Below are positions 1 to 56,288 of a stretch of 56,288 bases of DNA, in pieces. The position numbers and the translations under genes are program-made. The stretch is from contig WYAU01000082.1 in the NCBI GenBank assembly GCA_011525665.1, positions 1-56,288 of the forward strand, read 5' to 3'. Numbering within the stretch: position 1 is the first letter of the stretch; each line of letters opens with the position of its first letter. The notes below the pieces were generated by a model. That model was given only the letters and a program-made list of their open reading frames with translations, did not search any database and had not been told where the DNA came from. The stretch comes from Candidatus Brocadia sp. (GTDB lineage Bacteria > Planctomycetota > Brocadiia > Brocadiales > Brocadiaceae).

Positions 1-212
1 CTTCTCTTCTCGGCAAAGCCCTTGATCTTGTGAGCAAGGTTATGATTCACAAAGTCGTACAGGACAATAACAAAATCCATGGTCTCCGGAATTCCGTCAC
101 GGATCTTCTGTCCGCTCCTGCCCGTTAAATGCCGGATCTCCGTTACCCCGATTTTATCCAGTTCCTTTGGTATGCTCCCCAAATGATCGCCTCCTATAAT
201 AAGCACAGACAT
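1..212 (-). CDS. DUF2325 domain protein, partial (C-terminus beyond left edge)
   Basis: The leftward reading frame starts at ATG 212 with MSVLIIGGDHLGSIPKELDK and runs off the window. A Rossmann-like start followed by an xGGDxLGxIPxEL pattern is typical of the small DUF2325 family (about 100 residues), whose biochemical role is not established. A strong ribosome-binding site (GGGAGGTGG) lies just upstream of the start. Spacing to the upstream promoter and Fur-like operator at 325-374 suggests this is the first gene of a leftward, probably metal-responsive operon, but the following genes are outside the window. Confidence 0.75.
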   Translation of the reverse strand, partial: MSVLIIGGDHLGSIPKELDKIGVTEIRHLTGRSGQKIRDGIPETMDFVIVLYDFVNHNLAHKIKGFAEKR

Positions 213-324
213 TTTCCACCTCCCACGAAATAGTTTTCCCGCCCCGTCTGAAATGACACGGCGCGGGCCGAAGCCGGAGCGTGAGAAAAAAACCCAAGCG
301 CCGGGACTCCGGAATTTAAAATGC

Positions 325-374
325 GAATGAGACTCATTCTCAAAAAAGTATAAGTAAAAATCACACAATGTCAA
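325..374 (-). promoter_or_regulatory. Sigma-70 promoter with Fur-like 7-1-7 operator
   Basis: Read on the minus strand, TTGACA (374-369) and TATACT (352-347) are separated by 16 bp, a near-consensus promoter. Directly downstream, overlapping the expected +1 region, lies the perfect inverted repeat GAATGAG-A-CTCATTC (325-339). This has the 7-1-7 geometry of Fur boxes, and its core matches ATGATAATCAT at 9 of 11 positions. It sits about 115 bp upstream of the DUF2325 start. Repression by a Fur-family regulator is inferred from position and geometry. Confidence 0.65.
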
Positions 375-663
375 CAAAAAAACTATTTTCCCTGCCAACC
401 CTTTTTTTCAAGGGATGCGCTCCAGCCCGTTCATAACCCTTGCCTTGCCCCCTTTTGCCCCGGAATGAAGGCCTTGCATAACCCGAAACAAAAGCGGCCA
501 GCCCCATTCGCCTTCCCCGGCCGTTTTCCACCCCACACAGGGAATTCAATTGAAGCAGAGGGCGCTTCATATTAAAATACCGGAACATTGTACATACGTC
601 TATTTTCAGGATAGTAAACGAGGTGAACAAGCCGGCGTATTTTATGATGGAGAAAAAATAACA
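375..663. other. Intergenic region, no gene recognised
   Basis: Open frames cross this stretch on both strands, but none has a good ribosome-binding site or a protein-like composition. It separates the leftward DUF2325 operon from the rightward TPR lipoprotein gene and should hold the promoter of the latter; no confident -35/-10 pair was picked. The GGGGAGG at 664-670 is the ribosome-binding site of the next gene. Confidence 0.5.
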
Positions 664-679
664 GGGGAGGAAAATTTAT

Positions 680-1390
680 ATGCCTTTTCTTATTCGATAT
701 ATACGATTCTTGCTCTTGCTTCTTCCTGGTATGTTCATAGCCGGCGGTTGCGGCGTCCAGGACCCTGACTATTACAATCGTCTTGGCGTTTCATTGGACA
801 ATCAAGGCAAGATCGATGAAGCCATTGGTAAATATAAGAAGGCATTACGGCTGGAACCCAATAACAGGGAGGCACATTACAACCTCGCCGTAGCTTACCA
901 CAAAAAGGGGTTGCATAAAGAGGCTATTGAAGAATACAAAACCGTATTAGGACTCTACCCGAATGACCCTGAGACCCTCTATAATCTTGGTGCAATATAT
1001 GCACGAAGCACCATGCAGGATGCAGCTATTTTTACCTGGGAGAAGGCGGTAGAATTAAAACCCGATTTCACGGAAGCACATTACATTTTAGGATTTACCT
1101 ATGCTCAGAAGAAGCAATTTGATAAAGCTATTCAGGCATACAACAAGGTCCTGGAAAAAAACCCGGACGATGCAATTACCCATAACAACCTGGGGGTCGC
1201 CTATACCGAAAAAGGGCTGCTGGATGAGGCTATCGATGAATTAAGGAAATCTATTAAAATTAATCCGGCGATGGCAATGACCCACAAAAATCTTGAATTT
1301 GCTTATAGAAAAAAGGGGAGGGAAGAGGAGGCCAACAAAGAACTCAAAATCTACGAGGAATTAACCAAACGGGAAACTCAGACGCAATAA
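680..1390 (+). CDS. TPR-repeat lipoprotein
   Basis: This 236-residue protein has a hydrophobic N-terminal signal ending in AGGC, a likely lipobox with the modified Cys near residue 24. About six consecutive tetratricopeptide repeats then fill the rest, each of the form YNLGxxYxxKGxxDEAIxxYKKALxxxPN. TPR arrays are protein-protein interaction scaffolds, and the lipid anchor places it at an envelope membrane. Start ATG 680 is supported by GGGGAGG nine bases upstream. It is monocistronic and converges on yidD/rnpA. It resembles the TPR lipoproteins at 9353-10609 and 11692-12981, so a paralogous family is present. Partner and precise function are unknown. Confidence 0.88.
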   Translation: MPFLIRYIRFLLLLLPGMFIAGGCGVQDPDYYNRLGVSLDNQGKIDEAIGKYKKALRLEPNNREAHYNLAVAYHKKGLHKEAIEEYKTVLGLYPNDPETLYNLGAIYARSTMQDAAIFTWEKAVELKPDFTEAHYILGFTYAQKKQFDKAIQAYNKVLEKNPDDAITHNNLGVAYTEKGLLDEAIDELRKSIKINPAMAMTHKNLEFAYRKKGREEEANKELKIYEELTKRETQTQ

Positions 1391-1446
1391 AAGAGTTGCC
1401 TTTATCCCTCAGCGAATACAGTGTGTCACTGCAGGAGAAGGGCATC

Positions 1447-1464
1447 TTTTCCCTGCAGGGAAAA
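1447..1464. terminator. Palindrome between convergent genes, possible terminator
   Basis: TTTTCCCTGCAGGGAAAA is a perfect 18-bp palindrome between the convergent TPR lipoprotein and yidD genes. It carries A or T tracts on both sides, so a bidirectional terminator is plausible. The stem has no real loop, so confidence is limited. Confidence 0.35.
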
Positions 1465-1478
1465 AAGTCGCCAAAGAC

Positions 1479-1688
1479 CTAATTAACCGGGTCATAACCG
1501 GAACCGCCGAAGGGATGACACCTCAGTACACGCCATACCCCCAGACAAATGCCCCGCACGATACCCCTCTTTTTTACCGCGTCGATCATGTATTGAGAGC
1601 AGGTAGGTTCGTAACGGCAGGAAGGGTGGAAAAGGGGTGATATTATCACCTGATAGGTCCGGAGCAGCTTAATGATGATGAACTTCAT
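1479..1688 (-). CDS. yidD: Membrane protein insertion efficiency factor YidD
   Basis: This 69-residue protein begins MKFIIIKLLRTYQ and contains the YidD/UPF0161 signature: YQxxISP, CRYxPTCSxY, GxxxGxxRxLRCHPFxxGGxDPV (here GGSGYDPVN). YidD assists YidC-dependent insertion of inner-membrane proteins. A longer open frame extends upstream to 1739, but family length and sequence start at 1688. The gene overlaps the 3' end of rnpA by 20 bp, the classical rnpA-yidD arrangement, so translational coupling is likely. Confidence 0.93.
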   Translation of the reverse strand: MKFIIIKLLRTYQVIISPLFHPSCRYEPTCSQYMIDAVKKRGIVRGICLGVWRVLRCHPFGGSGYDPVN

Positions 1689-2040
1689 TGGCAAAGGTTT
1701 CGCTAATTTGGAGCAGTAATTTCGCAACCCCCCCTTCAACGTCTGACAGTTTCAGATCAGAAGAAAAAGGATGCCGGGGAATGGCAATAATATCAACGGG
1801 TATTGTGAGGATGTGTTTATTCAACCGGTATGCCTCCCTTAGCAAGCGCTTGGCACGATTGCGCCGCACGGCGTTTCCTACTTTTTTACTCACCACCAGT
1901 CCTAACCGGGAATGCGGAAGGCCGTTTGGCATAACGTAGAGAACAACCTTTCCGTTTTTAAACACCTTACCTCCCTCAAAAGCATTTTCAAACTCCTTCT
2001 TTCGCGTCAGACGTTCGGTCTTTGTAAATCGAAAATTCAT
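1669..2040 (-). CDS. rnpA: Ribonuclease P protein component
   Basis: This 123-residue protein is the basic protein cofactor of RNase P, which matures tRNA 5' ends. The RnpA signature is clear: FTKxERLTRKKEFxxxFxxG near the N-terminus and the RNR-type motif NAVRRNRAKRLLREAYR in the middle. The frame is open up to 2118, but the extra 26 residues are encoded by palindromic repeat DNA (2060-2127), so the start is placed at ATG 2040. Downstream yidD overlaps it. The usual upstream partner rpmH (L34) is absent: the 117 bp to the next gene are too short to hold it. Confidence 0.92.
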   Translation of the reverse strand: MNFRFTKTERLTRKKEFENAFEGGKVFKNGKVVLYVMPNGLPHSRLGLVVSKKVGNAVRRNRAKRLLREAYRLNKHILTIPVDIIAIPRHPFSSDLKLSDVEGGVAKLLLQISETFANEVHHH

Positions 2041-2059
2041 GGGCTGAAACCATCTCTTA

Positions 2060-2096
2060 GCCGTTGAAGGGTGCGTAGGACGCACCCAGCAATGGC
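2060..2096. repeat. Dispersed-type palindromic repeat upstream of rnpA
   Basis: The core GGGTGCGT-AGG-ACGCACCC (2069-2087) is flanked by a second complementary pair (2060-2066 with 2090-2096), giving a two-part hairpin of 37 bases. Elements with a GGTGCG..CGCACC core are common short dispersed repeats in bacteria. This copy lies in the 5' region of rnpA and makes the reading frame appear to extend upstream. Confidence 0.6.
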
Positions 2097-2107
2097 TTGC
2101 CTGTAAA

Positions 2108-2127
2108 GGGTAATTCATGAATTACCC
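2108..2127. repeat. Perfect 20-bp palindrome
   Basis: GGGTAATTCATGAATTACCC is a perfect palindrome, 11 bp beyond the previous repeat and 68 bp upstream of the rnpA start. It may belong to the same composite repeat unit or be an operator; the sequence alone does not decide. Confidence 0.5.
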
Positions 2128-2235
2128 CTATAAAACTGAAATACATTAAAATGAAGATTCCTAAAACGGGGAGGCTGGTGATACATTCAGGTTAGCAGAA
2201 ACACATGGCGGAGTCAATGGTTACCGGTAACAGGG

Positions 2236-3111
2236 TCAAACAACGCCACGGAGTTTCTTGAATTCCTCCGGCAAAGGTACTTGTTTGAAGCCCAGAGCAA
2301 AAGCCTTTGAGCTATCAAGTGAAACATCCGGAGGTCTGGGTGCTGCCACAACCACATCCTGTTGCCTGCACGGTATCAACCTGGCTTCATGAATACCAAG
2401 GGTATCCATGAGCAACTTGCCGAAATCGTAGCGTGATATACGTTCAATACCTCCTAAATGGAGTAATCCGCTAACCTTTCCAAGAGCCAGAAAAATCCCG
2501 CAAACAGCAGCTTTTACACTTATCGGGGTCCTGAATTCATCCACAAACAGACGCAACTCCCGACCCGCCCTCATTGCCTCTATCATTGGTTGAATAAAGC
2601 TTTTGGCGCCGGGTCCGGGAATACCAAACATCAAGGCCATACGGCAAACAGCAACCACAGGATGGTATTTGAGCATACCCTTCTCAGCCAATACCTTCTG
2701 TTCACCATAAAAATTGACGGGACAAACGGGATCTTCCTCACGGTACGGGGCATTCAAACCATCGAAGACCAAATCAGTTGATGTAAAAACGCACGGGATT
2801 TTATGGTCGGCACAAAGGGCTGCAACATTAATAGAGGCATCGACATTGATTTTCTGTGACTCAATCCGATGGGTCTGACAAAAATTCGGGTCAGATTTCG
2901 CTGCTGTGTGGATTACTGCGTCAGGATGGATATCCTGAAATAATTTCCTTAGTTCCTTATAATCTGTTAAATCGATCCTCATGATGTTTACGCCTGCATT
3001 TTCCACACGATGGGAAAAAACTGTCCCGAATGTCTTCCATGCATTCTTCGCTGTCTGACAGATATTCCAGCCAAGGAAACCACTTGCGCCCGTAACGAGC
3101 AATTTTTTCAT
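2236..3111 (-). CDS. NAD(P)-dependent SDR, RmlD-like dTDP-4-dehydrorhamnose reductase family
   Basis: This extended short-chain dehydrogenase/reductase has 291 residues. The N-terminal GASGFLG is the nucleotide-binding glycine motif, the middle has the serine/threonine element TSTDLVFDG, and YGEQK is the catalytic YxxxK. Similarity is greatest to RmlD-type dTDP-4-dehydrorhamnose reductases, which make nucleotide sugars for surface glycans; the exact substrate cannot be read. The frame is open to 3183, but ATG 3111 (MKKLLVTGASG) places the Rossmann motif at the expected position. No other rhamnose genes adjoin it, so a general sugar epimerase/reductase call is safest. Confidence 0.85.
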   Translation of the reverse strand: MKKLLVTGASGFLGWNICQTAKNAWKTFGTVFSHRVENAGVNIMRIDLTDYKELRKLFQDIHPDAVIHTAAKSDPNFCQTHRIESQKINVDASINVAALCADHKIPCVFTSTDLVFDGLNAPYREEDPVCPVNFYGEQKVLAEKGMLKYHPVVAVCRMALMFGIPGPGAKSFIQPMIEAMRAGRELRLFVDEFRTPISVKAAVCGIFLALGKVSGLLHLGGIERISRYDFGKLLMDTLGIHEARLIPCRQQDVVVAAPRPPDVSLDSSKAFALGFKQVPLPEEFKKLRGVV

Positions 3112-3195
3112 ACGAAACTCAGTTTGTTTTTCTACCAATAGATTTAGAGGAACACATTCTTTTATTACTGCGTCCAGATTCATAATTGAGGGATT

Positions 3196-3617
3196 CTAAA
3201 AATTTGTTGGCGTGTACTCATTCGCTGGAAATTTTCCTGCGTGATTGCCAGGTGTCATTTCCCAACACTTTGCTTTTTCATGATATCAAAGAAAGAATCA
3301 TGTTCACAAACACATGGAGTATTGGCAGCATCTCCAAGATGAATTACGGGGGTATGGGCGCCATAGGCTTCTACTACCCGTTGCAGAAGGTCAGAACAAA
3401 ATAAATCCTGTTGCACAGGCCTGATAGCTACAGGAATAACCTTATCTATTATTCCGTTTCTTAATGCGTTAATAGGATTCCCATACAGATTGTTAATCTG
3501 GTTATCTGAAATAATTAATACCTCGGGCAACTTCTCAAAGGGCAATTCTATTTGTTCTCCACACAAATCGCTATTAAACAAATTGATGAATGAGGGTACC
3601 CTCGCATAATTTGTCAA
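3196..3617 (-). pseudogene. Truncated, frameshifted copy of the neighbouring metallophosphoesterase
   Basis: The first 120 codons (3617-3255) encode a clear paralogue of the N-terminal third of the 563-residue phosphoesterase upstream, including a SDNQINNLYGNP stretch, IRPVQQDL and the metal-site motif HLGD. The frame then stops at 3255. In another frame the sequence continues with MTPGNHAGKF, matching the PGNHD metal motif of the intact gene, and ends at a TAG at 3196-3198. The remaining two thirds, with the AHHP and GHTH motifs, are absent. It lies 34 bp after the hammerhead gene in the same operon. It looks like a decaying tandem duplicate, not a functional enzyme. Confidence 0.8.
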
Positions 3618-3651
3618 CAGGAGATCTCAATACTTCACGCTCTGTTTTAAT

Positions 3652-3939
3652 TCAGGAAATCTGTGCCAGAAGTTGCGAAGGTTCATACTCCAGATTTTCA
3701 AAACGTATGCTTCTATTCAAGTATTTTACCTTTCCTGCACATCCACCGGGGGCTTTTAATGATTCAAGCGAGTGATCACCCCATTGAATCGTTGCAAGGA
3801 CATCCTCAGGTTCAACATTATCGCCTACTTCCTTTTTCCAATCTATCGAAGCAACATATTCTTCTTTCTCTGCAAATGCTGCCGGATTATTTCTCAACTC
3901 TTTAGTGGTAGCGTCATAGGTGACCAATGGGTTACTCAT
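3652..3939 (-). CDS. Small biotinyl/lipoyl-like hammerhead domain protein
   Basis: This 95-residue soluble protein carries a segment (roughly residues 28-93) resembling the biotinyl/lipoyl or HlyD-type barrel-sandwich hybrid: VGDNVEPEDVLATI followed by LKAPGGCAGKV, the usual x-x-APxxGxV turn. The canonical EAMKM or DKA acceptor lysine motif is missing at the hairpin, so covalent biotin or lipoate attachment is doubtful. The start overlaps the end of the phosphoesterase gene by 8 bp, indicating translational coupling. The role is unknown; it may be an adaptor for the envelope proteins of this operon. Confidence 0.65.
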   Translation of the reverse strand: MSNPLVTYDATTKELRNNPAAFAEKEEYVASIDWKKEVGDNVEPEDVLATIQWGDHSLESLKAPGGCAGKVKYLNRSIRFENLEYEPSQLLAQIS

Positions 3940-5623
3940 TATTGACTCCTTTCGGGGAAGGGAAACGTATATACGGGTCTGTTACTACAGGTTTGCGTCC
4001 TTCTAGTTTGTCGTATTTACTCGCCCACACTGCCTGCCACAGTCTGTAGTCGCGTCTCTCAAGCGAATTCCTTACTTTTCTCTTTTTGTCAAATCCTTCC
4101 AATGTTATTAAGAGAGAGGTCATTTCCTTTATGTCTTTATTTTTCAATACCCCTTCAATAGCATTAATAACAGCTTGGTCGTTTGAACAGTCCTTTACCC
4201 AGACAGTATTGTCTTCGGCGCTTTCAACATTAACGAGAAGTTCTCTATACGTATGCAGGAGCGCGACAAGCAGATCTTTTTGAGTCTTTGTTGGATCCAC
4301 CTCATACTTATAATTATGAGCCAGGTAAAAATTTTCGGCGTCTGTTTCTTTAATCTCCCACTTCACTGCATTACATTGCGGCTTCATGGGAGGAACTGCG
4401 TTGTCCCAAATATCAGGTATACGAAATAGCGGGGTACGAATGACAATATTTTTAGGATCGTTTTTAATCTGATGAATTTCAAATGTTCTGAATTCAATGG
4501 GCCAATCAACTATGGAACCAACATTAAGCTCGATCCACCCGTTGTCTCCACCCTGAACATAGTATTCACCCTGATGTGTGTGACCTGAAACATAAAGAGG
4601 AATAGTGTATTTTTCCCTAAACATGTCAATTTTATGACTCGTACTCGTTATCAGACTTGAATAAGGATGGTGAGCCATTAAGATTGTTATTTTTTCCCCC
4701 TTCGGAGCATTACTAAGCCATCTCTCTGCAATTTCAAGCTGATCCGACAGCATACTGCCACTGAGCCCAGCGCTATATGATATTGATGGTATCGGTGGTA
4801 TTGTGGGAGCATTCTCATATTGGGCGCTGTCCATCAATATCGCGTATACAGGTAAATCCGAATCTCCTATACACAGGTTAAGCTCCTGCAACACATAGGA
4901 ACGATATGGTCTCTCCCTATCAATCTTATATGCAACAGATTTCAGGAATTCCTTGCAGATTTCTTCACTATTTGCAGGAAGCAAAGTAGTGCTAACAGTA
5001 CCAATATTTTCCGGCCATTCCCCCAGGACAGGATGATTGTCAAGGTACTTCCCAAAGTCTTCATTCTGTTCTTTCAGATGATTTAGATATTCTTCAACAA
5101 ATCGATCCTTGGTCATCGGACCATTAGCTTCCATGCAAGCGCTTTTCCAATCCCTTTCCAAATTGTGAAGATTGCCCAGGAGATAAGCATCGTGATTTCC
5201 GGGCACCATAACCCAAGGTTGTTTTGCTGTATTCATAATTTCACAGAACGATTCAAACTCACCTATACAGGCAATGTTCGTGCCATCCCCAAGATGAACT
5301 ACCGGATGTCTCTTTCCATAATATTCCAAGACCCATTTCAGGATATCTTGACCGTAAAGGTCTTGCTGCACAGGCCGTATAGTCACAGGGACAAACTTAT
5401 CAAATAACTCATTTCTCAACCAGAAGGGGTCACCGTACAGGTGATTGAGCTGATTGTCAGCAACCAACAACAATCTCTTTGACACAGCATAACCATCAGG
5501 TTTTTCTGGTAGGATTTCATACTTGGACGAAATAGATCGGGGGGCACTACCGCAACCAATGAAATACATGGTCAGAAATAATAGAACCAGTGTGCTCATT
5601 ACCTTTTTTGTAAAATGCATCAT
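3932..5623 (-). CDS. Calcineurin-like metallophosphoesterase lipoprotein
   Basis: This 563-residue protein has a signal peptide with lipobox YFIGC (Cys 24), so it should be anchored in a membrane outside the cytoplasm. Metallophosphoesterase motifs appear in order: ADNQ (55-58, in place of the usual DxH), HLGDG (110-114), PGNHD (141-145), AHHP (317-320) and SGHTHQ (346-351), forming the expected dinuclear metal site. About 200 extra C-terminal residues show no recognised domain. Start ATG 5623 is preceded by GAGGAG. The gene is the second of the leftward operon beginning at 7071, under the c-di-GMP riboswitch and sigma-54 promoter, and is coupled to the hammerhead gene. The substrate (nucleotide, phospholipid or glycan phosphate) is unknown. 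Confidence 0.88.
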   Translation of the reverse strand: MMHFTKKVMSTLVLLFLTMYFIGCGSAPRSISSKYEILPEKPDGYAVSKRLLLVADNQLNHLYGDPFWLRNELFDKFVPVTIRPVQQDLYGQDILKWVLEYYGKRHPVVHLGDGTNIACIGEFESFCEIMNTAKQPWVMVPGNHDAYLLGNLHNLERDWKSACMEANGPMTKDRFVEEYLNHLKEQNEDFGKYLDNHPVLGEWPENIGTVSTTLLPANSEEICKEFLKSVAYKIDRERPYRSYVLQELNLCIGDSDLPVYAILMDSAQYENAPTIPPIPSISYSAGLSGSMLSDQLEIAERWLSNAPKGEKITILMAHHPYSSLITSTSHKIDMFREKYTIPLYVSGHTHQGEYYVQGGDNGWIELNVGSIVDWPIEFRTFEIHQIKNDPKNIVIRTPLFRIPDIWDNAVPPMKPQCNAVKWEIKETDAENFYLAHNYKYEVDPTKTQKDLLVALLHTYRELLVNVESAEDNTVWVKDCSNDQAVINAIEGVLKNKDIKEMTSLLITLEGFDKKRKVRNSLERRDYRLWQAVWASKYDKLEGRKPVVTDPYIRFPSPKGVNNE

Positions 5624-5769
5624 TTATCTCCTCATGATGACCATTATCGTAACTAAATTATCGTTCAAATAAAAAACAGTGGTTATTCAGGAAATTGTAT
5701 GGAATAAAATTAATTTATCCATACGGTACCTGTGCTTCGCAACCACGCGTCATGGTCTCTCGTGTTTTT

Positions 5770-7071
5770 TTACTGCGGCCTTGCAGGATCCGTGTCAGCA
5801 GAAGTGTCTTTGTTATTGCCATTACTCTTTTCTTTTAATCCCGCAACAGCTTGTTTTAATTCATCTATAGTTTTGCCTGTTTCTTCTTCCCACAATCTTT
5901 CTATTTCCCGTTTTACCCTCGCGTCAGCTTCAGAAGTGCCACACTGTTGATATTGTTTGGCGAGGGCCGCTTCCTTATCTTCGCCTTTCTTTCCGCTAAT
6001 AGAATTTTTAATCTTAAATATTCTCACTGTTGCTTCAGCGGTGACTCCCATTTTCCTTATAGCATCTATCTTATCTGCCTCCGACTGACTTGGTTGAATC
6101 AGTATGCCACCAAGAGTTTCTTGAACATTCGTGCTTATTTGATCAAGTATTGCTCGGTCAACGGCCTTAGCAGACTTTGATACCGTTAAAACAGCGTATG
6201 TTTTATCTTCGAAATCCTTGCCTCCTGCAGTTAATCTTCCGGTAGTTGCGTCATAAAGCACCTTCGATGATTCGAATTCCTTTTTTGCATTATCTTCATC
6301 TTCAATTCCTTTATCAAGCCACCACCATCGGTTTATTATTACCCGGTCTTTATCCTCCCTTTTCACTATGACTAAATCACTTACTTCCAGCGGTGCTACC
6401 AGGGATGCCTCTCCATAATGCTTCTTTTCGATGTCTGACAACGGATAAAGAGTTATTTCCTGGGAAAGTTCAAGATCATCCTGATTTGAGTTAATAATAA
6501 ACTGCATGATAGAAGATACGGTCTCTATTGCTGCGCCATATTGTGGTTGTGCAGCACTAGCAACGGTAGAAACAGCTTTGAGAACCTCTGAAAGCAATTC
6601 ATTATTTTTCTTATCCAATTCAAAAACATAGAACTTTATTGTTACGGGATGTCCCTGGAAGTGGGTAGGACCATATAACAGGTTGCCAGCCATATTTAAA
6701 TATGAATTTGACGGTTGATTCAATCTGTGAAAGGCCACTCTTTTCAGCACTTTTGTCTCATCAACAACATCATAAACCTCTGCATACACGATAATATCGA
6801 AATCCCAAACGGACTGTGCGTACTTCAAATAGAGGGTTTTCAAAGAAATAGCAACAACATCCGAAGGCAATTTTATACTCCGATCTTCATTGGTATCTGT
6901 CGTCGCGTAAATCCCAACCAGTTCATATTTCGTACTTTCCGCTGGGGTTTCCGGTGAAGTTTCTTTCACTTTCCATAAAGAATTTTGCCCGGTTATTGTC
7001 CATTGTGCACATCCTGACAACATTGTTGTTACACATAGCACGGCAAATAATATGCGATGCTTAATATTCAT
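5770..7071 (-). CDS. Lipoprotein of unknown function, first gene of c-di-GMP-controlled operon
   Basis: This 433-residue protein starts MNIKHRILFAVLCV and has a clear lipobox LSGC (Cys 21). No known domain was recognised. The centre contains a beta-rich segment with a conspicuous NRWWWLDKG stretch; the C-terminal 100 residues are charged and predicted helical, ending in a low-complexity Asn/Asp/Pro-rich tail. The frame is open to 7218, but ATG 7071 has AGAAAGG upstream and begins the signal peptide. It precedes the phosphoesterase lipoprotein by about 150 bp on the same strand. The long leader (about 630 bases) contains the riboswitch, terminator and a large hairpin. Confidence 0.8.
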   Translation of the reverse strand: MNIKHRILFAVLCVTTMLSGCAQWTITGQNSLWKVKETSPETPAESTKYELVGIYATTDTNEDRSIKLPSDVVAISLKTLYLKYAQSVWDFDIIVYAEVYDVVDETKVLKRVAFHRLNQPSNSYLNMAGNLLYGPTHFQGHPVTIKFYVFELDKKNNELLSEVLKAVSTVASAAQPQYGAAIETVSSIMQFIINSNQDDLELSQEITLYPLSDIEKKHYGEASLVAPLEVSDLVIVKREDKDRVIINRWWWLDKGIEDEDNAKKEFESSKVLYDATTGRLTAGGKDFEDKTYAVLTVSKSAKAVDRAILDQISTNVQETLGGILIQPSQSEADKIDAIRKMGVTAEATVRIFKIKNSISGKKGEDKEAALAKQYQQCGTSEADARVKREIERLWEEETGKTIDELKQAVAGLKEKSNGNNKDTSADTDPARPQ

Positions 7072-7197
7072 AGCTTTAACCTTTCTGATAAAATAAAATA
7101 TTTTCACACTAAAATTGTTCCGTTTTGTTTGTCCCCTTCTTGCTAGTATTCTGCCAGCTTCACCTCCTGCTCTCTTTTCCAGATGCAAAATTAATAG

Positions 7198-7248
7198 TTC
7201 ACCTAAATCCTGCATCAAGGCGAAGCCTTGATGCAGGATTTAGGTGAA
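7198..7248. repeat. Perfect 24-bp stem hairpin in the operon leader
   Basis: Arms 7198-7221 and 7225-7248 are perfectly complementary around a 3-base loop. On the minus strand the loop region reads GGC-TTC-GCC. The hairpin lies in the 5' leader of the lipoprotein operon, 127-177 bases before the start codon. No T-run follows, so it is not a normal terminator. It could be a mobile palindromic repeat, an RNA-stabilising element or a processing site. Confidence 0.75.
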
Positions 7249-7531
7249 AACATGTAAAAGTCCATGTTCTGCATTTTGTCATATTGCTCAATTAAGGTCC
7301 TTTTCAACTTTTTGCGTTTGCGCAAGGGTGTAATCTATCTTTTCTTTTTCCTCTTTGTTGCCCATTCATTGATGTCCTCGCATGTATAAATGATGTCACA
7401 TTATAAATACTGCTTTTGAGGGGCCGCTCAGGTGGGGTGTTTTTTACTGAAAATCAGCGTTTTTAATGGCGTTTCCACATGTTTTCATAAGATTCCCATA
7501 CGTTGGTCATGTTTGTCCGGGGGCAATAAAT

Positions 7532-7584
7532 AAAAAAGCCTTACTGCAAAGATATTTACTCAAAACATCTTCGGCAGTAAGGCT
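7532..7584 (-). terminator. Intrinsic terminator of c-di-GMP riboswitch (locus 1)
   Basis: On the minus strand GCCTTACTGC (7583-7574) pairs with GCAGTAAGGC (7547-7538), followed by TTTTTT. The 5' arm CCTTA can alternatively pair with TAAGG at the start of the upstream aptamer. Termination and the ligand-bound aptamer are therefore mutually exclusive. Confidence 0.85.
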
Positions 7585-7685
7585 GTCTTTATTCCTGCAA
7601 AAATGGCTTTTTCAAACCACTTCCGTGTAGATTTAAAGATCCACTACTTTGCGCCCCCTGATCGCTCAGGGTTTACCCTTATCGT
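7581..7685 (-). promoter_or_regulatory. Cyclic di-GMP-I (GEMM) riboswitch, locus 1
   Basis: The minus strand reads GATAAGGGTAAACCCTGAG, then GATCAGG, then GGGCGCAAAG, and ends GACAGCC. These are the conserved blocks of the GEMM-I aptamer (GGGCAAACC, short P2 hairpin, GGACGCAAAG, ..GACAGCC). P1 is TAAGG/CCTTA. Because CCTTA is also the terminator's 5' arm, ligand binding should prevent termination (ON switch). Two positions differ from consensus: GGGTAAACC for GGGCAAACC, and GGGCGCAAAG for GGACGCAAAG. Affinity may therefore be lower than that of the second copy at 36 kb. It controls the lipoprotein-phosphoesterase operon downstream. Confidence 0.85.
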
Positions 7686-7713
7686 AATGTTTTCCAAAAG
7701 TAAAATTAGCTTT

Positions 7714-7729
7714 CGCAAAATAAAAGCCA
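7714..7729 (-). promoter_or_regulatory. Sigma-54 (-24/-12) promoter, locus 1
   Basis: The minus strand reads TGGCTTTTATTTTGCG, with GG and GC exactly 10 bp apart as required for RpoN promoters (TGGCAC-N5-TTGC). It lies about 30 bp upstream of the riboswitch, so the transcript would start just before the aptamer. The palindromes 120-175 bp further upstream fit the usual enhancer position. The same arrangement occurs at 36119-36134. Confidence 0.7.
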
Positions 7730-7846
7730 GGAGAGGGGCAAAGGAATTGATTTTAATAGAATATTTTTTAATAGTTTGAATTTTAAATACTTATGAACAA
7801 AAAACCGTGGAAATACATTTATCTTAGTAAATTCAAATAGACATAA

Positions 7847-7902
7847 AAAGTGTGCCATGTCACACAAGTGAGTCGCGACACATGTGTGACATGGCACACT
7901 TT
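7847..7902. promoter_or_regulatory. Clustered palindromic operators (probable enhancer-binding sites), locus 1
   Basis: Arms 7847-7866 and 7883-7902 form a perfect 20-bp inverted repeat. Each arm contains GTGTGCCATGTCACAC or its complement, itself a 16-bp near-palindrome of type GTGTG-n-CATG-n-CACAC. The 16-bp spacer has another dyad (GTCGCGAC). The lack of a flanking T-run and the position 120-175 bp upstream of a sigma-54 promoter argue for binding sites of an RpoN activator and against a terminator. A matching cluster is present at 36259-36307. Confidence 0.7.
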
Positions 7903-8083
7903 CTGTACAACATAATCTATAGCTACATAAAATAATCCGTACAATAACATCGCATGTCCTAAGTAAAAAAATTGATCTCCCTTACCCTCAAGATAGCAAT
8001 TTTGTATTTAGAAAAAGCATCATGACTCGAGTGAACACAAGTATTTATGCTCAAAATGCTCACACAATTTGAATTTTTACACA

Positions 8084-8116
8084 GTGGCACGGACAAACTG
8101 AGATTGTCCGTACCAC
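8084..8116. repeat. Short hairpin repeat with GGACA/TGTCC core
   Basis: GTGG-c-ACGGACA and TGTCCGT-a-CCAC form an interrupted 11-bp stem around a 9-base loop. It resembles the hairpin at 43581-43603 (GCGGACGAGC..GCTTGTCCGC), suggesting a dispersed palindrome family. It falls in the otherwise non-coding stretch 7903-8278, where no convincing gene was found. Confidence 0.4.
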
Positions 8117-8278
8117 CTTTATGGAATGATGGAGTGGTTGCTCTGTATAAATTTGACAAATCACAGCCTGCGATCCTTTTGAAGATAGTACGGCATCCAC
8201 CTCTCTGTCCTGCAAGTGAAGTTCGCACTACCAAAACGGTAATACCCGATCTTGATATTGGTGTAAACCAATAAACAT

Positions 8279-8307
8279 TTGACATTAATTATTGACGTGG
8301 TTATACT
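8279..8307 (+). promoter_or_regulatory. Sigma-70 promoter of mgtC
   Basis: TTGACA (8279-8284) and TATACT (8302-8307) are separated by 17 bp, about 75 bp before the mgtC start. The -35 is embedded in AATAAACATTTGACA, repeated at the promoter 9123-9151 downstream of mgtC. Confidence 0.7.
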
Positions 8308-8382
8308 CACCGTTAACACTTAAATCTTTTATATAAAATGGTTTATATAAAACAAATCTCTTTGATAAATGAAGGAGCAGAT

Positions 8383-9084
8383 ATGTGTTCTCTTCACAGT
8401 ATTTTAGGAAATTTTGACAATGCTGTCGGAAAACTTCTCATTGCAGCCGTTTTAGGCGGAATTATTGGGTGGGAAAGGGAGCGACGGGGACGACCCGCCG
8501 GATTGCGGACTCATATCCTGGTATGCGTGGGTGTAACCCTGATGATGGTGGTATCTGAGCACATCTTCCAAAGATATAAAACTTTTGCAGCTGATTCCAT
8601 CATAAGGGTCGACCCTGCTAGGATTGCTGCCCAGGTGGTAACCGGAATCGGTTTTCTGGGTGCAGGTACAATTATGAGGTTTAAAACAACGGTGAGGGGC
8701 TTAACGACTGCGGCATCTTTATGGGTCGTGGCAGGAATCGGTTTGGCAATAGGAAGCAGTTGTTATACACCCGCAATACTTACGACAGTTATCACCCTTT
8801 TTGCACTTTTATTAGGGCCTCTCTTTGAACGCGATATCAAGCGTGATACCTATAGAACGCTCAAGATATGTGTCTCCGGTTCAGAGCCCAAATTTACATC
8901 CATTGTGGAAATATTGAAAAGAAACTCTATGGAACTGCAGCATTACGAGTTTGAACGCGACCTTGTGAAAAACGAAGTCCAGTACAACATCAATGTGAGG
9001 TTTAAAGACGAGGCTGCGGTCTCAAAAGTCTGTGATGAAGTGACCAGGTCGATTAAGGAAATCAGAAAACTCGGATGGGAGTAA
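8383..9084 (+). CDS. mgtC: MgtC/SapB family membrane protein
   Basis: This 233-residue protein has an N-terminal membrane domain with the MgtC hallmark GGIIGWERERRGRPAGLRTH and a second hallmark VTGIGFLGAGTIM, followed by several transmembrane helices. An ACT-like soluble C-terminal domain (about residues 150-233) follows. MgtC proteins affect Mg2+ homeostasis and modulate F-type ATPase in pathogens; the role in environmental bacteria is less certain. ATG 8383 is chosen over 8338 because GAAGGAG lies 5 bases upstream. It is monocistronic between two near-consensus promoters. Confidence 0.9.
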   Translation: MCSLHSILGNFDNAVGKLLIAAVLGGIIGWERERRGRPAGLRTHILVCVGVTLMMVVSEHIFQRYKTFAADSIIRVDPARIAAQVVTGIGFLGAGTIMRFKTTVRGLTTAASLWVVAGIGLAIGSSCYTPAILTTVITLFALLLGPLFERDIKRDTYRTLKICVSGSEPKFTSIVEILKRNSMELQHYEFERDLVKNEVQYNINVRFKDEAAVSKVCDEVTRSIKEIRKLGWE

Positions 9085-9122
9085 TGGTTTTTTAATTATC
9101 TAACTATCTATCAAATAAACAT

Positions 9123-9151
9123 TTGACAATATATAGCCTATTTGATATATT
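9123..9151 (+). promoter_or_regulatory. Sigma-70 promoter of the TPR lipoprotein
   Basis: TTGACA (9123-9128) and TATATT (9146-9151) are 17 bp apart. About 190 bases of leader follow before the start at 9353, including a possible hairpin with TCCTCCG and CGGAGGA arms near 9206-9235. No known riboswitch class was recognised in that leader. Confidence 0.65.
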
Positions 9152-9352
9152 CCCCATAACCTGGACGAGCAAGAAGTGTAACGAGAATGAGGTAACTCCA
9201 TAAATCCTCCGCGTAAACGGGTAACACCGGAGGAGAAAGGCTGTGGAGAGATGAGGATCGTTTCTCTATAGAAAAATCGACGAAGGCCTAATTAATAAGT
9301 CCGTGACAGGCAAATTCGCGTATCGATAACAGTTTTCATGGGAGAGAGGGGA

Positions 9353-10609
9353 ATGATAAAGAATCTAGTATCGCCATTCAGGGGAATAATGTTAATGGCA
9401 GTATTAGTTTCTGGATGCATATACGGATGTTCAAAGGTTGATATGCCCGATGAGGTTATCACTGCGTATCAAAAAGCCATCCGCATAAATCCAGGTTTAG
9501 CGGAGGCACACTATAACCTGGGAATGGCATATGATAACCGGACAATGGCAGACGAGGCTATTATGGAGCTAAAAAAGGCCACGGAAATTGAGCCGAGCTA
9601 TAAGGATGCACACCTCCAGTTAGGTTTGCTTTACCTTGAAAAGGGTCTCCGGGAAGAAGCGATAGCCGCGCTCACATCCGTGACGCAATTGGACCCCAAC
9701 CATGAATTAGCATATAGCAAGCTGGGAGAGGCCTATAAATCGCAAAAGATGTACAGCGAAGCCATTCATGCGTATAAACGGACGCTGGAGCTTAATCCGA
9801 AAGATGTCATATCCCTGTATAATTTAGGAGTGGTTTATGCCGCCAACAATGAGGCGGATGAAGCGATTCAGGCATTCAAAAAGGCCATCGAAATCAATCC
9901 AAACTACACGGATGCCCATTTCGGTCTGGGACAGATATTTCTCGAGAAAAAACTGCTGGACGATGCGGCCGCCGAATTTAAAAAAGTCAGCGATATCAAC
10001 CCAAATCATGCCCTTGCGCACTACCATCTTGGTTTGACATATTATGCGAAAGGTGACAACGTCAAGGCTGCAGCGTCTTACAGGAGATCGATAGAAATTG
10101 ATCCGAAAAACCCAAAGGTACATTACAACCTCGGCATCGTCTATGCTGAAGAAAGATTGTTTGACGACGCAATCGAAGAATTCAGTACGGTGGTAAAGAT
10201 CGAGCCCGGCAATGCGGACGCGCATTACAGACTTGGCAAGGCTTACGCTGACAAACGGGTGCTTGCGAATGCCATTGCAGCAGTCCGCAAGGCAGCAGCG
10301 GCCCATTACAATATACAAAATCCCTATTCAGACAAAAGGGTGCTTGATGAAGCAATTACCTCACTGCAAAAGGCCATTGAGGTAAATCCTTATAATCCCT
10401 CCGTATACTTTGATCTTGGAAGCGCATATTCACAAAGCAGGATTCTGGATGAGGCGGCTGCCGCACTTGAAGAAACGGTCAGAATTGACCCCAATTTCGC
10501 GCAAGCACATTATGGTTTAAGTATCATCTATGAGCGAAAGGGCATGAAAGAAGAGGCACAAAGGGAATTTCTGGCGTACCGGAGATTAACCGATGAGTGC
10601 AGAAAATAA
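9353..10609 (+). CDS. TPR-repeat lipoprotein
   Basis: This 418-residue protein begins MIKNLVSPFRG, has a signal peptide with lipobox LVSGC, and then carries about ten or eleven TPR units (DEAIxxFKKAIEINPN-type) to the C-terminus. The repeats are regular except for a shortened stretch near residue 310 (AVRKAAAAHYNIQNPYSDKR), where one repeat seems partly deleted. It should be an envelope-anchored interaction scaffold. Start 9353 is favoured by GAGAGGGG directly upstream; ATG 9338 lacks a ribosome-binding site. It is transcribed alone from the promoter at 9123 and converges on cutA. Confidence 0.88.
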   Translation: MIKNLVSPFRGIMLMAVLVSGCIYGCSKVDMPDEVITAYQKAIRINPGLAEAHYNLGMAYDNRTMADEAIMELKKATEIEPSYKDAHLQLGLLYLEKGLREEAIAALTSVTQLDPNHELAYSKLGEAYKSQKMYSEAIHAYKRTLELNPKDVISLYNLGVVYAANNEADEAIQAFKKAIEINPNYTDAHFGLGQIFLEKKLLDDAAAEFKKVSDINPNHALAHYHLGLTYYAKGDNVKAAASYRRSIEIDPKNPKVHYNLGIVYAEERLFDDAIEEFSTVVKIEPGNADAHYRLGKAYADKRVLANAIAAVRKAAAAHYNIQNPYSDKRVLDEAITSLQKAIEVNPYNPSVYFDLGSAYSQSRILDEAAAALEETVRIDPNFAQAHYGLSIIYERKGMKEEAQREFLAYRRLTDECRK

Positions 10610-10690
10610 ATTTTCAGGCAGAGAAAAGGTCCCATCTGGTGAATATCTGCAAAAGAGAGGGAAGGGAAAGAGAACGAATATGGGCCGGGT

Positions 10691-11017
10691 TTAGCAAAGA
10701 GTTTCGGTCGACTTTGTTACCCAATCAAGATAATTTTTCTCACCCCGGGTAATTGGCACGGCGATAATTTCCGGCACCTCATAGCCATGTAATTGTTTGA
10801 TGCGTTTTTCCACCGTCTCAAACAAATCTTCTTTCGTTTTACATATCATCAACACTTCGTTTTCCACATGTAATTTGCCCTGCCATTTGAAAACAGACTC
10901 GACAGGCCGGATAATGTTACAACAGGCGACACTGCCCTCTTCGACCAGGGTTTGACCTATTTTTCTCGCTTCATCGACTGAACCCGCTGTCACAAAGATT
11001 ATAATCGTTTTTGCCAT
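10691..11017 (-). CDS. cutA: Divalent-cation tolerance protein CutA
   Basis: This 108-residue protein matches the CutA1 family over its full length: IIIFVTAGSVDEARKIGQTLVEEGSVACCNI, the VESVFKWQGKLH segment, and ELHGYEVPEIIAVPI-like C-terminal strands (here KQLHGYEVPEII). CutA forms stable trimers with a ferredoxin-like fold and is linked to copper/divalent metal tolerance, though its molecular role is unsettled. ATG 11017 gives the family length; the frame is open further upstream to 11077. It is the last gene of the leftward cluster from plsC and starts 11 bp after the preceding gene ends. Confidence 0.93.
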   Translation of the reverse strand: MAKTIIIFVTAGSVDEARKIGQTLVEEGSVACCNIIRPVESVFKWQGKLHVENEVLMICKTKEDLFETVEKRIKQLHGYEVPEIIAVPITRGEKNYLDWVTKSTETLC

Positions 11018-11027
11018 ACTGCCTGTT

Positions 11028-11438
11028 TTATCCCTTACGCACTTTATCAAGAGTGCGCCTATCACACATACCGCCATATCTTTTTAAAAGAGATTCTATT
11101 TCCCCGCTTCCTTCTTCATCGCGTGTCACATATACAAGGGTGCAACGGCATCCGTTGGGATTTTTGCAGCCCGCATGGGGAGGTTTTATGGTATGGAACA
11201 GTTTGTGATTGGGAAGCATATGTCTCCCGTCGAGTGACATGCATACATCACAGGCATCCCCATCTTTTGTCGCTGAATAAAAAACGTAGGCAATCTCTTT
11301 TAGTCGTGTCGTAACTACATCCGCTTTTTTATCCTGATGACGCCGGGCATCTCTCTCCGGCGCCTTGCTCTTTAAGCTATTTTTCACAAGATAATAAATG
11401 ACATAGGCAGCTATCAAAAAAACAAGAAAACGTGTCAT
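11028..11438 (-). CDS. Membrane-anchored small protein with MuF-like Cys-rich domain
   Basis: This 136-residue protein has an N-terminal transmembrane segment (about residues 3-19) and a C-terminal region with CDVCMSLDGRHM, a Pro-Pro-His element and CKNPNGCRC. The CxxCxxLDG ... PPHxxC ... CRC pattern resembles the C-terminal zinc-binding-like domain of phage Mu F-type minor head proteins, which also occurs in cellular proteins. No phage genes adjoin it, so domestication of the domain is more likely than prophage remains. It sits 3 bp after the upstream membrane gene and 10 bp before cutA, hence in one operon. Confidence 0.6.
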   Translation of the reverse strand: MTRFLVFLIAAYVIYYLVKNSLKSKAPERDARRHQDKKADVVTTRLKEIAYVFYSATKDGDACDVCMSLDGRHMLPNHKLFHTIKPPHAGCKNPNGCRCTLVYVTRDEEGSGEIESLLKRYGGMCDRRTLDKVRKG

Positions 11439-11441
11439 TAA

Positions 11442-11672
11442 TTATACTGTACCTTTAGGCTTCCGCAGCATAAACAAAAATAATGCGCCCAGTACCAGCA
11501 CCGTCTGCGTTAATATGATGCTCTTGATCCATATCGCGAAACATTTCCATAATAATTCAGCCCCACGCACCTGTTCAATGGCAGTGGAAACACGTTTAAA
11601 GGCATAGATAGCAATGAACGAAATAAGCACTGCCATCGCTATTATGATAAACATCTTTAGTTTTTGCTTCAT
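11442..11672 (-). CDS. Small two-helix membrane protein, unknown function
   Basis: This 76-residue protein has two hydrophobic helices (about residues 7-25 and 46-69) joined by a short polar loop, with basic termini suggesting both ends are cytoplasmic. No family was recognised. Tight spacing to the MuF-like gene downstream and the TPR lipoprotein upstream (19 bp) indicates co-transcription and supports its being real. Confidence 0.6.
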   Translation of the reverse strand: MKQKLKMFIIIAMAVLISFIAIYAFKRVSTAIEQVRGAELLWKCFAIWIKSIILTQTVLVLGALFLFMLRKPKGTV

Positions 11673-11691
11673 AGCTGTTTTCTTTCAAAGA

Positions 11692-12981
11692 TCATGAGTC
11701 CTGTTTATCAAATGTAACAATTACCTTCCCGGATTCTTCCTGTTCGTTCAGTGTTTCCCCGGTATTTCTCCCTTGCCCGCCCGAATTTATATCTAGTGCC
11801 TTTTTATATTCCGCAACCGCTTCATCTATCATTCCTTTTTCCTCGTACGCATATGCCAAATTATAACGGGCATCCACATTCGCGGGATTTGTATTTATCG
11901 TCTTCTTAAATTCGGCTATAGCGTCTTCTATCATGTTTTTACTTGCATAAGCCACTCCCAGATTAAAATGCGTCTTCGCTGAAGCAGGATTTAATTCCAG
12001 CAATTTTCTCCATGAAGAAATTGCATCGTCGTAGAAACCTTCCTGAAAATAAACAGCACCCAGCTTATCATATGCCTCCAGGAAGTTCGGGTTAGACTCA
12101 ATTGCTTTATTGTAAACAACGATAGCTTTATCCAATGACCCTTTCTCCGTGTAAGCCTCACCGAGTTTATATAAGGCGCGCGCGTTATGTGGATTAGTCT
12201 TCAGTATATTTTCATATTCCACAATCGCTTCATCGCAAAGTCCCTTCCCCAGGTATGCCTCCCCAAGGTGCAATCGTATCAGGACGTTCGAAGGATCCCT
12301 GGCAAGAATGTCTTTGTACAGGCAGATGGCCTCACCGAGCATACCCTTCAAGGCATAGACATGACCCAGGTAGCAAGATGCCATCATATCGGTAGGATCT
12401 TCAGCCAAGACCTTTTTAAATGATATAATAGCTTCATCCAAAAATCCTCTTGTATACTGGTTATAGCCCGCAATGGTTCCGGGAGCTATTCCTTTGTTGG
12501 CTATTTGATACGCCCTGGTTTTTTCATATATCTCTTTCTCTTCTTTGGCCAATTCTAAATTCCTCTTTGCCTCTGAATCGTGAGGATTTATCTTCAGCGC
12601 CAGATTATGCGCTGCAATGGCTTCGTGAAACATCTTTTTATTCCTGTATGCAAATCCCAGGTTGTCGTGCGCCTTCGAATAATCCGGATTGCTCTTGATT
12701 GCCAGTTTAAATTCAGCTATTGCGTCATCAAACATCCTTTGCCTGCAATAAGCAACACCAAGGTTGTTGCGCGCCTCCGCCAAATCAGGTTTGATTACAA
12801 GTGCCCTCTTAAATTGTACAATCGCTTCATCAATCATATCTTTGTTTACATACTTTGCGCCGAGATTATTAAAATGCATCGCCAAATGATACTGATCGGC
12901 CTGGCTATTGTATTTTTTATTTGAAGACGCACAGCCAGCAATACTGAAGATGAGGCATATACCCATCAGCGTTTTTTTCAT
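11692..12981 (-). CDS. TPR-repeat lipoprotein
   Basis: This 429-residue protein has signal MKKTLMGICLIFSIAGC with a lipobox (Cys 17) and two TPR arrays. The first has about four repeats to residue 150, then a linker containing KTRAYQIANKGIAPG. The second has about seven repeats to residue 400. A short acidic tail follows. It is related to the TPR lipoproteins at 680 and 9353. The cluster with the PilZ protein upstream and small membrane proteins downstream suggests an envelope assembly or sensing role, but no partner can be named. Confidence 0.88.
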   Translation of the reverse strand: MKKTLMGICLIFSIAGCASSNKKYNSQADQYHLAMHFNNLGAKYVNKDMIDEAIVQFKRALVIKPDLAEARNNLGVAYCRQRMFDDAIAEFKLAIKSNPDYSKAHDNLGFAYRNKKMFHEAIAAHNLALKINPHDSEAKRNLELAKEEKEIYEKTRAYQIANKGIAPGTIAGYNQYTRGFLDEAIISFKKVLAEDPTDMMASCYLGHVYALKGMLGEAICLYKDILARDPSNVLIRLHLGEAYLGKGLCDEAIVEYENILKTNPHNARALYKLGEAYTEKGSLDKAIVVYNKAIESNPNFLEAYDKLGAVYFQEGFYDDAISSWRKLLELNPASAKTHFNLGVAYASKNMIEDAIAEFKKTINTNPANVDARYNLAYAYEEKGMIDEAVAEYKKALDINSGGQGRNTGETLNEQEESGKVIVTFDKQDS

Positions 12982-13154
12982 ATATTTTTATTATCATCCC
13001 TTTGACGACAAAACATTATAAATCTATCGATTAATTCCTAAGTCCTTTTATAAATGTATATTGAATCAACATCAAAGTCAACAATAAAAACACTCTTAAC
13101 CCGGCGAATCCCTTCTTTCTTAAATTTCTTAAGAAAGCGTGGCAAAAAAGCACG

Positions 13155-13646
13155 TTATACAATGATATTAAAAAGCAGACTGTTGCGAGGCAAAAACTTG
13201 CACCCTATTTCAGACATCCCCATTAACTCTTTTACGCGAATTACTTCTACAAAAATTTTATTCCCGATGTGATCATAATCAGGGGAAACTGCAAGGGCGC
13301 CCAACTCATCCTTTTTTTCAGGGAAAACGACCAGGATATTGCCTACGGCTATTTTTTTCTTTGTTTTCAACCGCAATCCCCCCCGGGAAATGTCAACCAC
13401 AGTTCCTATAAAGGCCGGCTTTTTCAATTCATTTATCTTTTTAACCTTACAGGTAAAGATATCGTAAAATCGTTCATGCCTCAGCGGGCATGGCAATTTG
13501 TCCGCTGTCCCCTTTGTTTCTTTTTGTGATTTTGCGACGCATTCCTCCCGTTGTGTGATGAGGCTATCAATACAACTCCTGGCCTCATAAAGCTCAGCCA
13601 GGGATAGATCCTCCAATATTTTCTTTACCTTTTTCAGAGAAGACAT
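13155..13646 (-). CDS. PilZ domain protein (c-di-GMP effector)
   Basis: This 163-residue protein starts with a helical region (1-50). A PilZ-like domain follows: the arginine-containing lead-in LRHERFYDIF near residue 55, the D-x-S-x-x-G motif DISRGGLRLKT near 87, and a closing IGCKFL. These are the c-di-GMP-contacting elements of PilZ proteins, although the first arginine motif is RxxR rather than the usual RxxxR, so binding should be verified. It lies between plsC and a TPR lipoprotein on the same strand. It agrees with c-di-GMP signalling seen in the two riboswitches of this window. Confidence 0.75.
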   Translation of the reverse strand: MSSLKKVKKILEDLSLAELYEARSCIDSLITQREECVAKSQKETKGTADKLPCPLRHERFYDIFTCKVKKINELKKPAFIGTVVDISRGGLRLKTKKKIAVGNILVVFPEKKDELGALAVSPDYDHIGNKIFVEVIRVKELMGMSEIGCKFLPRNSLLFNIIV

Positions 13647-13742
13647 GTTCCGTGATTTTTTATTTACTTCGAGTATTTTGTTCGCGCTTCGCCTTCGATG
13701 TCACACATTATTATAAATCAAAACAAAAAAAACAACCCTTTT

Positions 13743-14483
13743 TTATTGTTTATATTCCATCAAAGCCGACACCTCTTTCTGCAATTTGTTTATTACATAA
13801 ATGGTGTATTCCCGGTCTGTCCGCGAACCGTCAAAAGACAGGGGTGTACCAAAGGATATTCTCACATATCTTTTTTCCGGATGAGATAACCACCCGCGTT
13901 TCGGCATGAATTGATTACTGCCGCATATAGCCATTGGAACGACCCTTCTTCCTGATTTCAAAACAATCAGCGAAATACCCCTTTTGAATTCACCCAGTCT
14001 GCCATCCTCACTTCTTGTTCCTTCTGGAAACACCACAAGAGACTTTTTCGCCGTCAGTTTATTAACAGCGGCCAAAAGGGTCGCATATGCCTTTCTGTCT
14101 TCCGTCCTCCGGATGGGGATATGTCCCGATGCGGTCATATATGCTCCCAGGATCGGGACGTGGAAAACCGTATCCTTTGAAATAAAGCTGAAGTTTACGG
14201 GGATAAAGGCAAGGGAAAGTTTGATATCCATCATGCTTTGGTGGTTCGAGATGAAAATAACGGGCTCATCCCTGGGTATATTTTCCAAACCCTGAATTTC
14301 TACCTTCATACCAAGAAGCTTAAACGCAATCCGGCTGAAGAATCTTTCTGTGGTATTGAATACATTTTCCTTCTCCTTTGTATCGATACTTAAAATTACA
14401 GCTGTCACTGTAGAAAGCATCCAGAGTGAAACAAATAACACCCATGAATACACGGTGAACATCATTTGATACACTTTGCGCAT
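13743..14483 (-). CDS. plsC: 1-acyl-sn-glycerol-3-phosphate acyltransferase
   Basis: This 246-residue protein has an N-terminal membrane helix, the catalytic NHQSMMD (NHx4D) motif around residue 81, and the substrate-binding FPEGTRS motif around residue 153. PlsC acylates lysophosphatidic acid to phosphatidic acid in phospholipid synthesis. The whole length fits the family. It is the first gene of the leftward cluster and diverges from the DUF4175-like gene; the roughly 160 bp between them must contain both promoters. Confidence 0.92.
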   Translation of the reverse strand: MRKVYQMMFTVYSWVLFVSLWMLSTVTAVILSIDTKEKENVFNTTERFFSRIAFKLLGMKVEIQGLENIPRDEPVIFISNHQSMMDIKLSLAFIPVNFSFISKDTVFHVPILGAYMTASGHIPIRRTEDRKAYATLLAAVNKLTAKKSLVVFPEGTRSEDGRLGEFKRGISLIVLKSGRRVVPMAICGSNQFMPKRGWLSHPEKRYVRISFGTPLSFDGSRTDREYTIYVINKLQKEVSALMEYKQ

Positions 14484-14643
14484 AAAGCCAGGTTTTGTCC
14501 CTCGCTTTTAAAAAACCCGAGAATGTGAAACGGATATTTTTGGATCGGCCATTACAGAACCATTGTAGCCTTAAATTTGCGTTTTTCAATAAATAAGATT
14601 TTGTTTGACAAAAGGGCGCGCAAGGCATAACCTTAATTTTATT

Positions 14644-17600
14644 ATGAGAAGAGATTATATTACATCCATATCTTCACGAGGAATCAGATTGACGAAAGGG
14701 ATATTTTTAAAATCAATGCAAACCCTGAAGGATTTCATTGATTTTATTAGCCTGCTTAATTTCAGAGATACAAAGTCACAAAATAGCCTGGACATTATAC
14801 AATTATTTTTACGGACGGTTTGCAAGAACGCCGTTGTAAACAGGCTTTCTGGCGGCGTTGCACTGTTATTTTCCGTCAGCTTGCTTCTTTTCATGCTGGG
14901 AGCAGCAAGTATTTATAGCCTTGCACGTTTTCCGCTGGGACCCGGCATCTTCTCCCTCTGCAGCCTTATCATACTCGGTTTCGTTTTTTTCAAGACGCTC
15001 CTGATTCCTCTGGCGTCTCTCCTGAACAAGGAAAAAATTGCTCTGTTCCTCGAACAAAGATATCCCTCCTTAAATAATTCTCTCATCAGTTCAATACAAC
15101 TGACCGAGACCAAGCCACGCAAAAAAAACGTAGCGTATTCTGAACACCTCATCTCGATGCTGGTTGATGATACGGCCAACAGACTGAGACAGCTTGACAT
15201 CCATCAGGCAATTCATAAAGGATTCCTGCGATTAAGCACTATAATCCTGATCACCTCTGTGCTTTTCTCCGGTACGCTTTATGTATCCAAACGCTCATAC
15301 TTTCATAAAAATATACCGCTTCTTTTCAGCTACTTAAGAACGGGAAAAATCTCTGTTGAAAGGGGCATGGCTTACCTGGCCCCCGTTATCGGAGATATTA
15401 CCATAAGTTATCGGTATCCTTTATATTCAGGATTACAACCAAAGACCCACTACAACACCACCGGCAATATCACGGCATTGAAGGGAAGCGAAGTACAGAT
15501 AAGCGCTATCAGCGACCGACCCCTCCAATCGGCAGGGATTGTCTTCAACAATTCAACCATAATTCCCTTTGTAGTGGAAAATGGCAAAGTGATAAAAGGT
15601 GTTTTATCGCTGCTGGAGAGCGGAACGTATATTTTTGAAACCACAGACCCCGGGGGCAGGGTTTTTCGGGATACAATACCCCACACCATTCAGGCGGAAA
15701 CAGACCAATTTCCGGAAATCTTTGTCACTGCTCCGGCAAAAGACATAACGGTTAATGAAAAGGATACGGTCGAACTTATGTATAGGGCAAAAGACGACTT
15801 TGGAATCGGAGAAATTGCCCTTGTGTTTGAAGAGGCGGACGGGAGAAAGGCCAGGACGCTTACCACCTTTACCAAAAAGCAGCTTGACTATAGCGGGGCG
15901 TACTTGTGGTCATTGAGCGAATTGGGTCTGCGGCCTGATGATAAAATTGCATACCATTTGGAAGTAAAGGACAATGACGCGATATCAGGTCCCAAGGTCA
16001 GCAATTCCAAAACGTTTTATCTGGAGATATACAGTTCTAAAAAAAAGCATCAGGAACTGATCCAACTGCAAGAAGCACTCCTGCAGGAAATGCTCTATAT
16101 GTTATCAGACGATCTGACGAAGAGGATTGACGACGAGAAGTGCACATCAAAAGACTATTTGGTGATGACACAAGATGGCATTCGGGAACGCGCGGAAAGA
16201 ATTGTCACTCTTTTTACTGATATTTTGGTGGGCATGCAAGATGATGCCATGGCAAATTACAGCGTGTATTATTCCCTCGAAAACCTGAAAAACAAATTCC
16301 GCGATGTGACAGATAAAAAACGGATGGCCCTCCGGCACTCCGTACTGGCCATACCGGAAGATTCTATCCCGGTTTCCCTTTTAAATGAATTACAAAAGGT
16401 CCAGGACGAAGAGGTGACTGAAGTGGAAAATACGATCCTCTTCCTGAATGATTTAATAAAAAAGCAAAAACTGGAAGACGTTTTGGATGCGGGGAAAAAC
16501 CTGATTCAATCCCACAACAATATTGAAAAACTGCTCGATAAATTACGGGAAGGAGAAGATCCCAAACTCTGGGAAAAGGCGCTCTCTGAACTCACAAAGA
16601 TCGAGGAGGCCGTCCGGCAGATGATGGAAGAACTCATGCAGATGGCGCAGGGAGAACATATGGATGAATTTTTAAACGCAGATGCCCTGAAAAATCTCGA
16701 ACAGGATACTATTACAAAAGAACTGGATGCCATGAGAGAGGCCTTCAGCAAAGGGGATCTGGATGAAGCACTGAAATCAGCCCAGAAACTGCTTTCCGCG
16801 CTTCAGGAAATGATGAACCAGATGAGATCTTCTGCTCAAAATTTTGCAGATTCGTCCTATTCGGACATGCTCAGGGATACGAATCAATTACTGGACAAAA
16901 TATCAGAACTGGAAAATAAAGAGAGAGAATTGACGGAAAATACGGACAAATTGAAGAGGGATATTCAAAAGCGCACCTCAGAATTAACACAGGAGACCTT
17001 TCAATCGTTTTTTGAAAAACAAAGGGAACGAGTAGAGGCAATTAAAAACGACATCGCCGGGACAAAAGACATTCTGATGAAAAACAACCTGTTACAGGAA
17101 TATTTGCGGGTAAACCAGGAATTCAAACGTATGTCCGAACAAAGAGAGATGATGGCAAGCCGGTTTAGCGAATTGTTCGGTGGCGAAGAAGACATGGGCA
17201 TCCCGCCGGAACAATTTGACAAAGTGGCGGAACTGGCAAGGAAGAATGCGGAACTGAACCGGGAGATCAATAAAGATCCCCTTCAAAGGGATTTTCTTTC
17301 TTTGTCACGGGAGCTTCCGCAGGCGGAGGAGACGTTATCCCATTTAGAAGAGATGCTGAACGGATGGGATGTAAAAGAATCGTTAAACCTTGCCAAAGAA
17401 CTATCAACCAACTTAAACCAGTGGAATAGCCGTATGCAACATACCCTGGAGCAAAAAAGGATTGCCCAAAAAGAGGAGGTATCCAAAAAGGAGCGGGAAG
17501 TCCCGGAAAAGGTCGGGGACGCTGCCCACCAAAACCAGCAGATCATAAAGGACCTCGAGTCTCTGATGAAGACACTTGAAGAGCAGCAGCTTGCCGGGTT

Positions 17601-18108
17601 GACCCCGGAAGACAAGGACGCTTTACAGCAATATGCGGAAAAGCAAAAAGAACTGCAAAAAGAGGCAGATGACCTCAAGGAGATGGCAGGGGAGATTTCT
17701 CAGCAAAATCCATTTATGGATGAAAACGCAGACAGGCAGCTTGACATGGCATCACAATCCATGGAAGGAGCCGGACAAAAACTGGAGAAACACGATGTAC
17801 AGGGAGCCGTTATTGATGAAAGGGAATCGCTGTACCGCCTCGCGGAAGCAAAGAAGGGCATGGAAAGGGCACAGGAACGTATCACAAAAGGAATGATGGG
17901 TGCAGGTATGCCCATGCCGAGACCTTTCCGTGGCCGCACGGAAGAAGGACAGTTTGGCGTTTCTACAGAACGAGTTGAAATACCCTCCGAAGAGGCATAC
18001 AAGGTACCCAGGGAATTCCGGGAGGATATCTTGAACGCCTTAAAAGAAGGACTGCCTGAAAAATATAAGGATCTGAACAAGGACTACTATCAGAGATTGG
18101 TGGATTAG
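14644..18108 (+). CDS. Large DUF4175-like membrane protein with long coiled coils
   Basis: About 1150 residues. Three hydrophobic segments fall in the first 220 residues (around 75-95, 105-130 and 200-220). A predicted extracytoplasmic beta-rich region (about 230-460) contains a DDFGIGEIALVFE Ig-like segment. About 650 residues of mostly coiled coil rich in Glu, Gln, Lys and Met follow. This matches the layout of DUF4175-family proteins, which often lie near aerotolerance (Bat) genes; the Bat-type genes are 7.6 kb away here. The start is uncertain: ATG 14644 is used, but TTG 14689 has a better ribosome-binding site (ACGAGGA), and ATG 14716 is also possible. The function is unknown. Confidence 0.7.
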   Translation: MRRDYITSISSRGIRLTKGIFLKSMQTLKDFIDFISLLNFRDTKSQNSLDIIQLFLRTVCKNAVVNRLSGGVALLFSVSLLLFMLGAASIYSLARFPLGPGIFSLCSLIILGFVFFKTLLIPLASLLNKEKIALFLEQRYPSLNNSLISSIQLTETKPRKKNVAYSEHLISMLVDDTANRLRQLDIHQAIHKGFLRLSTIILITSVLFSGTLYVSKRSYFHKNIPLLFSYLRTGKISVERGMAYLAPVIGDITISYRYPLYSGLQPKTHYNTTGNITALKGSEVQISAISDRPLQSAGIVFNNSTIIPFVVENGKVIKGVLSLLESGTYIFETTDPGGRVFRDTIPHTIQAETDQFPEIFVTAPAKDITVNEKDTVELMYRAKDDFGIGEIALVFEEADGRKARTLTTFTKKQLDYSGAYLWSLSELGLRPDDKIAYHLEVKDNDAISGPKVSNSKTFYLEIYSSKKKHQELIQLQEALLQEMLYMLSDDLTKRIDDEKCTSKDYLVMTQDGIRERAERIVTLFTDILVGMQDDAMANYSVYYSLENLKNKFRDVTDKKRMALRHSVLAIPEDSIPVSLLNELQKVQDEEVTEVENTILFLNDLIKKQKLEDVLDAGKNLIQSHNNIEKLLDKLREGEDPKLWEKALSELTKIEEAVRQMMEELMQMAQGEHMDEFLNADALKNLEQDTITKELDAMREAFSKGDLDEALKSAQKLLSALQEMMNQMRSSAQNFADSSYSDMLRDTNQLLDKISELENKERELTENTDKLKRDIQKRTSELTQETFQSFFEKQRERVEAIKNDIAGTKDILMKNNLLQEYLRVNQEFKRMSEQREMMASRFSELFGGEEDMGIPPEQFDKVAELARKNAELNREINKDPLQRDFLSLSRELPQAEETLSHLEEMLNGWDVKESLNLAKELSTNLNQWNSRMQHTLEQKRIAQKEEVSKKEREVPEKVGDAAHQNQQIIKDLESLMKTLEEQQLAGLTPEDKDALQQYAEKQKELQKEADDLKEMAGEISQQNPFMDENADRQLDMASQSMEGAGQKLEKHDVQGAVIDERESLYRLAEAKKGMERAQERITKGMMGAGMPMPRPFRGRTEEGQFGVSTERVEIPSEEAYKVPREFREDILNALKEGLPEKYKDLNKDYYQRLVD

Positions 18109-18387
18109 GTACTTAATAAAAATACGTTGACATTTTTAGCAAAAATTTTAATGTTGTCAAACTAAAAGACGGAATAAAAAGGGTAATAAATGGTACTCTG
18201 TGAACTTTGTGGTTAAGCTTTTTTGTCTCCTACACGCTTGAGGTTTCCTTGCCAGTATCTTGCAAAAAATATTTCGACATTTAAAGTTTACCCGTTCACT
18301 TGCAGGTACTCAAGGCTAAAGCAAAGTCCTGCGTGTCTTTTTCGACGCGTTTGATTTAACTTTTGATTTTCAAAGGGTGTCTTACTT

Positions 18388-19977
18388 TTGAAAAAATCTG
18401 TTATTATATTCATAATTGCATTTGCAATCCACGTTTTACCTGGATTTAAGACAAGTGCCCAGGAATCAAAATTTTTCGATGTCATCGGTGAAATAACCTA
18501 TGGAGAGGAATGTTTGCAAACGTGGCAAATTGAGGAGGCATCAGCAGTCGCCGACAAGCTGCTTCTGACTGCCCCGGAAAACCCCTATGTGCGCTTTTTT
18601 GCAGGTGAAGTACGCTTCTATGAGGGAAATTATAAAGAATCCTTATCGTTTTTGAAAGAGGCGTTACAAGAACCTGACATCGCGCAACAGGGCCAAAAAT
18701 TTTATGACTTTGTAGATAAGATTTTTCAAACGACAAGTAAGTTCAAGGAGGTAAAGACTGAACACTTCCTGTTTCGATATGTTGAAGAGAAGGATGCAAT
18801 ACTGGTTGACTATGCCTTAGATACCCTTGAAAAGGCTTATGACGCTATTGGAAATGATCTCAACTATTTCCCTCAAAAACCAATCCTTGTAGAAGTATTT
18901 CCCGATGCAGAAAGCTTTTGTACCATTTCAACACTCACCAAAGATGAGATTGAAACATCAGGAACGGTAGCAATCTGCTTATTTAATCGCGTGATCATCA
19001 CAAGCCCGCGCCTTCTGCCGAGGGGGTATCAGTGGCTCGATACCCTGACCCATGAGTACGTCCACTACGTAATCATGAAAAAGACTTACAATCGTGTACC
19101 TATCTGGCTTCATGAAGGCATTGCCAAGTATGAAGAAAGACGCTGGCTCGAAGACATATCTCCAAAACTTCCGGTTTCTTTAGAAAGCCTGCTGGCCGAG
19201 GCAATAGAAAAGGATTATTTTATTACATTCGAACAGATGCATCCTTCCCTGGCTAAACTAAAGAAGAAGGAGGATACAGCCCTGGCCTTTGCAGAAGTAT
19301 TCACCGTCATTGACTACCTGTATAACCGGGGCGGTTATCCTTTACTTGTGTCTATTCTGGATGGTATCAGGAGCGGAAAATCAACGGAAGATGCTGTATC
19401 TTCTGCAACAGGTATTTCGTTCGCCGAGTTTGAAAGAACCTGGCTGCAAGACCTTAAGCAGAAAAAATTCCGGAGGATTCACGGCATTCAGATACTTCCC
19501 ACAAAGATCAAAGAAGCATCAGCAATTGTAGATGATCTTGAAAGTGTTGCCGAAATAGAGGCAAAAGATGCCAGGAAATATGCCGTTCTGGGTGACCTCC
19601 TGCGCCGCGAAGGGCTCCACAATGCAGCTATCATAGAATACGAAAAGGCATTCAGGAAGGCAGGCCACATTTCACCGCAAATTCAGAATAAATTAGCCAT
19701 GTCCTATATCATGGACACGCAGTATGCCCGGGCGGAGGAAATCCTGCGGGTTGCCCTCGAATATTACCCGGAATACACCACTACCTATATTTCACTGGGC
19801 GAACTCTACCAACGAAAAGGTGAGTATGATGCGGCCATTCAAATTTTGTCGCAAGCCAACCACATCAATCCTTTTAATCCCATCATCCACAAAAACCTTG
19901 CAGAATTATACAAAAAACTGGACAGGGAAGAGGATGCCGCAGCGGAACTCAAGAGACTTATGATGCTTGGTAAATGA
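18388..19977 (+). CDS. Secreted gluzincin-type metallopeptidase with TPR repeats
   Basis: This 529-residue protein has a signal peptide, a short TPR-like segment (residues 35-110), and a peptidase MA-like domain. The zinc motif HEYVH lies near residue 227 and is followed by WLHEGIAKYEE, which supplies the third ligand glutamate. C-terminal TPRs cover about 390-525. The architecture is common for envelope proteases of unknown substrate in Planctomycetes and Deltaproteobacteria. The start is TTG 18388: it begins the signal peptide, AAAGGG lies upstream, and no in-frame ATG would keep the signal. It lies 280 bp after the DUF4175-like gene on the same strand. Confidence 0.85.
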   Translation: MKKSVIIFIIAFAIHVLPGFKTSAQESKFFDVIGEITYGEECLQTWQIEEASAVADKLLLTAPENPYVRFFAGEVRFYEGNYKESLSFLKEALQEPDIAQQGQKFYDFVDKIFQTTSKFKEVKTEHFLFRYVEEKDAILVDYALDTLEKAYDAIGNDLNYFPQKPILVEVFPDAESFCTISTLTKDEIETSGTVAICLFNRVIITSPRLLPRGYQWLDTLTHEYVHYVIMKKTYNRVPIWLHEGIAKYEERRWLEDISPKLPVSLESLLAEAIEKDYFITFEQMHPSLAKLKKKEDTALAFAEVFTVIDYLYNRGGYPLLVSILDGIRSGKSTEDAVSSATGISFAEFERTWLQDLKQKKFRRIHGIQILPTKIKEASAIVDDLESVAEIEAKDARKYAVLGDLLRREGLHNAAIIEYEKAFRKAGHISPQIQNKLAMSYIMDTQYARAEEILRVALEYYPEYTTTYISLGELYQRKGEYDAAIQILSQANHINPFNPIIHKNLAELYKKLDREEDAAAELKRLMMLGK

Positions 19978-20019
19978 CGGTTTCCCGAAGGGGGAAGACC
20001 TTTTAAATCTTATCTCAGA

Positions 20020-20792
20020 GTGATAAAGAAGATGAAATTTTTACGCGAACAGATTCTATCAGAAAAAGGTGCACGGCGCAAAATGTCATTGCGGGAAAAA
20101 GCCGGGAACATAATAAACTCATACATTCGATGCTGGAACGTGTTTTTTGCCTGCGCAGCGGTTTTCTGCCTGTGCGTCAATGCCTCTTCAAAAGAAGAGA
20201 TAAAACGCGAACGTCCGAGCAAGCTTTTCAGCCCGTCAAAAATACCGTTACTTGAAGACCCTGATCGTGACACATGGCAAAAACCCGATGCAGTTTTGAA
20301 TGCCCTGAAGATCGAAAAAGGCCAGACTGTCGCAGACATTGGCGCGGGTTCAGGATACCTTACCGTAAAGTTATCTGAACGCGTGGGAGCGACCGGGACT
20401 GTTTATGCAGTTACATACAGCAGGAGATGCTGGATTATATAAGCAAACGATTGGGTGATAAAGGATTACAGAATGTAAAACTCCTGCGGGGCGATATGGA
20501 TAACCCCAAACTACCAGGGGGGGTATTGGATATCGCCATCTTTCTGAGTACCTATCATGAAATGACGCAACCCGTTGATTTTTTGAAGAAGATAAAGCAG
20601 ACTTTAAGACCGCAAGGGAGAATAGCTATTCTGGAATTCAGCGACGAAAGCCCTATAGGCCCACCCGTAAAATTTCGCCTTCCTGAGGAAACAGTCATAA
20701 ACGAACTGAAGCAGGCCGGTTTTACCCTATTGCAAAGACACACATTCCTGCTTCCTTACCAATACTTTTTAATCTTTATCCCGTCCGATTAA
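20020..20792 (+). pseudogene. Secreted class I SAM-dependent methyltransferase, frameshifted
   Basis: Two overlapping frames encode one protein. The first (20020-20442) has a hydrophobic N-terminal segment (signal or anchor, about residues 36-52) and the SAM-binding motif VADIGAGSGYLTVKL, but after GTVYAV it runs into a stop. The second (to 20792) continues with the rest of the methyltransferase fold: LRGDMDNPKLP, DIAIFLSTYHE and GRIAILEF. Adding one base between 20412 and 20413 restores a GTVYAVDIQQEML-type motif II with the expected acidic residue. The gene is therefore either inactivated or carries a sequencing error. The start is GTG 20020 or ATG 20032. The substrate is unknown. Confidence 0.85.
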
Positions 20793-20835
20793 CAGACAGT
20801 GCCAAAAGTAGTCTGAAGAGAGGAGAAAAAATGTC

Positions 20836-21234
20836 ATGAAATTTTTTAATCAAAACAAGGTGTTTTTTTCTTTACTGTGGTTTGGCATCATTCTACTGGA
20901 CTCCTGTACGCTCATCTCTCCGCAATCCCCCCCTCCTCCCTTTGAAGACGGAATACATATCATTGTGAGCCCGCACAAGCTTGGCGCCCATTCAGGTTCA
21001 GAGGATACAGTATTTGTCAGATTGCTGGATAAGGAGGGAGGTCCTCTTTTCGGCATAAAAGTTACCGCTATTAGCACATCTCCAACGGTTGCGACCGTTA
21101 CACCGGAGGCATTGACAGACCCGGCTGGCAAGGCCATTTTTATCGTACACGGCATTTCGCCGGGCACCACGAATATCGTCTTTTCCGCCGCAGGACAAAA
21201 GGCCGCCATGGAAGTTGTTTTTATAGGGCACTAA
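20836..21234 (+). CDS. Small Ig-like (BIG-type) lipoprotein
   Basis: This 132-residue protein has a signal with probable lipobox LLDSC (Cys 24) and a proline-rich linker. A single bacterial Ig-like domain of the invasin/intimin type follows, recognisable from VFVRLLDKEGGPLFGIKVT, a TPEALTDPAGKAIF turn and a GTTNIVF strand. It probably displays a structural domain at the outer surface or periplasm. AGGAG lies 10 bases before ATG 20836. Its 3' end overlaps the convergent CDF gene by 4 bp. Confidence 0.75.
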   Translation: MKFFNQNKVFFSLLWFGIILLDSCTLISPQSPPPPFEDGIHIIVSPHKLGAHSGSEDTVFVRLLDKEGGPLFGIKVTAISTSPTVATVTPEALTDPAGKAIFIVHGISPGTTNIVFSAAGQKAAMEVVFIGH

Positions 21235-22178
21235 CGGTGATTGTGATTGTTGTAGGCGTTGTTGGTTTTGCACTCGCACCCAAACTGAATTACCGTATGG
21301 CCGATCTTAAATTTTTCACCCAGGATGCGGTTGATTTCCTTGGAAAGCCGGGTAGTTTCACTGATCATCATATCTTTCGTATCAATATGGCCGCTCATGG
21401 AATACATACCGGAAGTAATGGTCCAGATATGAATGTCATGGGCATTGTCAACACCGGGTATCTGTTTGAGGCTGGTAATAACTTCATCAATATTAATTCC
21501 CTTCGGAGTTGCTTCCAGGAGAATGTCAACGGATTCCATTATCAGTTTATAAGACCAGATCAGGATAAGTACACAGATCATGACACTGATGATGGGATCG
21601 ACAACAAACCAGTGGGTATAATAAATGACAACAGCCCCGATTATGACGCCGAAGGAAGAAAATGTATCACCCACCATATGCAGAAACGCCGCTTTTACAT
21701 TCAAACTGTGTTCATGTCCGTATCCACCCCCTTTCAGGATGTAGATACAGGCTATATTGGCAATTAAACCAATCATTGCCACGATAAACATCTTGCCGCT
21801 CGATATGGTTTCCGGATGCATAAAGCGGTGATATGCCTCATAAAATATCCATAGGGTTATCACAATGAGGGTTATTCCGTTAAACAATGCCGCTAATATC
21901 TCTAAACGATAAAAGCCATATGTCTTTTTCTCTGTGGGGGGTTTTGCGGCAAAGAATAACGCAAAGAGGCTTACCAGCAGTGCAAACAGGTGAGTGAGCA
22001 TATGACCCGCATCGCTAATCAAGGCAAGGCTGTTGGTGATAATCCCTCCAATAACTTCTACAACAAAAATGCCGCCGGTAATGACACTGGCCAGAATGAG
22101 CCTCTTCCGTTCATGGGCCCTGTACTCATGCTTGTGGCCATGCTCATCTTCCATGTGATAATAATCTATACTATGCAC
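21231..22178 (-). CDS. Cation diffusion facilitator (zinc-type efflux)
   Basis: This 315-residue CDF protein has six membrane helices and a C-terminal cytoplasmic ferredoxin-like domain. Site A residues appear as SDAGHMLTH in TM2 and HMVGD in TM5. The TM2 motif has HxxxH where CzcD-type proteins usually have HxxxD, which may alter metal preference. Histidine-rich tails at both ends (HMEDEHGHKHEY and NNHNHR) could buffer metal. The family exports Zn2+, Co2+, Cd2+ or Fe2+ by proton exchange. The gene ends overlapping the Ig-like lipoprotein gene and follows the Usp gene on the same strand. Confidence 0.9.
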   Translation of the reverse strand: MHSIDYYHMEDEHGHKHEYRAHERKRLILASVITGGIFVVEVIGGIITNSLALISDAGHMLTHLFALLVSLFALFFAAKPPTEKKTYGFYRLEILAALFNGITLIVITLWIFYEAYHRFMHPETISSGKMFIVAMIGLIANIACIYILKGGGYGHEHSLNVKAAFLHMVGDTFSSFGVIIGAVVIYYTHWFVVDPIISVMICVLILIWSYKLIMESVDILLEATPKGINIDEVITSLKQIPGVDNAHDIHIWTITSGMYSMSGHIDTKDMMISETTRLSKEINRILGEKFKIGHTVIQFGCECKTNNAYNNHNHR

Positions 22179-22290
22179 GTGTTCGATAATACATCCCCCC
22201 CGTGAGTTGATACTCTTTTTAATACTTAATTTTTATCTTTATAATTAGGCCTCGGAGACTCAAGATATTATTTCCGCAATGACAAGCCTG

Positions 22291-23139
22291 TTAACGACAG
22301 AGCAGGATCGGGCAATTTGTGGATCGCATGACCCTTACCGTGGTGCTTCCCAGAATCATCTCCTGGAGTCTGGAATGGCCATAGGCACCCATAACCAGGA
22401 CATCAAATTTTTCGTCTTCGTCATTGCAGAGTTCCAGGATACCTTTTGCGTGATCGCCTCCTTCTTTTGCGACGGTGGTGACAATAAGATTGTAACCTTC
22501 AAGAAAGGCCCTCGCCTTTGATAACGTCTCTGATGCTTCTTCTTTTTTGCCTGCCACGAAGACCACGGTTACAGGCAATTTCATGGGTTGTGCTATTTCA
22601 GCGCCGCTCTGCAGCGCCTTATCAGCAAACGAGCTTCCGTCATAAGCAATTAGCATCTTGGTAAAAGGTTTGAATTCGGATGGCGTAATGAGTACCGGTA
22701 TATGGGTCTGCCGTACTACAAATTCAACATTGGTGCCTAAAAATACGTCACGCCATTCGGCATGAGCCCCCATCTTTCCCATAGAAATCAGGTCGCAGTC
22801 ATCAGCGGATTTGATGATTTCTCGACTTACAACCCCTTCTCTTACCTCCCGGCGAAAAGGTATTCCTGCCTGGCTGCATTTCCCCTCTATCAGATTCAAT
22901 GCCGCATCAGCCTGCGATTCCATCATTTCCCTTACGGTTTGATTAAACGTCCCATAGGGAACCATTCCCCCAATACTCGTCCCGATGTCATGGATCAGGG
23001 GACCGGTCAATACCTTGACGTCTTTAACAAACAATACCTTGATGCCGGCGTTAAACAGACGCGATATGTTTATTGCATAATCGGCTGCAGTAAAGCTGTT
23101 TTCAGAACCATCTGTAGGAACAAGGATTTGCTTTATCAT
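22291..23139 (-). CDS. Tandem universal stress protein
   Basis: This 282-residue protein has two UspA domains. The first begins MIKQILVPTDGSENS and ends with a GKMGAHAEWRDVFLGT nucleotide-binding segment. The second begins MLIAYDGSSFADKAL and ends GAYGHSRLQEMILGS, the canonical Gx2Gx9GS ATP-binding motif. Tandem Usp proteins act as intramolecular dimers in stress responses. The first domain's motif ends GT rather than GS. It lies 110 bp upstream of the CDF gene on the same strand and is divergent from the chemoreceptor. Confidence 0.92.
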   Translation of the reverse strand: MIKQILVPTDGSENSFTAADYAINISRLFNAGIKVLFVKDVKVLTGPLIHDIGTSIGGMVPYGTFNQTVREMMESQADAALNLIEGKCSQAGIPFRREVREGVVSREIIKSADDCDLISMGKMGAHAEWRDVFLGTNVEFVVRQTHIPVLITPSEFKPFTKMLIAYDGSSFADKALQSGAEIAQPMKLPVTVVFVAGKKEEASETLSKARAFLEGYNLIVTTVAKEGGDHAKGILELCNDEDEKFDVLVMGAYGHSRLQEMILGSTTVRVMRSTNCPILLCR

Positions 23140-23504
23140 AAAATGCAGGACCTCCGATTGTCTGGTTTTTGAAAATTGACTGCGAAAATAAGAACCCTTT
23201 CTTCACAACGAATCATTTATCAGTAAAAGCCGTTGCGATTATTACCCAATAAGAATATTTTGTCAAGTTAAATATGAGTACGGGGTAGATCAAGCTAAAT
23301 AATTTAGAGAAAAACTGCAAATATTTAGTGTTGTTAAAATATTTATATTAAATAATTTTATTAACCTGCCGATAATACCGAAAAAGGAGTTGCGTTTTCT
23401 AAGGATGGAAATTTTCTGCATCAGGGGAAGCCCCTTGGGTTTGTGGGGTTTTTCTCCGGGAAACAAGCGGTGCGCAGATTTTGATATAACAACAGGAGGT
23501 AATA
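23140..23504. other. Divergent intergenic region between usp and chemoreceptor gene
   Basis: This AT-rich stretch should hold the promoters of both divergent genes; no confident -35/-10 or -24/-12 pair was found. A GGGG-AAG-CCCC hairpin lies near 23424-23436 in the chemoreceptor leader, and AACAGGAGGT near 23490 is its strong ribosome-binding site. The GEMM motif, often found before chemoreceptors, was looked for and is absent. Confidence 0.5.
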
Positions 23505-25595
23505 ATGAAGATTACCCTTAATGCAAAGATCCTAACGCTCTTTGTAATTGCAGGTTTACTGCCTTTTATCATTACAGGGATGTTGGGTTACCGGATAGCA
23601 AGCAAGTCCCTTTCCGAGCAGTCTTTTAATCATTTGACTTCTGTAAGGGACATAAAAAAAGAACAGATAGAGGGATATTTTAAGAGGATACGACTGGATA
23701 TTGCTGCATTATCCGAGGATCCAACGATCTGCAGCGCCATGCAGGAAATGAAGCGGGCATTCAGGGAGATAGGCGCTGAGAAGGCCCACGAGCTTTACGT
23801 CAAAAAAAATCCGTTTCGGAAAGAGAAAAAAATCGATTATCTCAATGCAACGGATGGAAGTGAATACAGCAGTTTACATACCACGTACCATCCCTATTTC
23901 AAAGGTTTATTGGAAAAATGCGGTTATTACGACATCTTTTTAATCGATTCAGAGACCGGAGACGTCGTATATACCGCTTTTAAAGAGCCGGATTTTGGTT
24001 CTAATCTTGTACATGGTCCGTATGCGGATACAAATATTGCCAGGCTTTATACGGAAGTAAACAACGCAGACGGACAAGACCTTGTGAAGATGATCGATTT
24101 TGAGGCGTACGCGCCTTCTAACCTTGAACCTGCCTCGTTTATTGCTGCCCCTGTTTATGCAGGATTTAATAAAATAGGAGTTTTGATAATTCAAATACCC
24201 ATTGATCAGATCAACTTTATTATGACCGAAAGGGCCGGGCTGGGAGAAACCGGGGAGACCTATCTTGTGGGAAGTGACAAGTTTATGAGGTCTGATTCCC
24301 GGTTTTCCGAGAAAAGGACGATATTGGTAAACAAGATAGACACGGCGGCAACAAAAGATGCATTATCCGGTAAGAGTGATTGCAGGATAATAAAAGATTA
24401 CAGGGGTTATGATGTACTAAGCGCCTATGCACCCCTTGATATACAGGACACAAAATGGGCAATTATCGCAGAAATTGATAAAGAGGAGGCCTTTAAGGCG
24501 GCGACATTATTAAAAAACTGGAATTTTATTATCGGCATAGCGGCTGTGCTTTTTGTCATAGGGCTGGGATGGATCGTGCTGAAGATTACGGGAAAGATAT
24601 CAGGCCTTTTCAAGATGCTGCTGGCCGATCTGACGGAGGGATCGTCCCAGGTTGCCTCGGCAGCCGAACAAATCTCTGAATCAAGCCAGAACCTAGCTGA
24701 AGGGTCTTCAAAACAGGCGGCTTCAATTGAGGAGACGTCTTCATCTATGGAAGAGATTTCTGCAATGACCAGACAAAACGCCGACAACGCAAAAGAGGCA
24801 GCAGGCCTCGCCAACCTGTGTAATGCTTCTGCGGAACAGGGGGACCATGCTATGGGGATGCTTAACACCGCAATACACGAGATCAGCGATAGCAGCAAGA
24901 AGATAGCAAATATCATCAAGGTAATTGACGAGATTGCATTCCAGACCAATTTGTTAGCCTTAAATGCGGCTGTAGAAGCGGCGAGGGCGGGTGAACACGG
25001 GAAGGGATTTGCCGTTGTTGCGGAAGAGGTAAGAAACCTGGCACAACGGAGCGCAAACGCTGCAAAGGAGACGGCTCAACTGATCGAGGACAGTGCAAAA
25101 AAGGTAGATGTTGGTGTGGGATTAACAAACAAGGTGGGAGAATCCCTCAAAGAAATTGTGAAAAATGTCAAGAAGGTAACTGATCTGGTAAACGAGATAG
25201 CCAATGCATCACAGGAACAATCTGAAGGTGTTAGCCAGGTAGGAAAAGCCATAACCCAGATGGATCAGGTTATACAGCAAAATGCTGCAAACGCAGAGGA
25301 AACAGCATCGGCGAGCGAAGAGTTGTCTGCACAGGCAAATAGCTTGCTCTCTTTAGTGGACAAAATCGCCAAAGAGGCGGGAAACAAGGAATCAGGAACG
25401 CGCGAATGTACACCTCCGGCAGCAAAAGAACCGGCGAAGAGACCGGGAGTCCGCGGTAAAAAAGAACATATCATACAGGACGAAGGCAACAGGAATGGAA
25501 ACGGGAAAGAGCGCGGATTTGACAAAAGGCTTCACCAGGGATTAGATGCAGATGCAATCATTCCTATGGATGAAGAGGCTTTTAAGGATTTCTAA
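23505..25595 (+). CDS. Methyl-accepting chemotaxis protein
   Basis: This 696-residue receptor has TM1 at residues 8-28, a large periplasmic double-Cache-like sensor (about 30-340) and TM2 at about 342-362. A cytoplasmic signalling domain follows, with the highly conserved hairpin tip [21 protein letters not shown]. No clear HAMP domain follows TM2; a short linker leads straight into the adaptation helices. A basic, low-complexity tail precedes a C-terminal EEAFKDF. The ligand is not predictable. No other che genes are in the window. Confidence 0.93.
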
Positions 25596-25626
25596 AAGTA
25601 ACAAAATGTATCTGTTTCACATGTGT

Positions 25627-25678
25627 TGATAGTCTGTTGGGGTTTAGAACCTCCCGGCTAATACCTCACAGACTATCA
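25627..25678. terminator. Long-stem hairpin between convergent genes
   Basis: TGATAGTCTGT (25627-25637) and ACAGACTATCA (25668-25678) are perfect complements separated by 30 bases, between the convergent chemoreceptor and VWA genes. It lacks a T-run, so it is either an atypical terminator or a regulatory dyad. Confidence 0.35.
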
Positions 25679-25702
25679 GTGCATTACGGTTTACAGGATG
25701 CG

Positions 25703-26713
25703 TCATAAAATAAAATACAGAGCGAGCAACGCCAGCGCACCGCCGAGAAAATACTGCGACACGTCTTTAATAATATTTTTCTTTTTGATCCCTACAATAT
25801 TCTTATGTCGTTCAAGAACCTGTTCGAAAATATGCCTGAGTTCGTTGCCTGTGGCATCATGTTGATAGGTCCCGCCCACCATTTCCGCAATTTCCCGTAA
25901 AAATGTCGGGTTTGGTTTTGTATAAATGGTTTCTCCTTCTTCCGTGACTTCGTAACCTGTCACGCTTCCCTCTTTATCTTTTTTGGGTATGGGCGATGCC
26001 TTTTTCAGGTCTCCAATGCCAACGACATAAATAGCGATATCCCTCCTCTCCAGAAGCAGTTTCACGGCCTCCGCCACCTGGCTGCGGGTAATAACCTGTT
26101 CTTCTCCATCGGTAAGGAGAATCATTACCTTTTTTGTATCTTCTTTGCTGAACGTATTCATTGCCAGGATAAACGCATTGCCGATGTTCGTCCCGTAAGG
26201 CACAAATCGCACGTAATTTTCATTAATCATATTCAATATCCGAAGGAAAACCCTTTCATAGTCATTTGTAGGGTACGGAAGCAGTGAAAAGGCACGGGCT
26301 GCGAATACTACCAGTCCAACACGGTCGACTTCCAATCCCTGCACAAGATGGGATATCTCCATCTTTGCGCGCTGTAACCGGTTGGGTTTTACATCTTCCG
26401 CAAGCATACTGATCGAAACGTCAAGCACAAAAACAATCTCCAACCCCTCCTTTTCATAATGATCCTGCGTTGTTTGCCATTTGGGTTGCAATATCACCAT
26501 TCCCATTGTACAGCAGGCTGCGCTAATGCAAGCACCTTTCAGAAGATTCCGGTGGATTGTGGGAATTTTGCTGAATCTTCCAATCAAACTTCTTTGGCCG
26601 AAGGCCTTTAACCAGGCAGACTTTCTCCGGTAAAGGAATAAATACAAAACAAACAGGAAGCCGAAGAGTATATAAACGGCAATTTTATATTCTTCGTAAT
26701 TGAAAAATAACAT
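25703..26713 (-). CDS. VWA-domain membrane protein, BatA/BatB type
   Basis: This 336-residue protein has two N-terminal membrane helices (about 11-28 and 58-76), a von Willebrand factor A domain and a C-terminal helix (about 318-336). The MIDAS is complete: DVSIS (D98, S100, S102), T175 in PYGTNIG and D202 in LLTDGEE. This is the Bat (Bacteroides aerotolerance) architecture. Bat operons usually pair VWA proteins with a TPR protein, and here the TPR protein precedes it by 22 bp. The expected MoxR ATPase and DUF58 genes are not in the window. Confidence 0.88.
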   Translation of the reverse strand: MLFFNYEEYKIAVYILFGFLFVLYLFLYRRKSAWLKAFGQRSLIGRFSKIPTIHRNLLKGACISAACCTMGMVILQPKWQTTQDHYEKEGLEIVFVLDVSISMLAEDVKPNRLQRAKMEISHLVQGLEVDRVGLVVFAARAFSLLPYPTNDYERVFLRILNMINENYVRFVPYGTNIGNAFILAMNTFSKEDTKKVMILLTDGEEQVITRSQVAEAVKLLLERRDIAIYVVGIGDLKKASPIPKKDKEGSVTGYEVTEEGETIYTKPNPTFLREIAEMVGGTYQHDATGNELRHIFEQVLERHKNIVGIKKKNIIKDVSQYFLGGALALLALYFIL

Positions 26714-26735
26714 GGAACCCCTTATTTCTTAATTT

Positions 26736-27320
26736 TTACCAGCGTATCTTTTGTTCTCCGCTATACTTGTATTTCGTGCCCCATGGGATGAGTTTTAAGG
26801 CCTCTATCCTGTCTTCCCGCTCCTGTTGTTCCGGGCTAAACATGGTATTAAACTGCTGTTCGCCCAATCTCATCCTTTCCAGGTTTTTCTTTGCCTGGAA
26901 ATCTCCGGCATCAATCTTCAGCACTTCGGCATATTGCATGGCAGCGGTAGAAAAATCCATATCTGTTGCAATGAGGTTCGCATTGTTATAGATAGCCCGT
27001 GCCTTAAGTATAGGATCGCTCGTTTCCATGGCCTTTCGGTATTCTGCGCCCGCCTTTTTCTTGTTTTCCATAAGGGTATACAGTACCCCTTTATTGTAAG
27101 CAATCACAGGGTCTTCCTTTCCCAATTTCCCCAAGATGCGGATTATTGCAGAATTTTGCACTTCATCGAGGGATGCAAGGGCATCTTTATATTTTCCCAT
27201 CTTAATCTTCCCCTCAAGCATTGCCAAAGCATAGTGTTTCTTATAATACCCGTAGCTATACAATATAAGCAAGCAGGCAAGCACGAGAAGAAATAACCTT
27301 GCAAGATTTTTTCCAGACAT
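26736..27320 (-). CDS. Membrane-anchored TPR protein, BatC-like
   Basis: This 194-residue protein has an N-terminal helix (residues 8-25) and about three TPR units (DPVIAYNKGVLY, ARAIYNNANLI, GDFQAKKNLERMR). A short charged tail ends in WGTKYKYSGEQKIRW. The NNAN-type repeat is characteristic of TPR proteins in Bat operons. It lies immediately upstream of the VWA gene, which supports a shared envelope complex. Confidence 0.75.
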   Translation of the reverse strand: MSGKNLARLFLLVLACLLILYSYGYYKKHYALAMLEGKIKMGKYKDALASLDEVQNSAIIRILGKLGKEDPVIAYNKGVLYTLMENKKKAGAEYRKAMETSDPILKARAIYNNANLIATDMDFSTAAMQYAEVLKIDAGDFQAKKNLERMRLGEQQFNTMFSPEQQEREDRIEALKLIPWGTKYKYSGEQKIRW

Positions 27321-27522
27321 TGTATTCTCCTTTATGACTCAGCCGTAAACAACAAAGCATATATTTCGAGAGTATCTTCCAAAAATAATTTTGATATTTT
27401 TACATCTTCAGAAAAAAATTTAGCTCGCATACGTGTGTATGCATGAACTTCCGTTTGCGGGACCGCGACATAAATGCCGCGCTACATGTTCCGATTCATC
27501 CGGGTCAGATAAGGTTTTGGTT

Positions 27523-27858
27523 TTATTGTTGTGGGGGTAACTCTTCGGTGTCCCGCGACTGCATTATTTCTTCGCTTGTCTGTTCCGGTTCTCCCCCGCC
27601 TGACCTGGCCTTCTGTTCTGCTTCCGCCTTTGCCCTGGCCGCCGCCTCTGCCTCACGCTGCTTTTGTAAACGTTTTTTCTCCGCTTCTCTTATATCATAT
27701 TCAAGTTCTTTGTTTAACTTATCCGGATCCGTTTTTGTATCATCAACGTAAATTTGCCGGGAAGTCTTAAACTCAATGTTAATCCGATCACTGCCACAGC
27801 CGAGAAGTGACAACGGAACACTACACACTAGTAATAGCAAATAACCCCTGGTATGCAT
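27523..27858 (-). CDS. Small lipoprotein with charged coiled coil
   Basis: This 111-residue protein starts MHTRGYLLLLVCSVPLSLLGC, a signal with lipobox (Cys 21), followed by about 90 residues rich in Glu, Lys, Arg, Ala and Gln. These include an EAEKKRLQKQREAEAAARAK helix and a Gly/Pro/Glu tail. No domain was recognised. The frame is open to 27915, but the signal fixes the start at ATG 27858. It may be co-transcribed with the Bat-like genes 200 bp downstream. Confidence 0.65.
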   Translation of the reverse strand: MHTRGYLLLLVCSVPLSLLGCGSDRINIEFKTSRQIYVDDTKTDPDKLNKELEYDIREAEKKRLQKQREAEAAARAKAEAEQKARSGGGEPEQTSEEIMQSRDTEELPPQQ

Positions 27859-28068
27859 GAAAACCTTTCTCTTTGCTTCACAATTAAACGAAGACAGGAA
27901 ACCATGGAAAATCAAAAATTAAAGCTCACAGATAAACCTGGCAACAAATGTTTGCATTAAAAAAGTAAAGGTTTATTTTTACACTCTGATTTGTCATTTT
28001 GCATTTTTATTTTTGATTTTTAATTTCGTTTTATTGTTGCACCACTGTTTGCTTTACACCATGACCCG

Positions 28069-29127
28069 TTATGAAACGAATGTTCCCAGGAGACGCTGGA
28101 TGTTTTCAGCAGAAGGCTTTGCGATCACTCCCTTTTCAGTAATAATAGCCGTAATATTTTTTGCAGGGGTGACATCAAAGGCCGGGTTAAAGACCTTGAC
28201 CCCTTCGGGTGCGGTTCTTCTACCGAATCCGTTGGTTATCTCCTCGGGGGAACGTTCTTCAATGGGAATATCCCCCCCTGATTTTATGCTTAAATCAAAA
28301 GTTGAAACAGGCGCTGCGACGTAAAAAGGAATTCCATGTTCCTTTGCCAAAATGGAGACGCCATACGTGCCGATTTTATTGGCAGTATCGCCATTGGCAG
28401 CAATCCTGTCTGCACCCACAATCACACACTGCACCTTTCCCAGCTTCATCACATGCGCAGCCATGCTGTCACATATGAGAGTCACGTCAATTCCTGCATG
28501 CTGGAGTTCCCACGCCGTCAGCCTTGCGCCTTGCAGCAGGGGACGGGTTTCATCAGCATAGACCTTGATATGCTTGCCTTGTTCTTGCGCCTTAAAAAGA
28601 ACGGCCAGTGCCGTGCCGTAATCAGCGGTAGCCAAACCACCAGCATTGCAGTGAGTTAAAACTCCGTTTCCGTCTTTGAGAAGACCAGCCCCGTTTTCGC
28701 CAATCTGCCTGCAAATGACCTTGTCTTCATTTTGTATTTTGATCGCTTCGTGGAGGAGCGCCTCCTTTATTTCCCGGACTGATTTGTTCTTGTTTTCCTC
28801 CGCAATACGCTCCATACGGGCAATCCCCCAAAAGAGATTGACGGCGGTTGGTCGCGCGGTTCGCAAATAGGACGACACCTGTTTGAGTTCCTTGAAGAAT
28901 ATATCCGCATCCTTTGCATGGACATCTTTCATGCCCAGGACAACACCCATTGCGGCCGCAATGCCAATCGCCGGCGCACCCCTCACCATGAGTGTTTTAA
29001 TTGCATGCCAGATGCTCTTTATATCCTCGCAATAAACGAATTTTAATTCGGTGGGCAACAAAGTTTGGTCGATCAGCCGGACGCGACCAGCACTGTCACC
29101 TTCCCATTCTATGGTTGGTAACGGCAT
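28069..29127 (-). CDS. mtnA: S-methyl-5-thioribose-1-phosphate isomerase
   Basis: This 352-residue protein matches the MtnA/eIF2B-like family over its full length: VRGAPAIGIAAA near residue 48, THCNAGGLATADYGTAL near 160 (catalytic Cys), and GADRIAANGDTANKIGTY near 238 (catalytic Asp). It isomerises 5-methylthioribose-1-phosphate to the ribulose form in methionine salvage, and in some organisms 5-deoxyribose-1-phosphate in the DHAP shunt. It is followed on the transcript side by nothing related, and preceded by purE and hpnG on the same strand. Confidence 0.95.
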   Translation of the reverse strand: MPLPTIEWEGDSAGRVRLIDQTLLPTELKFVYCEDIKSIWHAIKTLMVRGAPAIGIAAAMGVVLGMKDVHAKDADIFFKELKQVSSYLRTARPTAVNLFWGIARMERIAEENKNKSVREIKEALLHEAIKIQNEDKVICRQIGENGAGLLKDGNGVLTHCNAGGLATADYGTALAVLFKAQEQGKHIKVYADETRPLLQGARLTAWELQHAGIDVTLICDSMAAHVMKLGKVQCVIVGADRIAANGDTANKIGTYGVSILAKEHGIPFYVAAPVSTFDLSIKSGGDIPIEERSPEEITNGFGRRTAPEGVKVFNPAFDVTPAKNITAIITEKGVIAKPSAENIQRLLGTFVS

Positions 29128-29190
29128 TTCATCTCCCTTGATATAATATATAAAAACTCTTTCGTAATTTAAATACGAAGAATCACTGAG

Positions 29191-29697
29191 TTATGATAAT
29201 CCAAGCCCAGTCCTCACTTCTTTATCTTTCTTTACAACGTCATCTGCCAGTTTCTTTTTATACAGGACCAGTTTTTGTCTTAATACCGGATTAGAAAGGC
29301 TTAATATCTGGATCACCAATACCGCCGCATTTATAGCGCCCGATTTCCCAATACCCATGGTCGGCACCGGAATACCTGAGGGCATCTGTACCATGGAGAG
29401 AAGCGAATCCAGACCACCCAACCCGGACGTCAGCATGGGCACCCCAACGACAGGAATAGGGGTTAAACTTGCAATAACTCCTGCCAGATGTGCTGCCCCC
29501 CCCGCACCTGCAATAATCACGTCATACTTCTTTTCCGCTTCTGTCGCATACGAGTGCGCCCTTTCCGGTGAGCGATGAGCCGAAATGATATTCACGTCAA
29601 AATCCACATCAAATTCCTTCAGTATATTCATGGCCTCCTTCATTATCGGGAGATCAGAATCGCTACCCATAACAATTCCAATCTTTTTATTTGTCAT
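29191..29697 (-). CDS. purE: N5-carboxyaminoimidazole ribonucleotide mutase
   Basis: This 168-residue class I PurE has MGSDSDLPIMKEA at the N-terminus, the SAHRSPER substrate loop, and GAGGAAHLAGVIAS with the catalytic histidine. It converts N5-CAIR to CAIR in purine synthesis. purK is not adjacent. Twenty-one base pairs separate it from hpnG and about 60 from mtnA, so the three genes probably form an operon. Confidence 0.95.
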   Translation of the reverse strand: MTNKKIGIVMGSDSDLPIMKEAMNILKEFDVDFDVNIISAHRSPERAHSYATEAEKKYDVIIAGAGGAAHLAGVIASLTPIPVVGVPMLTSGLGGLDSLLSMVQMPSGIPVPTMGIGKSGAINAAVLVIQILSLSNPVLRQKLVLYKKKLADDVVKKDKEVRTGLGLS

Positions 29698-29718
29698 AAT
29701 TCACCCCACGAATGGTTT

Positions 29719-30492
29719 TTATATTAACAAAGAATTATATATTTGTGTAATAAAATTTGGGAAGAACACCGATAAGGTGTTTGTGGCAGACCGTGTTTGT
29801 TTGCGAAGGCGGTTCAGATACGGGATGCGGTGTGGTTTCTTCAGGAGATAGCTCATGGTTCCCGGTATATTGACATCCCCTCCTGCGGTTACCATATCTT
29901 CGTAAATTTCCAGATCTTCATCTGCGCCATCAGAAATTGCGCGCACAACGACAAAGGGAATTCCCATGGCAGTTGCCCGTTCTCCTATCGCAAACGATTC
30001 CATATCCACAGCAATTGCTGAAGTTTGGGACCCGATGCATTTTTTGATCGATGATTTCCGGACTATCTTATCGACAGAGAGGATATCTCCGCAATGCGAC
30101 CTGAGGTTATCCGCGCTGCTTAAAGCAACAGCAAGCTCCGCAAATGATGTATCGCAGGAAAGGGTTGCATCGACCGTTATTGCTTCTCCCCACGTTTCCT
30201 GTGAGGAATGCAGGACATGTTTTCCTATGACTAAATCACCGACTCCGACCCCCGGGTTTACGCTGCCCGCAAAACCGGAAGAAACCATTAACTGTATCCT
30301 GAAGCATTTTGACAAATGGTGAATTACATCCGATACATTTTTCCCTATACCTGACTGAACAAGGGTTATCGGAAAACCGTGAAATTCTGCCTGGTAGAAA
30401 ACAGCATGGGCATATCGAATCTTTTTAACAATATTTACCTGTGATTTCAGACAAGCCAGTTCCTGGCTTACTGCAAAGAATACCGATATCAT
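29719..30492 (-). CDS. hpnG: Hopanoid-associated nucleoside phosphorylase
   Basis: This 257-residue member of the purine nucleoside phosphorylase/MTA-SAH nucleosidase superfamily has SSGFAGSVNPGVGVGDLVIG (base-site loop), VDMESFAIG (substrate-ribose Glu) and AISDGADED (catalytic Asp region). The HpnG assignment rests on the divergent hpnH neighbour and on the family: HpnG removes adenine from adenosylhopane in extended hopanoid synthesis. Start ATG 30492 (MISVFFAVSQE) has GGGAAG upstream and fits the family; the frame extends to 30552. A general MTA/SAH nucleosidase is the alternative. Confidence 0.82.
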   Translation of the reverse strand: MISVFFAVSQELACLKSQVNIVKKIRYAHAVFYQAEFHGFPITLVQSGIGKNVSDVIHHLSKCFRIQLMVSSGFAGSVNPGVGVGDLVIGKHVLHSSQETWGEAITVDATLSCDTSFAELAVALSSADNLRSHCGDILSVDKIVRKSSIKKCIGSQTSAIAVDMESFAIGERATAMGIPFVVVRAISDGADEDLEIYEDMVTAGGDVNIPGTMSYLLKKPHRIPYLNRLRKQTRSATNTLSVFFPNFITQIYNSLLI

Positions 30493-30628
30493 AAATCTTC
30501 CCGCTAAAGTAAGAAACGTATAAATGGAATCAAATTTAATTGAAATTTTCAATACAATTTATGAAAAAGTACGTGTCTGGTTAATTACCAGACCATGAAA
30601 TGTGACAGGAAACAGCTTCAAATAATGC

Positions 30629-30655
30629 TTGACAGTATTGTATATTTGATATAGC
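30629..30655 (+). promoter_or_regulatory. Possible promoter of hpnH
   Basis: TTGACA (30629-30634) is followed after 15 bp by TATAGC (30650-30655), about 65 bp before the hpnH start in the divergent hpnG/hpnH region. The spacer is short and the -10 imperfect. Confidence 0.35.
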
Positions 30656-30719
30656 ATTCATTATTTGTGGTTTACACGAAACATTTCTGCCTTTGTTATA
30701 AATTGGAGTTCTCTTTATC

Positions 30720-31715
30720 ATGAGGGTATCATTATCATTAAGTTCTTCTCTGACAAAATATCTGATCAAGAACAAGTTCTTATCCAGGGAACGGTTTCCT
30801 TTGGTATTGATGCTGGAGGTTACACATCTCTGCAATCTTGCCTGCGAGGGTTGCGGTCGCATACACGAGTACCGGGAAACGATGCGGGAGATGTTAAGTC
30901 CCGAAGAGTGTGTTGAGGCGGTGGAGGAATGTCCGACGCCCGTTGTCTCTGTTACGGGTGGTGAACCCCTGATGCACCCCGAGATCGATAAGATTATCAG
31001 TGGTATCCTGGACAAAAAGAGACATATCTATTTATGTACCAATGGAATTTTGTTGGCAGACGCAATAAAAAAATTCAAACCGAGTAAATATTTTAACATC
31101 AACGTCCACATTGACGGCCTTGCTGAAACGCATGACGCAATCGCAGGAAAGGGTGTTTTTGAACGTGCTACCCGGGCTATTCGGGAGGCAAAACGGGCTG
31201 GATTTAATGTCTGCACAAATACCACTATATTTAAGAATACGGGTGAGGAGGAGATCGAGGAATTATTTTCATTTCTTGAGGGATTGGGTGTTGACGGCAT
31301 GCTGGTTTCTCCTGGTTTTAGTTTTGAACACAACGAGAATGAGGTATTCCTATGCCGGAATGAAATACAGGAACGATTTGGATTTATTTATGGGATTTCG
31401 AAGAAATATAAAATCCTGAACTCCCCCCTCTATTTAAAGTTTTTAAAGGGAGAAAGGTATCTCAAGTGCACGCCGTGGGGAAATCCAACGCGGAACTATC
31501 TGGGCTGGAAAAGCCCTTGCTACCTTATCACAGACACCCATTATAAAACATTTGCCGAATATATGGAGAATACGGACTGGGAGAGGTATCAGGAAGGCAA
31601 TGATCCGCGTTGTAAAAATTGCATGATGCACTGCGGTTTTGAGCCCACTGTGGTGTTAGAAGGAGGGAAGCGGTTGTCCGATATTATAGAAATGGCGAAA
31701 TGGAGTTTCAGTTAG
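30720..31715 (+). CDS. hpnH: Adenosylhopane synthase (radical SAM)
   Basis: This 331-residue radical SAM protein has cluster motif CNLACEGC (CxxxCxxC) around residues 38-45 and SAM-binding VTGGEPLMHPEI. The C-terminal HpnH signature comprises CTPWGNPTRNYLGWKSPCY and DPRCKNCMMHCGFEPT. HpnH adds a 5'-deoxyadenosyl group to diploptene to give adenosylhopane, the first step towards C35 hopanoids. GGAG lies 10 bases upstream of ATG 30720. It diverges from hpnG and is 4.8 kb from the squalene-hopene cyclase gene, so the pathway is clustered but interrupted by the 1342-residue gene. Confidence 0.93.
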   Translation: MRVSLSLSSSLTKYLIKNKFLSRERFPLVLMLEVTHLCNLACEGCGRIHEYRETMREMLSPEECVEAVEECPTPVVSVTGGEPLMHPEIDKIISGILDKKRHIYLCTNGILLADAIKKFKPSKYFNINVHIDGLAETHDAIAGKGVFERATRAIREAKRAGFNVCTNTTIFKNTGEEEIEELFSFLEGLGVDGMLVSPGFSFEHNENEVFLCRNEIQERFGFIYGISKKYKILNSPLYLKFLKGERYLKCTPWGNPTRNYLGWKSPCYLITDTHYKTFAEYMENTDWERYQEGNDPRCKNCMMHCGFEPTVVLEGGKRLSDIIEMAKWSFS

Positions 31716-31798
31716 AGAAAAAAACCACCTTAGCAACTTACGTGGTTGCGGAGGAAAGTATCGCATCTATCATAGCATCATTAATCAGATACGAATAT

Positions 31799-31861
31799 GT
31801 CATTCCCGCAAAAGCAGGAATCCAGAAAAACACTGGATTCCGGGTCAAGCCCGGAATGACA
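31799..31861. repeat. Dispersed palindromic repeat (CATTCCCGC type)
   Basis: TCATTCCCGCAAAAGCAGG at the left and CCGGGTCAAGCCCGGAATGA at the right frame an inner CCAG..CTGG pair. This is the layout of the widespread short palindromic repeats with GTCATTCCCG ends. It lies between the convergent hpnH gene and the 1342-residue gene, where such elements often sit. Confidence 0.7.
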
Positions 31862-31892
31862 GAAATTTGTAAATTTATGTTGCTATGTATAA

Positions 31893-34800
31893 TTACTGAA
31901 ATGCATGTTGAAGCAGATTAATTATTCCCATGCCTCCGAGTGGTGTAAGTGATGCAAAAAGTATAGGATTATTGCTTAATGTAGCAAAGGCGCCATTTCT
32001 TGTATTCTGAATATCTTCTATAATAAATCTTGTAAACCCTAACTCTCGCTCTAATTTCTCATTGTTTGACTCACTGCTCGTTTGTTTTTTATCCTTCATC
32101 AATTTTAGAAGCTTATCTTTTAATTGGTCAATGACTTTCTGCCGTCCTCCTTTTGCCTCACGGAACAGCATGATTGCACTATACAGTACAATCAGTATGG
32201 ACAGCACTACAACAACTGCCAGAGGCAATGTCCATTTCCAATTATCAATAAAATTATAGCGCGCAATACAGAAGATAAGTAACAAAATGAACGGGTACTT
32301 GATCATCTTTGCATTTACCTCCGTCCTTTTTGCAATAACTTTGATAATAACATACCAATAGTCGTCGTTCTGTTCGTTTCCTTTCAATTGAAATAATTCC
32401 TTTATAAACTTACGGCATTTGAACGTATCAAAAACAACATGCCAGAAGAGAAAGAACGTTAAAAAAAGGCTGGAAATCAGAATAACACGGTCTAGGCTAA
32501 AACAGAGAGAACCGCGACCGGGTATTAAAGGGTTTCCATACTTATATATAAATGCAAATCCAAGAAGTAAGTGAACACATGTAATGATAGCAACTGTTCT
32601 ATATCTCTTCCAGGTTTCGTTACTTTTTTCAAATGTATGCCACTTTTCTTTAAGATCAGCAAAAAAGCCTTCCCCTTTTTGCTCTGATAATATATGCGCT
32701 ATTTCCTCCTTATTACGCTTAACATGTTGTAGAGAGAGGGCAAAAAAGCATGTTCCAAGAAATCCGTTCAAAAGCCGGATCAATTCGGTTGGCCAAATAC
32801 TAATACCATCAAGAAATGTTATTGGTTCACCATCCGCACTGAGGGATGATTTTATTGCAAGTGCAACAAATAGTACATAAAACGCTCCCCCTATAATCCC
32901 AAGACATTTCCAGTAACACATGAACTTCAAATATGTTGGGAAATCACTAAAATCATTTTGATCAGGCAAAAATTGCCAGAAGAACCAACCAAGTATTATT
33001 ATAGGGGGAACAAACAGACATATGAAAAATTTTATCTGCACATACGTCCGATCAGGATGAAGATATAACTCCTCCTTTCGTAATTCTGTTTCTGGTGTAT
33101 GGTCTGAACTTAAATCATATTCACCCCGATACCCTATTTCAAAGATGCGAGGAGATATCTTATTTAAATTAATATCATCTTCCTTTAAACTACCCAATGC
33201 CTGCAAAGCGGCAACAAAGGCAGAGGTTTGATAGACGGATCTGAAAGGTGGGATGTCTTTTTGCAAGTTATGACGTAACTGCAGTCCATAACTCGATGCG
33301 ACGATCAGGTTCCTTGTAAAAGGTAATTCGGTATGATGCCAGAGACGGGCGTCAAGGTCTGTGGTAAAAAAAATAGTATTGCGAAATTCTTTACGAAGCG
33401 CGCGTAATATCAACAATTTATCATAAACATCGCTGCCCATTATACCAATCGCCCGAATTTTATCACGATCGTTTACGATATTTTTTACTTTTTCTGTAAG
33501 ACGTCGCATATAGTCAAATTGGTCTTGTCCCTGGGGTTGTTCGAATTTAGGATTGAAATAATCAAAATCGGTTGGTGAACTCTTCTTCTTGTCGCTATTG
33601 GAATTACCTCCGGTAGATATTTCTGAATCCCTGTTAGGCAATTTACCATCGATACCACGCATATAGGTAATGGTATGAATACGTTCAGGCCAGGTATTGC
33701 CAATCCTTTGCGGGGTTTCTTCTGAATAAGCCTTCTCTAAAAGAAGGCGATTCAATCTTTTTGTTTCCCATTGAGTATCCTCACTTAAACGGGAAAAACC
33801 AATACTGCGGTCTTCTTGAGTCTCTTTTATAATGTTAGACAATCGGTCTTTACCCCTCACTTTACCCAAAAAGTCATACAATCCAGGATTTGTTAAAAAT
33901 TCGTTTAGCCAATCGATTGGCTTGCGGGAAGCATTCAGAGGCAATAAAGGAATAAGGTCTGGAGCCTTACCAGGGTAAATGTGTGCCAAGACAAGACGGT
34001 TAAGCAATTTTATGGCATATTTTTCATCGTTGTTCAACTTGGAAAAACTTTTCTTTCTGTACCTAACTGTTTTATTATTCAATTCCTTTATAATTTTGCC
34101 AGAAGTTATCTCTCGTCGTTTTTCTGAAGGTATTTTATCATAAAAATCAGGAACTTTTAAAAGTTCATTGAGCCACTCAATGGTATGACTGGATACGTTC
34201 TTGAAAGGAGGCACTCCATAATCAGCACGCTCAATCTCAATACAGAGTGTTACGATATCATGTGGTTGTTTAAATTCGTCCTTGCGAAAGTCTATAGAAT
34301 TTAATATGTCCTCAATAATCTTCTTATAAAGCCTCTCTGGGTTCAATGGTTCCTTAAACTCACCCTTAAAGAAATCTGAATAACCCTCCTCCCGTTCACG
34401 ATATTTTTGTACAGACATAGCAAAAGAGGTCGGTAAGGCACGTCCGTAAAAGGTATCCCATTCACTAATAAGCAGTATATGATCGGAGCTATTGCTTGAC
34501 AAATTTATTTTTCGACGTGTCAACTCATCAACCAATTCATCGGTCAATTGTGAATCATTGTGAATGGTAGCTGTTAAGGAAATATCTGATTCTGTTGGGA
34601 ATAGTAATGTATAAAAAGCATCCTTTTCAAGATATTCTTCTAATTCTTTCTTAATTTGTATGAGATTTGAAATACTTTTTTGAGGTTTTTCTCTTTTAGA
34701 CATACGCTGCCCAATTTGATATATTAAAAAAAAAGGGTCTGCATTAGCCCATGGAGAATATAATATAAACTTTTTCTCTGAAGAATTCTTTAATATCTTT

Positions 34801-35921
34801 TTTATCTCTTCTATTTTGTCGGAATGCTTCTTTTTAGCTGATTCTAATTCTGATTCTAATTTTTTTATTTCAGATTCAAACTCTCTTTGCTCATTTTTTA
34901 TTTTTGATTTTACATCTTCAAGAAGTTTTTTTCTTTTATTTTTACATAAGCTATCCTTTCTATTATCTAAATCTTTAAATTTCTTACTTAAAGATATCCA
35001 TATTCCACGCACTTCATTTTTTTCTTTACGTTCTTTACGTTCAAGTTGTTTTTTTTGTAAATTAACTTTTTTCTCTTTGTTAAACAAAGCATTTTCAGAT
35101 TCAGATAATTCATATAATTTCTGAATATTTTCAGCTATTTCTTTGTTTTTTTCATCAAGTGCCTGCTTACAAATCTCTTCAAGGCATAAAGAGTCTTTAG
35201 GGCCAAGAATCTTACAATCAACTCTATCGGAACCCTGCTTTCCATCTGCATCTTTTACCTCTATTACAAATTCCTTAACTACCTCCAGCACTTGCTTCGT
35301 TATCAATTCCATCTGACCTAATCGGTCATTTGAAAAATATTCGTCCCCCAGCCAAAGGACAAGAACTGCCTCGTAAGTATTTGTGGCTTCTGCGTCCGAC
35401 ATCTTCAGGGTATCCTGAAGATACCACTCGTATGGTATAAGGCGTTCTTGTCGGTTGATCTGTGCTTTGAACACCCCAATATGTGTGGCATTTTTGGGTT
35501 GATAACCGGCAGCATGAAGCGCAGAAAGCACGGCATATCGGGTTCTCAGGCGCTCTTCCGCATCTTCTGTATAATGGCCAGCACTTATCATAACAGGCAT
35601 GATCAACACATCCTTAATGTCTTCCTGAGATTTAAATATCCCGGATTTCTGACAACCGTCCATTATGTTTGGAATGGAAAATTTTGGATGAATTGCCTCA
35701 GTATCTTTTCTATAACCTTCAACCGCTTGAAATGGGTCCTGCCACAAACGGGCAAGCACTTTTTCTTCTTCTATCTGCTGTTCTATTTCTTTTTGGCTCT
35801 TGGACGGCCGGAGTGATTCTAAAGGCGAATAGAAAGTAAAAACACCGCCTGCAATAATGGCAGCAATAAGCAGGGTAATAGAAAATGGAAACGATGATTG
35901 CTTGTCTTGGTGATCGGTCAT
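31893..35921 (-). CDS. 1342-residue polytopic membrane protein of unknown function, c-di-GMP controlled
   Basis: Layout by residue: TM helix 11-31; a mixed domain with VLIMPVMISAGHYTEDAEERL (about 105-215); highly charged coiled coil 250-380; a second globular region 385-560. An internal duplication follows (about 581-650 and 669-737, both with WLNExLxxPxxYD ... FSxLxxD ... LNRLxL). A PBP-like segment (about 820-915) includes GIMGSDVYDKLLILRAL, FFTTDLDARLWHH and RNLIVASSYGLQL. Seven C-terminal helices occupy 960-1255. No Walker, kinase or nuclease motif was seen. The DARL/NLIVASS block recalls ligand-binding folds of amino-acid ABC receptors, but this is weak. The gene stands alone behind a sigma-54 promoter and c-di-GMP riboswitch like those at 7.5-7.9 kb, which links it functionally to the phosphoesterase operon. 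Confidence 0.85.
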   Translation of the reverse strand: MTDHQDKQSSFPFSITLLIAAIIAGGVFTFYSPLESLRPSKSQKEIEQQIEEEKVLARLWQDPFQAVEGYRKDTEAIHPKFSIPNIMDGCQKSGIFKSQEDIKDVLIMPVMISAGHYTEDAEERLRTRYAVLSALHAAGYQPKNATHIGVFKAQINRQERLIPYEWYLQDTLKMSDAEATNTYEAVLVLWLGDEYFSNDRLGQMELITKQVLEVVKEFVIEVKDADGKQGSDRVDCKILGPKDSLCLEEICKQALDEKNKEIAENIQKLYELSESENALFNKEKKVNLQKKQLERKERKEKNEVRGIWISLSKKFKDLDNRKDSLCKNKRKKLLEDVKSKIKNEQREFESEIKKLESELESAKKKHSDKIEEIKKILKNSSEKKFILYSPWANADPFFLIYQIGQRMSKREKPQKSISNLIQIKKELEEYLEKDAFYTLLFPTESDISLTATIHNDSQLTDELVDELTRRKINLSSNSSDHILLISEWDTFYGRALPTSFAMSVQKYREREEGYSDFFKGEFKEPLNPERLYKKIIEDILNSIDFRKDEFKQPHDIVTLCIEIERADYGVPPFKNVSSHTIEWLNELLKVPDFYDKIPSEKRREITSGKIIKELNNKTVRYRKKSFSKLNNDEKYAIKLLNRLVLAHIYPGKAPDLIPLLPLNASRKPIDWLNEFLTNPGLYDFLGKVRGKDRLSNIIKETQEDRSIGFSRLSEDTQWETKRLNRLLLEKAYSEETPQRIGNTWPERIHTITYMRGIDGKLPNRDSEISTGGNSNSDKKKSSPTDFDYFNPKFEQPQGQDQFDYMRRLTEKVKNIVNDRDKIRAIGIMGSDVYDKLLILRALRKEFRNTIFFTTDLDARLWHHTELPFTRNLIVASSYGLQLRHNLQKDIPPFRSVYQTSAFVAALQALGSLKEDDINLNKISPRIFEIGYRGEYDLSSDHTPETELRKEELYLHPDRTYVQIKFFICLFVPPIIILGWFFWQFLPDQNDFSDFPTYLKFMCYWKCLGIIGGAFYVLFVALAIKSSLSADGEPITFLDGISIWPTELIRLLNGFLGTCFFALSLQHVKRNKEEIAHILSEQKGEGFFADLKEKWHTFEKSNETWKRYRTVAIITCVHLLLGFAFIYKYGNPLIPGRGSLCFSLDRVILISSLFLTFFLFWHVVFDTFKCRKFIKELFQLKGNEQNDDYWYVIIKVIAKRTEVNAKMIKYPFILLLIFCIARYNFIDNWKWTLPLAVVVVLSILIVLYSAIMLFREAKGGRQKVIDQLKDKLLKLMKDKKQTSSESNNEKLERELGFTRFIIEDIQNTRNGAFATLSNNPILFASLTPLGGMGIINLLQHAFQ

Positions 35922-35943
35922 TTTATGGTATTAACTTTAAATA

Positions 35944-35993
35944 AAAAAACCTTACTGCAAAGATATTCATGCTAAGCATCATTGGCAGTAAGG
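35944..35993 (-). terminator. Intrinsic terminator of c-di-GMP riboswitch (locus 2)
   Basis: On the minus strand CCTTACTGC (35993-35985) pairs with GCAGTAAGG (35958-35950), followed by TTTTTTTAT. The T-run ends about 20 bp before the start codon at 35921. The 5' arm overlaps the P1 strand of the aptamer, exactly as in locus 1. Confidence 0.87.
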
Positions 35994-36092
35994 CTGTCTT
36001 TTTTAAACCGTTGAAGCAGTTTAAACCATTTCAACTGTTAGAAAGACCCTTTCCTTTGCGTCCCCCGATCACTCAGGGTTTGCCCTTATCGT
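35992..36092 (-). promoter_or_regulatory. Cyclic di-GMP-I (GEMM) riboswitch, locus 2
   Basis: The minus strand contains GATAAGGGCAAACCCTGAGT, GATCGGG and GGACGCAAAG, a variable P3 arm and closing GACAGCC, matching the GEMM-I consensus blocks exactly. P1 (TAAGG/CCTTA) competes with the terminator at 35950-35993, so ligand binding should allow read-through. The GGGCAAACC form with G at the discriminating position suggests c-di-GMP rather than cGAMP, though only binding tests can settle this. It controls the 1342-residue protein. Confidence 0.9.
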
Positions 36093-36118
36093 GATTTTTA
36101 ATTTACGAATGATTAGAG

Positions 36119-36134
36119 GGCAAGGTAAATACCA
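36119..36134 (-). promoter_or_regulatory. Sigma-54 (-24/-12) promoter, locus 2
   Basis: The minus strand reads TGGTATTTACCTTGCC, with GG and GC at the exact RpoN spacing. It lies about 27 bp upstream of the aptamer. The same element, spacing and order occur at 7714-7729. Confidence 0.7.
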
Positions 36135-36258
36135 AAAAAGGGGGGAAAGAAATAATTTTAAAATATTATTTCCTTATGTTGCTGATATTAAGTATCTTAT
36201 AGATACAGCAGAAGGAGGTGAACCGTAGTGTGATTTATTCAACCGAAAATGGATAAAA

Positions 36259-36307
36259 TGTGCCATGACACACTTGTGTGACGTCACAACTGTGTGTCAT
36301 GACACAC
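36259..36307. promoter_or_regulatory. Triple palindromic operator cluster, locus 2
   Basis: Three dyads occur in 49 bp: TGTGCCATGACACAC (36259-36273), TGTGACGTCACA (36277-36288, perfect) and GTGTGTCATGACACAC (36292-36307, perfect). The outer two share the GTGTG-n-CATG-n-CACAC pattern of locus 1. The cluster starts about 125 bp upstream of the sigma-54 promoter, a normal place for enhancer-binding protein sites. The cognate regulator is not in the window. The rest of 35922-36469 contains no other recognised element. Confidence 0.72.
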
Positions 36308-36469
36308 TCGGTAGCGCTTGATCATGAGATAGGAACATTCTATAAGCACATATGACAGCGAAAAAACGACAAATACCACAAATCTCTCTTTTTACTAAAA
36401 TAAGATTTGGAATATTCATCGAAGTCTTTGCTACACGTTGTTGCGTCGTGTATTTCTGGCGGTAAAGTA

Positions 36470-38521
36470 TTATATGTTTTGAAGTGAATTCCTATATCTT
36501 CCCAATGCCATCAAGGGAAAATAGTTGCAATACATATGGTATCTTAAATAAAAGACCTTCGGAAAGCCTGTTGCGGTAAATTCAATTTCGTCCCAGCTCC
36601 CGTCTTCTTTTTGCCTCGTGAGGAGAAATTTTATACCCCTTTCTACTGTATCCGATTTTATTTCACCTGCAGTCATGAGAGCTAGCAATGCCCATGCTGT
36701 TTGTGAAGGCGTACTTTTGCCAATTGCCTTAAGGAAGGGGTCATCGTACGATTTTATCGTTTCACCCCATCCCCCATCGGAATTTTGAACACCCTTCAGC
36801 CACTCAACGGCCTTTCGGATGTATGGCTTGTTCATATCCTCACCCACCGCCGCAAGTCCGGAAAACACAGACCACGTCCCGTAAATATAGTTTGCGCCCC
36901 AACGCCCAAACCATGTTCCGTCTTTTTCCTGCTCTTTTTGGAGAAATTCTATAGCCCTTTGAATATGGCGCGTGGTCTTACCGAACCCTATACGCCCTAA
37001 AAAATCAAGACATCGACCGGTAACATCGCTGGTGCTTGGATCCAACAACGCATTAAAATCCGCAAAGGGTATATGATTGAGAATGGACTTATTGTTGTTG
37101 CGGTCAAATGCCCCCCATCCGCCGTCATCACATTGCATGGCCAGGATCCATTGCAATCCCCGTAAAAATGCCTCCTCCTTACGGGCGGTTTCTGGCAAGA
37201 GTACCCGTTGCAAGGCCATCAACACCGCCGCGCTGTCGTCCGTGTCAGGATAAAATTCATTTGCATATTGGAAATACCAGCCGCTCGGTTCATTTACCTT
37301 ACATTTTAACGCCCAATCTCCAAAACTCCTGACCTCCTTACTGATGAGCCACCGACCAGCCTTTTGCACTGCCGGATCGATACCAAGCACCCCCGACTCA
37401 TGAAGCGCAATAATCGTCCATGCCGTATCCCAGACAGGCGACACGCAAGGCTGTAAATAAAGCTTATCTTTTTCATATACAATGAGGTCTTCAACTTCTT
37501 TGAGCTGGCTTACCAACGCAGGGTGGTCGTCCGGATAGCCAAGACATTTCATGGCAAAAATCGAATTAATAATTGCAGGCCAAATAGCCCCCAAGCCGCC
37601 GGATTTATCCAGATGGTCGAGCATCCATTTTTCCGCCTTTCGGAGGGCTATTCTTCTGATAAACTTAACGGGATGTTGTTCGTACCTTCTGAAAATACTG
37701 TCCGCATCAATAAAGAAATTATGCCAGCTCAGGCCCGACTGATCCCGCTTAATGCGATAAACTACCTTTTCTCGTGGCACAACGTAGAGTTCTTTCAGCA
37801 AGTCATCGCCTACGGAAATGTGAGGCTTTTTGGCAATAGCAATTGAGAGGGGCACAACGATACATCGCGACCAATACGACATTTCATAGATACTAAAATA
37901 AAAACCGGGCGGAAACAGGATCATTTCAGCCGGAACGGCGGGTACAGCCTGCCAATCGACCTGCCCGAACATGGCAAGGTAAATCTTCGTAAAGCAGTTT
38001 GACTTCATAACGCCCCCCATACCGAGGATGCATTTTTTTGCCTTCTGCATAAAAGGTTCGTTTGCAGAATACCCCGCCAATTTTAACGCGAAATAGGCCT
38101 TTACTGAGGCGCTGATTTCACTGGATCCTCCATAGTAGATATTCCAACCTCCGTCAGGAAGTTGATAATCACGGAGCAGACTGGCTGCCATTCTCTGTTT
38201 GTTCTGATCTACCTTTCCGAGAAAATGCATCAGCATGATATAGTCTGATGTTATCGTCGTATCTGCCTCTAAAATTCCCACCCAATGCCCGTCCGATTTA
38301 TTTTGTTGACGGAAAAGATATTGTTGTGCTCTGCAAATGGCAACATCCAGGGGGGTATTTGCCGGTAACTCCGGATGGAGGCCCTCCTTCCCAGGTGCGC
38401 TTTCCAATCTTAATCCATGTTGAGGCAGTTCCGGAATGGCGTGCTTGCCGTTTCCGTTGCCGTTGAATTTAAAGATGTTTGTTTCCAATCGTTGAAAAAT
38501 GCCAAGGAAGAAATTTCTCAT
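36470..38521 (-). CDS. shc: Squalene-hopene cyclase
   Basis: This 683-residue triterpene cyclase carries the protonating DxDD motif as PDTDDS (D426, D428, D429) and several QW repeats (QLPDGGWNIYYGG, QCDDGGWGAFD, QEKDGTWFGRWG, QNSDGGWGE, QKEDGSWDE). It folds squalene into hopene/hopanol at the membrane, the first step of hopanoid synthesis, feeding HpnH and HpnG encoded 5-8 kb away. The first 50 residues are a poorly conserved, Asn/Gly-rich extension. AGGAG lies upstream of ATG 38521, and a Fur-like box lies about 65 bp upstream. Confidence 0.96.
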   Translation of the reverse strand: MRNFFLGIFQRLETNIFKFNGNGNGKHAIPELPQHGLRLESAPGKEGLHPELPANTPLDVAICRAQQYLFRQQNKSDGHWVGILEADTTITSDYIMLMHFLGKVDQNKQRMAASLLRDYQLPDGGWNIYYGGSSEISASVKAYFALKLAGYSANEPFMQKAKKCILGMGGVMKSNCFTKIYLAMFGQVDWQAVPAVPAEMILFPPGFYFSIYEMSYWSRCIVVPLSIAIAKKPHISVGDDLLKELYVVPREKVVYRIKRDQSGLSWHNFFIDADSIFRRYEQHPVKFIRRIALRKAEKWMLDHLDKSGGLGAIWPAIINSIFAMKCLGYPDDHPALVSQLKEVEDLIVYEKDKLYLQPCVSPVWDTAWTIIALHESGVLGIDPAVQKAGRWLISKEVRSFGDWALKCKVNEPSGWYFQYANEFYPDTDDSAAVLMALQRVLLPETARKEEAFLRGLQWILAMQCDDGGWGAFDRNNNKSILNHIPFADFNALLDPSTSDVTGRCLDFLGRIGFGKTTRHIQRAIEFLQKEQEKDGTWFGRWGANYIYGTWSVFSGLAAVGEDMNKPYIRKAVEWLKGVQNSDGGWGETIKSYDDPFLKAIGKSTPSQTAWALLALMTAGEIKSDTVERGIKFLLTRQKEDGSWDEIEFTATGFPKVFYLRYHMYCNYFPLMALGRYRNSLQNI

Positions 38522-38582
38522 ACTTTAGAATCTCCTAAACAACACTCCCCTATCATTAATTACCGTTCTAAAATATTAAGTA

Positions 38583-38595
38583 GATGATAATCATC
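38583..38595. promoter_or_regulatory. Fur-box-like palindrome upstream of shc
   Basis: GATGATAATCATC is a perfect 6-1-6 inverted repeat containing the full core ATGATAATCAT of the Fur consensus. It lies 62-74 bp upstream of the shc start, within the probable promoter. Flanks match the 19-mer consensus poorly, so it may be bound by a Fur-family or related regulator only weakly. Confidence 0.5.
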
Positions 38596-38734
38596 AGGTT
38601 AAGGAAACATTTACGGTATCAAAATAACAAATTTAGAAGCCGATTTCAAGGAAAACTTATCCTGTTGCTAAGATTTGTGATATGAAATTTCTGTACAAAC
38701 TGGACGTTTTGTGGGCCATTTGAGTATAATGCCT

Positions 38735-39628
38735 TTACATGAGGGTGAATCTCTTCCTTCTCTTTTTAACAAAACCCTCCTTTTCCAATTGAATAAGGGT
38801 GTTTTTGATTTTTTCCGGAGTAATCGGAAATTTTTGCGCAATTTCACGTTCAGAAACATACAACTCGCGGGAAAGGGTTTTCAGAATCATTCCCCGAATT
38901 TGGCGGTTGGAGCCTTGAAAGGGAGGCTGCCTTTGGTAATGGGCGCTTCTCCTGTTAAAATTTTCGTATCTCTGCTTAAGCATGACGCCATAATCCATAA
39001 GGGCATAATACCACTCCCGGGGATTGGAAGTATCGAGTGTCTCTTCCACGAGGGGAAGGATTTCGGCATCTCTGATATCCGTCCTATCATGAAAAAAGCG
39101 GTGGATGAACACCCTCCGGATATTCGTCTCAATAAAAACCGTGGGTATGCAAAATGCAAAAGCGGAGACCGCAGAGGCGGTCGCCCTCCCAATTCCCGGG
39201 AAGGTCATTAATATTTCCACAGAAGGGGGCAGATTGCCATGAAACTCTTCCATAACCCTCCGGGCAATCTGCTTTATCGCTATTGCGCGACGGTTGTAAC
39301 CCAATCCCTGCCATTCCCTGAGCACCATGCGAAGCGGCGCTCTGGCAAGGGAAGAAAAATCAGGAAATATTTTGATAAACCGTTCGTATTTACCCGTAAC
39401 CCTCTGCACCGGAGTCTGCTGCAACATGATCTCCGAGACAAGAATACGATACGGATTTTGCGTCATCCGCCACGGAAGTTTGCGGCCATGTTCCCGGTAA
39501 TGACGGTAAATCATTCCCTGAAATTCACGTACTTCGGCTGGCGTTACACCTTTCTTCTCTGTTACGCGTTCGGCTTTTTGACTGCCCTTCGTCCGTTTTT
39601 GGGGGGTGTGCTGTGCGTCTCTTTTCAT
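38735..39628 (-). CDS. MutY/Nth-family DNA glycosylase lacking the Fe-S cluster
   Basis: This 297-residue HhH-GPD glycosylase has the MutY-type entry LPWRMTQNPYRILVSEIMLQQT with its catalytic Glu, and the helix-hairpin-helix FPGIGRATASAVSAFAF. The catalytic-loop IETNIRRVF has Glu where MutY and Nth normally have Asp. The C-terminal CX6CX2CX5C iron-sulfur loop is absent, replaced by KQRYENFNRRSAHYQRQ and a winged-helix-like tail. An A/G-mismatch adenine glycosylase role is likely but the subfamily is atypical. The start overlaps the stop of the upstream por gene by 4 bp (ATGA). Confidence 0.82.
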   Translation of the reverse strand: MKRDAQHTPQKRTKGSQKAERVTEKKGVTPAEVREFQGMIYRHYREHGRKLPWRMTQNPYRILVSEIMLQQTPVQRVTGKYERFIKIFPDFSSLARAPLRMVLREWQGLGYNRRAIAIKQIARRVMEEFHGNLPPSVEILMTFPGIGRATASAVSAFAFCIPTVFIETNIRRVFIHRFFHDRTDIRDAEILPLVEETLDTSNPREWYYALMDYGVMLKQRYENFNRRSAHYQRQPPFQGSNRQIRGMILKTLSRELYVSEREIAQKFPITPEKIKNTLIQLEKEGFVKKRRKRFTLM

Positions 39629-41546
39629 GCATTACGACGGCTCTTGCTGAGAGACGGAACTTCGCTCCAATACAGGCCAACCATTTCCTGTATCTTCCCG
39701 AGAACCTCTTCCTGTCTTACCGGTTGAAAAAGATGCGAAAACCTCCCCTGCTCTTTTAAGTATTCTTCGACTGGCTTAAATTTCCCTGGGATAACTGTAT
39801 GCGTTACAGCACCATAGACGGCCTCCTTCAATGCCCAGATACCTGTATCCACTGCGAGTTTCGCTAGCCTTGCAGAATAAGAGGGATCTGTTGTCCACCC
39901 GGGCGGACAAGGAGAAAGGTTTATGAAGAGTTTCGGCCCTTTGTACTGTTCTGCCTTTTTAAACTTGTTGATCAGGTCAACCGGGTGGGCCGGGGAAATG
40001 GTAGCAAGATAGGGTGGTTTGTGGCTTCTCCATATCTCAAAAAGGTCCTTCTTGGGAAGTAAAGCCCCGGACGAACTCATCTTCCCTATCGGCGTTGTCC
40101 CCGTCTTTGAGGAGAATGGCGTAGCGCCTGACAACTGAAAGCCCGTATTCCCGTATGCCTCGTTGTCGGAGCAGATATAGTAGAAGTCAAGATTACGATG
40201 TAATGCCCCGGACGTGGAGGCAAGGCCTATATCATAGGCAACTCCATCGCCGGTCAGCACAATCACCTTCAAATCTTCTTCGGGATCAAGCCTCCCCTTT
40301 CTAATTAATATGTCCAGGGCGTCCCTTATACCTTGCGCCCCGGCAGGGGCACAGGCCATTGCCGTATAAAGCCAGGAATTCTTAAAGGGTGTGAATGGAT
40401 AAAGAGAAAGGAGGGTAAAACAAGTCATGCCTTCGAAGATAAACTCAAACTCCTGAACGCTTATGTTTTTCCCCCCCAGTCCGCCGATAAACGATAGCAA
40501 GAGGGGCATTTCTTTTTCATTATACAGTGCAGCTGCGATCTCGGAGTGTAAAATCCCTCCCCTTCCCACACTGATATTCTGGTCTAAGACAGCCGCCACC
40601 CTCTTTCCTTTCAGCGCCTCCTTTATATCTGACTCGGGAAAAGGCCTTAAGAGCCTCAATCTCAAAAGCCCCGCCTTCATGCCATTCTCCCGCGCCTTCT
40701 CCACGGCAGCCTTTCCGAGGGTTGCAAAGGAATTGGACATAATCAGAACATACTCAGCATCGTCAGTCATGTGCCCTTCGATGGTATGATGGCTCCGGCC
40801 AAATATCTTTTCAAATTCCCGGGAGACCTCTCTGTAAACATCCAGTGCCTTCATACTGGCCAGGTGCATCTGATATTTAAAATAAGAATACAGGGAACCG
40901 CCAATGACTGCCACACCCTGCGCCATTGGTTGACTCGCCCTGAAAAACGCATGTTTCGGTTGATACGGCGGCAGGAATTTTCTGACCTCGGCCATATCGG
41001 GTATCTCCACAGGTTCCCGGGTAAAGGAGAGATGAAACCCATCAATGTTCACAAAAACCGGAAGCAGGACGCGCTCGTCCTCCGCCAGGCGATATGCCAT
41101 CAGGATCGAATCCAGCGCCTCCTGGCAGGTTTCACAATGTATCTGCAAAAAACCGGAACCCTTGCAGCGAGGACATCATTATGATCAGGCTCCAGCGTTA
41201 TCGGGGCTGACAAACCCCTCGATACGTTTACCATGACAAGGGGAACCCGCCATCCGGCTACCGTGTATAGCATCTCAAAGCCGTACAAAAGTCCCTGGCT
41301 TGACGTTGCGGTAAAAACCCTCACCCCCGTGGCCGAGGCAGACCCGGCGGCGGCAATCATGGAATGTTCTGAATCCAAAGAGACGAACCCGGCATCCATA
41401 ATTCCGTCAGAAATCCACTTCGCCAGCGTTTCGATAATCTCTGTCTGCGGCGTTATCGGGTACGCGGGTATATAATCGGCCTCCGCCAGCCTCACTCCCC
41501 AGGCAACCGAAGCATTGCCCGTAAGCATCTCTCTTATCCTTCCCAC
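39625..41546 (-). pseudogene. Pyruvate:ferredoxin oxidoreductase alpha-beta fusion, frameshifted
   Basis: Two frames together encode one 2-oxoacid:ferredoxin oxidoreductase. The 41546-41100 frame (GTG start, GGGAAGG upstream) is the PorA N-terminus, with YPITPQT, SEHSMIAAAG and RVFTATSSQG. The frame starting near 41148 continues PorA and then passes directly into PorB, with GDGVAYDIG and NEAYGNTGFQ for thiamine diphosphate and PCPPGW near the end. One added base between 41158 and 41159 restores an AARDSGFLQIHCETCQE-type reading. The PorB N-terminal CxxC iron-sulfur motif is missing at the fusion point, and no gamma or delta subunit gene adjoins, so activity would be unusual even if the frame were intact. 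Confidence 0.85.
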
Positions 41547-41666
41547 TGCGCCTTCCCTTTGCCTCTTAGTTTCACCGTGTTTTTCCCTTTACCCCGGAGT
41601 ATAACATAATCACTGATGATCATTGTATAATTTTCATCGCTGAAAATCTCCATAAAATTTGACTAA

Positions 41667-43469
41667 TTACCCGCTCCCTATGAGTTCCTCCTTCATATAT
41701 ACTTTATAGAGCTGGCTATAAAGGCCGCCTAAACGCAGGAGTTCCTCGTGACTGCCCTCTTCTCTCTTTTCTCCTTTGCTTAAGACAATAATCTTGTCGC
41801 ATTGAAGAATGGTGGTTAATCGGTGGGCGATAAAGACGGACGTCCTGTCCCTGGTTGCCCGGTGAATGGCATTCTGGATCAAGACTTCGGAAAGCGGGTC
41901 CATGCTCGACGTTGCCTCGTCAAGGATCATCACCCGGGGATCATAGACAATAATCCTGGAGAGAGAGATAAACTGTCGTTCACCCAGGGAAAGATTTGCG
42001 CCCCGTTCGGCAATCTCCGTATCGAGTCCTTGTGGCATGCGATCGATAAAAGGCATCAATCCCAATGACTCAATAGTCCCCAGGAGATCTGAATCCGGCA
42101 GGGGTTTAAACAAGGAGATATTGTCTCTTAATGTGCCCGCAAACAAAAAGATGTCCTGGCTGACTAATCCAATGACGTATCGCAGCCCTGTTTTTTCTAT
42201 CTTCCGTATATCAATCCGGTCCAGTTTTATCGTGCCCTTCTGTATTTCATAAAGCCGCGTGAGTACACTTGCAATCGAAGTCTTTCCGCTCCCCGTTACA
42301 CCCACCAGGGCAACGCTTTGTCCCGGTGCTATGTGAAAGGAGATGTCTTTTAATATATAATTCTTGCCATTATAAGCGAACCAGACATTTTCAAACTGTA
42401 TCTCCCCCCGAAAATCTTTCCGAGAAACTTCCCTGCCGGGATTAATGATAAGATAATCTACCTCAGACGGTTCTCTCATGAGACCGAATACGCGCTCGGA
42501 CGACGCCATGGCTCCCTGGAAAATATTGTACTTTTCCACAATATCCCGGATGGGCTCAAAGAGGTCGTGAAGATACGCCAGGAATGCCACTAGGACACCA
42601 AGGGTGAGAAAGCCGTTCATATATCTCACCGCTCCATACCAGAGAACCAGGCCAACTGCCAGCGCACTCACCAGATTAATTGCAGGTTGGAAGACGGCAA
42701 AATAGCGGATATACTTGACCTGCTCTTTCAAATAGTCGTCATTAATTTCGCTAAACTTATGATAATTCTTCTTTTCCCGGTTAAAGAGCTGGATAACCTT
42801 CATCCCTGTGATATTTTCATTGAGATAAGCATTGATACGCGCCAGCTTACGCCGTATCTCCCGAAATGAGTTCTTCATACGGCTACCGAACCAAAGGGCA
42901 ATTGCCACAATAACCGGAAAGACGGAAAGTGTGATGATCGCAAGTTTTGAGTTTAGCATAAACATAGCCACGAATATGCCCATAATGATAAAGATGTCAC
43001 CGATTACCACAATGACACCGGCCGAAAAGAGTTCCCCAATCGCCGCAATGTCATTGGTCAGACGCGTGACGATTCTTCCAACCGGGTTTTTATCAAAAAA
43101 AGAGACGGGGAGTGATTGAACGTGATGAAAAAGCTCCATGCGCATATCCAGCATGACTTTCTGCCCAATGGCCTGGATATTATAACTTTGCGCCACCACT
43201 AATAATAACCGTAATGTCTCGATGCCCAGTATGGCCAATGCAGTCCTGTATATTAATGTCTTATCCCCTTTGTTAATGCCATGATCAATTGCATACCCAA
43301 AGAGGTAGGGGCCGAGCAAAAACAAGACGGTGGTGATAAGAACCATAAAGACAGACAGCAAGCCCGATGCCTTATAGCGCAGAACATACGACAGCAACTT
43401 TTTAATGACCGTCCTGTCATAGAGCTTGTCGGTTAAAACATCCTCGCTGAAAAATTCCTCTTTGCCCAT
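41667..43469 (-). CDS. ABC exporter, MsbA-like half-transporter
   Basis: This 600-residue protein has six transmembrane helices (about residues 30-330) fused to an ATPase domain. The ATPase has Walker A GVTGSGKTS near 385, signature LSLGERQ and Walker B VMILDEATS, followed by an H-loop AHRLTT. The signature has Glu-Arg-Gln where LSGGQ is standard, as in other type IV exporters. It would act as a homodimer or with a partner exporting lipids or hydrophobic compounds. It is on the same strand as lptB but separated by 250 bp containing a repeat. Confidence 0.92.
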   Translation of the reverse strand: MGKEEFFSEDVLTDKLYDRTVIKKLLSYVLRYKASGLLSVFMVLITTVLFLLGPYLFGYAIDHGINKGDKTLIYRTALAILGIETLRLLLVVAQSYNIQAIGQKVMLDMRMELFHHVQSLPVSFFDKNPVGRIVTRLTNDIAAIGELFSAGVIVVIGDIFIIMGIFVAMFMLNSKLAIITLSVFPVIVAIALWFGSRMKNSFREIRRKLARINAYLNENITGMKVIQLFNREKKNYHKFSEINDDYLKEQVKYIRYFAVFQPAINLVSALAVGLVLWYGAVRYMNGFLTLGVLVAFLAYLHDLFEPIRDIVEKYNIFQGAMASSERVFGLMREPSEVDYLIINPGREVSRKDFRGEIQFENVWFAYNGKNYILKDISFHIAPGQSVALVGVTGSGKTSIASVLTRLYEIQKGTIKLDRIDIRKIEKTGLRYVIGLVSQDIFLFAGTLRDNISLFKPLPDSDLLGTIESLGLMPFIDRMPQGLDTEIAERGANLSLGERQFISLSRIIVYDPRVMILDEATSSMDPLSEVLIQNAIHRATRDRTSVFIAHRLTTILQCDKIIVLSKGEKREEGSHEELLRLGGLYSQLYKVYMKEELIGSG

Positions 43470-43580
43470 AGTATACTTCTCAACTGCCCGGTTTACTGCA
43501 CACCTGGGTGATATATACTCAAAAGGTCCACAGTTTTTAATTTATCAAATTATACGGAGCAACCGTTCCGTAAGGGTGGC

Positions 43581-43603
43581 GCGGACGAGCCCTGCTTGTC
43601 CGC
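43581..43603. repeat. Hairpin repeat with GCGGAC core
   Basis: GCGGACGAGC-CCT-GCTTGTCCGC forms a 10-bp stem with one G-T pair. It lies between lptB and the ABC exporter. A related hairpin is at 8084-8116. Confidence 0.5.
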
Positions 43604-43718
43604 GGTTCTGCACGCTTGTTTACTGTTTTGTAAATGCAATAGTTATACTTGTGCCGTATACCCGCATTTCAAAATGTTGGATTTTTTTATTTCCGAAAAA
43701 ACTGCAGAATGGCAAATA

Positions 43719-44534
43719 TTACCTGATAAACGTATCTTTGCGAACAATGGGTTTTCGGTCGGCATCTATCGATTTTTTGTTGAGGTCTTTGAAGTCCGTT
43801 AATCTGTGTTCACTGGTGGGAAAATTATCACCTAAATAGGATTGGCGTGCAATGGGGTTATTTAGAATTTCCTGGGTAGTGCCTCTGGCGACAACCGTGC
43901 CTTCGCTTATGATATATGAGTGAGTCGTAATACTGAGGGCTTCACGGACATTGTGGTCGGTGATAAGGAGGCCAATCCCCCTGTTCTTAAGTCTCAGGAG
44001 AATGTCTTGTACCTCATTAACGGCAATGGGATCAACACCGGTGAATGGTTCGTCAAGGAGGATCATGGTGGGGGAACTGGCGAGCGCCCGTGCAATTTCG
44101 AGTCGCCTCCTTTCACCACCTGAGAGGGTAAATGCCTTGTTTTTTGCCAGATGTTTTAAGTTAAATTCAGTAAGCAATTCGATCAGGCGTTTGTATTTCT
44201 CGTCGGAATTATACCGGTGTGTCTCCAGGATGGCGAGGATATTTTCCTCTACCGTCAGCCTCTGAAAGACGGATGGCTCCTGACACAGGTAACCCATTCC
44301 TTTCCGCGCCCGCAGGTAGATGGGGTAGTCTGTAATGTCCTCGTTCTGAAAAACCACACGGCCGCTATCCGGACGAACAACGCCAATAATCATGTTGAAG
44401 GATGTGCTTTTGCCTGCCCCGTTTTGGCCAAGCAAACCCACAATCTCTCCGTCATTCACCTCAAAACTGACGTTATTCACAACGGTGCGTTTCCCGTACG
44501 ATTTTGTGAGCCCCTCCGCCCTTAGCAAATTCAT
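43719..44534 (-). CDS. lptB: Lipopolysaccharide export ATP-binding protein
   Basis: This 271-residue ABC ATPase has Walker A GQNGAGKST, LptB-type GMGYLCQEPSVFQRLTVEENI, signature LSGGERRRLEIARAL, Walker B ILLDEPFTGVDP and the switch TDHNVREAL. LptB powers extraction of LPS from the inner membrane with LptFG. A C-terminal extension of about 30 charged residues is unusual. ATG 44534 is chosen because AAAGG precedes it; the frame extends six codons upstream. No lptA or lptC adjoins. Confidence 0.93.
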   Translation of the reverse strand: MNLLRAEGLTKSYGKRTVVNNVSFEVNDGEIVGLLGQNGAGKSTSFNMIIGVVRPDSGRVVFQNEDITDYPIYLRARKGMGYLCQEPSVFQRLTVEENILAILETHRYNSDEKYKRLIELLTEFNLKHLAKNKAFTLSGGERRRLEIARALASSPTMILLDEPFTGVDPIAVNEVQDILLRLKNRGIGLLITDHNVREALSITTHSYIISEGTVVARGTTQEILNNPIARQSYLGDNFPTSEHRLTDFKDLNKKSIDADRKPIVRKDTFIR

Positions 44535-44625
44535 AATAAAACCTTTAACCACAAAGACACTAAGGACGCCAAGAAAAACTTCTCTCTTTGCTCGTGTTTC
44601 GTGGTTTATCTTTTTGTGATTAAAA

Positions 44626-46143
44626 TTATCGTATGAACTTCATCGTATTCAGTGGCCAGAAGACAAAGAATGCCTTTCCTACAAGATTCTCTTCCGGAAC
44701 GAACTTCCATACGCGGCTATCGTTACTGTTTCTGCTGTTGTCTCCGAGCATAAAATAATCCTTCTCGCCCAGTTGGACCGCTTTGGTTGTACCCCATGTG
44801 CCTGCAGAGAGACTGGTATAATAGATGTCGTGGAATATCTTAATGTTTTCAAAAGTCCCCTGTATGCGGGTACCACCAAAACGAATTTTACCGGTATCAA
44901 ACGGGTGGGGATCAGGCACCCTCCCGTCATCATAATCAAATACGAAAACCTTGTCATTATCTATTGAAAGGGATACCACATGATCTACGTTTGAAAACTC
45001 GATCTTGTGCGGTTGCCCGGTTTGCAGGCGGATATCTTTCTCCAGAACGACATTTCCGTCCTCCAGAAGGCGCCCCTTTGCATCCGTACCGTCTGCCGGG
45101 ATAACGGCAGTAAATACAGTGTTGTTTTTTTCAAGAACTAATTCCAGATAGTGCGAACCTTTCACGAGTGATACATCAAAGCTAAGCTTTACGTCGCCCA
45201 TTTCATTACTGCCGGATCTGTTGTTGTAACCATTGTGGTCGGAAATGTTTCTCCCGAACGTTACAAGAGACGCATCCGGATTACCCTGTGACATATTATC
45301 CAAAATAAGCGACTTTTCACGAATTTCCCATGCCCCGCCGTCGGTTATCCACGTCGGGTCGTCGGTTTCCTTTGCCGGATAATGGCTGTTGTAAACCGGC
45401 AGCCACAACGTATTCTGCACAGAATCGGGTTTTCTCTGTATCCTGTCGTTGATATAAATATCGCCATTGACGATCTGAAGTTTTTCACCTGGCAAACCAA
45501 CGAGCCGTTTAATGTAATTCTTCTTCTTCTTGGAAAATCGGGTTGAACCGCAGCGGGGACAACGAAAACCCTCCTGGCATTCCGCTTCGGGAAGTTTCGC
45601 GGCACAACCCTTACAGGTGAGGTCGTATAGTGGATAAACAAACACTACAACATCCCATCGCCGGGGATTTTTGAATTTATACCAGAATTTATTGACCACA
45701 ATCCTGTTTCCCCCGTGAATTACCCGACGTGACAGATCTGACCAGGCTACCGTTGTTTTGCAGCGCGGGCAAGAGCCTTTTCTCCACAACCATGCCGGCC
45801 AATTATAGCGTATCCTGTTGTTGCAAACATCGCAATAAGCGGAGACATTCATCATGAATTGACAATTAGGACACGTGGCACTTTCACTTTGACGGTCGGT
45901 ATAAAAAAACCAGTTGCAATTCGGGCATTTTACGTTTTTATGCTCACCCAACAAGGTTGGCGCCATCGAACCGGTAGGAATCTTAAATGCCTCCACCACA
46001 AAATAGCGGATCGCAAAGGCCACGGCGATTGCTATGGCTATCGATTCGATATTTTCGCGTAATTTGCTTTTCCGTCTTTTTTCCTTATCGTTCACCCTGT
46101 GAATTCTTTGTTTCTCTTTTATATCGGCCACCCTGCACCTCAT
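44626..46143 (-). CDS. lepB: Signal peptidase I with inserted zinc ribbons
   Basis: This 505-residue protein is about twice the usual length. A basic N-terminus and one membrane helix (33-50) precede the catalytic serine in [10 protein letters not shown] (Ser 59); the general-base lysine is Lys 212 in [11 protein letters not shown]. Three Cys4 zinc-ribbon-like modules are inserted between them: C73/C76-C91/C94, C104/C107-C125/C128 and C177/C180-C195/C198. A second insertion (about 255-450) resembles a concanavalin/LamG-like beta sandwich, and the [11 protein letters not shown] box closes the fold. It cleaves signal peptides outside the cytoplasmic membrane. The start overlaps the lepA stop by 4 bp, the conserved lepA-lepB order. 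Confidence 0.93.
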
Positions 46144-47936
46144 TCATCAACGGATAAAACAGACAAGAACGCCTTCTGGGGGATTTCCACGTTTCCGATG
46201 GACTTCATTCGCCTTTTACCTTCTTTCTGTTTTTCCAAAAGTTTTCGTTTTCGTGTAATATCGCCGCCATAACACTTGGCTGTCACATTTTTTGCAATGG
46301 GACGGATCGTTTCCCTTGCAATAACCCTGCTTCCGATCGCAGCCTGCAACACCACCTCAAAGAGGTGCCGTGCAATTTCATTCTTGAGCTTTTTAACCAG
46401 CCTTCGGCCTTTCACCTCCGCGTCTTTCCTGTGGACAATGGTTGAAAGGGCATCTACACGCTTGCCTGACACAAGGATGTCCAATTTCACCAGGTCCGCA
46501 GGCTCATACCCGATAAAATCATAGTCCAGTGTCCCGTACCCCCGCGTGGCCGATTTCATCTTGTCAAAAAAATCAAAGATAATCTCCGCCAACGGCAGTT
46601 CGTAGGTCAGTATCGCACGCTTCTCGCTGAGATATTCGGTGCCCTTGTATCTTCCCCTGCGGCTTTCGGCCAGCTGCATAATTGCCCCCAGATATTCTGC
46701 AGGCAAAACAAAACTGGCACGCACCACCGGTTCGCGGAACTCCTCAATCTCATACACGGCAGGAACCTTTTCCGGATTGTCAACCTTAACAACCTCCTTG
46801 TTTGTTTTTAGTACCTCATACGTAACATTGGGGGCGGTCTGCACAATATTGATATTGCTTTCACGTTCCAGCCGCTCCTGAACGATTTCCATGTGGAGGA
46901 GTCCGAGGAATCCACACCGAAACCCGAACCCAAGCGCCTGTGACGTCTCCGGTTCAAAGGTAAACGACGAATCGTTCAGACTCAACCGTTCCAGCGCCTC
47001 ACGCAGCACATGAAAGTCGGCGTTATCCGCCGGATAGACACCGCAATATACCATGGGCATGGGCGCCCGATACCCCGGCAATGCCTCTTCGGTGCGTTCC
47101 TTATTATGGGTAACCGTATCTCCCACCTTGACGTCATGGATGGATTTGATATTGGCAATGCAATAGCCGACTTCACCGGCAGAGAGACAGTCTTTGGCTA
47201 CCATCTTTGGCTTGAATACGCCAACCTCTTCTACCCTGAACGATCGGTTCGTCTTCATCATGTATATCTCGTCACCGACCTTCAGAAAGCCGTCAAAAAT
47301 ACGCAGGTACACAATAACACCCCGATATTCGTCATAGACCGAATCAAAGATCAGGGATTTTAACGGCGCGCTGAGATTGCCTTCCGGCGGCGGTATACGC
47401 TTGATGATAGCTCCAAAAATTTCGTCAACTCCCTCCCCGCTCTTCGCGCTGACCATCAACGCATCGGCAGGATCAATGCCCAGGGTTTTTTCCATTTCCG
47501 TAAGCACCTCGTATGGACGGGATTGCGGCAGGTCAATCTTGCTAATAACGGGAATAACGGCCAGATTGTGTTCCATGGCAAGATAGGCATTAGCAACGGT
47601 CTGCGCCTCGACACCTTGCGAGGCATCGACCAATAACAGCGCCCCTTCACAGGCGCCCAGGCTTCTGGAAACCTCGTAGCTAAAGTCCACATGGCCGGGC
47701 GTGTCTATCAAGTTAAGGTTATATTCCTTGCCCTCTCTCACCAGCTTCAGCGCAACCGCACTGGCCTTGATGGTGATACCCCGTTCCCGCTCCAGATCCA
47801 TATCATCCAGCATCTGGTTGCGGAACTCCCGGGATGTAATGGTATTCGTCTTCTCCAGCAATCGGTCCGCCAGGGTCGACTTCCCGTGGTCAATATGCGC
47901 AATTATGCAAAAATTTCTAATTCTGTCAGTAGACAT
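46140..47936 (-). CDS. lepA: Elongation factor 4 (back-translocating GTPase)
   Basis: This 598-residue LepA has G1 [10 protein letters not shown]3 DTPGH, G4 SKIDLP, EF-G-like domains II and III, and the LepA-specific C-terminal domain with [25 protein letters not shown]-type residues (here [20 protein letters not shown]). It binds stalled ribosomes and can back-translocate tRNAs. It overlaps lepB downstream by 4 bp and the ROK kinase upstream by 34 bp, so the three genes form one operon. Confidence 0.97.
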
Positions 47937-48862
47937 CCTGCCGCTCCTATAATCCCTGCATCGTTGCCAAGCTTCGAAAACACGATATTCGTATCTTTGT
48001 ATGACGCCTCAAAGGCCCCCTGCCGGACTACCTGTCTTATGGGATTCATCAATAGTTCCCCGGAATCGATCATGCCTCCTGCCAGCACAATCATCTCCGG
48101 ATTTAATACGTGCATAATATTTATAAGGGCAATACCGAGGTAACGCCCCGTCTCTTCCATAATGGCTAACGATGTCCTGTCGCCCTGAAGAGCGGCATCG
48201 TTGATCATCTTTGCCGTAATTTCATCGGAAATTTTCACTGACGATAACGCGCCACTCTTTAGTGCCTCCCGAAAACGCCGAACCATGCCCGTAGCCGATG
48301 CATACACTTCAACACACCCCCGGTTGCCGCAATTACATTGAGGTCCATCCACCTGGATCACCATGTGGCCGATCTCGGCTGCAACGTTATTGGCGCCCCG
48401 CCATAATTTATTATCGATTATGATGCCGCCCCCAATCCCTGTGCCCAGGGTTAGCATCACCAGGGAACTTGCTCCCTTCCCTACCCCGACCCATTTCTCT
48501 CCCCATGCGGCTGCATTGGCGTCGTTTTCCAGCACACAGGGCTTAGAAAACCGTTCTGCCACTATGCGTTTGATAGGGATATTTCGCCAGCGCGGCAGGT
48601 TGGGAGAAAAGAGAATCGTTTCGCCTTTTTTATCGACAAGGCCCGGCGACCCCAGACCCACACCAATCACGTCAGATTCTTTTACAGGGGAGCTCTGTAT
48701 GATTTCGTCAATCAGAGAAAAGATTTGGTCGGATATTGCCTGCGAATTGGCATGAGAATTGGTTTTTATGGAAAGGCGGTGAAGGATCTTTCCGTCCGTA
48801 TCAACAATACCTGCCTTGAGATTCGTACCGCCCAGGTCTATACCAATTACATAGTTACCCAA
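47903..48862 (-). CDS. ROK-family sugar kinase (glucokinase type)
   Basis: This 319-residue protein has phosphate-binding [12 protein letters not shown] at the N-terminus, catalytic [23 protein letters not shown], and the ROK zinc site IGHMVI ... [17 protein letters not shown] glucokinases phosphorylate glucose or similar hexoses. Its 3' end overlaps lepA by 34 bp, an unusually long overlap suggesting strong co-expression. Confidence 0.92.
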
Positions 48863-49085
48863 ATTTTATGAACCCTTGTTTCTAGGAAAAGCACGGCATT
48901 TATCCAGATAAAATCTACAATACACGATAGTTCATTCTGTCAAAAATATTTGACACAACATACAGTCTGCGATTCATTTACATAAAGTCAAAATTCTAAC
49001 AAAAGTCTTGTGCTAAGTCAACTTATATGAATACTAAATATGCCAGAACTATGGCAAAGATAAACGTTAAATTAATTCCCCGGAC

Positions 49086-49106
49086 TCTCCCTTTAGGAAA
49101 GGGGGA
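49086..49106. repeat. Short CCCTTT..AAAGGG palindrome
   Basis: CCCTTT-AGG-AAAGGG with partly complementary flanks forms a hairpin in the region between the ROK kinase and the small zinc-ribbon gene. Similar CT-rich palindromes are common dispersed repeats; a related one is at 50271-50291. It could double as a terminator for neither gene with certainty. Confidence 0.4.
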
Positions 49107-49127
49107 CTAAGGAGATTTGTTTCCTTA

Positions 49128-49322
49128 TTATTGTCGCTGACTATGGTTATTTTCACCGTCTTTTTCTTTTAAAAAGGCATCCATATCGGCCTTTATACGG
49201 GGCGCATCAATCTCTTTGGCCTTATTGTAACAGAGGATGCAGATGTCTCCCTTTGCGGTAGTCATCTTTTTCCATTCGTCTTTTTCCCCGAGATAGAGAC
49301 CGCACTTCCAGCAGTTAGCCAT
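49128..49322 (-). CDS. Small double-CxxC protein, zinc-ribbon-like
   Basis: This 64-residue protein begins MANCWKCGLYLGEKDEWKK and has a second pair CILCYNKAK, so two CxxC knuckles about 25 residues apart probably hold one zinc. A basic/acidic helical tail follows. No family name was recognised. It starts 3 bp after the DUF3786 gene ends, which supports its being expressed in that operon. Confidence 0.7.
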   Translation of the reverse strand: MANCWKCGLYLGEKDEWKKMTTAKGDICILCYNKAKEIDAPRIKADMDAFLKEKDGENNHSQRQ

Positions 49323-49325
49323 TGT

Positions 49326-50132
49326 TTATTTCCCCTCTAATTCTAACCACGCATGAACAGGATTTACAAACACCTCAACAAATCGTTCCACAAGATAGGC
49401 AAGGTATTCAATATCGATGTATGCCTCTGCACAGGTATCCAGAAAGAGCTTGCAGCTTGCCGGGAACTCTTCATCGGCCTCCCAAAAACACAAATACAGC
49501 GGTATGCGTGGCAGGAGGTCGAAACGGCATATATAATCGGCCTTCATTTTGCCCTGAGATGCCCTTCCTCCCAGTTCCTTGCAGCGTAACTTCAGGCCAT
49601 TTATATTCTTATTGAAGGTTGCCGCAATCTTTTCTTCCGCACTCCGCTGAAATGCCTTTACATGCGAAGCCGTATTAGGAAAATATCCCAGCGTAACCCA
49701 TTCCCCCGTTAAAGGCCTATTTCCCTTTCTGCGTATATAATCATAGATTATGATTTTTGACCAGGAATCGTGACAATACGCATCATTTTCAAACAAACCT
49801 TCTTTCCGCATTTCGTAGGGTTTGTTCATCATGGCAAACCGTATCATTTCCTGTCCGTTTTTAACTTCAAAATGGCCACCAATGGCGCCCGCAGACTCTT
49901 TGAAGTCTGTACATTTCGCCACACTCTCTAATTCATTACTTACCCGTTCATAGTTATCATCCATGGTAACAGCGGGTTTTCGGGAATGTAATTCCACATT
50001 TTCTCCGGCCGCATAAGGACAATCCCCTATCGTAAGCTGCGCATTTTGTACCTTCAGCGCAAAGGCAATGCAGGTCGGTACACCGCACTTACCACAATTT
50101 GTCCCGGGTAGTTTTTTATATATCTCAATCAT
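49326..50132 (-). CDS. DUF3786 protein with N-terminal [4Fe-4S] motif
   Basis: The protein has 268 residues from ATG 50132, with an alternative start at 50159. The N-terminus (KLPGTNCGKCGVPTCIAF ... GDCPY) is the CxxCxxxxC ... C cluster motif shared with corrinoid iron-sulfur protein and related redox proteins of anaerobes. The remaining part matches the DUF3786 layout, with WVTLGYFPNTASHVKAF and a final PLYLCFWEADEEFPA block. DUF3786 proteins occur in anaerobic, often acetyl-CoA-pathway bacteria; their function is unknown. It is linked to the small CxxC gene downstream. Confidence 0.8.
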   Translation of the reverse strand: MIEIYKKLPGTNCGKCGVPTCIAFALKVQNAQLTIGDCPYAAGENVELHSRKPAVTMDDNYERVSNELESVAKCTDFKESAGAIGGHFEVKNGQEMIRFAMMNKPYEMRKEGLFENDAYCHDSWSKIIIYDYIRRKGNRPLTGEWVTLGYFPNTASHVKAFQRSAEEKIAATFNKNINGLKLRCKELGGRASQGKMKADYICRFDLLPRIPLYLCFWEADEEFPASCKLFLDTCAEAYIDIEYLAYLVERFVEVFVNPVHAWLELEGK

Positions 50133-50270
50133 AAGATTCCGTAAAAGGCGCTCAGCCATCAGCGGCCGTCATTCATCCCTTGCCCGACCACTTACGGCTG
50201 ATTGCTGAACACTTATAGAATTACCTTGTAAAAACCTCTTTTTGGGAGAAATTTTTTACCTCCCCTTCAT

Positions 50271-50291
50271 CCCCTCCTTTTTAAGGAGGGG
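50271..50291. repeat. CCCCTCCTT..AAGGAGGGG palindrome
   Basis: Arms 50271-50279 and 50283-50291 are perfect complements around TTT, within a longer CT-rich/AG-rich tract, between rubrerythrin and the DUF3786 gene. This sequence type is a common dispersed repeat in bacteria. Confidence 0.55.
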
Positions 50292-50365
50292 AAAGAGGGG
50301 TGGTCAATTTGACTGCGCTATGCTGCACAGGGATTTTTTATTGGTCTGCCTGAGCCGGCGTCTTG

Positions 50366-50857
50366 CTAGCTAATCTTTGTAAACATGGCCTTTGATGTAC
50401 CGCAGATGGAGCACTTATCCGGCGCAGCTTTTTCAACCGTATTTCCACAGACCTGACAAACATAATAATCTACATCCTCGTTTTTGCCCAGGTTATTTAA
50501 GGCGTTTTGATAAAGGGCGGCATGGATCTTTTCCACTTTGCTGGCAATTTCAAAGCTCTGTAAGGCCTGTTTGTTCTCCTCTTTCTTTGCCTCTTCAATC
50601 ATCTGGGGATACATCCTGGTAAACTCATGCGTTTCCCCTCCGATGGCCTCCTGGATATTTTCTTTTGTACTCTTAATGCCTCCCATTACCCTCAGATGGT
50701 TATGGGCATGCACCGTTTCCGCCTCTGCAGCAGCCCGGAAGAGCTTCGCTACCTGCTTAAAACCCTCTTCATCGGCCTTTTTGGCGAAGGCAAGGTATTT
50801 TCTGTTAGCCTGCGATTCACCCGCAAAGGCGTTCTTCAAATTATCCATTGTCGACAT
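50366..50857 (-). CDS. rbr: Rubrerythrin
   Basis: This 163-residue protein has a ferritin-like diiron four-helix domain (GESQANRKYLAF, AAEAETVHAHNHL, and a second ExxH in SKVEKIHAALY). A C-terminal rubredoxin-like Fe(Cys)4 domain follows (YVCQVCGNTVEKAAPDKCSICG). Rubrerythrins reduce hydrogen peroxide in anaerobes using NADH-derived electrons. Length and both domains are complete. It stands alone between nad/murI genes and DUF3786. Confidence 0.96.
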   Translation of the reverse strand: MSTMDNLKNAFAGESQANRKYLAFAKKADEEGFKQVAKLFRAAAEAETVHAHNHLRVMGGIKSTKENIQEAIGGETHEFTRMYPQMIEEAKKEENKQALQSFEIASKVEKIHAALYQNALNNLGKNEDVDYYVCQVCGNTVEKAAPDKCSICGTSKAMFTKIS

Positions 50858-50914
50858 ATTGACTTTCCTCTTTTTTCATTGAATTCTACCAGATTTAACA
50901 CGATAAGAAAATCT

Positions 50915-51730
50915 CTATCCACAAACAATCCCTTCCTGTTGCAATAAGTGCTTACATTTTGTTATCACCTCGCTTTCATTTCCGGAGACATGAAAACTTA
51001 TCCTTGCCTTAAAAGAAATACGGGGTCTCTCTGTACCTGCAATATTCAGCAAACGTTCGTTGCGAAGAACCGTCCGTAAATGTCGGGCCGTTCCGTAATT
51101 TCCATCTACAAGAGCAATTTTATTCCCCGCGATGTCCATAATCTCCTTTTTTATCAGGACATAGTGAGTACAACCCAGAACGATAGCAGAAACATCCTCC
51201 TTGTTTATCGGGGAAAATAGATGAGAAAGATATTCTGTAATCTCCCCCTTCTGAGGATGATGCCGTTCTATGATCTCCACAAGTCCTGCACAGGGAAACG
51301 GAATGATCTCCGCAAGATGTCTGTAATGATACGCCAGTGCATTAAATTTTTTGCTTTTTAGCGTAAGCGGGGTAGCCATGACGAGAATCTTACCCGCAGG
51401 TCCGAGCTCCACAGCCGGTTTTAAAGCAGGTTCCATCCCGATTACAGGAAAAGGGCACATCTTCCGAATCTCATTGATTGCAACGCTCGTGGCTGTGTTG
51501 CATGCAACAACCAGAGATTTAATGCCCGTACGGCACAGGAATCCTGTGGCATTTAGAGATAAAGCCCGGATAACGCCTTCCGGCTTGGTCCCGTAAGGGG
51601 CATGCTGCGTATCGGCAAAATAAACAAACTCCTCGCTCGGCAGTATCCTGATTATCTCGGCAAGGACGGAAATCCCTCCAATGCCGGAATCAAAGACTCC
51701 GATGGGCAATTGCGTTTTTGGGTTTTCCAT
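50915..51730 (-). CDS. murI: Glutamate racemase
   Basis: This 271-residue protein has FDSGIGGISVL at the N-terminus, catalytic Cys in VVACNTATS and the second catalytic Cys in LGCTHY. It makes D-glutamate for peptidoglycan, consistent with cell-wall synthesis in anammox planctomycetes. It starts 6 bp after the nadE stop and is probably co-transcribed. Confidence 0.95.
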   Translation of the reverse strand: MENPKTQLPIGVFDSGIGGISVLAEIIRILPSEEFVYFADTQHAPYGTKPEGVIRALSLNATGFLCRTGIKSLVVACNTATSVAINEIRKMCPFPVIGMEPALKPAVELGPAGKILVMATPLTLKSKKFNALAYHYRHLAEIIPFPCAGLVEIIERHHPQKGEITEYLSHLFSPINKEDVSAIVLGCTHYVLIKKEIMDIAGNKIALVDGNYGTARHLRTVLRNERLLNIAGTERPRISFKARISFHVSGNESEVITKCKHLLQQEGIVCG

Positions 51731-51736
51731 TCAATT

Positions 51737-53377
51737 TCAACACAGAAAATTATGCGCGATGGGCATTCGTCTGCCTGAACCAAATGCCTTGGAAGTTACC
51801 TTGATACCGGGGGCTGCCTGTCTCCTCTTGTATTCATTCCTGTTTACCTTCCTGATAACCTCACGGACAACCTTTTCATCAAATCCCATCCGGATTATTT
51901 CATCAATACCCCTGGCCTCTTCTACGTATGCCTTCAGGATGCCATCCAGTATAGCGTAAGGAGGCAAACTATCCTGATCGGATTGGTTCGGCTTCAATTC
52001 AGCAGAGGGGGGTTTGGCGATGGAATTCTGCGGGATAATCTCTCTTTCACGGTTTATATACCTTGCCAGTCCATACACCATCGTTTTCGGGACATCGGAG
52101 ATCAGGGCAAGTCCACCGCTCATGTCTCCATAAAGCGTACAATAGCCTACAGCCAGTTCTGATTTATTTCCGGTCGTCAGAACAAGGTATCCATACTTAT
52201 TGGAAAGCGCCATGATTATATTGCCACGGATGCGCGCCTGCAGATTTTCTTCGGTAATGTCAAATGGCATTCCTTCGAATTCAGTCTGCAGGATTTTCTG
52301 ATATGTTTCAAATACGTCTTTAATGGGTATAATTTTATAGGTAATACCCAGATTTTGAGAAAGAGCCACTGCATCATCGATGCTGCCCTGCGAAGAAAAC
52401 TGGGATGGCATGAGCACCCCTACGACATTTGTATTACCCAGGGATTCTACAGCCAGCGCCGCGGTTACGGCAGAGTCGATGCCTCCGCTGAGGCCGATGA
52501 CCACTTTCCGAAAACCGCACTTTTTTACATAATCCCGAAGCCCGGCAAGTAAGGCCATATGGACGGTTTCGACAGGTGAATAGCTCCTGGGTTGTATTTG
52601 AACCTCCGGGTTTTCTAAATCGACCACAACCAGGTCTTCTTCAAAGGTCTTTGCCTGCGCGATAAGCCTGCCCCTGGCATCTATTACGACGCTGTTTCCA
52701 TCGAAGACGAGGTCGTCATTGCCCCCCACCTGATTTACATAGATAAAGGGGACTTTATATTTTGTGGCATCGTGTATGAGCATGCGCAATCGTATCCTGT
52801 CATGCTTCTCCACTGCAAAGGGAGATGATGAAATATTTATTATGACATTCGCCCCCTGAGCAATCAGGTTTTCAATGGGATCTAACTCATATAAGGGACG
52901 CGGCCAAAACTCTTCGTCATTCCATATATCTTCACAGATAGAAATCCCCAGCAGAGAGTTCATAAATCTTACCGGAGAAATCGTATGTGCCGGTTCAAAG
53001 TATCGGCATTCATCAAAGACATCATATGTGGGCAGGAGTGATTTGTGATGGACAGATGCAATTCTGCGGTCCTGAATAAATGCTGCCGTATTGTGGACGA
53101 GCTTGCCGTGTCGTTGTTTGTTTCTGTCGACGAAACCCACAATGGCTGAAATACCATAGACGCGGTCGGCTATAGCACCAAGGGCTTTCAGGTTCTCATC
53201 GATAAACGCCGGGATGTCCAGGAAATCCTTCGGAGGATAACCCGTCACGGCCAATTCCGGAAAGACGACGAGATCGGCGTTTTGGTTTCTGGCACGTTCG
53301 ATGTACAAGCAGATTTTTTCGGTATTTTTTTGAAAGTCGCCTACCGTTTGATTAATCTGTGCCAGCGCAATTTTCAT
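51737..53377 (-). CDS. nadE: Glutamine-dependent NAD+ synthetase
   Basis: This 546-residue two-domain enzyme has an N-terminal nitrilase-type glutaminase with catalytic Glu (FPELAVTGYPP), Lys (HHKSLLPTYDVFDE) and Cys (GISICEDIWN). A C-terminal synthetase follows with the P-loop LSGGIDSAVTAAL and TGNKSELAVGYCT. It converts deamido-NAD+ to NAD+ using glutamine ammonia. Both domains and all catalytic residues are present. Confidence 0.96.
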   Translation of the reverse strand: MKIALAQINQTVGDFQKNTEKICLYIERARNQNADLVVFPELAVTGYPPKDFLDIPAFIDENLKALGAIADRVYGISAIVGFVDRNKQRHGKLVHNTAAFIQDRRIASVHHKSLLPTYDVFDECRYFEPAHTISPVRFMNSLLGISICEDIWNDEEFWPRPLYELDPIENLIAQGANVIINISSSPFAVEKHDRIRLRMLIHDATKYKVPFIYVNQVGGNDDLVFDGNSVVIDARGRLIAQAKTFEEDLVVVDLENPEVQIQPRSYSPVETVHMALLAGLRDYVKKCGFRKVVIGLSGGIDSAVTAALAVESLGNTNVVGVLMPSQFSSQGSIDDAVALSQNLGITYKIIPIKDVFETYQKILQTEFEGMPFDITEENLQARIRGNIIMALSNKYGYLVLTTGNKSELAVGYCTLYGDMSGGLALISDVPKTMVYGLARYINREREIIPQNSIAKPPSAELKPNQSDQDSLPPYAILDGILKAYVEEARGIDEIIRMGFDEKVVREVIRKVNRNEYKRRQAAPGIKVTSKAFGSGRRMPIAHNFLC

Positions 53378-54381
53378 GTTTTTAATTTAATATGTAATTT
53401 TGTCTTTGGCAAACAAATTTTATTCTGTCGGATTGATTTTTCATAAAACTTGGTGCAAATTATGATACGAGAACTTACTATACTGATTAATATTATGCTT
53501 CGAATGCCGGGTAAAAGTTATCAGGGACCGATGCCTCCCCCCTGACGGAAGACCAGAGATTATTACGGGGACCGTTGCAAAGAGATGTGGATAAGCCAGC
53601 CGGTGAGATCTGCGACCGTAACGTCAGAACGAACTATAAAAATCTTTGTGCCGCGGCTGATTTTATTGAGGCATCGCCGCAACGGCAGGATATAAAGTCG
53701 ACCGGCAAGGTTATGAGGTGAGTTTGAGCGGTCTGCAAGGACGAACGTGTTATAATCTCGAAGTTGAAATCTCCGGCTCAGAAAAATCTGGAGAAATTGC
53801 AATAATTGCGGGACACTACAACTCGCTTAAAGATACACCGGAGTCAGCATTATTCCGTCGCTCCCCTGGGTCTCGTTTATCCGTCTACAGAAAATTTTAT
53901 AGCGTTCGTTGGAAACATCAAATCGCGGAAACTTGTGCGGGATGTGGTGAATTCTCCGGAAAATGTGGCGGCAGGCCTTGCAGGTTGCAATCCTGCAGAC
54001 TGAATGGCACATAATGCATCATATCCAACCCTAACAAGGGAGCTTAGATTCACATAGTATAATTTAATGCTCAGGAATTTCAATTGGAAATCATTAAAAA
54101 AAAGAACCGCTACAGCTACCACAGATGGGCCTCTTGCAAAGGGTGACACGGGTGCTGTTCCAAGCCGTATACGAAAAATACGCACGGCAGACTCAGAAAG
54201 TAGAGGGCTTCTAAAAAGAACCATTCCGTCTGCTCAAAATGGCTTTTTTCGTTAGTAAGGGGTTTGAAATAATATACGCTTCTTAGAAGCCCAATTTCCG
54301 GAAACATAAAAATCAGCGCAAAGTAAAAATGTAAAGTGAAATGTGCCTTTTACACCGACGCCTTGTTCAGGGGAAAAATTG
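53378..54381. other. 1-kb region without a convincing gene; probable decayed or non-coding DNA
   Basis: Several short frames cross each other on both strands, none with a good start, ribosome-binding site or recognisable domain. One leftward frame (53563-53802) has a somewhat protein-like TKIFIVRSDVTVADLTGW segment but no support. Near 53960-54000 the sequence is rich in GCAGG/CCTGC words. GGGCTTCTAA (about 54207) is the exact complement of TTAGAAGCCC (about 54285), a 10-bp inverted pair 70 bp apart. The region may hold remnants of a lost gene or repeat element. Confidence 0.5.
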
Positions 54382-55158
54382 TCACAGCGCACTCGTATAA
54401 CGGGTAAACATATCCTGGAGTTTCTGGAATATCTCCTTGATAAGAGAGGCATTATTGAGGCAAATGCCCCAGGAAAATTGTTCACTCCCAAAGAATTCTG
54501 TATGTTCATCTCCCTGTCCGCAATCGATAAGCGGGATCATTTTGTTTGCAACATAATTTAAGTGATTATGTCTTATCATCAGTGTGGGCGTGCGTTCCTC
54601 TCCGTCGGTAAGCATTTCTTCAGGAATAATCCCGTTCCACTCCTTTGAAAAACCCTCCACAATATATGCCCTTCCACGCTTGTCAAACAATTGATACCAT
54701 ACATGGGCAAAGACGACCGAAGTATCCCTGTCCGACACCCAACCCCATACGATATCGCCGTCAATGCTCAGCCCGGAAAGCCGAGAAAAGAACAGAAACA
54801 CGGAATCCTCGCAGTCTCCCCTTTTACTCCGGCAAGTTTCTTCCGGCGTCTGCCAGTAGTCTGTCGTTGGCGGTTCCGCCCGGTAGTCAATGTCAAAGGC
54901 TATTTCCCTGTATGCCTCGTAGATTTGTTCGCCATTGTTGAAAGTGTTGATACACCACTCTCTGTAACCCGGATTATCAGGAATCATATTCCCCTTCGGA
55001 GAACTGCCAATCGTCACATTCTCAGCCCGGACATCTCCAACAGGCTTATACCCCCTTCCGGCCAGAAACAGATCGGCATACGAAACATCGGCAAATACTT
55101 TGGCACAATACATCGCTGATAAAAGTATGGGAGTTACTATCATTAACAAGTGTTTCAT
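54382..55158 (-). CDS. Secreted transglutaminase-like cysteine protease family protein
   Basis: This 258-residue protein has a signal peptide (residues 1-23) and a transglutaminase-like core. The catalytic Cys is in KRGDCEDSVFLF (near residue 116), the His in FAHVWYQLF (near 151), and the expected Asp follows within the DKRGRAYIVEG region. The GDCED and HVW motifs match bacterial transglutaminase-like peptidases. The substrate is unknown; a periplasmic processing role is plausible. It is followed by the 1-kb gene-poor stretch. Confidence 0.8.
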   Translation of the reverse strand: MKHLLMIVTPILLSAMYCAKVFADVSYADLFLAGRGYKPVGDVRAENVTIGSSPKGNMIPDNPGYREWCINTFNNGEQIYEAYREIAFDIDYRAEPPTTDYWQTPEETCRSKRGDCEDSVFLFFSRLSGLSIDGDIVWGWVSDRDTSVVFAHVWYQLFDKRGRAYIVEGFSKEWNGIIPEEMLTDGEERTPTLMIRHNHLNYVANKMIPLIDCGQGDEHTEFFGSEQFSWGICLNNASLIKEIFQKLQDMFTRYTSAL

Positions 55159-55257
55159 AGCAACTTCACTGCAATTTTTCTCATTTCAGATTTGGGATTG
55201 CGGATTCCGCAATTGAAAATTCTACGAAACCAAATTTATAATTACGGCTGTGCTGCA

Positions 55258-56028
55258 CTACGAAGTTTTTGATACCACAAAATCGCGCTTTACCTTTGTA
55301 TTCCCACGATCTTCAATGGTTTTTATAAGTTTTTCCTTCGTTGTCCATCCCCGGTAAAAACTGACGTTTACTTCGCCGGTATCTAAGTCTACGTCCGATC
55401 TGGATACTCCGAATATTCCCAAAAGGTACGCCCGAACGTCATGTGCCTCAACCTCAGCCATACCTTCTGTTTCAAAGATGAATGTGTCTATGGGGACGAG
55501 AGCCCTAAATCCGTTATCTTCAAGGGTTTTGACTATTTTTCTGGCAAATCGGATCCAGCCTTCATAATAGTTGATAGTGACTTCCTTTGCCGCAAAATCG
55601 ATGTTACTGGTTGTAACTCCCGGCAGTTCATCCAGGCACTCCCTTAATTTTTTCACATCTGATTCATTTATGATATTATCAATTTTCACCGTAAGATAAC
55701 CGGGTAACGATGCTTCATGGCCTGCATCTTTAATAGCTTCTATAATCTGTTCCTCCGTGATTGCACCAGGACAGAGGATGGAAACACATATCTCAGTTTT
55801 GTCAGGGCTGATATTGGCACACTTGATGGCTTCATTCTTTTGTAAAGTCGCCTTTAGCTTAATTGCCTCTGCCAGATCACTCACTCCCCGTAATTTCAAA
55901 GTAATGCCATCAGGCGATGAGCCACCGCCACCGCATGCATAGAGATTATTTGAAATCGTACTTAACAATACGAAACTTACGAGCAATAACGACGTTGATC
56001 TCATCATACATTTTAACAAGGCCTTCAT
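55258..56028 (-). CDS. Secreted protein with three HMA-like domains lacking CxxC
   Basis: This 256-residue protein has a signal peptide ending before CGGGGSSPDG and three successive beta-alpha-beta-beta-alpha-beta domains of the heavy-metal-associated fold (about residues 42-106, 108-175, 182-250). Repeated GVxxSxVDxxxxEVxVxYxxGW and IxxTIEDxG patterns mark them. The metal-binding MxCxxC is absent in all three, so copper binding of the usual type is unlikely. It may be a structural or protein-binding derivative. The N-terminal Cys could be lipid-modified, but no clear lipobox precedes it. It follows a cytochrome c gene on the same strand. Confidence 0.72.
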   Translation of the reverse strand: MKALLKCMMRSTSLLLVSFVLLSTISNNLYACGGGGSSPDGITLKLRGVSDLAEAIKLKATLQKNEAIKCANISPDKTEICVSILCPGAITEEQIIEAIKDAGHEASLPGYLTVKIDNIINESDVKKLRECLDELPGVTTSNIDFAAKEVTINYYEGWIRFARKIVKTLEDNGFRALVPIDTFIFETEGMAEVEAHDVRAYLLGIFGVSRSDVDLDTGEVNVSFYRGWTTKEKLIKTIEDRGNTKVKRDFVVSKTS

Positions 56029-56111
56029 TTTTCATTCCTTTTCGACGATACTTATAGCGGTTAATTCGGCTTCGTCTCTGCAATACCAGCTATGGCAATA
56101 ATTTCCAGACA

Positions 56112-56147
56112 GACTGAATGACCCGCCGTGCGGCGGGTCATTCAGTC
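56112..56147 (-). terminator. Strong GC-rich hairpin after the cytochrome gene
   Basis: Arms 56112-56128 and 56131-56147 are perfectly complementary over 17 bp around a 2-base loop, 8 bp beyond the cytochrome stop codon. Lack of a following T-run makes a simple intrinsic terminator uncertain, but transcript-end function is the best explanation. Confidence 0.6.
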
Positions 56148-56154
56148 CGGTGCC

Positions 56155-56288
56155 TTACAATGCCTTCATGAACTCCACCAAGTCCTGCAAATCCTGTGCA
56201 CTCAGGTGTGACGTCCTTCCATGCATGTCCTTATCATTCACCGTGTTGTTGATCGTGTCAATCAACGTCCTGGCACTCCCGTCATGGA
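56155..56288 (-). CDS. Cytochrome c-type protein, C-terminus only
   Basis: The last 43 codons of a leftward gene cut by the right edge read HDGSARTLIDTIN ... MHGRTSHLSAQDLQDLVEFMKAL. The HDGRAxTL-type element and the final HGxTSxLSxxDLxDLVxFMxxL helix are typical of the C-terminal domain of multi-haem or di-haem cytochromes c, where a Met or His near MHG can be a haem ligand. The CxxCH motif lies outside the window, so the exact family is open. Confidence 0.65.
   Translation of the reverse strand, partial: HDGSARTLIDTINNTVNDKDMHGRTSHLSAQDLQDLVEFMKAL

Follow-up and report, generated by a model that had tools for sequence, protein, structure and literature searches.

Are the lipoprotein and phosphoesterase genes that Candidatus Brocadia places behind a c-di-GMP riboswitch a fixed envelope module, or the local cargo of a site whose contents change between species? 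A first-pass annotation of the 56,288-nucleotide stretch of Ca. Brocadia sp. DNA analyzed here (the window) had proposed the former, grouping a lipoprotein, a phosphoesterase lipoprotein and a hammerhead protein. We favor the latter and give about an even chance to the following interpretation: in Ca. Brocadia, the region with rnpA-rmlD on one side and mgtC on the other is a cargo-variable accessory locus induced by c-di-GMP, and the cargo carried here is an extracytoplasmic phosphohydrolase pair. All features described below are on the minus strand.

A predicted c-di-GMP switch ahead of the operon

The operon of this anammox bacterium consists of a lipoprotein, a metallophosphoesterase lipoprotein, a 95-amino acid orphan and a second, broken copy of the phosphoesterase, and it lies behind a c-di-GMP-I riboswitch aptamer (7570..7687) that scores 51.1 bits against Rfam RF01051 (gathering score 35) and covers positions 1 to 87 of the 87 in the covariance model. 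The minimum free energy (MFE) fold of the leader contains an intrinsic terminator (7523..7598), an inverted repeat (arms at 7523-7547 and 7574-7598) with a U run behind it, and aptamer alignment places the 5' arm of this terminator over the aptamer's conserved 3' end, the arrangement of a coupled expression platform. Two other Brocadia genomes contain an orthologue of the riboswitch at the same site with about 82% DNA identity. The c-di-GMP responsiveness suggested in the first-pass annotation is supported by the Rfam match, by the overlap of the terminator with the aptamer's 3' end and by these orthologues in two other Brocadia species, and the riboswitch is predicted to act as an ON switch. 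Riboswitches of this class are numerous in these organisms: this genome has 35 copies, and one relative has as many as 56. The leader also contains a perfect 24-bp inverted repeat with a 3-nt loop (7198..7248), found by repeat search; its single occurrence in the genome rules out a dispersed element.

Different genes occupy the same site in related species

The RmlD-like sugar-nucleotide reductase gene (2236..3183; Pfam RmlD_sub_bind, 2.2e-50) occurs in 10 of 11 Brocadia genomes and adjoins rnpA in each region examined, marking a conserved flank outside the cargo, with possible read-through into rmlD. In an alignment of the window with genome G106, rmlD (82.5%), the riboswitch (82%) and mgtC (86%) correspond and nothing aligns between them, and genome G212 shares rmlD, the riboswitch and a portion of the lipoprotein gene with the window. 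The cargo at the orthologous site in G106 is a hydrolase-caspase with a hydrolase-like protein, and that of G212 comprises a TIR-like protein, a caspase-DUF7379 protein, a GMC oxidoreductase, a lipoprotein and a phosphoesterase. The G+C content of the cargo is 0.39-0.42, compared with 0.44-0.46 in the flanks.

A trace of caspase cargo is found in the window itself, where a scar of a caspase gene (7414..7503), a decayed C-terminus with an in-frame stop, matches residues 540-569 of the same-site hydrolase-caspase of G106 with 60% identity over 30 amino acids (E = 4e-6 against the whole window). Caspase genes are present in the other 10 Brocadia genomes, and none is left in this one. That related species have this riboswitch in the corresponding place, ahead of different genes, suggests a swappable, biofilm-gated accessory locus. 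The fixed three-gene module does not survive this comparison, as none of the other 10 Brocadia genomes searched has this phosphoesterase, the lipoprotein is present in 2 of 11, and the 95-amino acid gene is found only here, a search of 61 other Brocadiales genomes giving no homologue.

The lipoprotein and phosphoesterase of the window

The 433-amino acid lipoprotein (5770..7071; lipobox LSGC) belongs to an unnamed family with a TGQNSLWK motif. It has no match in Pfam or NCBIfam, and a PDB profile search gave no convincing homologue. Close homologues, 47-62% identical, are found in two Brocadiaceae species and distant ones across the Planctomycetes. The 563-amino acid phosphoesterase (3932..5623; lipobox FIGC) matches Pfam Metallophos (PF00149) with 47.4 bits and 4e-12 (cut-off 21.5). 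Both lipoboxes had been recognized at first pass, and 5 of 5 aligned full-length relatives of the phosphoesterase are lipoprotein-like as well, so that an envelope location is probable. The tight linkage described for these genes needs to be apportioned differently: the 8-bp overlap is exact and joins the 95-amino acid gene to the end of the phosphoesterase gene, the 34-bp gap separates the 95-amino acid gene from an open reading frame at 3255-3617, and the lipoprotein and phosphoesterase genes are 146 bp apart. Shine-Dalgarno-like sequences precede the lipoprotein, phosphoesterase and 95-amino acid genes.

The metal-binding motifs of the phosphoesterase (5441-5458, 5276-5296, 5189-5203, 4664-4675 and 4574-4588 in the motif alignment) had been described as a full set, and this is accurate for motifs III (PGNHD), IV (HHP) and V (GHTH), which are canonical. 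Motif I is D56-N-Q58 instead of D-x-H, and motif II is GDGTN, where relatives mostly have GDxxD. The D-x-Q form is kept in all aligned relatives, which come from Planctomycetes, and the signature of the calcineurin-like superfamily allows DX[H/X], with D-x-H common and not required (PMC3407115). A scan of genome contigs in which the phosphoesterase was the sole query gave no relative, and viral contigs searched with the phosphoesterase alignment contained no match. The structure model of the phosphoesterase is unusable (pLDDT 34) and that of the lipoprotein poor (pLDDT 48), so the proposed fold and active site of these proteins are drawn from sequence alone.

A metallophosphoesterase or part of one adjoins the lipoprotein at 4 of 4 close lipoprotein loci, all compared loci being from metagenome-assembled genomes (MAGs), and a motif regex used as the control for phosphoesterase density did not pick out a single phosphoesterase with complete motifs across 355 kb of Brocadiales DNA. 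Two of the lipoprotein loci, both from S40-1, are on short contigs in which no riboswitch was found. A specific partnership between the two proteins is doubtful, because the phosphoesterases next to the lipoprotein fall into different subfamilies.

The 95-amino acid protein (3652..3939), judged by eye to lack a signal peptide, is the one first called a hammerhead protein. It appears weakly barrel-sandwich-like, with a Biotin_lipoyl match of 15.6 bits (E = 0.015) that falls under the 22.1 cut-off. A likeness to a segment of the lipoprotein (YDATT) was dropped as weak (E = 0.042 in a single comparison). The first-pass annotation did not include the second, broken phosphoesterase copy (3255..3617), which matches the N-terminal part of the phosphoesterase with 46% identity over 108 amino acids (genome match 2.2e-23), stops after motif II and thus has motifs I and II only. 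This reading frame has no Shine-Dalgarno sequence ahead of it and is probably a pseudogene.

A model for the proposed accessory locus

The riboswitch, the shared site, the changing cargo, the caspase scar, the lipoboxes and the metal motifs are all legible in the DNA, and the following model builds on them. As cells enter a sessile, aggregated state, c-di-GMP would rise and bind the aptamer, which would withhold the terminator's 5' arm and let transcription read into the cargo. The lipoprotein and phosphoesterase would presumably be exported by Sec and then lipidated, and the di-metal centre of the phosphoesterase, of the D-x-Q (ADPRibase-Mn-like) kind, could work outside the cytoplasm, cleaving a phosphoanhydride or phosphodiester, with a nucleotide-diphosphate derivative or a phosphorylated polymer as candidate substrates. 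The lipoprotein may act as a physical partner or tether of the phosphoesterase.

If this is right, the riboswitch would serve as a fixed control behind which interchangeable cargo, for the envelope or as effectors, can land, and c-di-GMP, the signal of aggregation and biofilm, would be tied to proteases of caspase-like type in bacteria that are employed in wastewater granules. A search of the open literature found no description of c-di-GMP riboswitches in anammox bacteria or of their link to caspases. The family of D-x-Q phosphoesterase lipoproteins in Planctomycetes is itself open to testing.

Alternative explanations and the 1342-amino acid protein

The first-pass annotation had linked the operon to a 1342-amino acid membrane protein (31893..35921) of a Brocadiales family with homologues in 15 other Brocadiales genomes. 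Its gene follows a second c-di-GMP-I aptamer (35981..36094; RF01051, 56.2 bits) and belongs to the same regulatory class as the lipoprotein operon on a separate transcript. The protein has no Pfam match up to 0.01, and its family profile finds no PDB homologue and only stray weak matches in Pfam. The proposed link holds in part: in one Brocadia species a homologue forms a single operon with a calcineurin-type phosphoesterase and a caspase-DUF7379 protein under one c-di-GMP-I riboswitch, and in three further Brocadiales genomes homologues cluster with a phosphoesterase. In one species the phosphoesterase linked to the lipoprotein is a homologue of those linked to the 1342-amino acid protein in two others.

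These associations leave room for a second explanation, which we consider possible and hold tentatively, in which the window is the reduced version, with two transcripts under two riboswitches, of a modular conflict or programmed-death system armed by c-di-GMP when cells aggregate. The 1342-amino acid protein, caspases, patatins, TIR-like and SIR2-like proteins, peptidases and phosphoesterases would be its effectors and regulators. Brocadiales would then possess a modular effector system, as yet undescribed and gated by c-di-GMP, built from a membrane protein of about 1050-1600 amino acids, calcineurin-type phosphoesterases, the lipoprotein family and exchangeable hydrolases (caspases, patatins, papain, subtilase and astacin peptidases, and alpha/beta hydrolases). 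Clusters containing homologues of the 1342-amino acid protein also hold a patatin, subtilase or other peptidases, or a hydrolase beside the phosphoesterase, with a SIR2-like protein near one homologue; a same-strand c-di-GMP-I aptamer lies upstream at 14 of the 22 caspase loci examined (directly upstream at 8); and the turnover of cargo and its decayed copies fit such a system too. However, PADLOC matches for the window cargo are absent or marginal, the 1342-amino acid protein has no recognizable domain and stands alone in two Brocadia species, the caspase is gone from this genome, and a toxic or defensive role is so far conjectural.

It is unlikely that the phosphoesterase is an ordinary nutrient-scavenging phosphohydrolase, induced in biofilms together with a structural lipoprotein and freeing phosphate from extracellular nucleotides or matrix. 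The exported lipoprotein phosphoesterases of other Planctomycetes do stand singly, without a conserved partner, as this would have it, and, in line with the earlier view that no known pathway has this gene order, their neighborhoods are not conserved and none corresponds to a known pathway; a fixed pathway around them was looked for in these genomes and not found. However, no phosphate-related genes were seen near the operon, and scavenging leaves unexplained both the caspase cargo at the same riboswitch and the recurrent pairing with the lipoprotein family. Least probable of all is a degenerating island of little present function, for despite the truncated phosphoesterase copy, the caspase scar, the orphan reading frame and the low G+C, both the lipoprotein and the main phosphoesterase remain intact, motifs III-V are canonical, and the aptamer and terminator are preserved.

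Comparison with known systems

The accessory locus that we favor resembles the bacterial caspase/TIR conflict systems (PMC8195603) in its caspase and TIR-like proteins, in variable effector cargo at related loci and in its occurrence in aggregate-living bacteria. It differs in that no NTPase or Death-like adaptor was recognized, scans of the 1342-amino acid protein and the lipoprotein giving no Pfam or PADLOC match to an adaptor or NTPase regulator, and in its regulation by a c-di-GMP riboswitch; neither riboswitches nor c-di-GMP is mentioned in the paper on the conflict systems (PMC8195603). The window holds only a 30-amino acid caspase scar, and caspase and TIR effectors are found at orthologous sites.

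For the phosphoesterase, the closest comparison is the ADPRibase-Mn-like family of ADP-ribose/CDP-alcohol diphosphatases (PDB 2NXF), which has the metallo-dependent phosphatase signature with Q in motif I; there motif I is D[V/I]Q and the Gln is modeled as a metal ligand (PMC4334965). The ADPRibase-Mn prototype 2NXF was also the best match in a PDB profile search with the phosphoesterase, at a nonsignificant E = 0.066, and there is no significant sequence match between the two. Unlike ADPRibase-Mn, the window protein is a 563-amino acid lipoprotein in which a large insert separates motifs III and IV and the C-terminal region is long, and the middle residue of motif I in this protein and its relatives is N or C (DNQ/DCQ) rather than the V or I of DVQ/DIQ.

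The control region itself is of a familiar type. Like other operons under c-di-GMP-I (GEMM-I) riboswitches, it combines this aptamer class with a terminator-type expression platform and the control of surface and export genes; what sets it apart is that the gene set behind an orthologous riboswitch has been replaced between species.

Riboswitch and gene order

The window, which is the whole of contig C78 in its genome (G000), carries a c-di-GMP-I aptamer on the minus strand at 7687-7570 (51.1 bits). The 5' arm of the adjoining terminator, GCCUUACUGC, is part of the aptamer's conserved 3' end. Aptamer and terminator arm are mutually exclusive, so ligand binding should favor read-through, and we infer that this riboswitch would act as an ON switch. 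A minus-strand leader of about 450 nt separates the terminator from the first gene. Within it, at 7198-7248, lies a perfect inverted repeat of 24 bp around a 3-nt loop, found once in the genome and representing either a hairpin or an assembly artefact; another long inverted repeat (24 nt, 96%) occurs just upstream of the riboswitch at 7847-7902.

The genes behind the leader are all on the minus strand. The first (7071-5770) encodes a lipoprotein of 433 aa and the second (5623-3932) a phosphoesterase lipoprotein of 563 aa; next come the gene of a 95-aa protein (3939-3652), a 120-codon ORF (3617-3255), and an RmlD-like gene (3183-2236), with rnpA, identified by eye, downstream. The tight spacing described in the first-pass annotation was borne out, with an 8-bp overlap at the 95-aa gene and a 34-bp gap before the 120-codon ORF. 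This ORF is the remaining N-terminal end of a second phosphoesterase, 46% identical over 108 aa to the first; it stops after motif II and has no ribosome-binding site ahead of it. A third copy, broken by an in-frame stop, is found on contig C60 (40% identity).

The three genes are not a conserved operon

The proposal that the lipoprotein, phosphoesterase, and 95-aa genes form a conserved operon is rejected, because the first two are sparsely distributed and the 95-aa gene turned up only in the window, with no homologue among the 61 other Brocadiales genomes. The phosphoesterase was found in none of the 10 other Brocadia genomes; a single one of 61 other Brocadiales genomes has it, as do 5 of the 198 others sampled across the phylum, where it is lipoprotein-like wherever the start could be read; no conserved neighborhood surrounds it among the loci compared in other Planctomycetes. 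Close relatives of the lipoprotein are confined to one other Brocadia and 2 copies in the Brocadiaceae MAG S40-1, with distant relatives in other Planctomycetes.

A conserved site with changing cargo

The surrounding site is more widely shared. rmlD is present in 10 of 11 Brocadia genomes and adjoins rnpA in every region examined, with an ABC-F-like ATPase gene next in 6 of them. In the Brocadia genome G106, the riboswitch and mgtC flank are 82% and 86% identical in DNA to those of the window, and the space between these and rmlD holds a 577-aa ORF that fuses an alpha/beta hydrolase to a caspase, together with a gene for an exported, hydrolase-like protein of 397 aa. In G212, another Brocadia, the orthologous riboswitch is followed by genes for a TIR-like protein, a caspase-DUF7379 protein, and 2 membrane proteins. 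After these come a GMC oxidoreductase and the lipoprotein, then a 108-aa protein and a phosphoesterase from a different subfamily, and finally RmlD. The window's leader retains 30 codons of a caspase C-terminus (7503-7414) that are 60% identical to the G106 protein and contain an in-frame stop (E = 4e-6, computed against the whole window), and among the 11 Brocadia genomes only G000 lacks a caspase match. Taken together, the G106 and G212 cargo, the caspase scar, and the missing caspase show that the cargo has turned over, being replaced while the riboswitch stayed. The G+C content of the cargo (0.39-0.42) is lower than that of its flanks (0.44-0.46).

Recurrent partners of the lipoprotein and the giant protein

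A whole or partial metallophosphoesterase adjoins the lipoprotein at all 4 close loci: the window, G212 (complete), S40-1 contig C95 (a split reading frame with motif D-V-Q, distantly related to the window protein, E = 5e-6), and S40-1 contig C419 (a C-terminal piece recognized by eye through its SGHAH motif). Relatives of the 1342-aa membrane protein encoded elsewhere in the window (31893-35921, minus strand) occur in 15 further Brocadiales genomes. In G049, the giant homologue shares a single operon, behind one c-di-GMP-I riboswitch, with a phosphoesterase gene and a caspase-DUF7379-like gene. Giant homologues in G239, G241, and G232 cluster with phosphoesterases and patatin, subtilase, or hydrolase genes, and that of G236 with a distant lipoprotein homologue, a patatin, an astacin-like peptidase, and a papain-like peptidase. 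The lipoprotein-linked phosphoesterase of G212 and the giant-linked ones of G049 and G239 belong to one family. A full-motif regular expression matched 6 phosphoesterases in the focal loci and module versus 0 in 355 kb of Brocadiales DNA used for comparison, a rough control applied to loci that are not phylogenetically independent. The giant gene stands alone in G210 and G211, and in G138 and G106 only fragments of it are left, at the position syntenic with its place in the window (L205 7419-7898, L206 7876-8355). A SIR2-like protein is encoded a few kb from the giant homologue of the more distant genome G199 (L201 2049-11034).

The c-di-GMP-I regulon

The c-di-GMP-I riboswitch regulon of Ca. 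Brocadia is very large, with 35 aptamers in G000, 56 in G106, and 19-56 across 11 members of the genus. Genes behind these aptamers, named by eye, include cytochrome-like genes, exported surface and repeat proteins, a sigma-54-type response regulator, a phage-tail-sheath-like protein, and sugar-related genes. Among 22 caspase loci inspected across the genus, 14 have a same-strand aptamer within about 7 kb upstream, 8 lying directly behind one and 6 farther downstream, by hand counts that include several orthologous, hence non-independent, loci; those listed for the association are L159, L123, L161, L162, L168, L169, L171, and L173. At L094 1501-3116, a c-di-GMP-I riboswitch lies ahead of a phage-tail-sheath-like gene, also named by eye, which possibly belongs to a contractile injection system. 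The gene behind another such riboswitch, at L012 4162-5375, looks by eye like a PAS-GGDEF diguanylate cyclase and may close a feedback loop; the same contig carries a broken phosphoesterase copy.

Proposed function and relation to known systems

The phosphoesterase had been credited with a full set of metal motifs, a description that needs qualifying: the textbook set is not matched, motif I reading D-x-Q. This variant is shared by the truncated copy and 5 aligned full-length Planctomycete relatives (DNQ or DCQ). Structure prediction was unhelpful for both the lipoprotein and the phosphoesterase. The best PDB profile match of the latter was 2NXF, the prototype of the ADPRibase-Mn family, at only E = 0.066, so the likeness to that family is one of kind and does not amount to membership. 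In the aggregated state, c-di-GMP would turn on this predicted extracytoplasmic phosphohydrolase and its putative lipoprotein partner. The pair is most likely one version of a swappable cassette induced by c-di-GMP when cells are aggregated.

In the openly accessible literature that was searched, we found no account of c-di-GMP riboswitches in anammox bacteria, nor a described link between such riboswitches and caspases. A broader effector system, comprising the giant protein, phosphoesterases, caspases, and other hydrolases, is plausible, and it is this reading that carries most of the novelty.

What the first reader, a model, noticed from the sequence alone, without database searches (positions are those of the whole stretch)
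7532..7902. Sigma-54 promoter, palindromic enhancer sites and c-di-GMP ON-riboswitch stacked before a phosphoesterase operon
Seen: on the minus strand, in order, a 20-bp inverted repeat cluster (7847-7902), a GG-N10-GC promoter (7714-7729), GEMM-I blocks (7581-7685) and a terminator (7532-7584). The terminator's 5' arm CCTTA also pairs with the aptamer's TAAGG. Established: GEMM-I RNAs bind c-di-GMP, and sigma-54 promoters need distant activators. Inferred: transcription needs both an enhancer-binding protein and c-di-GMP, a two-step gate on one envelope operon.
Basis: partly seen in the sequence, partly recalled or inferred. Interest (0 to 1): 0.88.

Follow-up and report, generated by a model that had tools for sequence, protein, structure and literature searches.

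The report
Sigma-54 regulon with c-di-GMP riboswitches
In an anammox-group bacterium, a set of genes carries two stacked switches, an activator-controlled start site followed by an RNA sensor for the signal molecule c-di-GMP; the stretch reported is one of at least six such copies in the genome, and the same design recurs in related species.

Summary
On the minus strand, window 7902-7532 carries, in order, paired palindromes, a GG-N10-GC (-24/-12) element, an Rfam c-di-GMP-I aptamer (51.1 bits, E 4e-7) and a terminator that overlaps the aptamer.

It is not a one-off. A second complete copy lies at 36307-35943. Of 35 c-di-GMP-I riboswitches in the genome, exactly six have a TGGY-N7-TTGC element just upstream, and exactly those six have the 34-bp-spaced palindrome pair 165-225 bp upstream.

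The operator is three tandem palindromes. It recurs in 10 of 11 genomes of the genus (reversed-pattern control 0). Of 68 distinct operators, 49 have a sigma-54-like element 105-135 bp away (control windows 0-10); 31 of 59 operator loci from relatives hold a c-di-GMP-I riboswitch.

Best reading: a sigma-54 activator regulon, about half of whose transcripts must also pass a c-di-GMP ON-riboswitch. The best activator candidate is a REC-PAS-AAA+-Fis protein present in every operator-bearing genome tested. Targets include a diguanylate cyclase and a second activator, suggesting feed-forward and feedback loops.

The parts are known; I found no description of their regulon-wide stacking. Binding, start sites and read-through were not measured.

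The parts
7884..7899 (-). distal operator palindrome GTGTGCCATGTCACAC
   Evidence: 0 mismatches to GTGTGNCATGNCACAC; 34 bp from its partner
7866..7883 (-). middle operator element ATGTGTCGCGACTCACTT (consensus elsewhere (T/A)nGTGTGACGTCACACnn)
   Evidence: middle element seen between nearly all pairs; imperfect here
7850..7865 (-). proximal operator palindrome GTGTGACATGGCACAC
   Evidence: 0 mismatches
7714..7729 (-). sigma-54 -24/-12 element TGGCTTTTATTTTGCG, 120 bp from the operator end
   Evidence: spacing lies in the 117-124 mode of 68 operators
7703..7703 (-). predicted transcription start (C of the -12 element at 7715)
   Evidence: inferred from the -12 position, not mapped
7570..7687 (-). 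c-di-GMP-I (GEMM-I) aptamer
   Evidence: RF01051, 51.1 bits, E 4.2e-7; G at the Vc2 G20 position
7641..7648 (-). P3 5' strand AGTAGTGG, the aptamer partner of CCTTACT
   Evidence: Rfam alignment; folding
7532..7583 (-). intrinsic terminator; 5' arm GCCTTACTGC (7583-7574) overlaps the P3 3' strand, 3' arm 7547-7538, U6 to 7532
   Evidence: the same terminator in all 34 loci whose arms could be read
5773..7071 (-). first gene: 433-aa lipoprotein (LSGC lipobox), no Pfam or NCBIfam family
3932..5623 (-). second gene: metallophosphoesterase with lipobox-like N-terminus (FIGC)
   Evidence: PF00149, E 4e-12
36258..36307 (-). operator of the second complete copy
   Evidence: 1 mismatch over both outer palindromes
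36119..36134 (-). sigma-54 element TGGTATTTACCTTGCC of the second copy, 123 bp from its operator
35981..36094 (-). c-di-GMP-I aptamer of the second copy
   Evidence: RF01051, 56.2 bits, E 2.3e-8
35943..35994 (-). overlapping terminator of the second copy
31893..35921 (-). 1342-aa membrane protein of unknown family controlled by the second copy; homologues in three other species sit behind the same architecture

Best explanation
The stretch is one member of a sigma-54 regulon. An enhancer-binding protein (best candidate: the REC-PAS-AAA+-Fis protein encoded at G000:C16:4309-6009) binds a triple palindromic operator and activates a -24/-12 promoter about 120 bp away. The transcript then meets, within about 30-50 nt, a c-di-GMP-I aptamer whose P3 3' strand is also the 5' arm of a terminator, so it is read through only when c-di-GMP holds the aptamer together. 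Output therefore needs initiation by the activator and read-through by c-di-GMP. Since one gated target is a PAS-GGDEF diguanylate cyclase and another a second enhancer-binding protein, the gate probably sits in a coherent feed-forward and positive-feedback circuit. Shown by computation: element identities, recurrence, spacing, mutually exclusive folds, co-occurrence of activator and operator. Inferred: protein binding, ligand, direction of switching in vivo, AND logic.
For: Covariance hits for both window copies. 35 c-di-GMP-I riboswitches in the genome; the six with TGGY-N7-TTGC 28-52 nt upstream are exactly the six with the operator pair at 165-225 nt (chance of such coincidence about 1 in C(35,6), 6e-7). 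Operator pair in 10 of 11 genus genomes, reversed control 0; 5 of 246 phylum genomes, all in the own family. 49 of 68 operators have a sigma-54-like element at 105-135 bp, control windows 0-10. 31 of 59 operator loci of relatives hold a c-di-GMP-I or c-di-GMP-I-GGC riboswitch, against about 1% expected from riboswitch density. All 34 readable loci share the aptamer-overlapping terminator; RNAfold gives -61.6 kcal/mol with the terminator and -48.0 with P3 forced. Activator: ortholog in G000-G009, G013, G015, G018, G022 (all with operators), not in G010, G011, G020, G021 (none), with the operator 37-73 bp past its stop in four genomes. Homologous targets keep the architecture across species.
Against: No experiment. 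The aptamer at 7570 departs from consensus (C to U at model position 13, A to G at 34, a U-U mismatch in P3) and scores in the lower part of the 35. 19 of 68 operators lack a sigma-54 match at the threshold; five of these lie 3' of the activator gene or in its vicinity. Strong TTGA or TTGT variants of the -12 element were accepted in relatives. G012 has the activator but no operator at up to 3 mismatches. About 460 nt separate the window terminator from the first gene, so further control there is possible. The rpoN gene itself was not searched.
Confidence: 0.75

Rival explanations
1. The two layers are not independent inputs: the activator itself answers to c-di-GMP (as FleQ does), so the stack is a sharpening cascade on one signal.
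For: A diguanylate cyclase is a gated target and a PAS-HD-GYP gene lies beside one operator; FleQ is among the solved relatives of the second activator.
Against: The main candidate activator has REC and PAS domains and keeps the receiver aspartates by eye, which points to phosphorelay input. The second activator has a degenerate receiver in all homologues aligned, input unknown.
Confidence: 0.2
2. The palindromes are intrinsic terminators or a mobile repeat, unrelated to the promoter.
For: The hairpins are strong and often followed by T-runs; five operators sit downstream of the activator gene like a terminator.
Against: The window copy lies in a divergent intergenic region with no minus-strand gene to terminate. 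Fixed distance to a -24/-12 element at 49 of 68 sites, sequence-specific core with variable N positions, and conservation over homologous targets are not expected of terminators or repeats.
Confidence: 0.05
3. The riboswitch is an OFF-switch or a c-di-GMP sponge (like merRNA of Bdellovibrio) rather than an ON-switch.
For: 35-56 copies per genome are many; merRNA is a precedent for non-classical use (PMC3627812).
Against: Terminator and aptamer P3 share one strand in all 34 loci, the same logic as the tested pilM ON-switch (PMC9262584), and the riboswitches precede genes.
Confidence: 0.07
4. The activator is the pseudo-receiver protein of contig C71 (L044) rather than the C16 protein.
For: Its own gene lies behind operator, sigma-54 element and riboswitch here; operator upstream also in G001 and G008 and an operator-like site in Kuenenia hertensis.
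Against: No ortholog in G002, G003, G005, which have operators; the C16 protein has the better distribution.
Confidence: 0.25

Closest known systems
Transcriptional GEMM-I ON-switches, e.g. pilM of Geobacter metallireducens (PMC9262584)
   Same: Same aptamer class; aptamer and terminator use the same strand and exclude each other.
   Different: pilM senses cGAMP. Here the pocket position equivalent to G20 is G (c-di-GMP type) and an enhancer-dependent promoter with a shared operator lies directly upstream. Whether Geobacter GEMM genes have sigma-54 promoters was not tested.
PrsK/PrsR PEP-CTERM regulatory system (Haft 2006, PMC1569441)
   Same: A shared upstream element plus -24/-12 promoter defines a sigma-54 regulon of surface proteins with an NtrC-type activator.
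   Different: Motif 1 there is a 17-nt TTTACA-ended motif about 63 nt from the promoter; here three palindromes about 120 bp away. TIGR02915 scores are below cut-off for both activators. No riboswitch was described there.
gbpA of Vibrio cholerae (PMC4545359)
   Same: A promoter with a transcription factor input (cAMP-CRP) and a GEMM-I riboswitch in the same leader.
   Different: Single gene, not sigma-54; c-di-GMP represses it, reported as independent of the riboswitch.
merRNA of Bdellovibrio (PMC3627812)
   Same: c-di-GMP riboswitch RNA in a genome whose phase programme uses an alternative sigma factor (FliA).
   Different: An abundant free RNA without a downstream gene.

Membership tests
c-di-GMP-I (GEMM-I) riboswitch, RF01051 | covariance score above the gathering threshold over the full model | tested here: met
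   51.1 and 56.2 bits, threshold 35, positions 1-87
c-di-GMP-I (GEMM-I) riboswitch, RF01051 | G at the Vc2 G20 position (c-di-GMP type rather than A, as in the cGAMP type) | tested here: met
   alignment; G in the loci read; equivalence and role from PMC9262584 and PMC6274999
c-di-GMP-I (GEMM-I) riboswitch, RF01051 | binds c-di-GMP and changes expression | not testable with these tools
   no wet experiment
transcriptional ON-switch | aptamer strand forms the terminator 5' arm | tested here: met
sigma-54 promoter | GG-N10-GC with TGGY and TTGC blocks | tested here: met
   7729-7714
sigma-54 promoter | activator sites upstream at a consistent distance | tested here: met
   49 of 68 operators at 105-135 bp
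sigma-54 promoter | transcription start 12 nt past the -12 element and dependence on RpoN | not testable with these tools
   predicted start 7703; rpoN gene not searched
NtrC-family enhancer-binding protein (C16 candidate) | sigma-54 interaction AAA+ domain, Fis-type HTH | tested here: met
   PF00158 E 4.5e-71, PF02954 E 1.1e-15
NtrC-family enhancer-binding protein (C16 candidate) | binds this operator | tested here: inconclusive
   only co-occurrence and gene adjacency
PrsR (TIGR02915, PEP-CTERM-box regulator) | score above 502.6 bits | tested here: not met
   358.6 and 339.3 bits; no genus genome over the cut-off
cGAMP (GEMM-Ib) riboswitch | A at the G20 position | tested here: not met
   G in both window copies

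The most novel reading that the evidence does not exclude
A regulon-wide AND gate: one sigma-54 activator starts transcription at dozens of surface-protein and regulator genes, c-di-GMP riboswitches decide whether the transcripts are finished, and the activator also drives a riboswitch-gated diguanylate cyclase and a second activator, giving a coherent feed-forward loop with positive feedback that may control aggregation in anammox bacteria.
Probability: 0.4. Interest if true: 0.72.

Novelty: new variant of a known kind. Interest (0 to 1): 0.62.

Why it matters
Sigma-54 promoters are silent without their activator, and ON-riboswitches stop the transcript without their ligand, so stacking them gives a very tight two-signal decision. 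Finding it as a recurrent cassette rather than one odd operon makes it testable with sequence alone. It also gives an anammox lineage, in which gene knockouts are not routine (from general knowledge), a concrete regulon, operator and candidate activator for surface proteins.

Tried and rejected
PrsR/PEP-CTERM-box membership: rejected by score and motif. CRP-type site: TGTGA-N6-TCACA has a different spacing from TGTG-N6-CACA here; not pursued. cGAMP class: rejected by the G20 position. Palindromes as terminators: rejected for the promoter-linked copies. Assigning the activator by family search alone failed, since each genome has dozens of such proteins. The pseudo-receiver activator was the first candidate and was demoted after its absence in G002, G003, G005. 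A hydrazine synthase domain (PF18582) search to confirm anammox identity found nothing, in controls too; identity rests on the AMX368 16S probe target in 18 of 39 relatives, six of them in the genus though not in G000 itself. The orthologue of the window lipoprotein in G006 lies in another context without the stack. An 11-bp periodicity of operator-promoter distances (clusters near 109, 120, 132) is suggestive only: the test beats a smoothed null, but the signal does not peak at a helical period. Literature searches for a sigma-54 plus GEMM stack found no description; many subscription papers are not held. Errors without result.

Full report
CHECK. The window is contig C78 of a 3.63-Mb genome. 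The -24/-12 element TGGCTTTTATTTTGCG spans 7729-7714 and predicts a start at about 7703, 16 nt before the aptamer. The palindrome cluster is two 16-mers of the form GTGTGNCATGNCACAC, 34 bp apart, around a shorter palindrome. Reading the second riboswitch showed the same stack: operator 36307-36258, TGGTATTTACCTTGCC at 36134-36119, aptamer and terminator.

RECURRENCE IN THE GENOME. The genome has 35 c-di-GMP-I riboswitches. Six have TGGY-N7-TTGC 28-52 nt before the aptamer, and these six are the ones with a complete operator pair 165-225 nt upstream. Two more (C67, C17) have the operator farther away, about 300-380 nt from the aptamer, with a weaker -12 block (TTGA) at the usual 117-119 bp. Among the other 27, ten have a sigma-70-like match of 10-12 of 12, against none of the six. 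So riboswitch and sigma-54 promoter are separable modules that are combined in a defined subset.

RECURRENCE IN RELATIVES. The operator pair at up to 3 mismatches is found in 10 of 11 genomes of the genus and 4 others of the family, never in 15 genomes of other families of the order, and never in the reversed control. In a draw of 246 genomes of the phylum, at up to 2 mismatches, only 5 have it, all in the own family. For 68 distinct operators I scored a sigma-54 consensus on both sides: 49 have a match of at least 17.5 at 105-135 bp, while equal windows at other distances give 0, 4, 10, 5, 5 and 3. cmscan of 59 operator loci from relatives found a c-di-GMP-I or c-di-GMP-I-GGC riboswitch in 31; from about 40 riboswitches per 4 Mb, roughly 1% would be expected.

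THE SWITCH. In the Rfam alignment the aptamer's P3 stem pairs AGTA..GG (7648-7641) with CCTTACT (7582-7576). The terminator's 5' arm GCCTTACTGC is that same strand, so aptamer and terminator exclude each other. RNAfold favours the terminator by 13.6 kcal/mol when P3 is forced, as expected of a ligand-dependent, co-transcriptional ON-switch. The arms are shared by all 34 loci that could be read, with a few compensatory changes (A-U to G-C at one position in two loci); the sequences are too alike for a strong covariation test. The same logic was shown experimentally for pilM of Geobacter (PMC9262584).

THE ACTIVATOR. The genome has dozens of enhancer-binding proteins. Two stand out. The first, C16:4309-6009 (REC-PAS-AAA+-Fis), has orthologues in every genome of the set with operators and none in four operator-free genomes of the same family; G012 is the one exception. 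The operator lies 37-73 bp past its stop in G000, G001, G004 and G009, 557 bp in G003, and operator-like sequence starts at that place in G006, G007, G008, G015 and G022. Enhancers can act from downstream, so this may be autoregulation, or a terminator built from operator sequence. The second, C71:7241-8575, is itself a target: operator, sigma-54 element and riboswitch precede it, with the operator also upstream in G001 and G008 and the riboswitch in G004, G008 and G009. Its receiver domain lacks the phosphoacceptor aspartate in all homologues aligned, while GAFTGA is kept in nearly all. The simplest circuit is a cascade in which the first controls the second.

TARGETS. Behind operator, promoter and riboswitch in this genome: the window lipoprotein and phosphoesterase, the 1342-aa membrane protein, a Kelch-repeat secreted protein, an Ig-like protein, the second activator, and a PAS-GGDEF protein; a matrixin-type protease and an NHL-repeat protein follow the two more distant operators. 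In relatives: homologues of the 1342-aa protein (G001, G007, G008), Kelch protein (G009), Ig-like protein (G004), second activator (G001, G008), another activator with a PocR domain, caspase-PEGA proteins, an autotransporter and SBBP propellers. Conservation of target plus architecture across species argues for function.

MECHANISM AND LIMITS. Committed model: activator on the triple operator, sigma-54 initiation, c-di-GMP-dependent read-through, with the gated diguanylate cyclase closing a feed-forward and feedback loop. Identities and statistics are computed; binding, ligand and logic are inferred. Lineage: the 16S probe target AMX368 (sequence confirmed in PMC3562551) occurs in 18 of 39 relatives, six in the genus, so the genome belongs to the anammox order, most likely near Brocadia (inference).

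NOVELTY. Each part is known. sigma-54 regulons defined by a shared upstream box are known (PMC1569441) and GEMM-I ON-switches are known. No held paper describes their stacking across a regulon. I therefore rate it a new variant of a known kind.

Noticed in passing
window 7198-7248: A perfect 24-bp hairpin with a 3-nt loop (TTCACCTAAATCCTGCATCAAGGC) lies in the leader between the riboswitch terminator and the lipoprotein start; no T-run follows.
   Followed up: no
window 3255-3617: A 120-aa ORF resembles the N-terminal part of the 563-aa phosphoesterase upstream of it and looks like a truncated duplicate.
   Followed up: no
G000, G001, G004: The genus carries 20-56 c-di-GMP-I riboswitches per genome, some in close tandem (C17:8997/9212 and 10676/10963).
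   Followed up: partly
L036 2087-2136 and L258, L259, L267: A near-perfect copy of the operator followed by a T-run sits just 3' of the candidate activator gene in several species, without a clear sigma-54 element nearby.
   Followed up: partly
L044 3742-5079 and homologues L149-L159: A subfamily of enhancer-binding proteins with a receiver that lacks the phosphoacceptor aspartate occurs in anammox bacteria, Desulfobacterales, Acidobacteria and Methylomicrobium.
   Followed up: partly
L012 (C71) other side of the operator: A second good sigma-54 element (TGGCATTATATTTGCT) lies 157 bp on the opposite side, so the operator may serve divergent promoters.
   Followed up: no
L041 5663-9872 (C17): An exosortase gene and a PEP-CTERM-like small protein lie in a cluster with four c-di-GMP-I riboswitches.
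   Followed up: no
G000 whole genome: PF18582 (hydrazine synthase alpha) gave no match although the lineage looks anammox; nothing matched in the controls either, so this is unexplained.
   Followed up: no

Follow-up and report, generated by a model that had tools for sequence, protein, structure and literature searches.

Residues 516-740 of a 1342-residue membrane protein encoded by the anammox bacterium Candidatus Brocadia sp. were assigned to two nested copies of a mobile, in-frame guest element that codes for protein and is about 109-111 codons long, a reading to which we give a probability of roughly 0.78. The host gene lies at positions 31893..35921 on the minus strand of the window, the term used here for the whole 56,288-nucleotide stretch that was analysed. 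The assignment was deduced from the presence of the same unit in frame within unrelated cytoplasmic and exported proteins, its sporadic occurrence among orthologues, its insertion into itself and its conservation as protein. The wider proposal, that the unit represents a new family of selfish elements which, as folded guest domains, spread among the protein-coding genes of different bacterial phyla, is held with only slightly better than even confidence.

The host protein and its family

The 1342-residue reading frame was confirmed and belongs to an uncharacterised family found throughout the Planctomycetota, in which the host protein without the insert has about 1,100 residues and aligned members mostly span 950-1400 residues. 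An earlier note, made from the letters of the sequence, had called the protein unrecognised, and this description stands: no Pfam, NCBIfam or PADLOC family matched at a meaningful score, and no characterised family was matched strongly over the full length. Matches to any part of the protein, units included, were found in 20 of 392 Planctomycetota genomes and in 22 of 62 genomes of the order. The wider genome-contig collection yielded no relative of the whole protein, and the plasmid collection gave a single weak partial match, to the host N-terminal region (Methylosinus).

The proposed membrane anchoring was borne out by hydropathy, which placed an N-terminal transmembrane helix at residues 13-31 (35829..35885, minus strand) and a C-terminal transmembrane block at residues 963-1252 (32166..33035, minus strand). 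Six of the seven C-terminal helices claimed earlier correspond to strong hydrophobic segments, while a possible seventh, read by eye at about residues 1043-1065, fell below the cut-off; a total of seven is plausible. The stretch previously described as a long charged coiled coil (residues 250-380) is indeed charged, with D, E, K and R making up 48% of residues 250-390 against 29% of the whole protein, but the coiled coil was not supported, as heptad periodicity failed the shuffle test in all five segments. In the family alignment this stretch (residues 250-390; 34752..35174, minus strand) is variable. Nor was support obtained for a PBP-like block at residues 820-915, since a profile of 12 family members recovered no PDB relative (best E 0.47, to the Ski oncogene). 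The single-sequence AlphaFold2 model of residues 746-962 had a pLDDT of 43 and was too poor for a fold search.

A c-di-GMP-I riboswitch upstream of the host gene

The c-di-GMP gate anticipated for this gene was verified by a c-di-GMP-I aptamer directly upstream of the reading frame (RF01051; 35981..36094, minus strand), which scored 56.2 bits, above the gathering value of 35. It is one of two such aptamers in the whole window and of 35 in the genome. From sequence and fold, a terminator-like hairpin (CCTTACTGC/GCAGTAAGG) with a T-run was located at 35943..35994 on the same strand, and the RNA fold of the whole leader gave a z of -3.94. Because the 5' arm of the hairpin extends into the 3' end of the aptamer, the arrangement suggests an ON switch: binding of c-di-GMP would stabilise the aptamer and block the overlapping terminator, and the membrane protein would be made when c-di-GMP is high. 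Each of the four loci of the genus Brocadia that were scanned (L042, L043, L044 and L045) has the riboswitch ahead of its homologue of the host gene; none was found in L046, L047, L048 or L103, the scan having covered 8 of 18 intended loci. The role in surface attachment, aggregation or envelope remodelling suggested in the earlier note is putative.

A unit inserted within a unit

The inserted block as a whole (residues 516-740; 33702..34376) begins with the head of an outer unit, at residues 516-539 (34305..34376; model positions 1-23), which starts exactly at the host boundary. Profile matches then place a complete inner unit at residues 544-655 (33957..34292; model positions 1-109) and the tail of the outer unit at residues 660-738 (33708..33944; model positions 26-109), all on the minus strand. 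The simplest reading is that a complete unit arrived later and split the outer one near position 24. Two WLNE units had been recognised in the earlier note, and they are real and far beyond chance, scoring 98.0 and 55.5 bits against a model from which the units of the window itself were left out; their proposed size of about 70 residues was too small, the unit comprising about 109. The two supposed copies are parts of two units, and the nesting and the 24-residue head had been missed.

Taken alone, the head fragment is weak. It scored 7.5 bits with the model lacking the window's units, a value attained by at most 2 of 1950 scored shuffles, the best of which reached 8.0. The head begins where the host sequence ends in relatives.

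In three relatives from the same genus (L042, L043 and L044) the sequence flanking residues 516-740 aligns on either side, with only host sequence between, and the equivalent site is also empty in the relative L103 (KKYRQNIGSITWPEHIH). The L103 protein carries a unit after EIGRKGPYDLTPG, a position at which the window protein shows nothing but host sequence. One host family has therefore been hit at two different sites.

These data also bear on the internal duplication that had been proposed for this region. A tandem duplication of a native segment would account for two similar stretches adjoining in the window protein, but both are missing from its relatives, and the same insert is common to dozens of unrelated proteins. 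Moreover, the inner unit is not closest to its neighbour. By tree path it is nearest to the copy in a Cas7 reading frame of the same genome, which is matched by residues 540-663, the tree of 40 units being poorly resolved with 24 of 37 inner branches open; its top identity, 46%, is to a copy in a 756-residue protein from another genome. Duplication of a native segment is contradicted by the empty relatives and by the units in unrelated proteins, and its probability is considered negligible.

Distribution across hosts and genomes

In total, 44 units were found in 38 reading frames, in frame inside unrelated proteins. They represent about 32 distinct insertion sites by our own count after merging orthologues (four for patatin, two for a cytochrome and three for a family of unknown function). 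An archease match (L107), which covers model positions 14-59 only and was judged to be chance, was dropped from the unit count, as were L109, L110 and L111, repeats of L093, L060 and L094, respectively. At least 20 host residues stand on either side of the unit in 34 of the 38 frames. The exceptions are L104, with the unit near its start, L112 and L159, with the unit near their ends, and L100, in which the unit head contains an in-frame stop and looks decayed.

Hosts assigned by Pfam or PADLOC comprise Cas7, NAD-dependent DNA ligase (LigA), SLBB/polysaccharide export, patatin-like, RAMP Cas, WD40, FHIPEP/TPR and HlyD proteins, together with sigma-54, tyrosine recombinase, multihaem cytochrome c, TPR and AAA proteins, a fused RNA polymerase, HEAT and MORN proteins, a histidine kinase, PMT and PPDK. 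Some insertions have been inherited vertically, namely those in patatin (L059, L095, L097 and L102), in the cytochrome (L156 and L157) and, three times, in another host family.

The unit was observed in Brocadiales, Nitrospirota and single Bacteroidota, WOR-1 and 'Deltaproteobacteria' metagenome-assembled genomes (MAGs). An eight-unit profile gave five matches in the genome of origin with E no higher than 10, each in an open, stop-free frame, and matched 9 of the 392 genomes sampled from the phylum and 13 of 62 genomes of the order, one of the 13 being the chance archease. In the genome-contig scan 7 of 118 pattern matches were confirmed, adding the Nitrospiraceae, 'Deltaproteobacteria', Bacteroidales and WOR-1 MAGs; the unit-bearing relatives in named contigs were Candidatus Brocadia and Brocadiaceae. 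With a 20-row profile, 13 of 395 genomes were matched in the phylum of the Nitrospiraceae MAG, and in that of the Bacteroidales MAG the seed genome was the only one of 395 to match. Copy number is low, at 1-5 matches per genome, with one in each of four named non-Planctomycetota genomes. As many hosts come from metagenome-assembled genomes, the cross-phylum placement could partly reflect misbinning. The unit was not found in the phage and plasmid collections searched, and none of 95 pattern matches in viral contigs was confirmed.

Occupied and empty sites in conserved hosts

The LigA of one genome (G284, which has one LigA match) contains the unit, and the corresponding site is empty in four congeners (G403, G404, G405 and G406), as it is in five more genomes of the family. 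The occupied protein is 89-90% identical to those of the four congeners over residues 1-491 and 84-92% identical over residues 604-787, with one codon between in the congeners. The junction reads LER/MGEKSS when empty and LK-DF...TPK-NHL/MGEKSS when occupied, a net gain of 111 codons. It is not a clean cut, the ER of the empty form standing opposite K...NHL. The unit has a GC content of 28% within a gene of 42%. The dN/dS of the occupied gene was 0.10-0.15 against the four congeners, compared with 0.09-0.13 among those congeners, and this essential-type gene is thus still under purifying selection.

Solved structures show where host sequences are interrupted. Residues 488 and 603 of the occupied LigA match residues 483 and 487 of structure 2owo, and residues 312 and 418 of the sigma-54 host match residues 314 and 319 of solved sigma-54. 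In the WOR-1 MAG, PPDK aligns with solved PPDK as far as its own residue 151 and again from residue 311, corresponding to chain residues 52 and 78. For Cas7, no clear host orthologue was found in 33 genomes of the family and the other matches fall on or around the unit, so that no empty site could be read.

The unit as a protein domain

The unit of about 109-111 codons (approximately 327-333 bp) is conserved as protein and is under purifying selection. Among non-orthologous units (190 pairs, 20 of 26 units), mean pN was 0.44 and mean pS 0.75, and identities at the three codon positions were 0.51, 0.63 and 0.37; the orthologous patatin units gave dN/dS values of about 0.2-0.54. AlphaFold2 run on nine rows returned six helices with a pLDDT of 90.8 and a pTM of 0.85, and the unit is confidently predicted to be a compact helical domain. 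A circularly permuted copy (L105; model positions 49-109 followed by 1-67) suggests that the N and C termini are adjacent. At most 2 of 20 members matched any one Pfam or PHROG family (best E 0.0037, for a single member), and the unit profile reached a best E of 0.14 against the PDB. The fold search was weak with Foldseek, and the best VIA-align result had a Z of 2.8 over 77 residues at 4.5 A.

Domain shuffling could also have distributed an ordinary, promiscuous functional domain in this way, such as one binding a ligand or a protein, if it were retained as useful to each host. The conservation at the protein level, the confidently predicted compact fold and the vertical retention in patatin and the cytochrome all agree with such a domain. 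The hosts, however, share no common function or compartment, and some insertions fall within core folds (the helix-hairpin-helix region of LigA, the N-terminal region of PPDK, and Cas7). The sporadic presence among orthologues and the copy nested within a copy likewise speak against it, as does the finding that none of the 38 reading frames is a stand-alone gene for the unit. This explanation was therefore judged unlikely.

Signatures of mobility and of excision

No transposase was found with the unit, no terminal inverted repeats join its ends in the five regions examined, and no target motif was found at the insertion sites. The mean shared flank word was 4.55 nt, compared with 4.19 +/- 0.16 nt for re-paired flanks (31 units), a difference that composition alone may explain and that gives no clear target-site duplication. 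Mobility was consequently deduced from the distribution of the unit.

The insert might instead be removed after transcription or translation, as an unrecognised intron- or intein-like element that leaves the mature host protein unmodified. Such removal would fit with essential-type hosts remaining under constraint and with the tolerance of any compartment. Against this, neither unit junction has a conserved C, S or T, the unit ending in TPK and the following residue varying, and the model is all-helical where the intein fold is beta-rich. Apart from the two c-di-GMP-I aptamers, no group I or II intron, ribozyme or other Rfam match was found in the whole window. The RNA structure of the unit is ordinary (z of 1.00 and -1.45), with no palindrome or stable hairpin, and conservation acts on the protein. 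Excision was accordingly regarded as very improbable.

Comparison with known systems

Mini-inteins are in-frame inserts of about 110-140 residues in unrelated, often essential proteins, and inteins have a nucleophile conserved at the first residue of the insert and at +1, a C-terminal His-Asn and a beta-rich HINT fold. The unit resembles mini-inteins in its hosts and its size, but has neither a junction nucleophile nor a C-terminal His-Asn and is predicted to consist of helices only. It resembles MITEs in being small and without a transposase of its own, and differs from them in having no terminal inverted repeats, its flanks showing no clear target-site duplication. Lineage-specific insertion domains of RNA polymerase (such as BEAN and HABAS) are likewise described as independent domains within a conserved enzyme; the unit differs from that description in hitting many unrelated proteins and varying between congeners.

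Selfish elements that code for protein and lie in frame have been described chiefly in Rickettsia and related reports, where they are short palindromic peptides. Of these, the Rickettsia palindromic elements (RPEs) are described as mobile repeats lying in frame within unrelated protein-coding genes and translated in the host protein, and in Rickettsia as about 150 bp long and palindromic (PMC10969869). The unit is also inserted in frame in unrelated protein-coding genes, but at about 330 bp it is non-palindromic, is confidently predicted to form a globular domain, has a low copy number and occurs in several phyla. Since the size and palindrome of RPEs are not shared, the unit was not classed as an RPE; the best reading is that it works like RPEs and is unrelated to them. 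PARCELs are described as protein-coding repeats spread horizontally among distant microbes, with 25-residue units in tandem arrays, dyad symmetry and a location in reading frames without assigned functions (PMC2996958). In contrast to that tandem amphipathic 25-residue repeat, the present units of 109 residues stand singly and interrupt conserved enzymes and regulators. No earlier description of the unit was found in the openly licensed, published papers searched.

Proposed mechanism and implications

As a mobile guest, the element would enter unrelated genes in frame and in the sense direction and would stay part of the host protein, folded as a compact helical domain. It would persist by folding on its own and leaving the host fold usable, out-of-frame or misfolding copies would be lost, and the host would probably gain no specific function. 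Hosts would tolerate the guest because the unit folds independently. Selection that keeps the guest foldable would enable even such essential hosts as DNA ligase and sigma-54 to survive insertion, and would make self-insertion possible. In the boldest form of the proposal, a mobility mechanism linked to translation or to mRNA may make the unit land in frame exclusively.

If the proposal is true, mobile DNA has a way of spreading in which it passes for a harmless protein domain, in a form that is larger, self-folding and present in several phyla. Such an element would naturally supply evolving proteins with inserted domains, and the old question of where these domains originate would become directly testable. 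Where annotated proteins show 'internal duplications' or lineage-specific insertions, some of these may be genetic parasites.

Host gene relatives and surroundings

In two genomes (G138 and G106), the loci carrying relatives of the host gene, L056 and L057, respectively, contain short ORFs in which host-family residues 46 to 172 are joined to residues 837 to 862. These ORFs are remnants of the host gene left by a large internal loss. In one Brocadia relative (L044:1568-11575), the host-family gene is followed by same-strand ORFs whose sequence starts resemble those of a phosphoesterase and of a caspase-like protein.

In the window itself, hopanoid genes were observed around the host gene (29719-38521), with the families matched being HpnH, squalene-hopene cyclase, and an HpnG-like phosphorylase, the last of these below its own cut-off. 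A small ORF (31700-31921) encodes the peptide PAKAGIQ...GFRVKPGMT, presumably a translated intergenic repeat common to many genomes. Its DNA pattern was not enriched in the window, where 2 matches were found versus 0.41 expected and 9 of 100 shuffles reached 2. Besides the riboswitch preceding the host gene, a second c-di-GMP-I riboswitch was found at 7570-7687 (minus strand; 51.1 bits), and the whole-genome search gave 35 matches to this class across the entire genome.

Insertion and permutation of the unit

The three Nitrospirota loci L158, L160, and L168, two of them from a single genome, encode one uncharacterized protein family, and all three members carry the unit at the identical place. 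These insertions are older and inherited. At another locus (L105:4237-9306), the unit was found to be circularly permuted, with model positions 49 to 109 followed by 1 to 67 in a single open frame. This arrangement hints that the two ends of the unit lie near each other.

Follow-up and report, generated by a model that had tools for sequence, protein, structure and literature searches.

The window analysed here, a 56,288-nucleotide stretch of Candidatus Brocadia DNA, carries a compact series of regulatory elements in front of a gene for a 1342-residue membrane protein, and a second such series 28 kb away. This raises the question of what the shared switch means: whether the products of both loci work in one system, as a first-pass annotation proposed, or the loci belong to something wider. 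We consider it likely that the segment is one copy of the standard two-input module of a Candidatus Brocadia regulon, in which a phosphorelay acting through sigma-54 and c-di-GMP would both be required.

Two copies of one regulatory series

The segment at 35943-36307 (minus strand; locus 2) contains an enhancer triplet, a GG-N10-GC promoter, a GEMM-I aptamer and a terminator, in that order. The triplet (36258-36307) consists of the palindromes GTGTGNCATGNCACAC, GTGTGACGTCACAC and GTGTGNCATGNCACAC at 36258-36273, 36276-36289 and 36292-36307, with the outer sites 34 bp apart. The predicted -24/-12 (sigma-54) promoter, a sequence match reading TGGTATTTACCTTGCC, lies at 36119-36134 (minus strand) and places the transcription start near 36108. 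The aptamer (35981-36094, minus strand; E 2.3e-8) begins about 14 nt downstream and is followed by an intrinsic terminator (35943-35995, minus strand) and by the gene for the giant protein (31893-35921, minus strand). A squalene-hopene cyclase encoded beside this segment shares 80-84% identity with those in Candidatus Brocadia records.

Locus 1 repeats this arrangement. Its triplet (7850-7899) has two outer 16-bp palindromes, spaced 34 bp apart, and a third palindrome midway between these. They are followed on the minus strand by the promoter match TGGCTTTTATTTTGCG (7714-7729), again of GG-N10-GC form and with a predicted start near 7703, then by the aptamer (7570-7687; E 4.2e-7) and a terminator (7532-7584). 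The near-identical order and spacing noticed in the first-pass annotation is borne out, and all four elements are found at each locus. The operator-promoter distance, first put at 120-175 bp, varies with the edge used and is about right; from the inner operator edge it is 123 bp at locus 2 and 120 bp at locus 1. As the annotation also noted, the DNA between the elements is not alike.

Both aptamers align over the full Rfam model RF01051 (positions 1-87) and score well above its gathering score of 35, with 56.2 bits at locus 2 and 51.1 bits at locus 1, which assigns them to the c-di-GMP-I riboswitches. Each of the 35 GEMM-I copies of the genome has GG where Vc2 carries G20, a feature associated with binding of c-di-GMP rather than cGAMP; the predicted ligand is c-di-GMP. 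At both loci AGCCTTACTGC pairs with GCAGTAAGGTT (or a variant ending in GCT) ahead of a T run, and the terminator arm is the 3' strand of the aptamer. This agrees with the competing terminators described earlier and has the layout of an ON switch. Terminator and aptamer overlap in the same way in 29 of 34 GEMM-I elements of the genome.

A single-site operator pattern with three mismatches allowed matches the window 12 times, where 1.67 matches are expected, and none of 100 shuffles reached 12. Alignment of 42 clusters yields a three-dyad consensus upstream of the promoter, composed of an A-rich stretch, GTGTGNCATGNCACAC, GTGTGACGTCACAC, GTGTGNCATGNCACAC and a T-rich stretch, with neighbouring centres 17 bp apart. 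Assignment of the promoters to sigma-54 draws on the GG-N10-GC core at both loci and on the presence in the genome of rpoN and 21 strong PF00158 sigma-54 activators.

Three target genes are assigned to locus 1. An open reading frame at 5770-7218 (minus strand) encodes a lipoprotein with no Pfam or NCBIfam match, whose start codon is probably the ATG at 7071 and not the TTG at 7218. It is followed by a calcineurin-like phosphoesterase lipoprotein (3932-5623, minus strand; PF00149, E 4e-12) and by a 95-residue protein (3652-3939, minus strand) which, by eye only, has a biotinyl/lipoyl-like look. Fragments resembling the phosphoesterase occur in the window at 3255-3617 (52% identity) and on another contig of the genome (C60, 498-1070; 40% identity). 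Between riboswitch and lipoprotein gene, a long and seemingly perfect inverted repeat, CCTAAATCCTGCATCAAGGC...GCCTTGATGCAGGATTTAGG, is visible by eye at 7205-7255.

Extent of the regulon

This genome has 12 operator clusters (21 sites), of which the two loci account for two. GEMM-I follows eight of the 12, and six of these eight also match the promoter at its usual spacing. The first-pass annotation had called for a search of related genomes; ten Brocadia relatives each have 2-24 single-site matches against 0 or 1 control matches.

For a wider comparison, 48 clusters were collected from six genomes (G000, which is that of the window, G001, G004, G007, G008 and G010). GEMM-I follows 31 of them, 29 by its core pattern and two more (L214, L222) by Rfam; in the remaining 17, none was found in front of a gene. 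Among the 29 clusters linked by core pattern, 21 have a -24/-12 match 105-135 bp from the operator, compared with 2.9% of random 46-bp windows, so that promoter matches are about 25 times commoner at this fixed distance; eight have no match at the threshold used. The GEMM core lies 37-68 nt past the promoter start in 19 of the 21. That the same combination of enhancer, promoter and riboswitch recurs across many loci, both here and in congeners, strongly supports the earlier proposal that the two loci are co-regulated.

The operator extends beyond the genus. Paired sites occur in four other genera of the family's order, one of which lies in another family, and the control gave no matches there. 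Outside the genus the triplet mostly stands without a riboswitch: Rfam reports GEMM-I near the operator in none of 20 regions in G015 (where a pattern match at L296 is not reported by Rfam), none of eight in G013 and two of six in G018, while in G058 one of six regions has a copy, far from the operator. This distribution hints that the enhancer regulon may be the older part and the riboswitch layer a later addition. GEMM-I elements number 35 in this genome and 19-56 in Brocadia relatives, and their number correlates with that of operators across the family (Spearman 0.76, with relatedness ignored). Four copies are clustered on one strand of contig C17 (L037, 8997-11056).

Candidate activators

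The likely activator of the operator is an enhancer-binding protein that we term C16 (607 residues as read), with receiver, PAS, AAA+ and Fis-type helix-turn-helix (HTH) domains. It is the best fit among the 21 activators of the genome. C16-type orthologues are present in all 15 checked genomes with at least four sites, compared with two of eight with fewer (Fisher p 0.0003, for 23 genomes that were picked with operator counts already known and are not independent where related). Within-genus contrasts (G013/G021 and G025, G028/G020) show the same tracking. Counting against it, two genomes (G014, G055) have a C16-type gene and no operator matches.

Genetic organization provides a second line of evidence. 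Counted from the last aligned C16-type codon, an operator follows after about 35-80 bp in G000, G001, G004, G015, G022, G041 and G054, and after about 165 bp in G013, so that this arrangement spans several genera. The order histidine kinase, activator, operator, PAS-HD-GYP gene is conserved in G000, G001, G004 and G015, the kinase gene being large. No C16-type activator was detected in G010, which has two sites. There the giant-protein gene keeps GEMM-I upstream, and neither an operator nor a -24/-12 match was found in the region before it. A TTGACA is visible before this gene.

Other activators fit less well. C77 and C69 were rejected as binders, being present in genomes without operators. 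C71, a 445-residue protein with a degenerate receiver, would, as main owner of the enhancer, be a FleQ/VpsR-like master regulator acting also on its own gene. That gene carries operator, -24/-12 promoter and GEMM-I, and the HTH of its product closely resembles that of C16. The phyletic profile does not fit: close matches (E <= 1e-100) are missing from G013, G015, G022 and G026, which have 16-21 sites, and one is present in G055, which has none. We therefore rejected C71 as master regulator and regard its main ownership of the enhancer as improbable, although, given so similar an HTH, it could share or own some sites. By eye, the receiver of C71 (L048, 7241-8578) apparently lacks the phosphorylated Asp.

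A slightly poorer prospect is that a repressor or CRP-type protein recognises the palindromes, that the -24/-12 matches are partly due to chance, and that the riboswitch is the only real control. The TGTG...CACA half-sites do look CRP-like, and two CRP-like genes are among the targets. However, the CRP site is TGTGA-N6-TCACA, and the half-site spacing here is different. The excess of promoter matches at a fixed distance and the tracking of the operator with an enhancer-binding protein across genomes also speak against this reading. We retain a C16-type protein as the candidate activator.

Target genes and the giant membrane protein

The genes under the switch are functionally diverse, and many code for exported or signalling proteins, with proteases, surface proteins and regulators among them. 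Two of those in this genome encode a PAS-GGDEF and a PAS-HD-GYP protein; judged by eye, the former retains its GGEEF and RxxD motifs and the latter its HD and GYP motifs. Others in this genome encode two CRP-like proteins, a second activator, and proteins of the matrixin, kelch and TPR-PEGA types. The targets in relatives include two caspase-like proteins by Pfam and a third that resembles one of them by eye, as well as a subtilase, a haem peroxidase and an autotransporter. PADLOC reports its caspase model for two regulon targets, with one further weak match.

The giant protein is conserved in other Brocadiales and, as first annotated, belongs to no recognised family: Pfam, NCBIfam and PADLOC gave no match, and a PDB profile search with its alignment was empty. 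By eye, its long conserved middle is flanked by a hydrophobic stretch on the N-terminal side and a hydrophobic part at the C-terminus. A single-sequence AlphaFold model of 936 residues from its N-terminal side reached a pLDDT of 37 and was set aside. A search of the genome's contigs with the protein returned no relatives; whole-genome searches of relatives found homologues in G001, G007, G008, G010 and other families, as well as degraded copies of the gene in G004 and G009. The degraded gene of G004 (L238) retains GEMM-I and a single operator site.

An in-frame insert (33708-34379, minus strand; approximately residues 515-738), made up of two repeats of roughly 80-115 residues, is missing from close homologues. 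It recurs inside a DevR-like Cas7, a RAMP protein and an nSTAND1-WD40 protein (L101, L085, L088, L086, L209), and it sits at another place in the homologue of G058. On these comparisons it looks like a mobile coding insert.

The first-pass annotation had named a lack of co-inheritance in related genomes as grounds for refuting its one-system proposal. In the six genomes with an intact or degraded giant-protein gene, no match to the lipoprotein or phosphoesterase of locus 1 was found. The lipoprotein occurs in G006 and G031, where the giant protein is matched by its mobile insert only, and the phosphoesterase was found in no congener. That the lipoprotein, phosphoesterase and giant membrane protein are halves of one machine, as the same switch at two places 28 kb apart on one contig might suggest, is thus very improbable, because the sets are not co-inherited and ten more clusters with unrelated targets use the switch.

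Proposed mechanism

We propose that a phosphorylated C16-type response regulator binds the three palindromes, where three dimers would probably assemble one AAA+ hexamer. The bound activator would switch on sigma-54 RNA polymerase at the -24/-12 promoter some 120 bp downstream, and the aptamer would stand almost at the start of the transcript. If c-di-GMP were absent, the 3' strand of the aptamer would form the terminator and transcription would stop; if it were present, the aptamer would keep this strand and the gene would be read. With an enhancer and sigma-54 promoter followed by an RNA sensor of c-di-GMP, each target would come under AND control, probably needing two signals. Since the regulon includes its own diguanylate cyclase and HD-GYP phosphodiesterase, it could also feed back on the c-di-GMP signal.

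More tentatively, Brocadia may have made an older sigma-54 regulon two-key by placing riboswitches after most of its promoters. Its own cyclase and phosphodiesterase would make the switch self-adjusting, and it would govern surface and protease functions and possibly aggregation or granule growth. The spread of RNA switches onto an existing regulon becomes testable in this family, because its other genera have the operator mostly without the riboswitch. For anammox bacteria, a group difficult to manipulate, the analysis also provides a concrete circuit, with candidates for sensor kinase and activator, an operator and a list of targets.

Comparison with known systems

Enhancer-binding proteins of the FleQ/VpsR type join sigma-54-type activators with c-di-GMP and surface functions. 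In those systems the protein binds c-di-GMP, whereas here the predicted sensor is an RNA aptamer in the transcript. The enhancer itself is closest in layout to that of norVW in Escherichia coli, where three NorR sites upstream of a sigma-54 promoter are needed for assembly of the activator oligomer (PMC2941729). By analogy, the candidate activator may work like NorR. The three-site layout is common to both and the sequence differs. NorR senses nitric oxide through a GAF domain, in contrast to the receiver and PAS domains of the candidate, which does not qualify as a NorR orthologue. No riboswitch is described after the norVW promoter, whereas GEMM-I follows the promoter here.

The riboswitch resembles the pilM-type ON switches of Geobacter. 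In the GEMM-I of pilM, the terminator reuses the 3' aptamer strand, so that aptamer and terminator exclude each other (PMC9262584), and G. sulfurreducens has 17 GEMM-I copies (PMC6456294), so both strand reuse and high copy number are alike. However, pilM senses cGAMP, whereas the Brocadia aptamers match c-di-GMP-I models, and the Brocadia switch lies a few nucleotides after a predicted sigma-54 start, under a shared enhancer. The individual parts are already known from other systems. In the literature searched, which covered few subscription papers, no description was found of one genome in which a common enhancer and a common riboswitch class are joined in fixed geometry at many loci.
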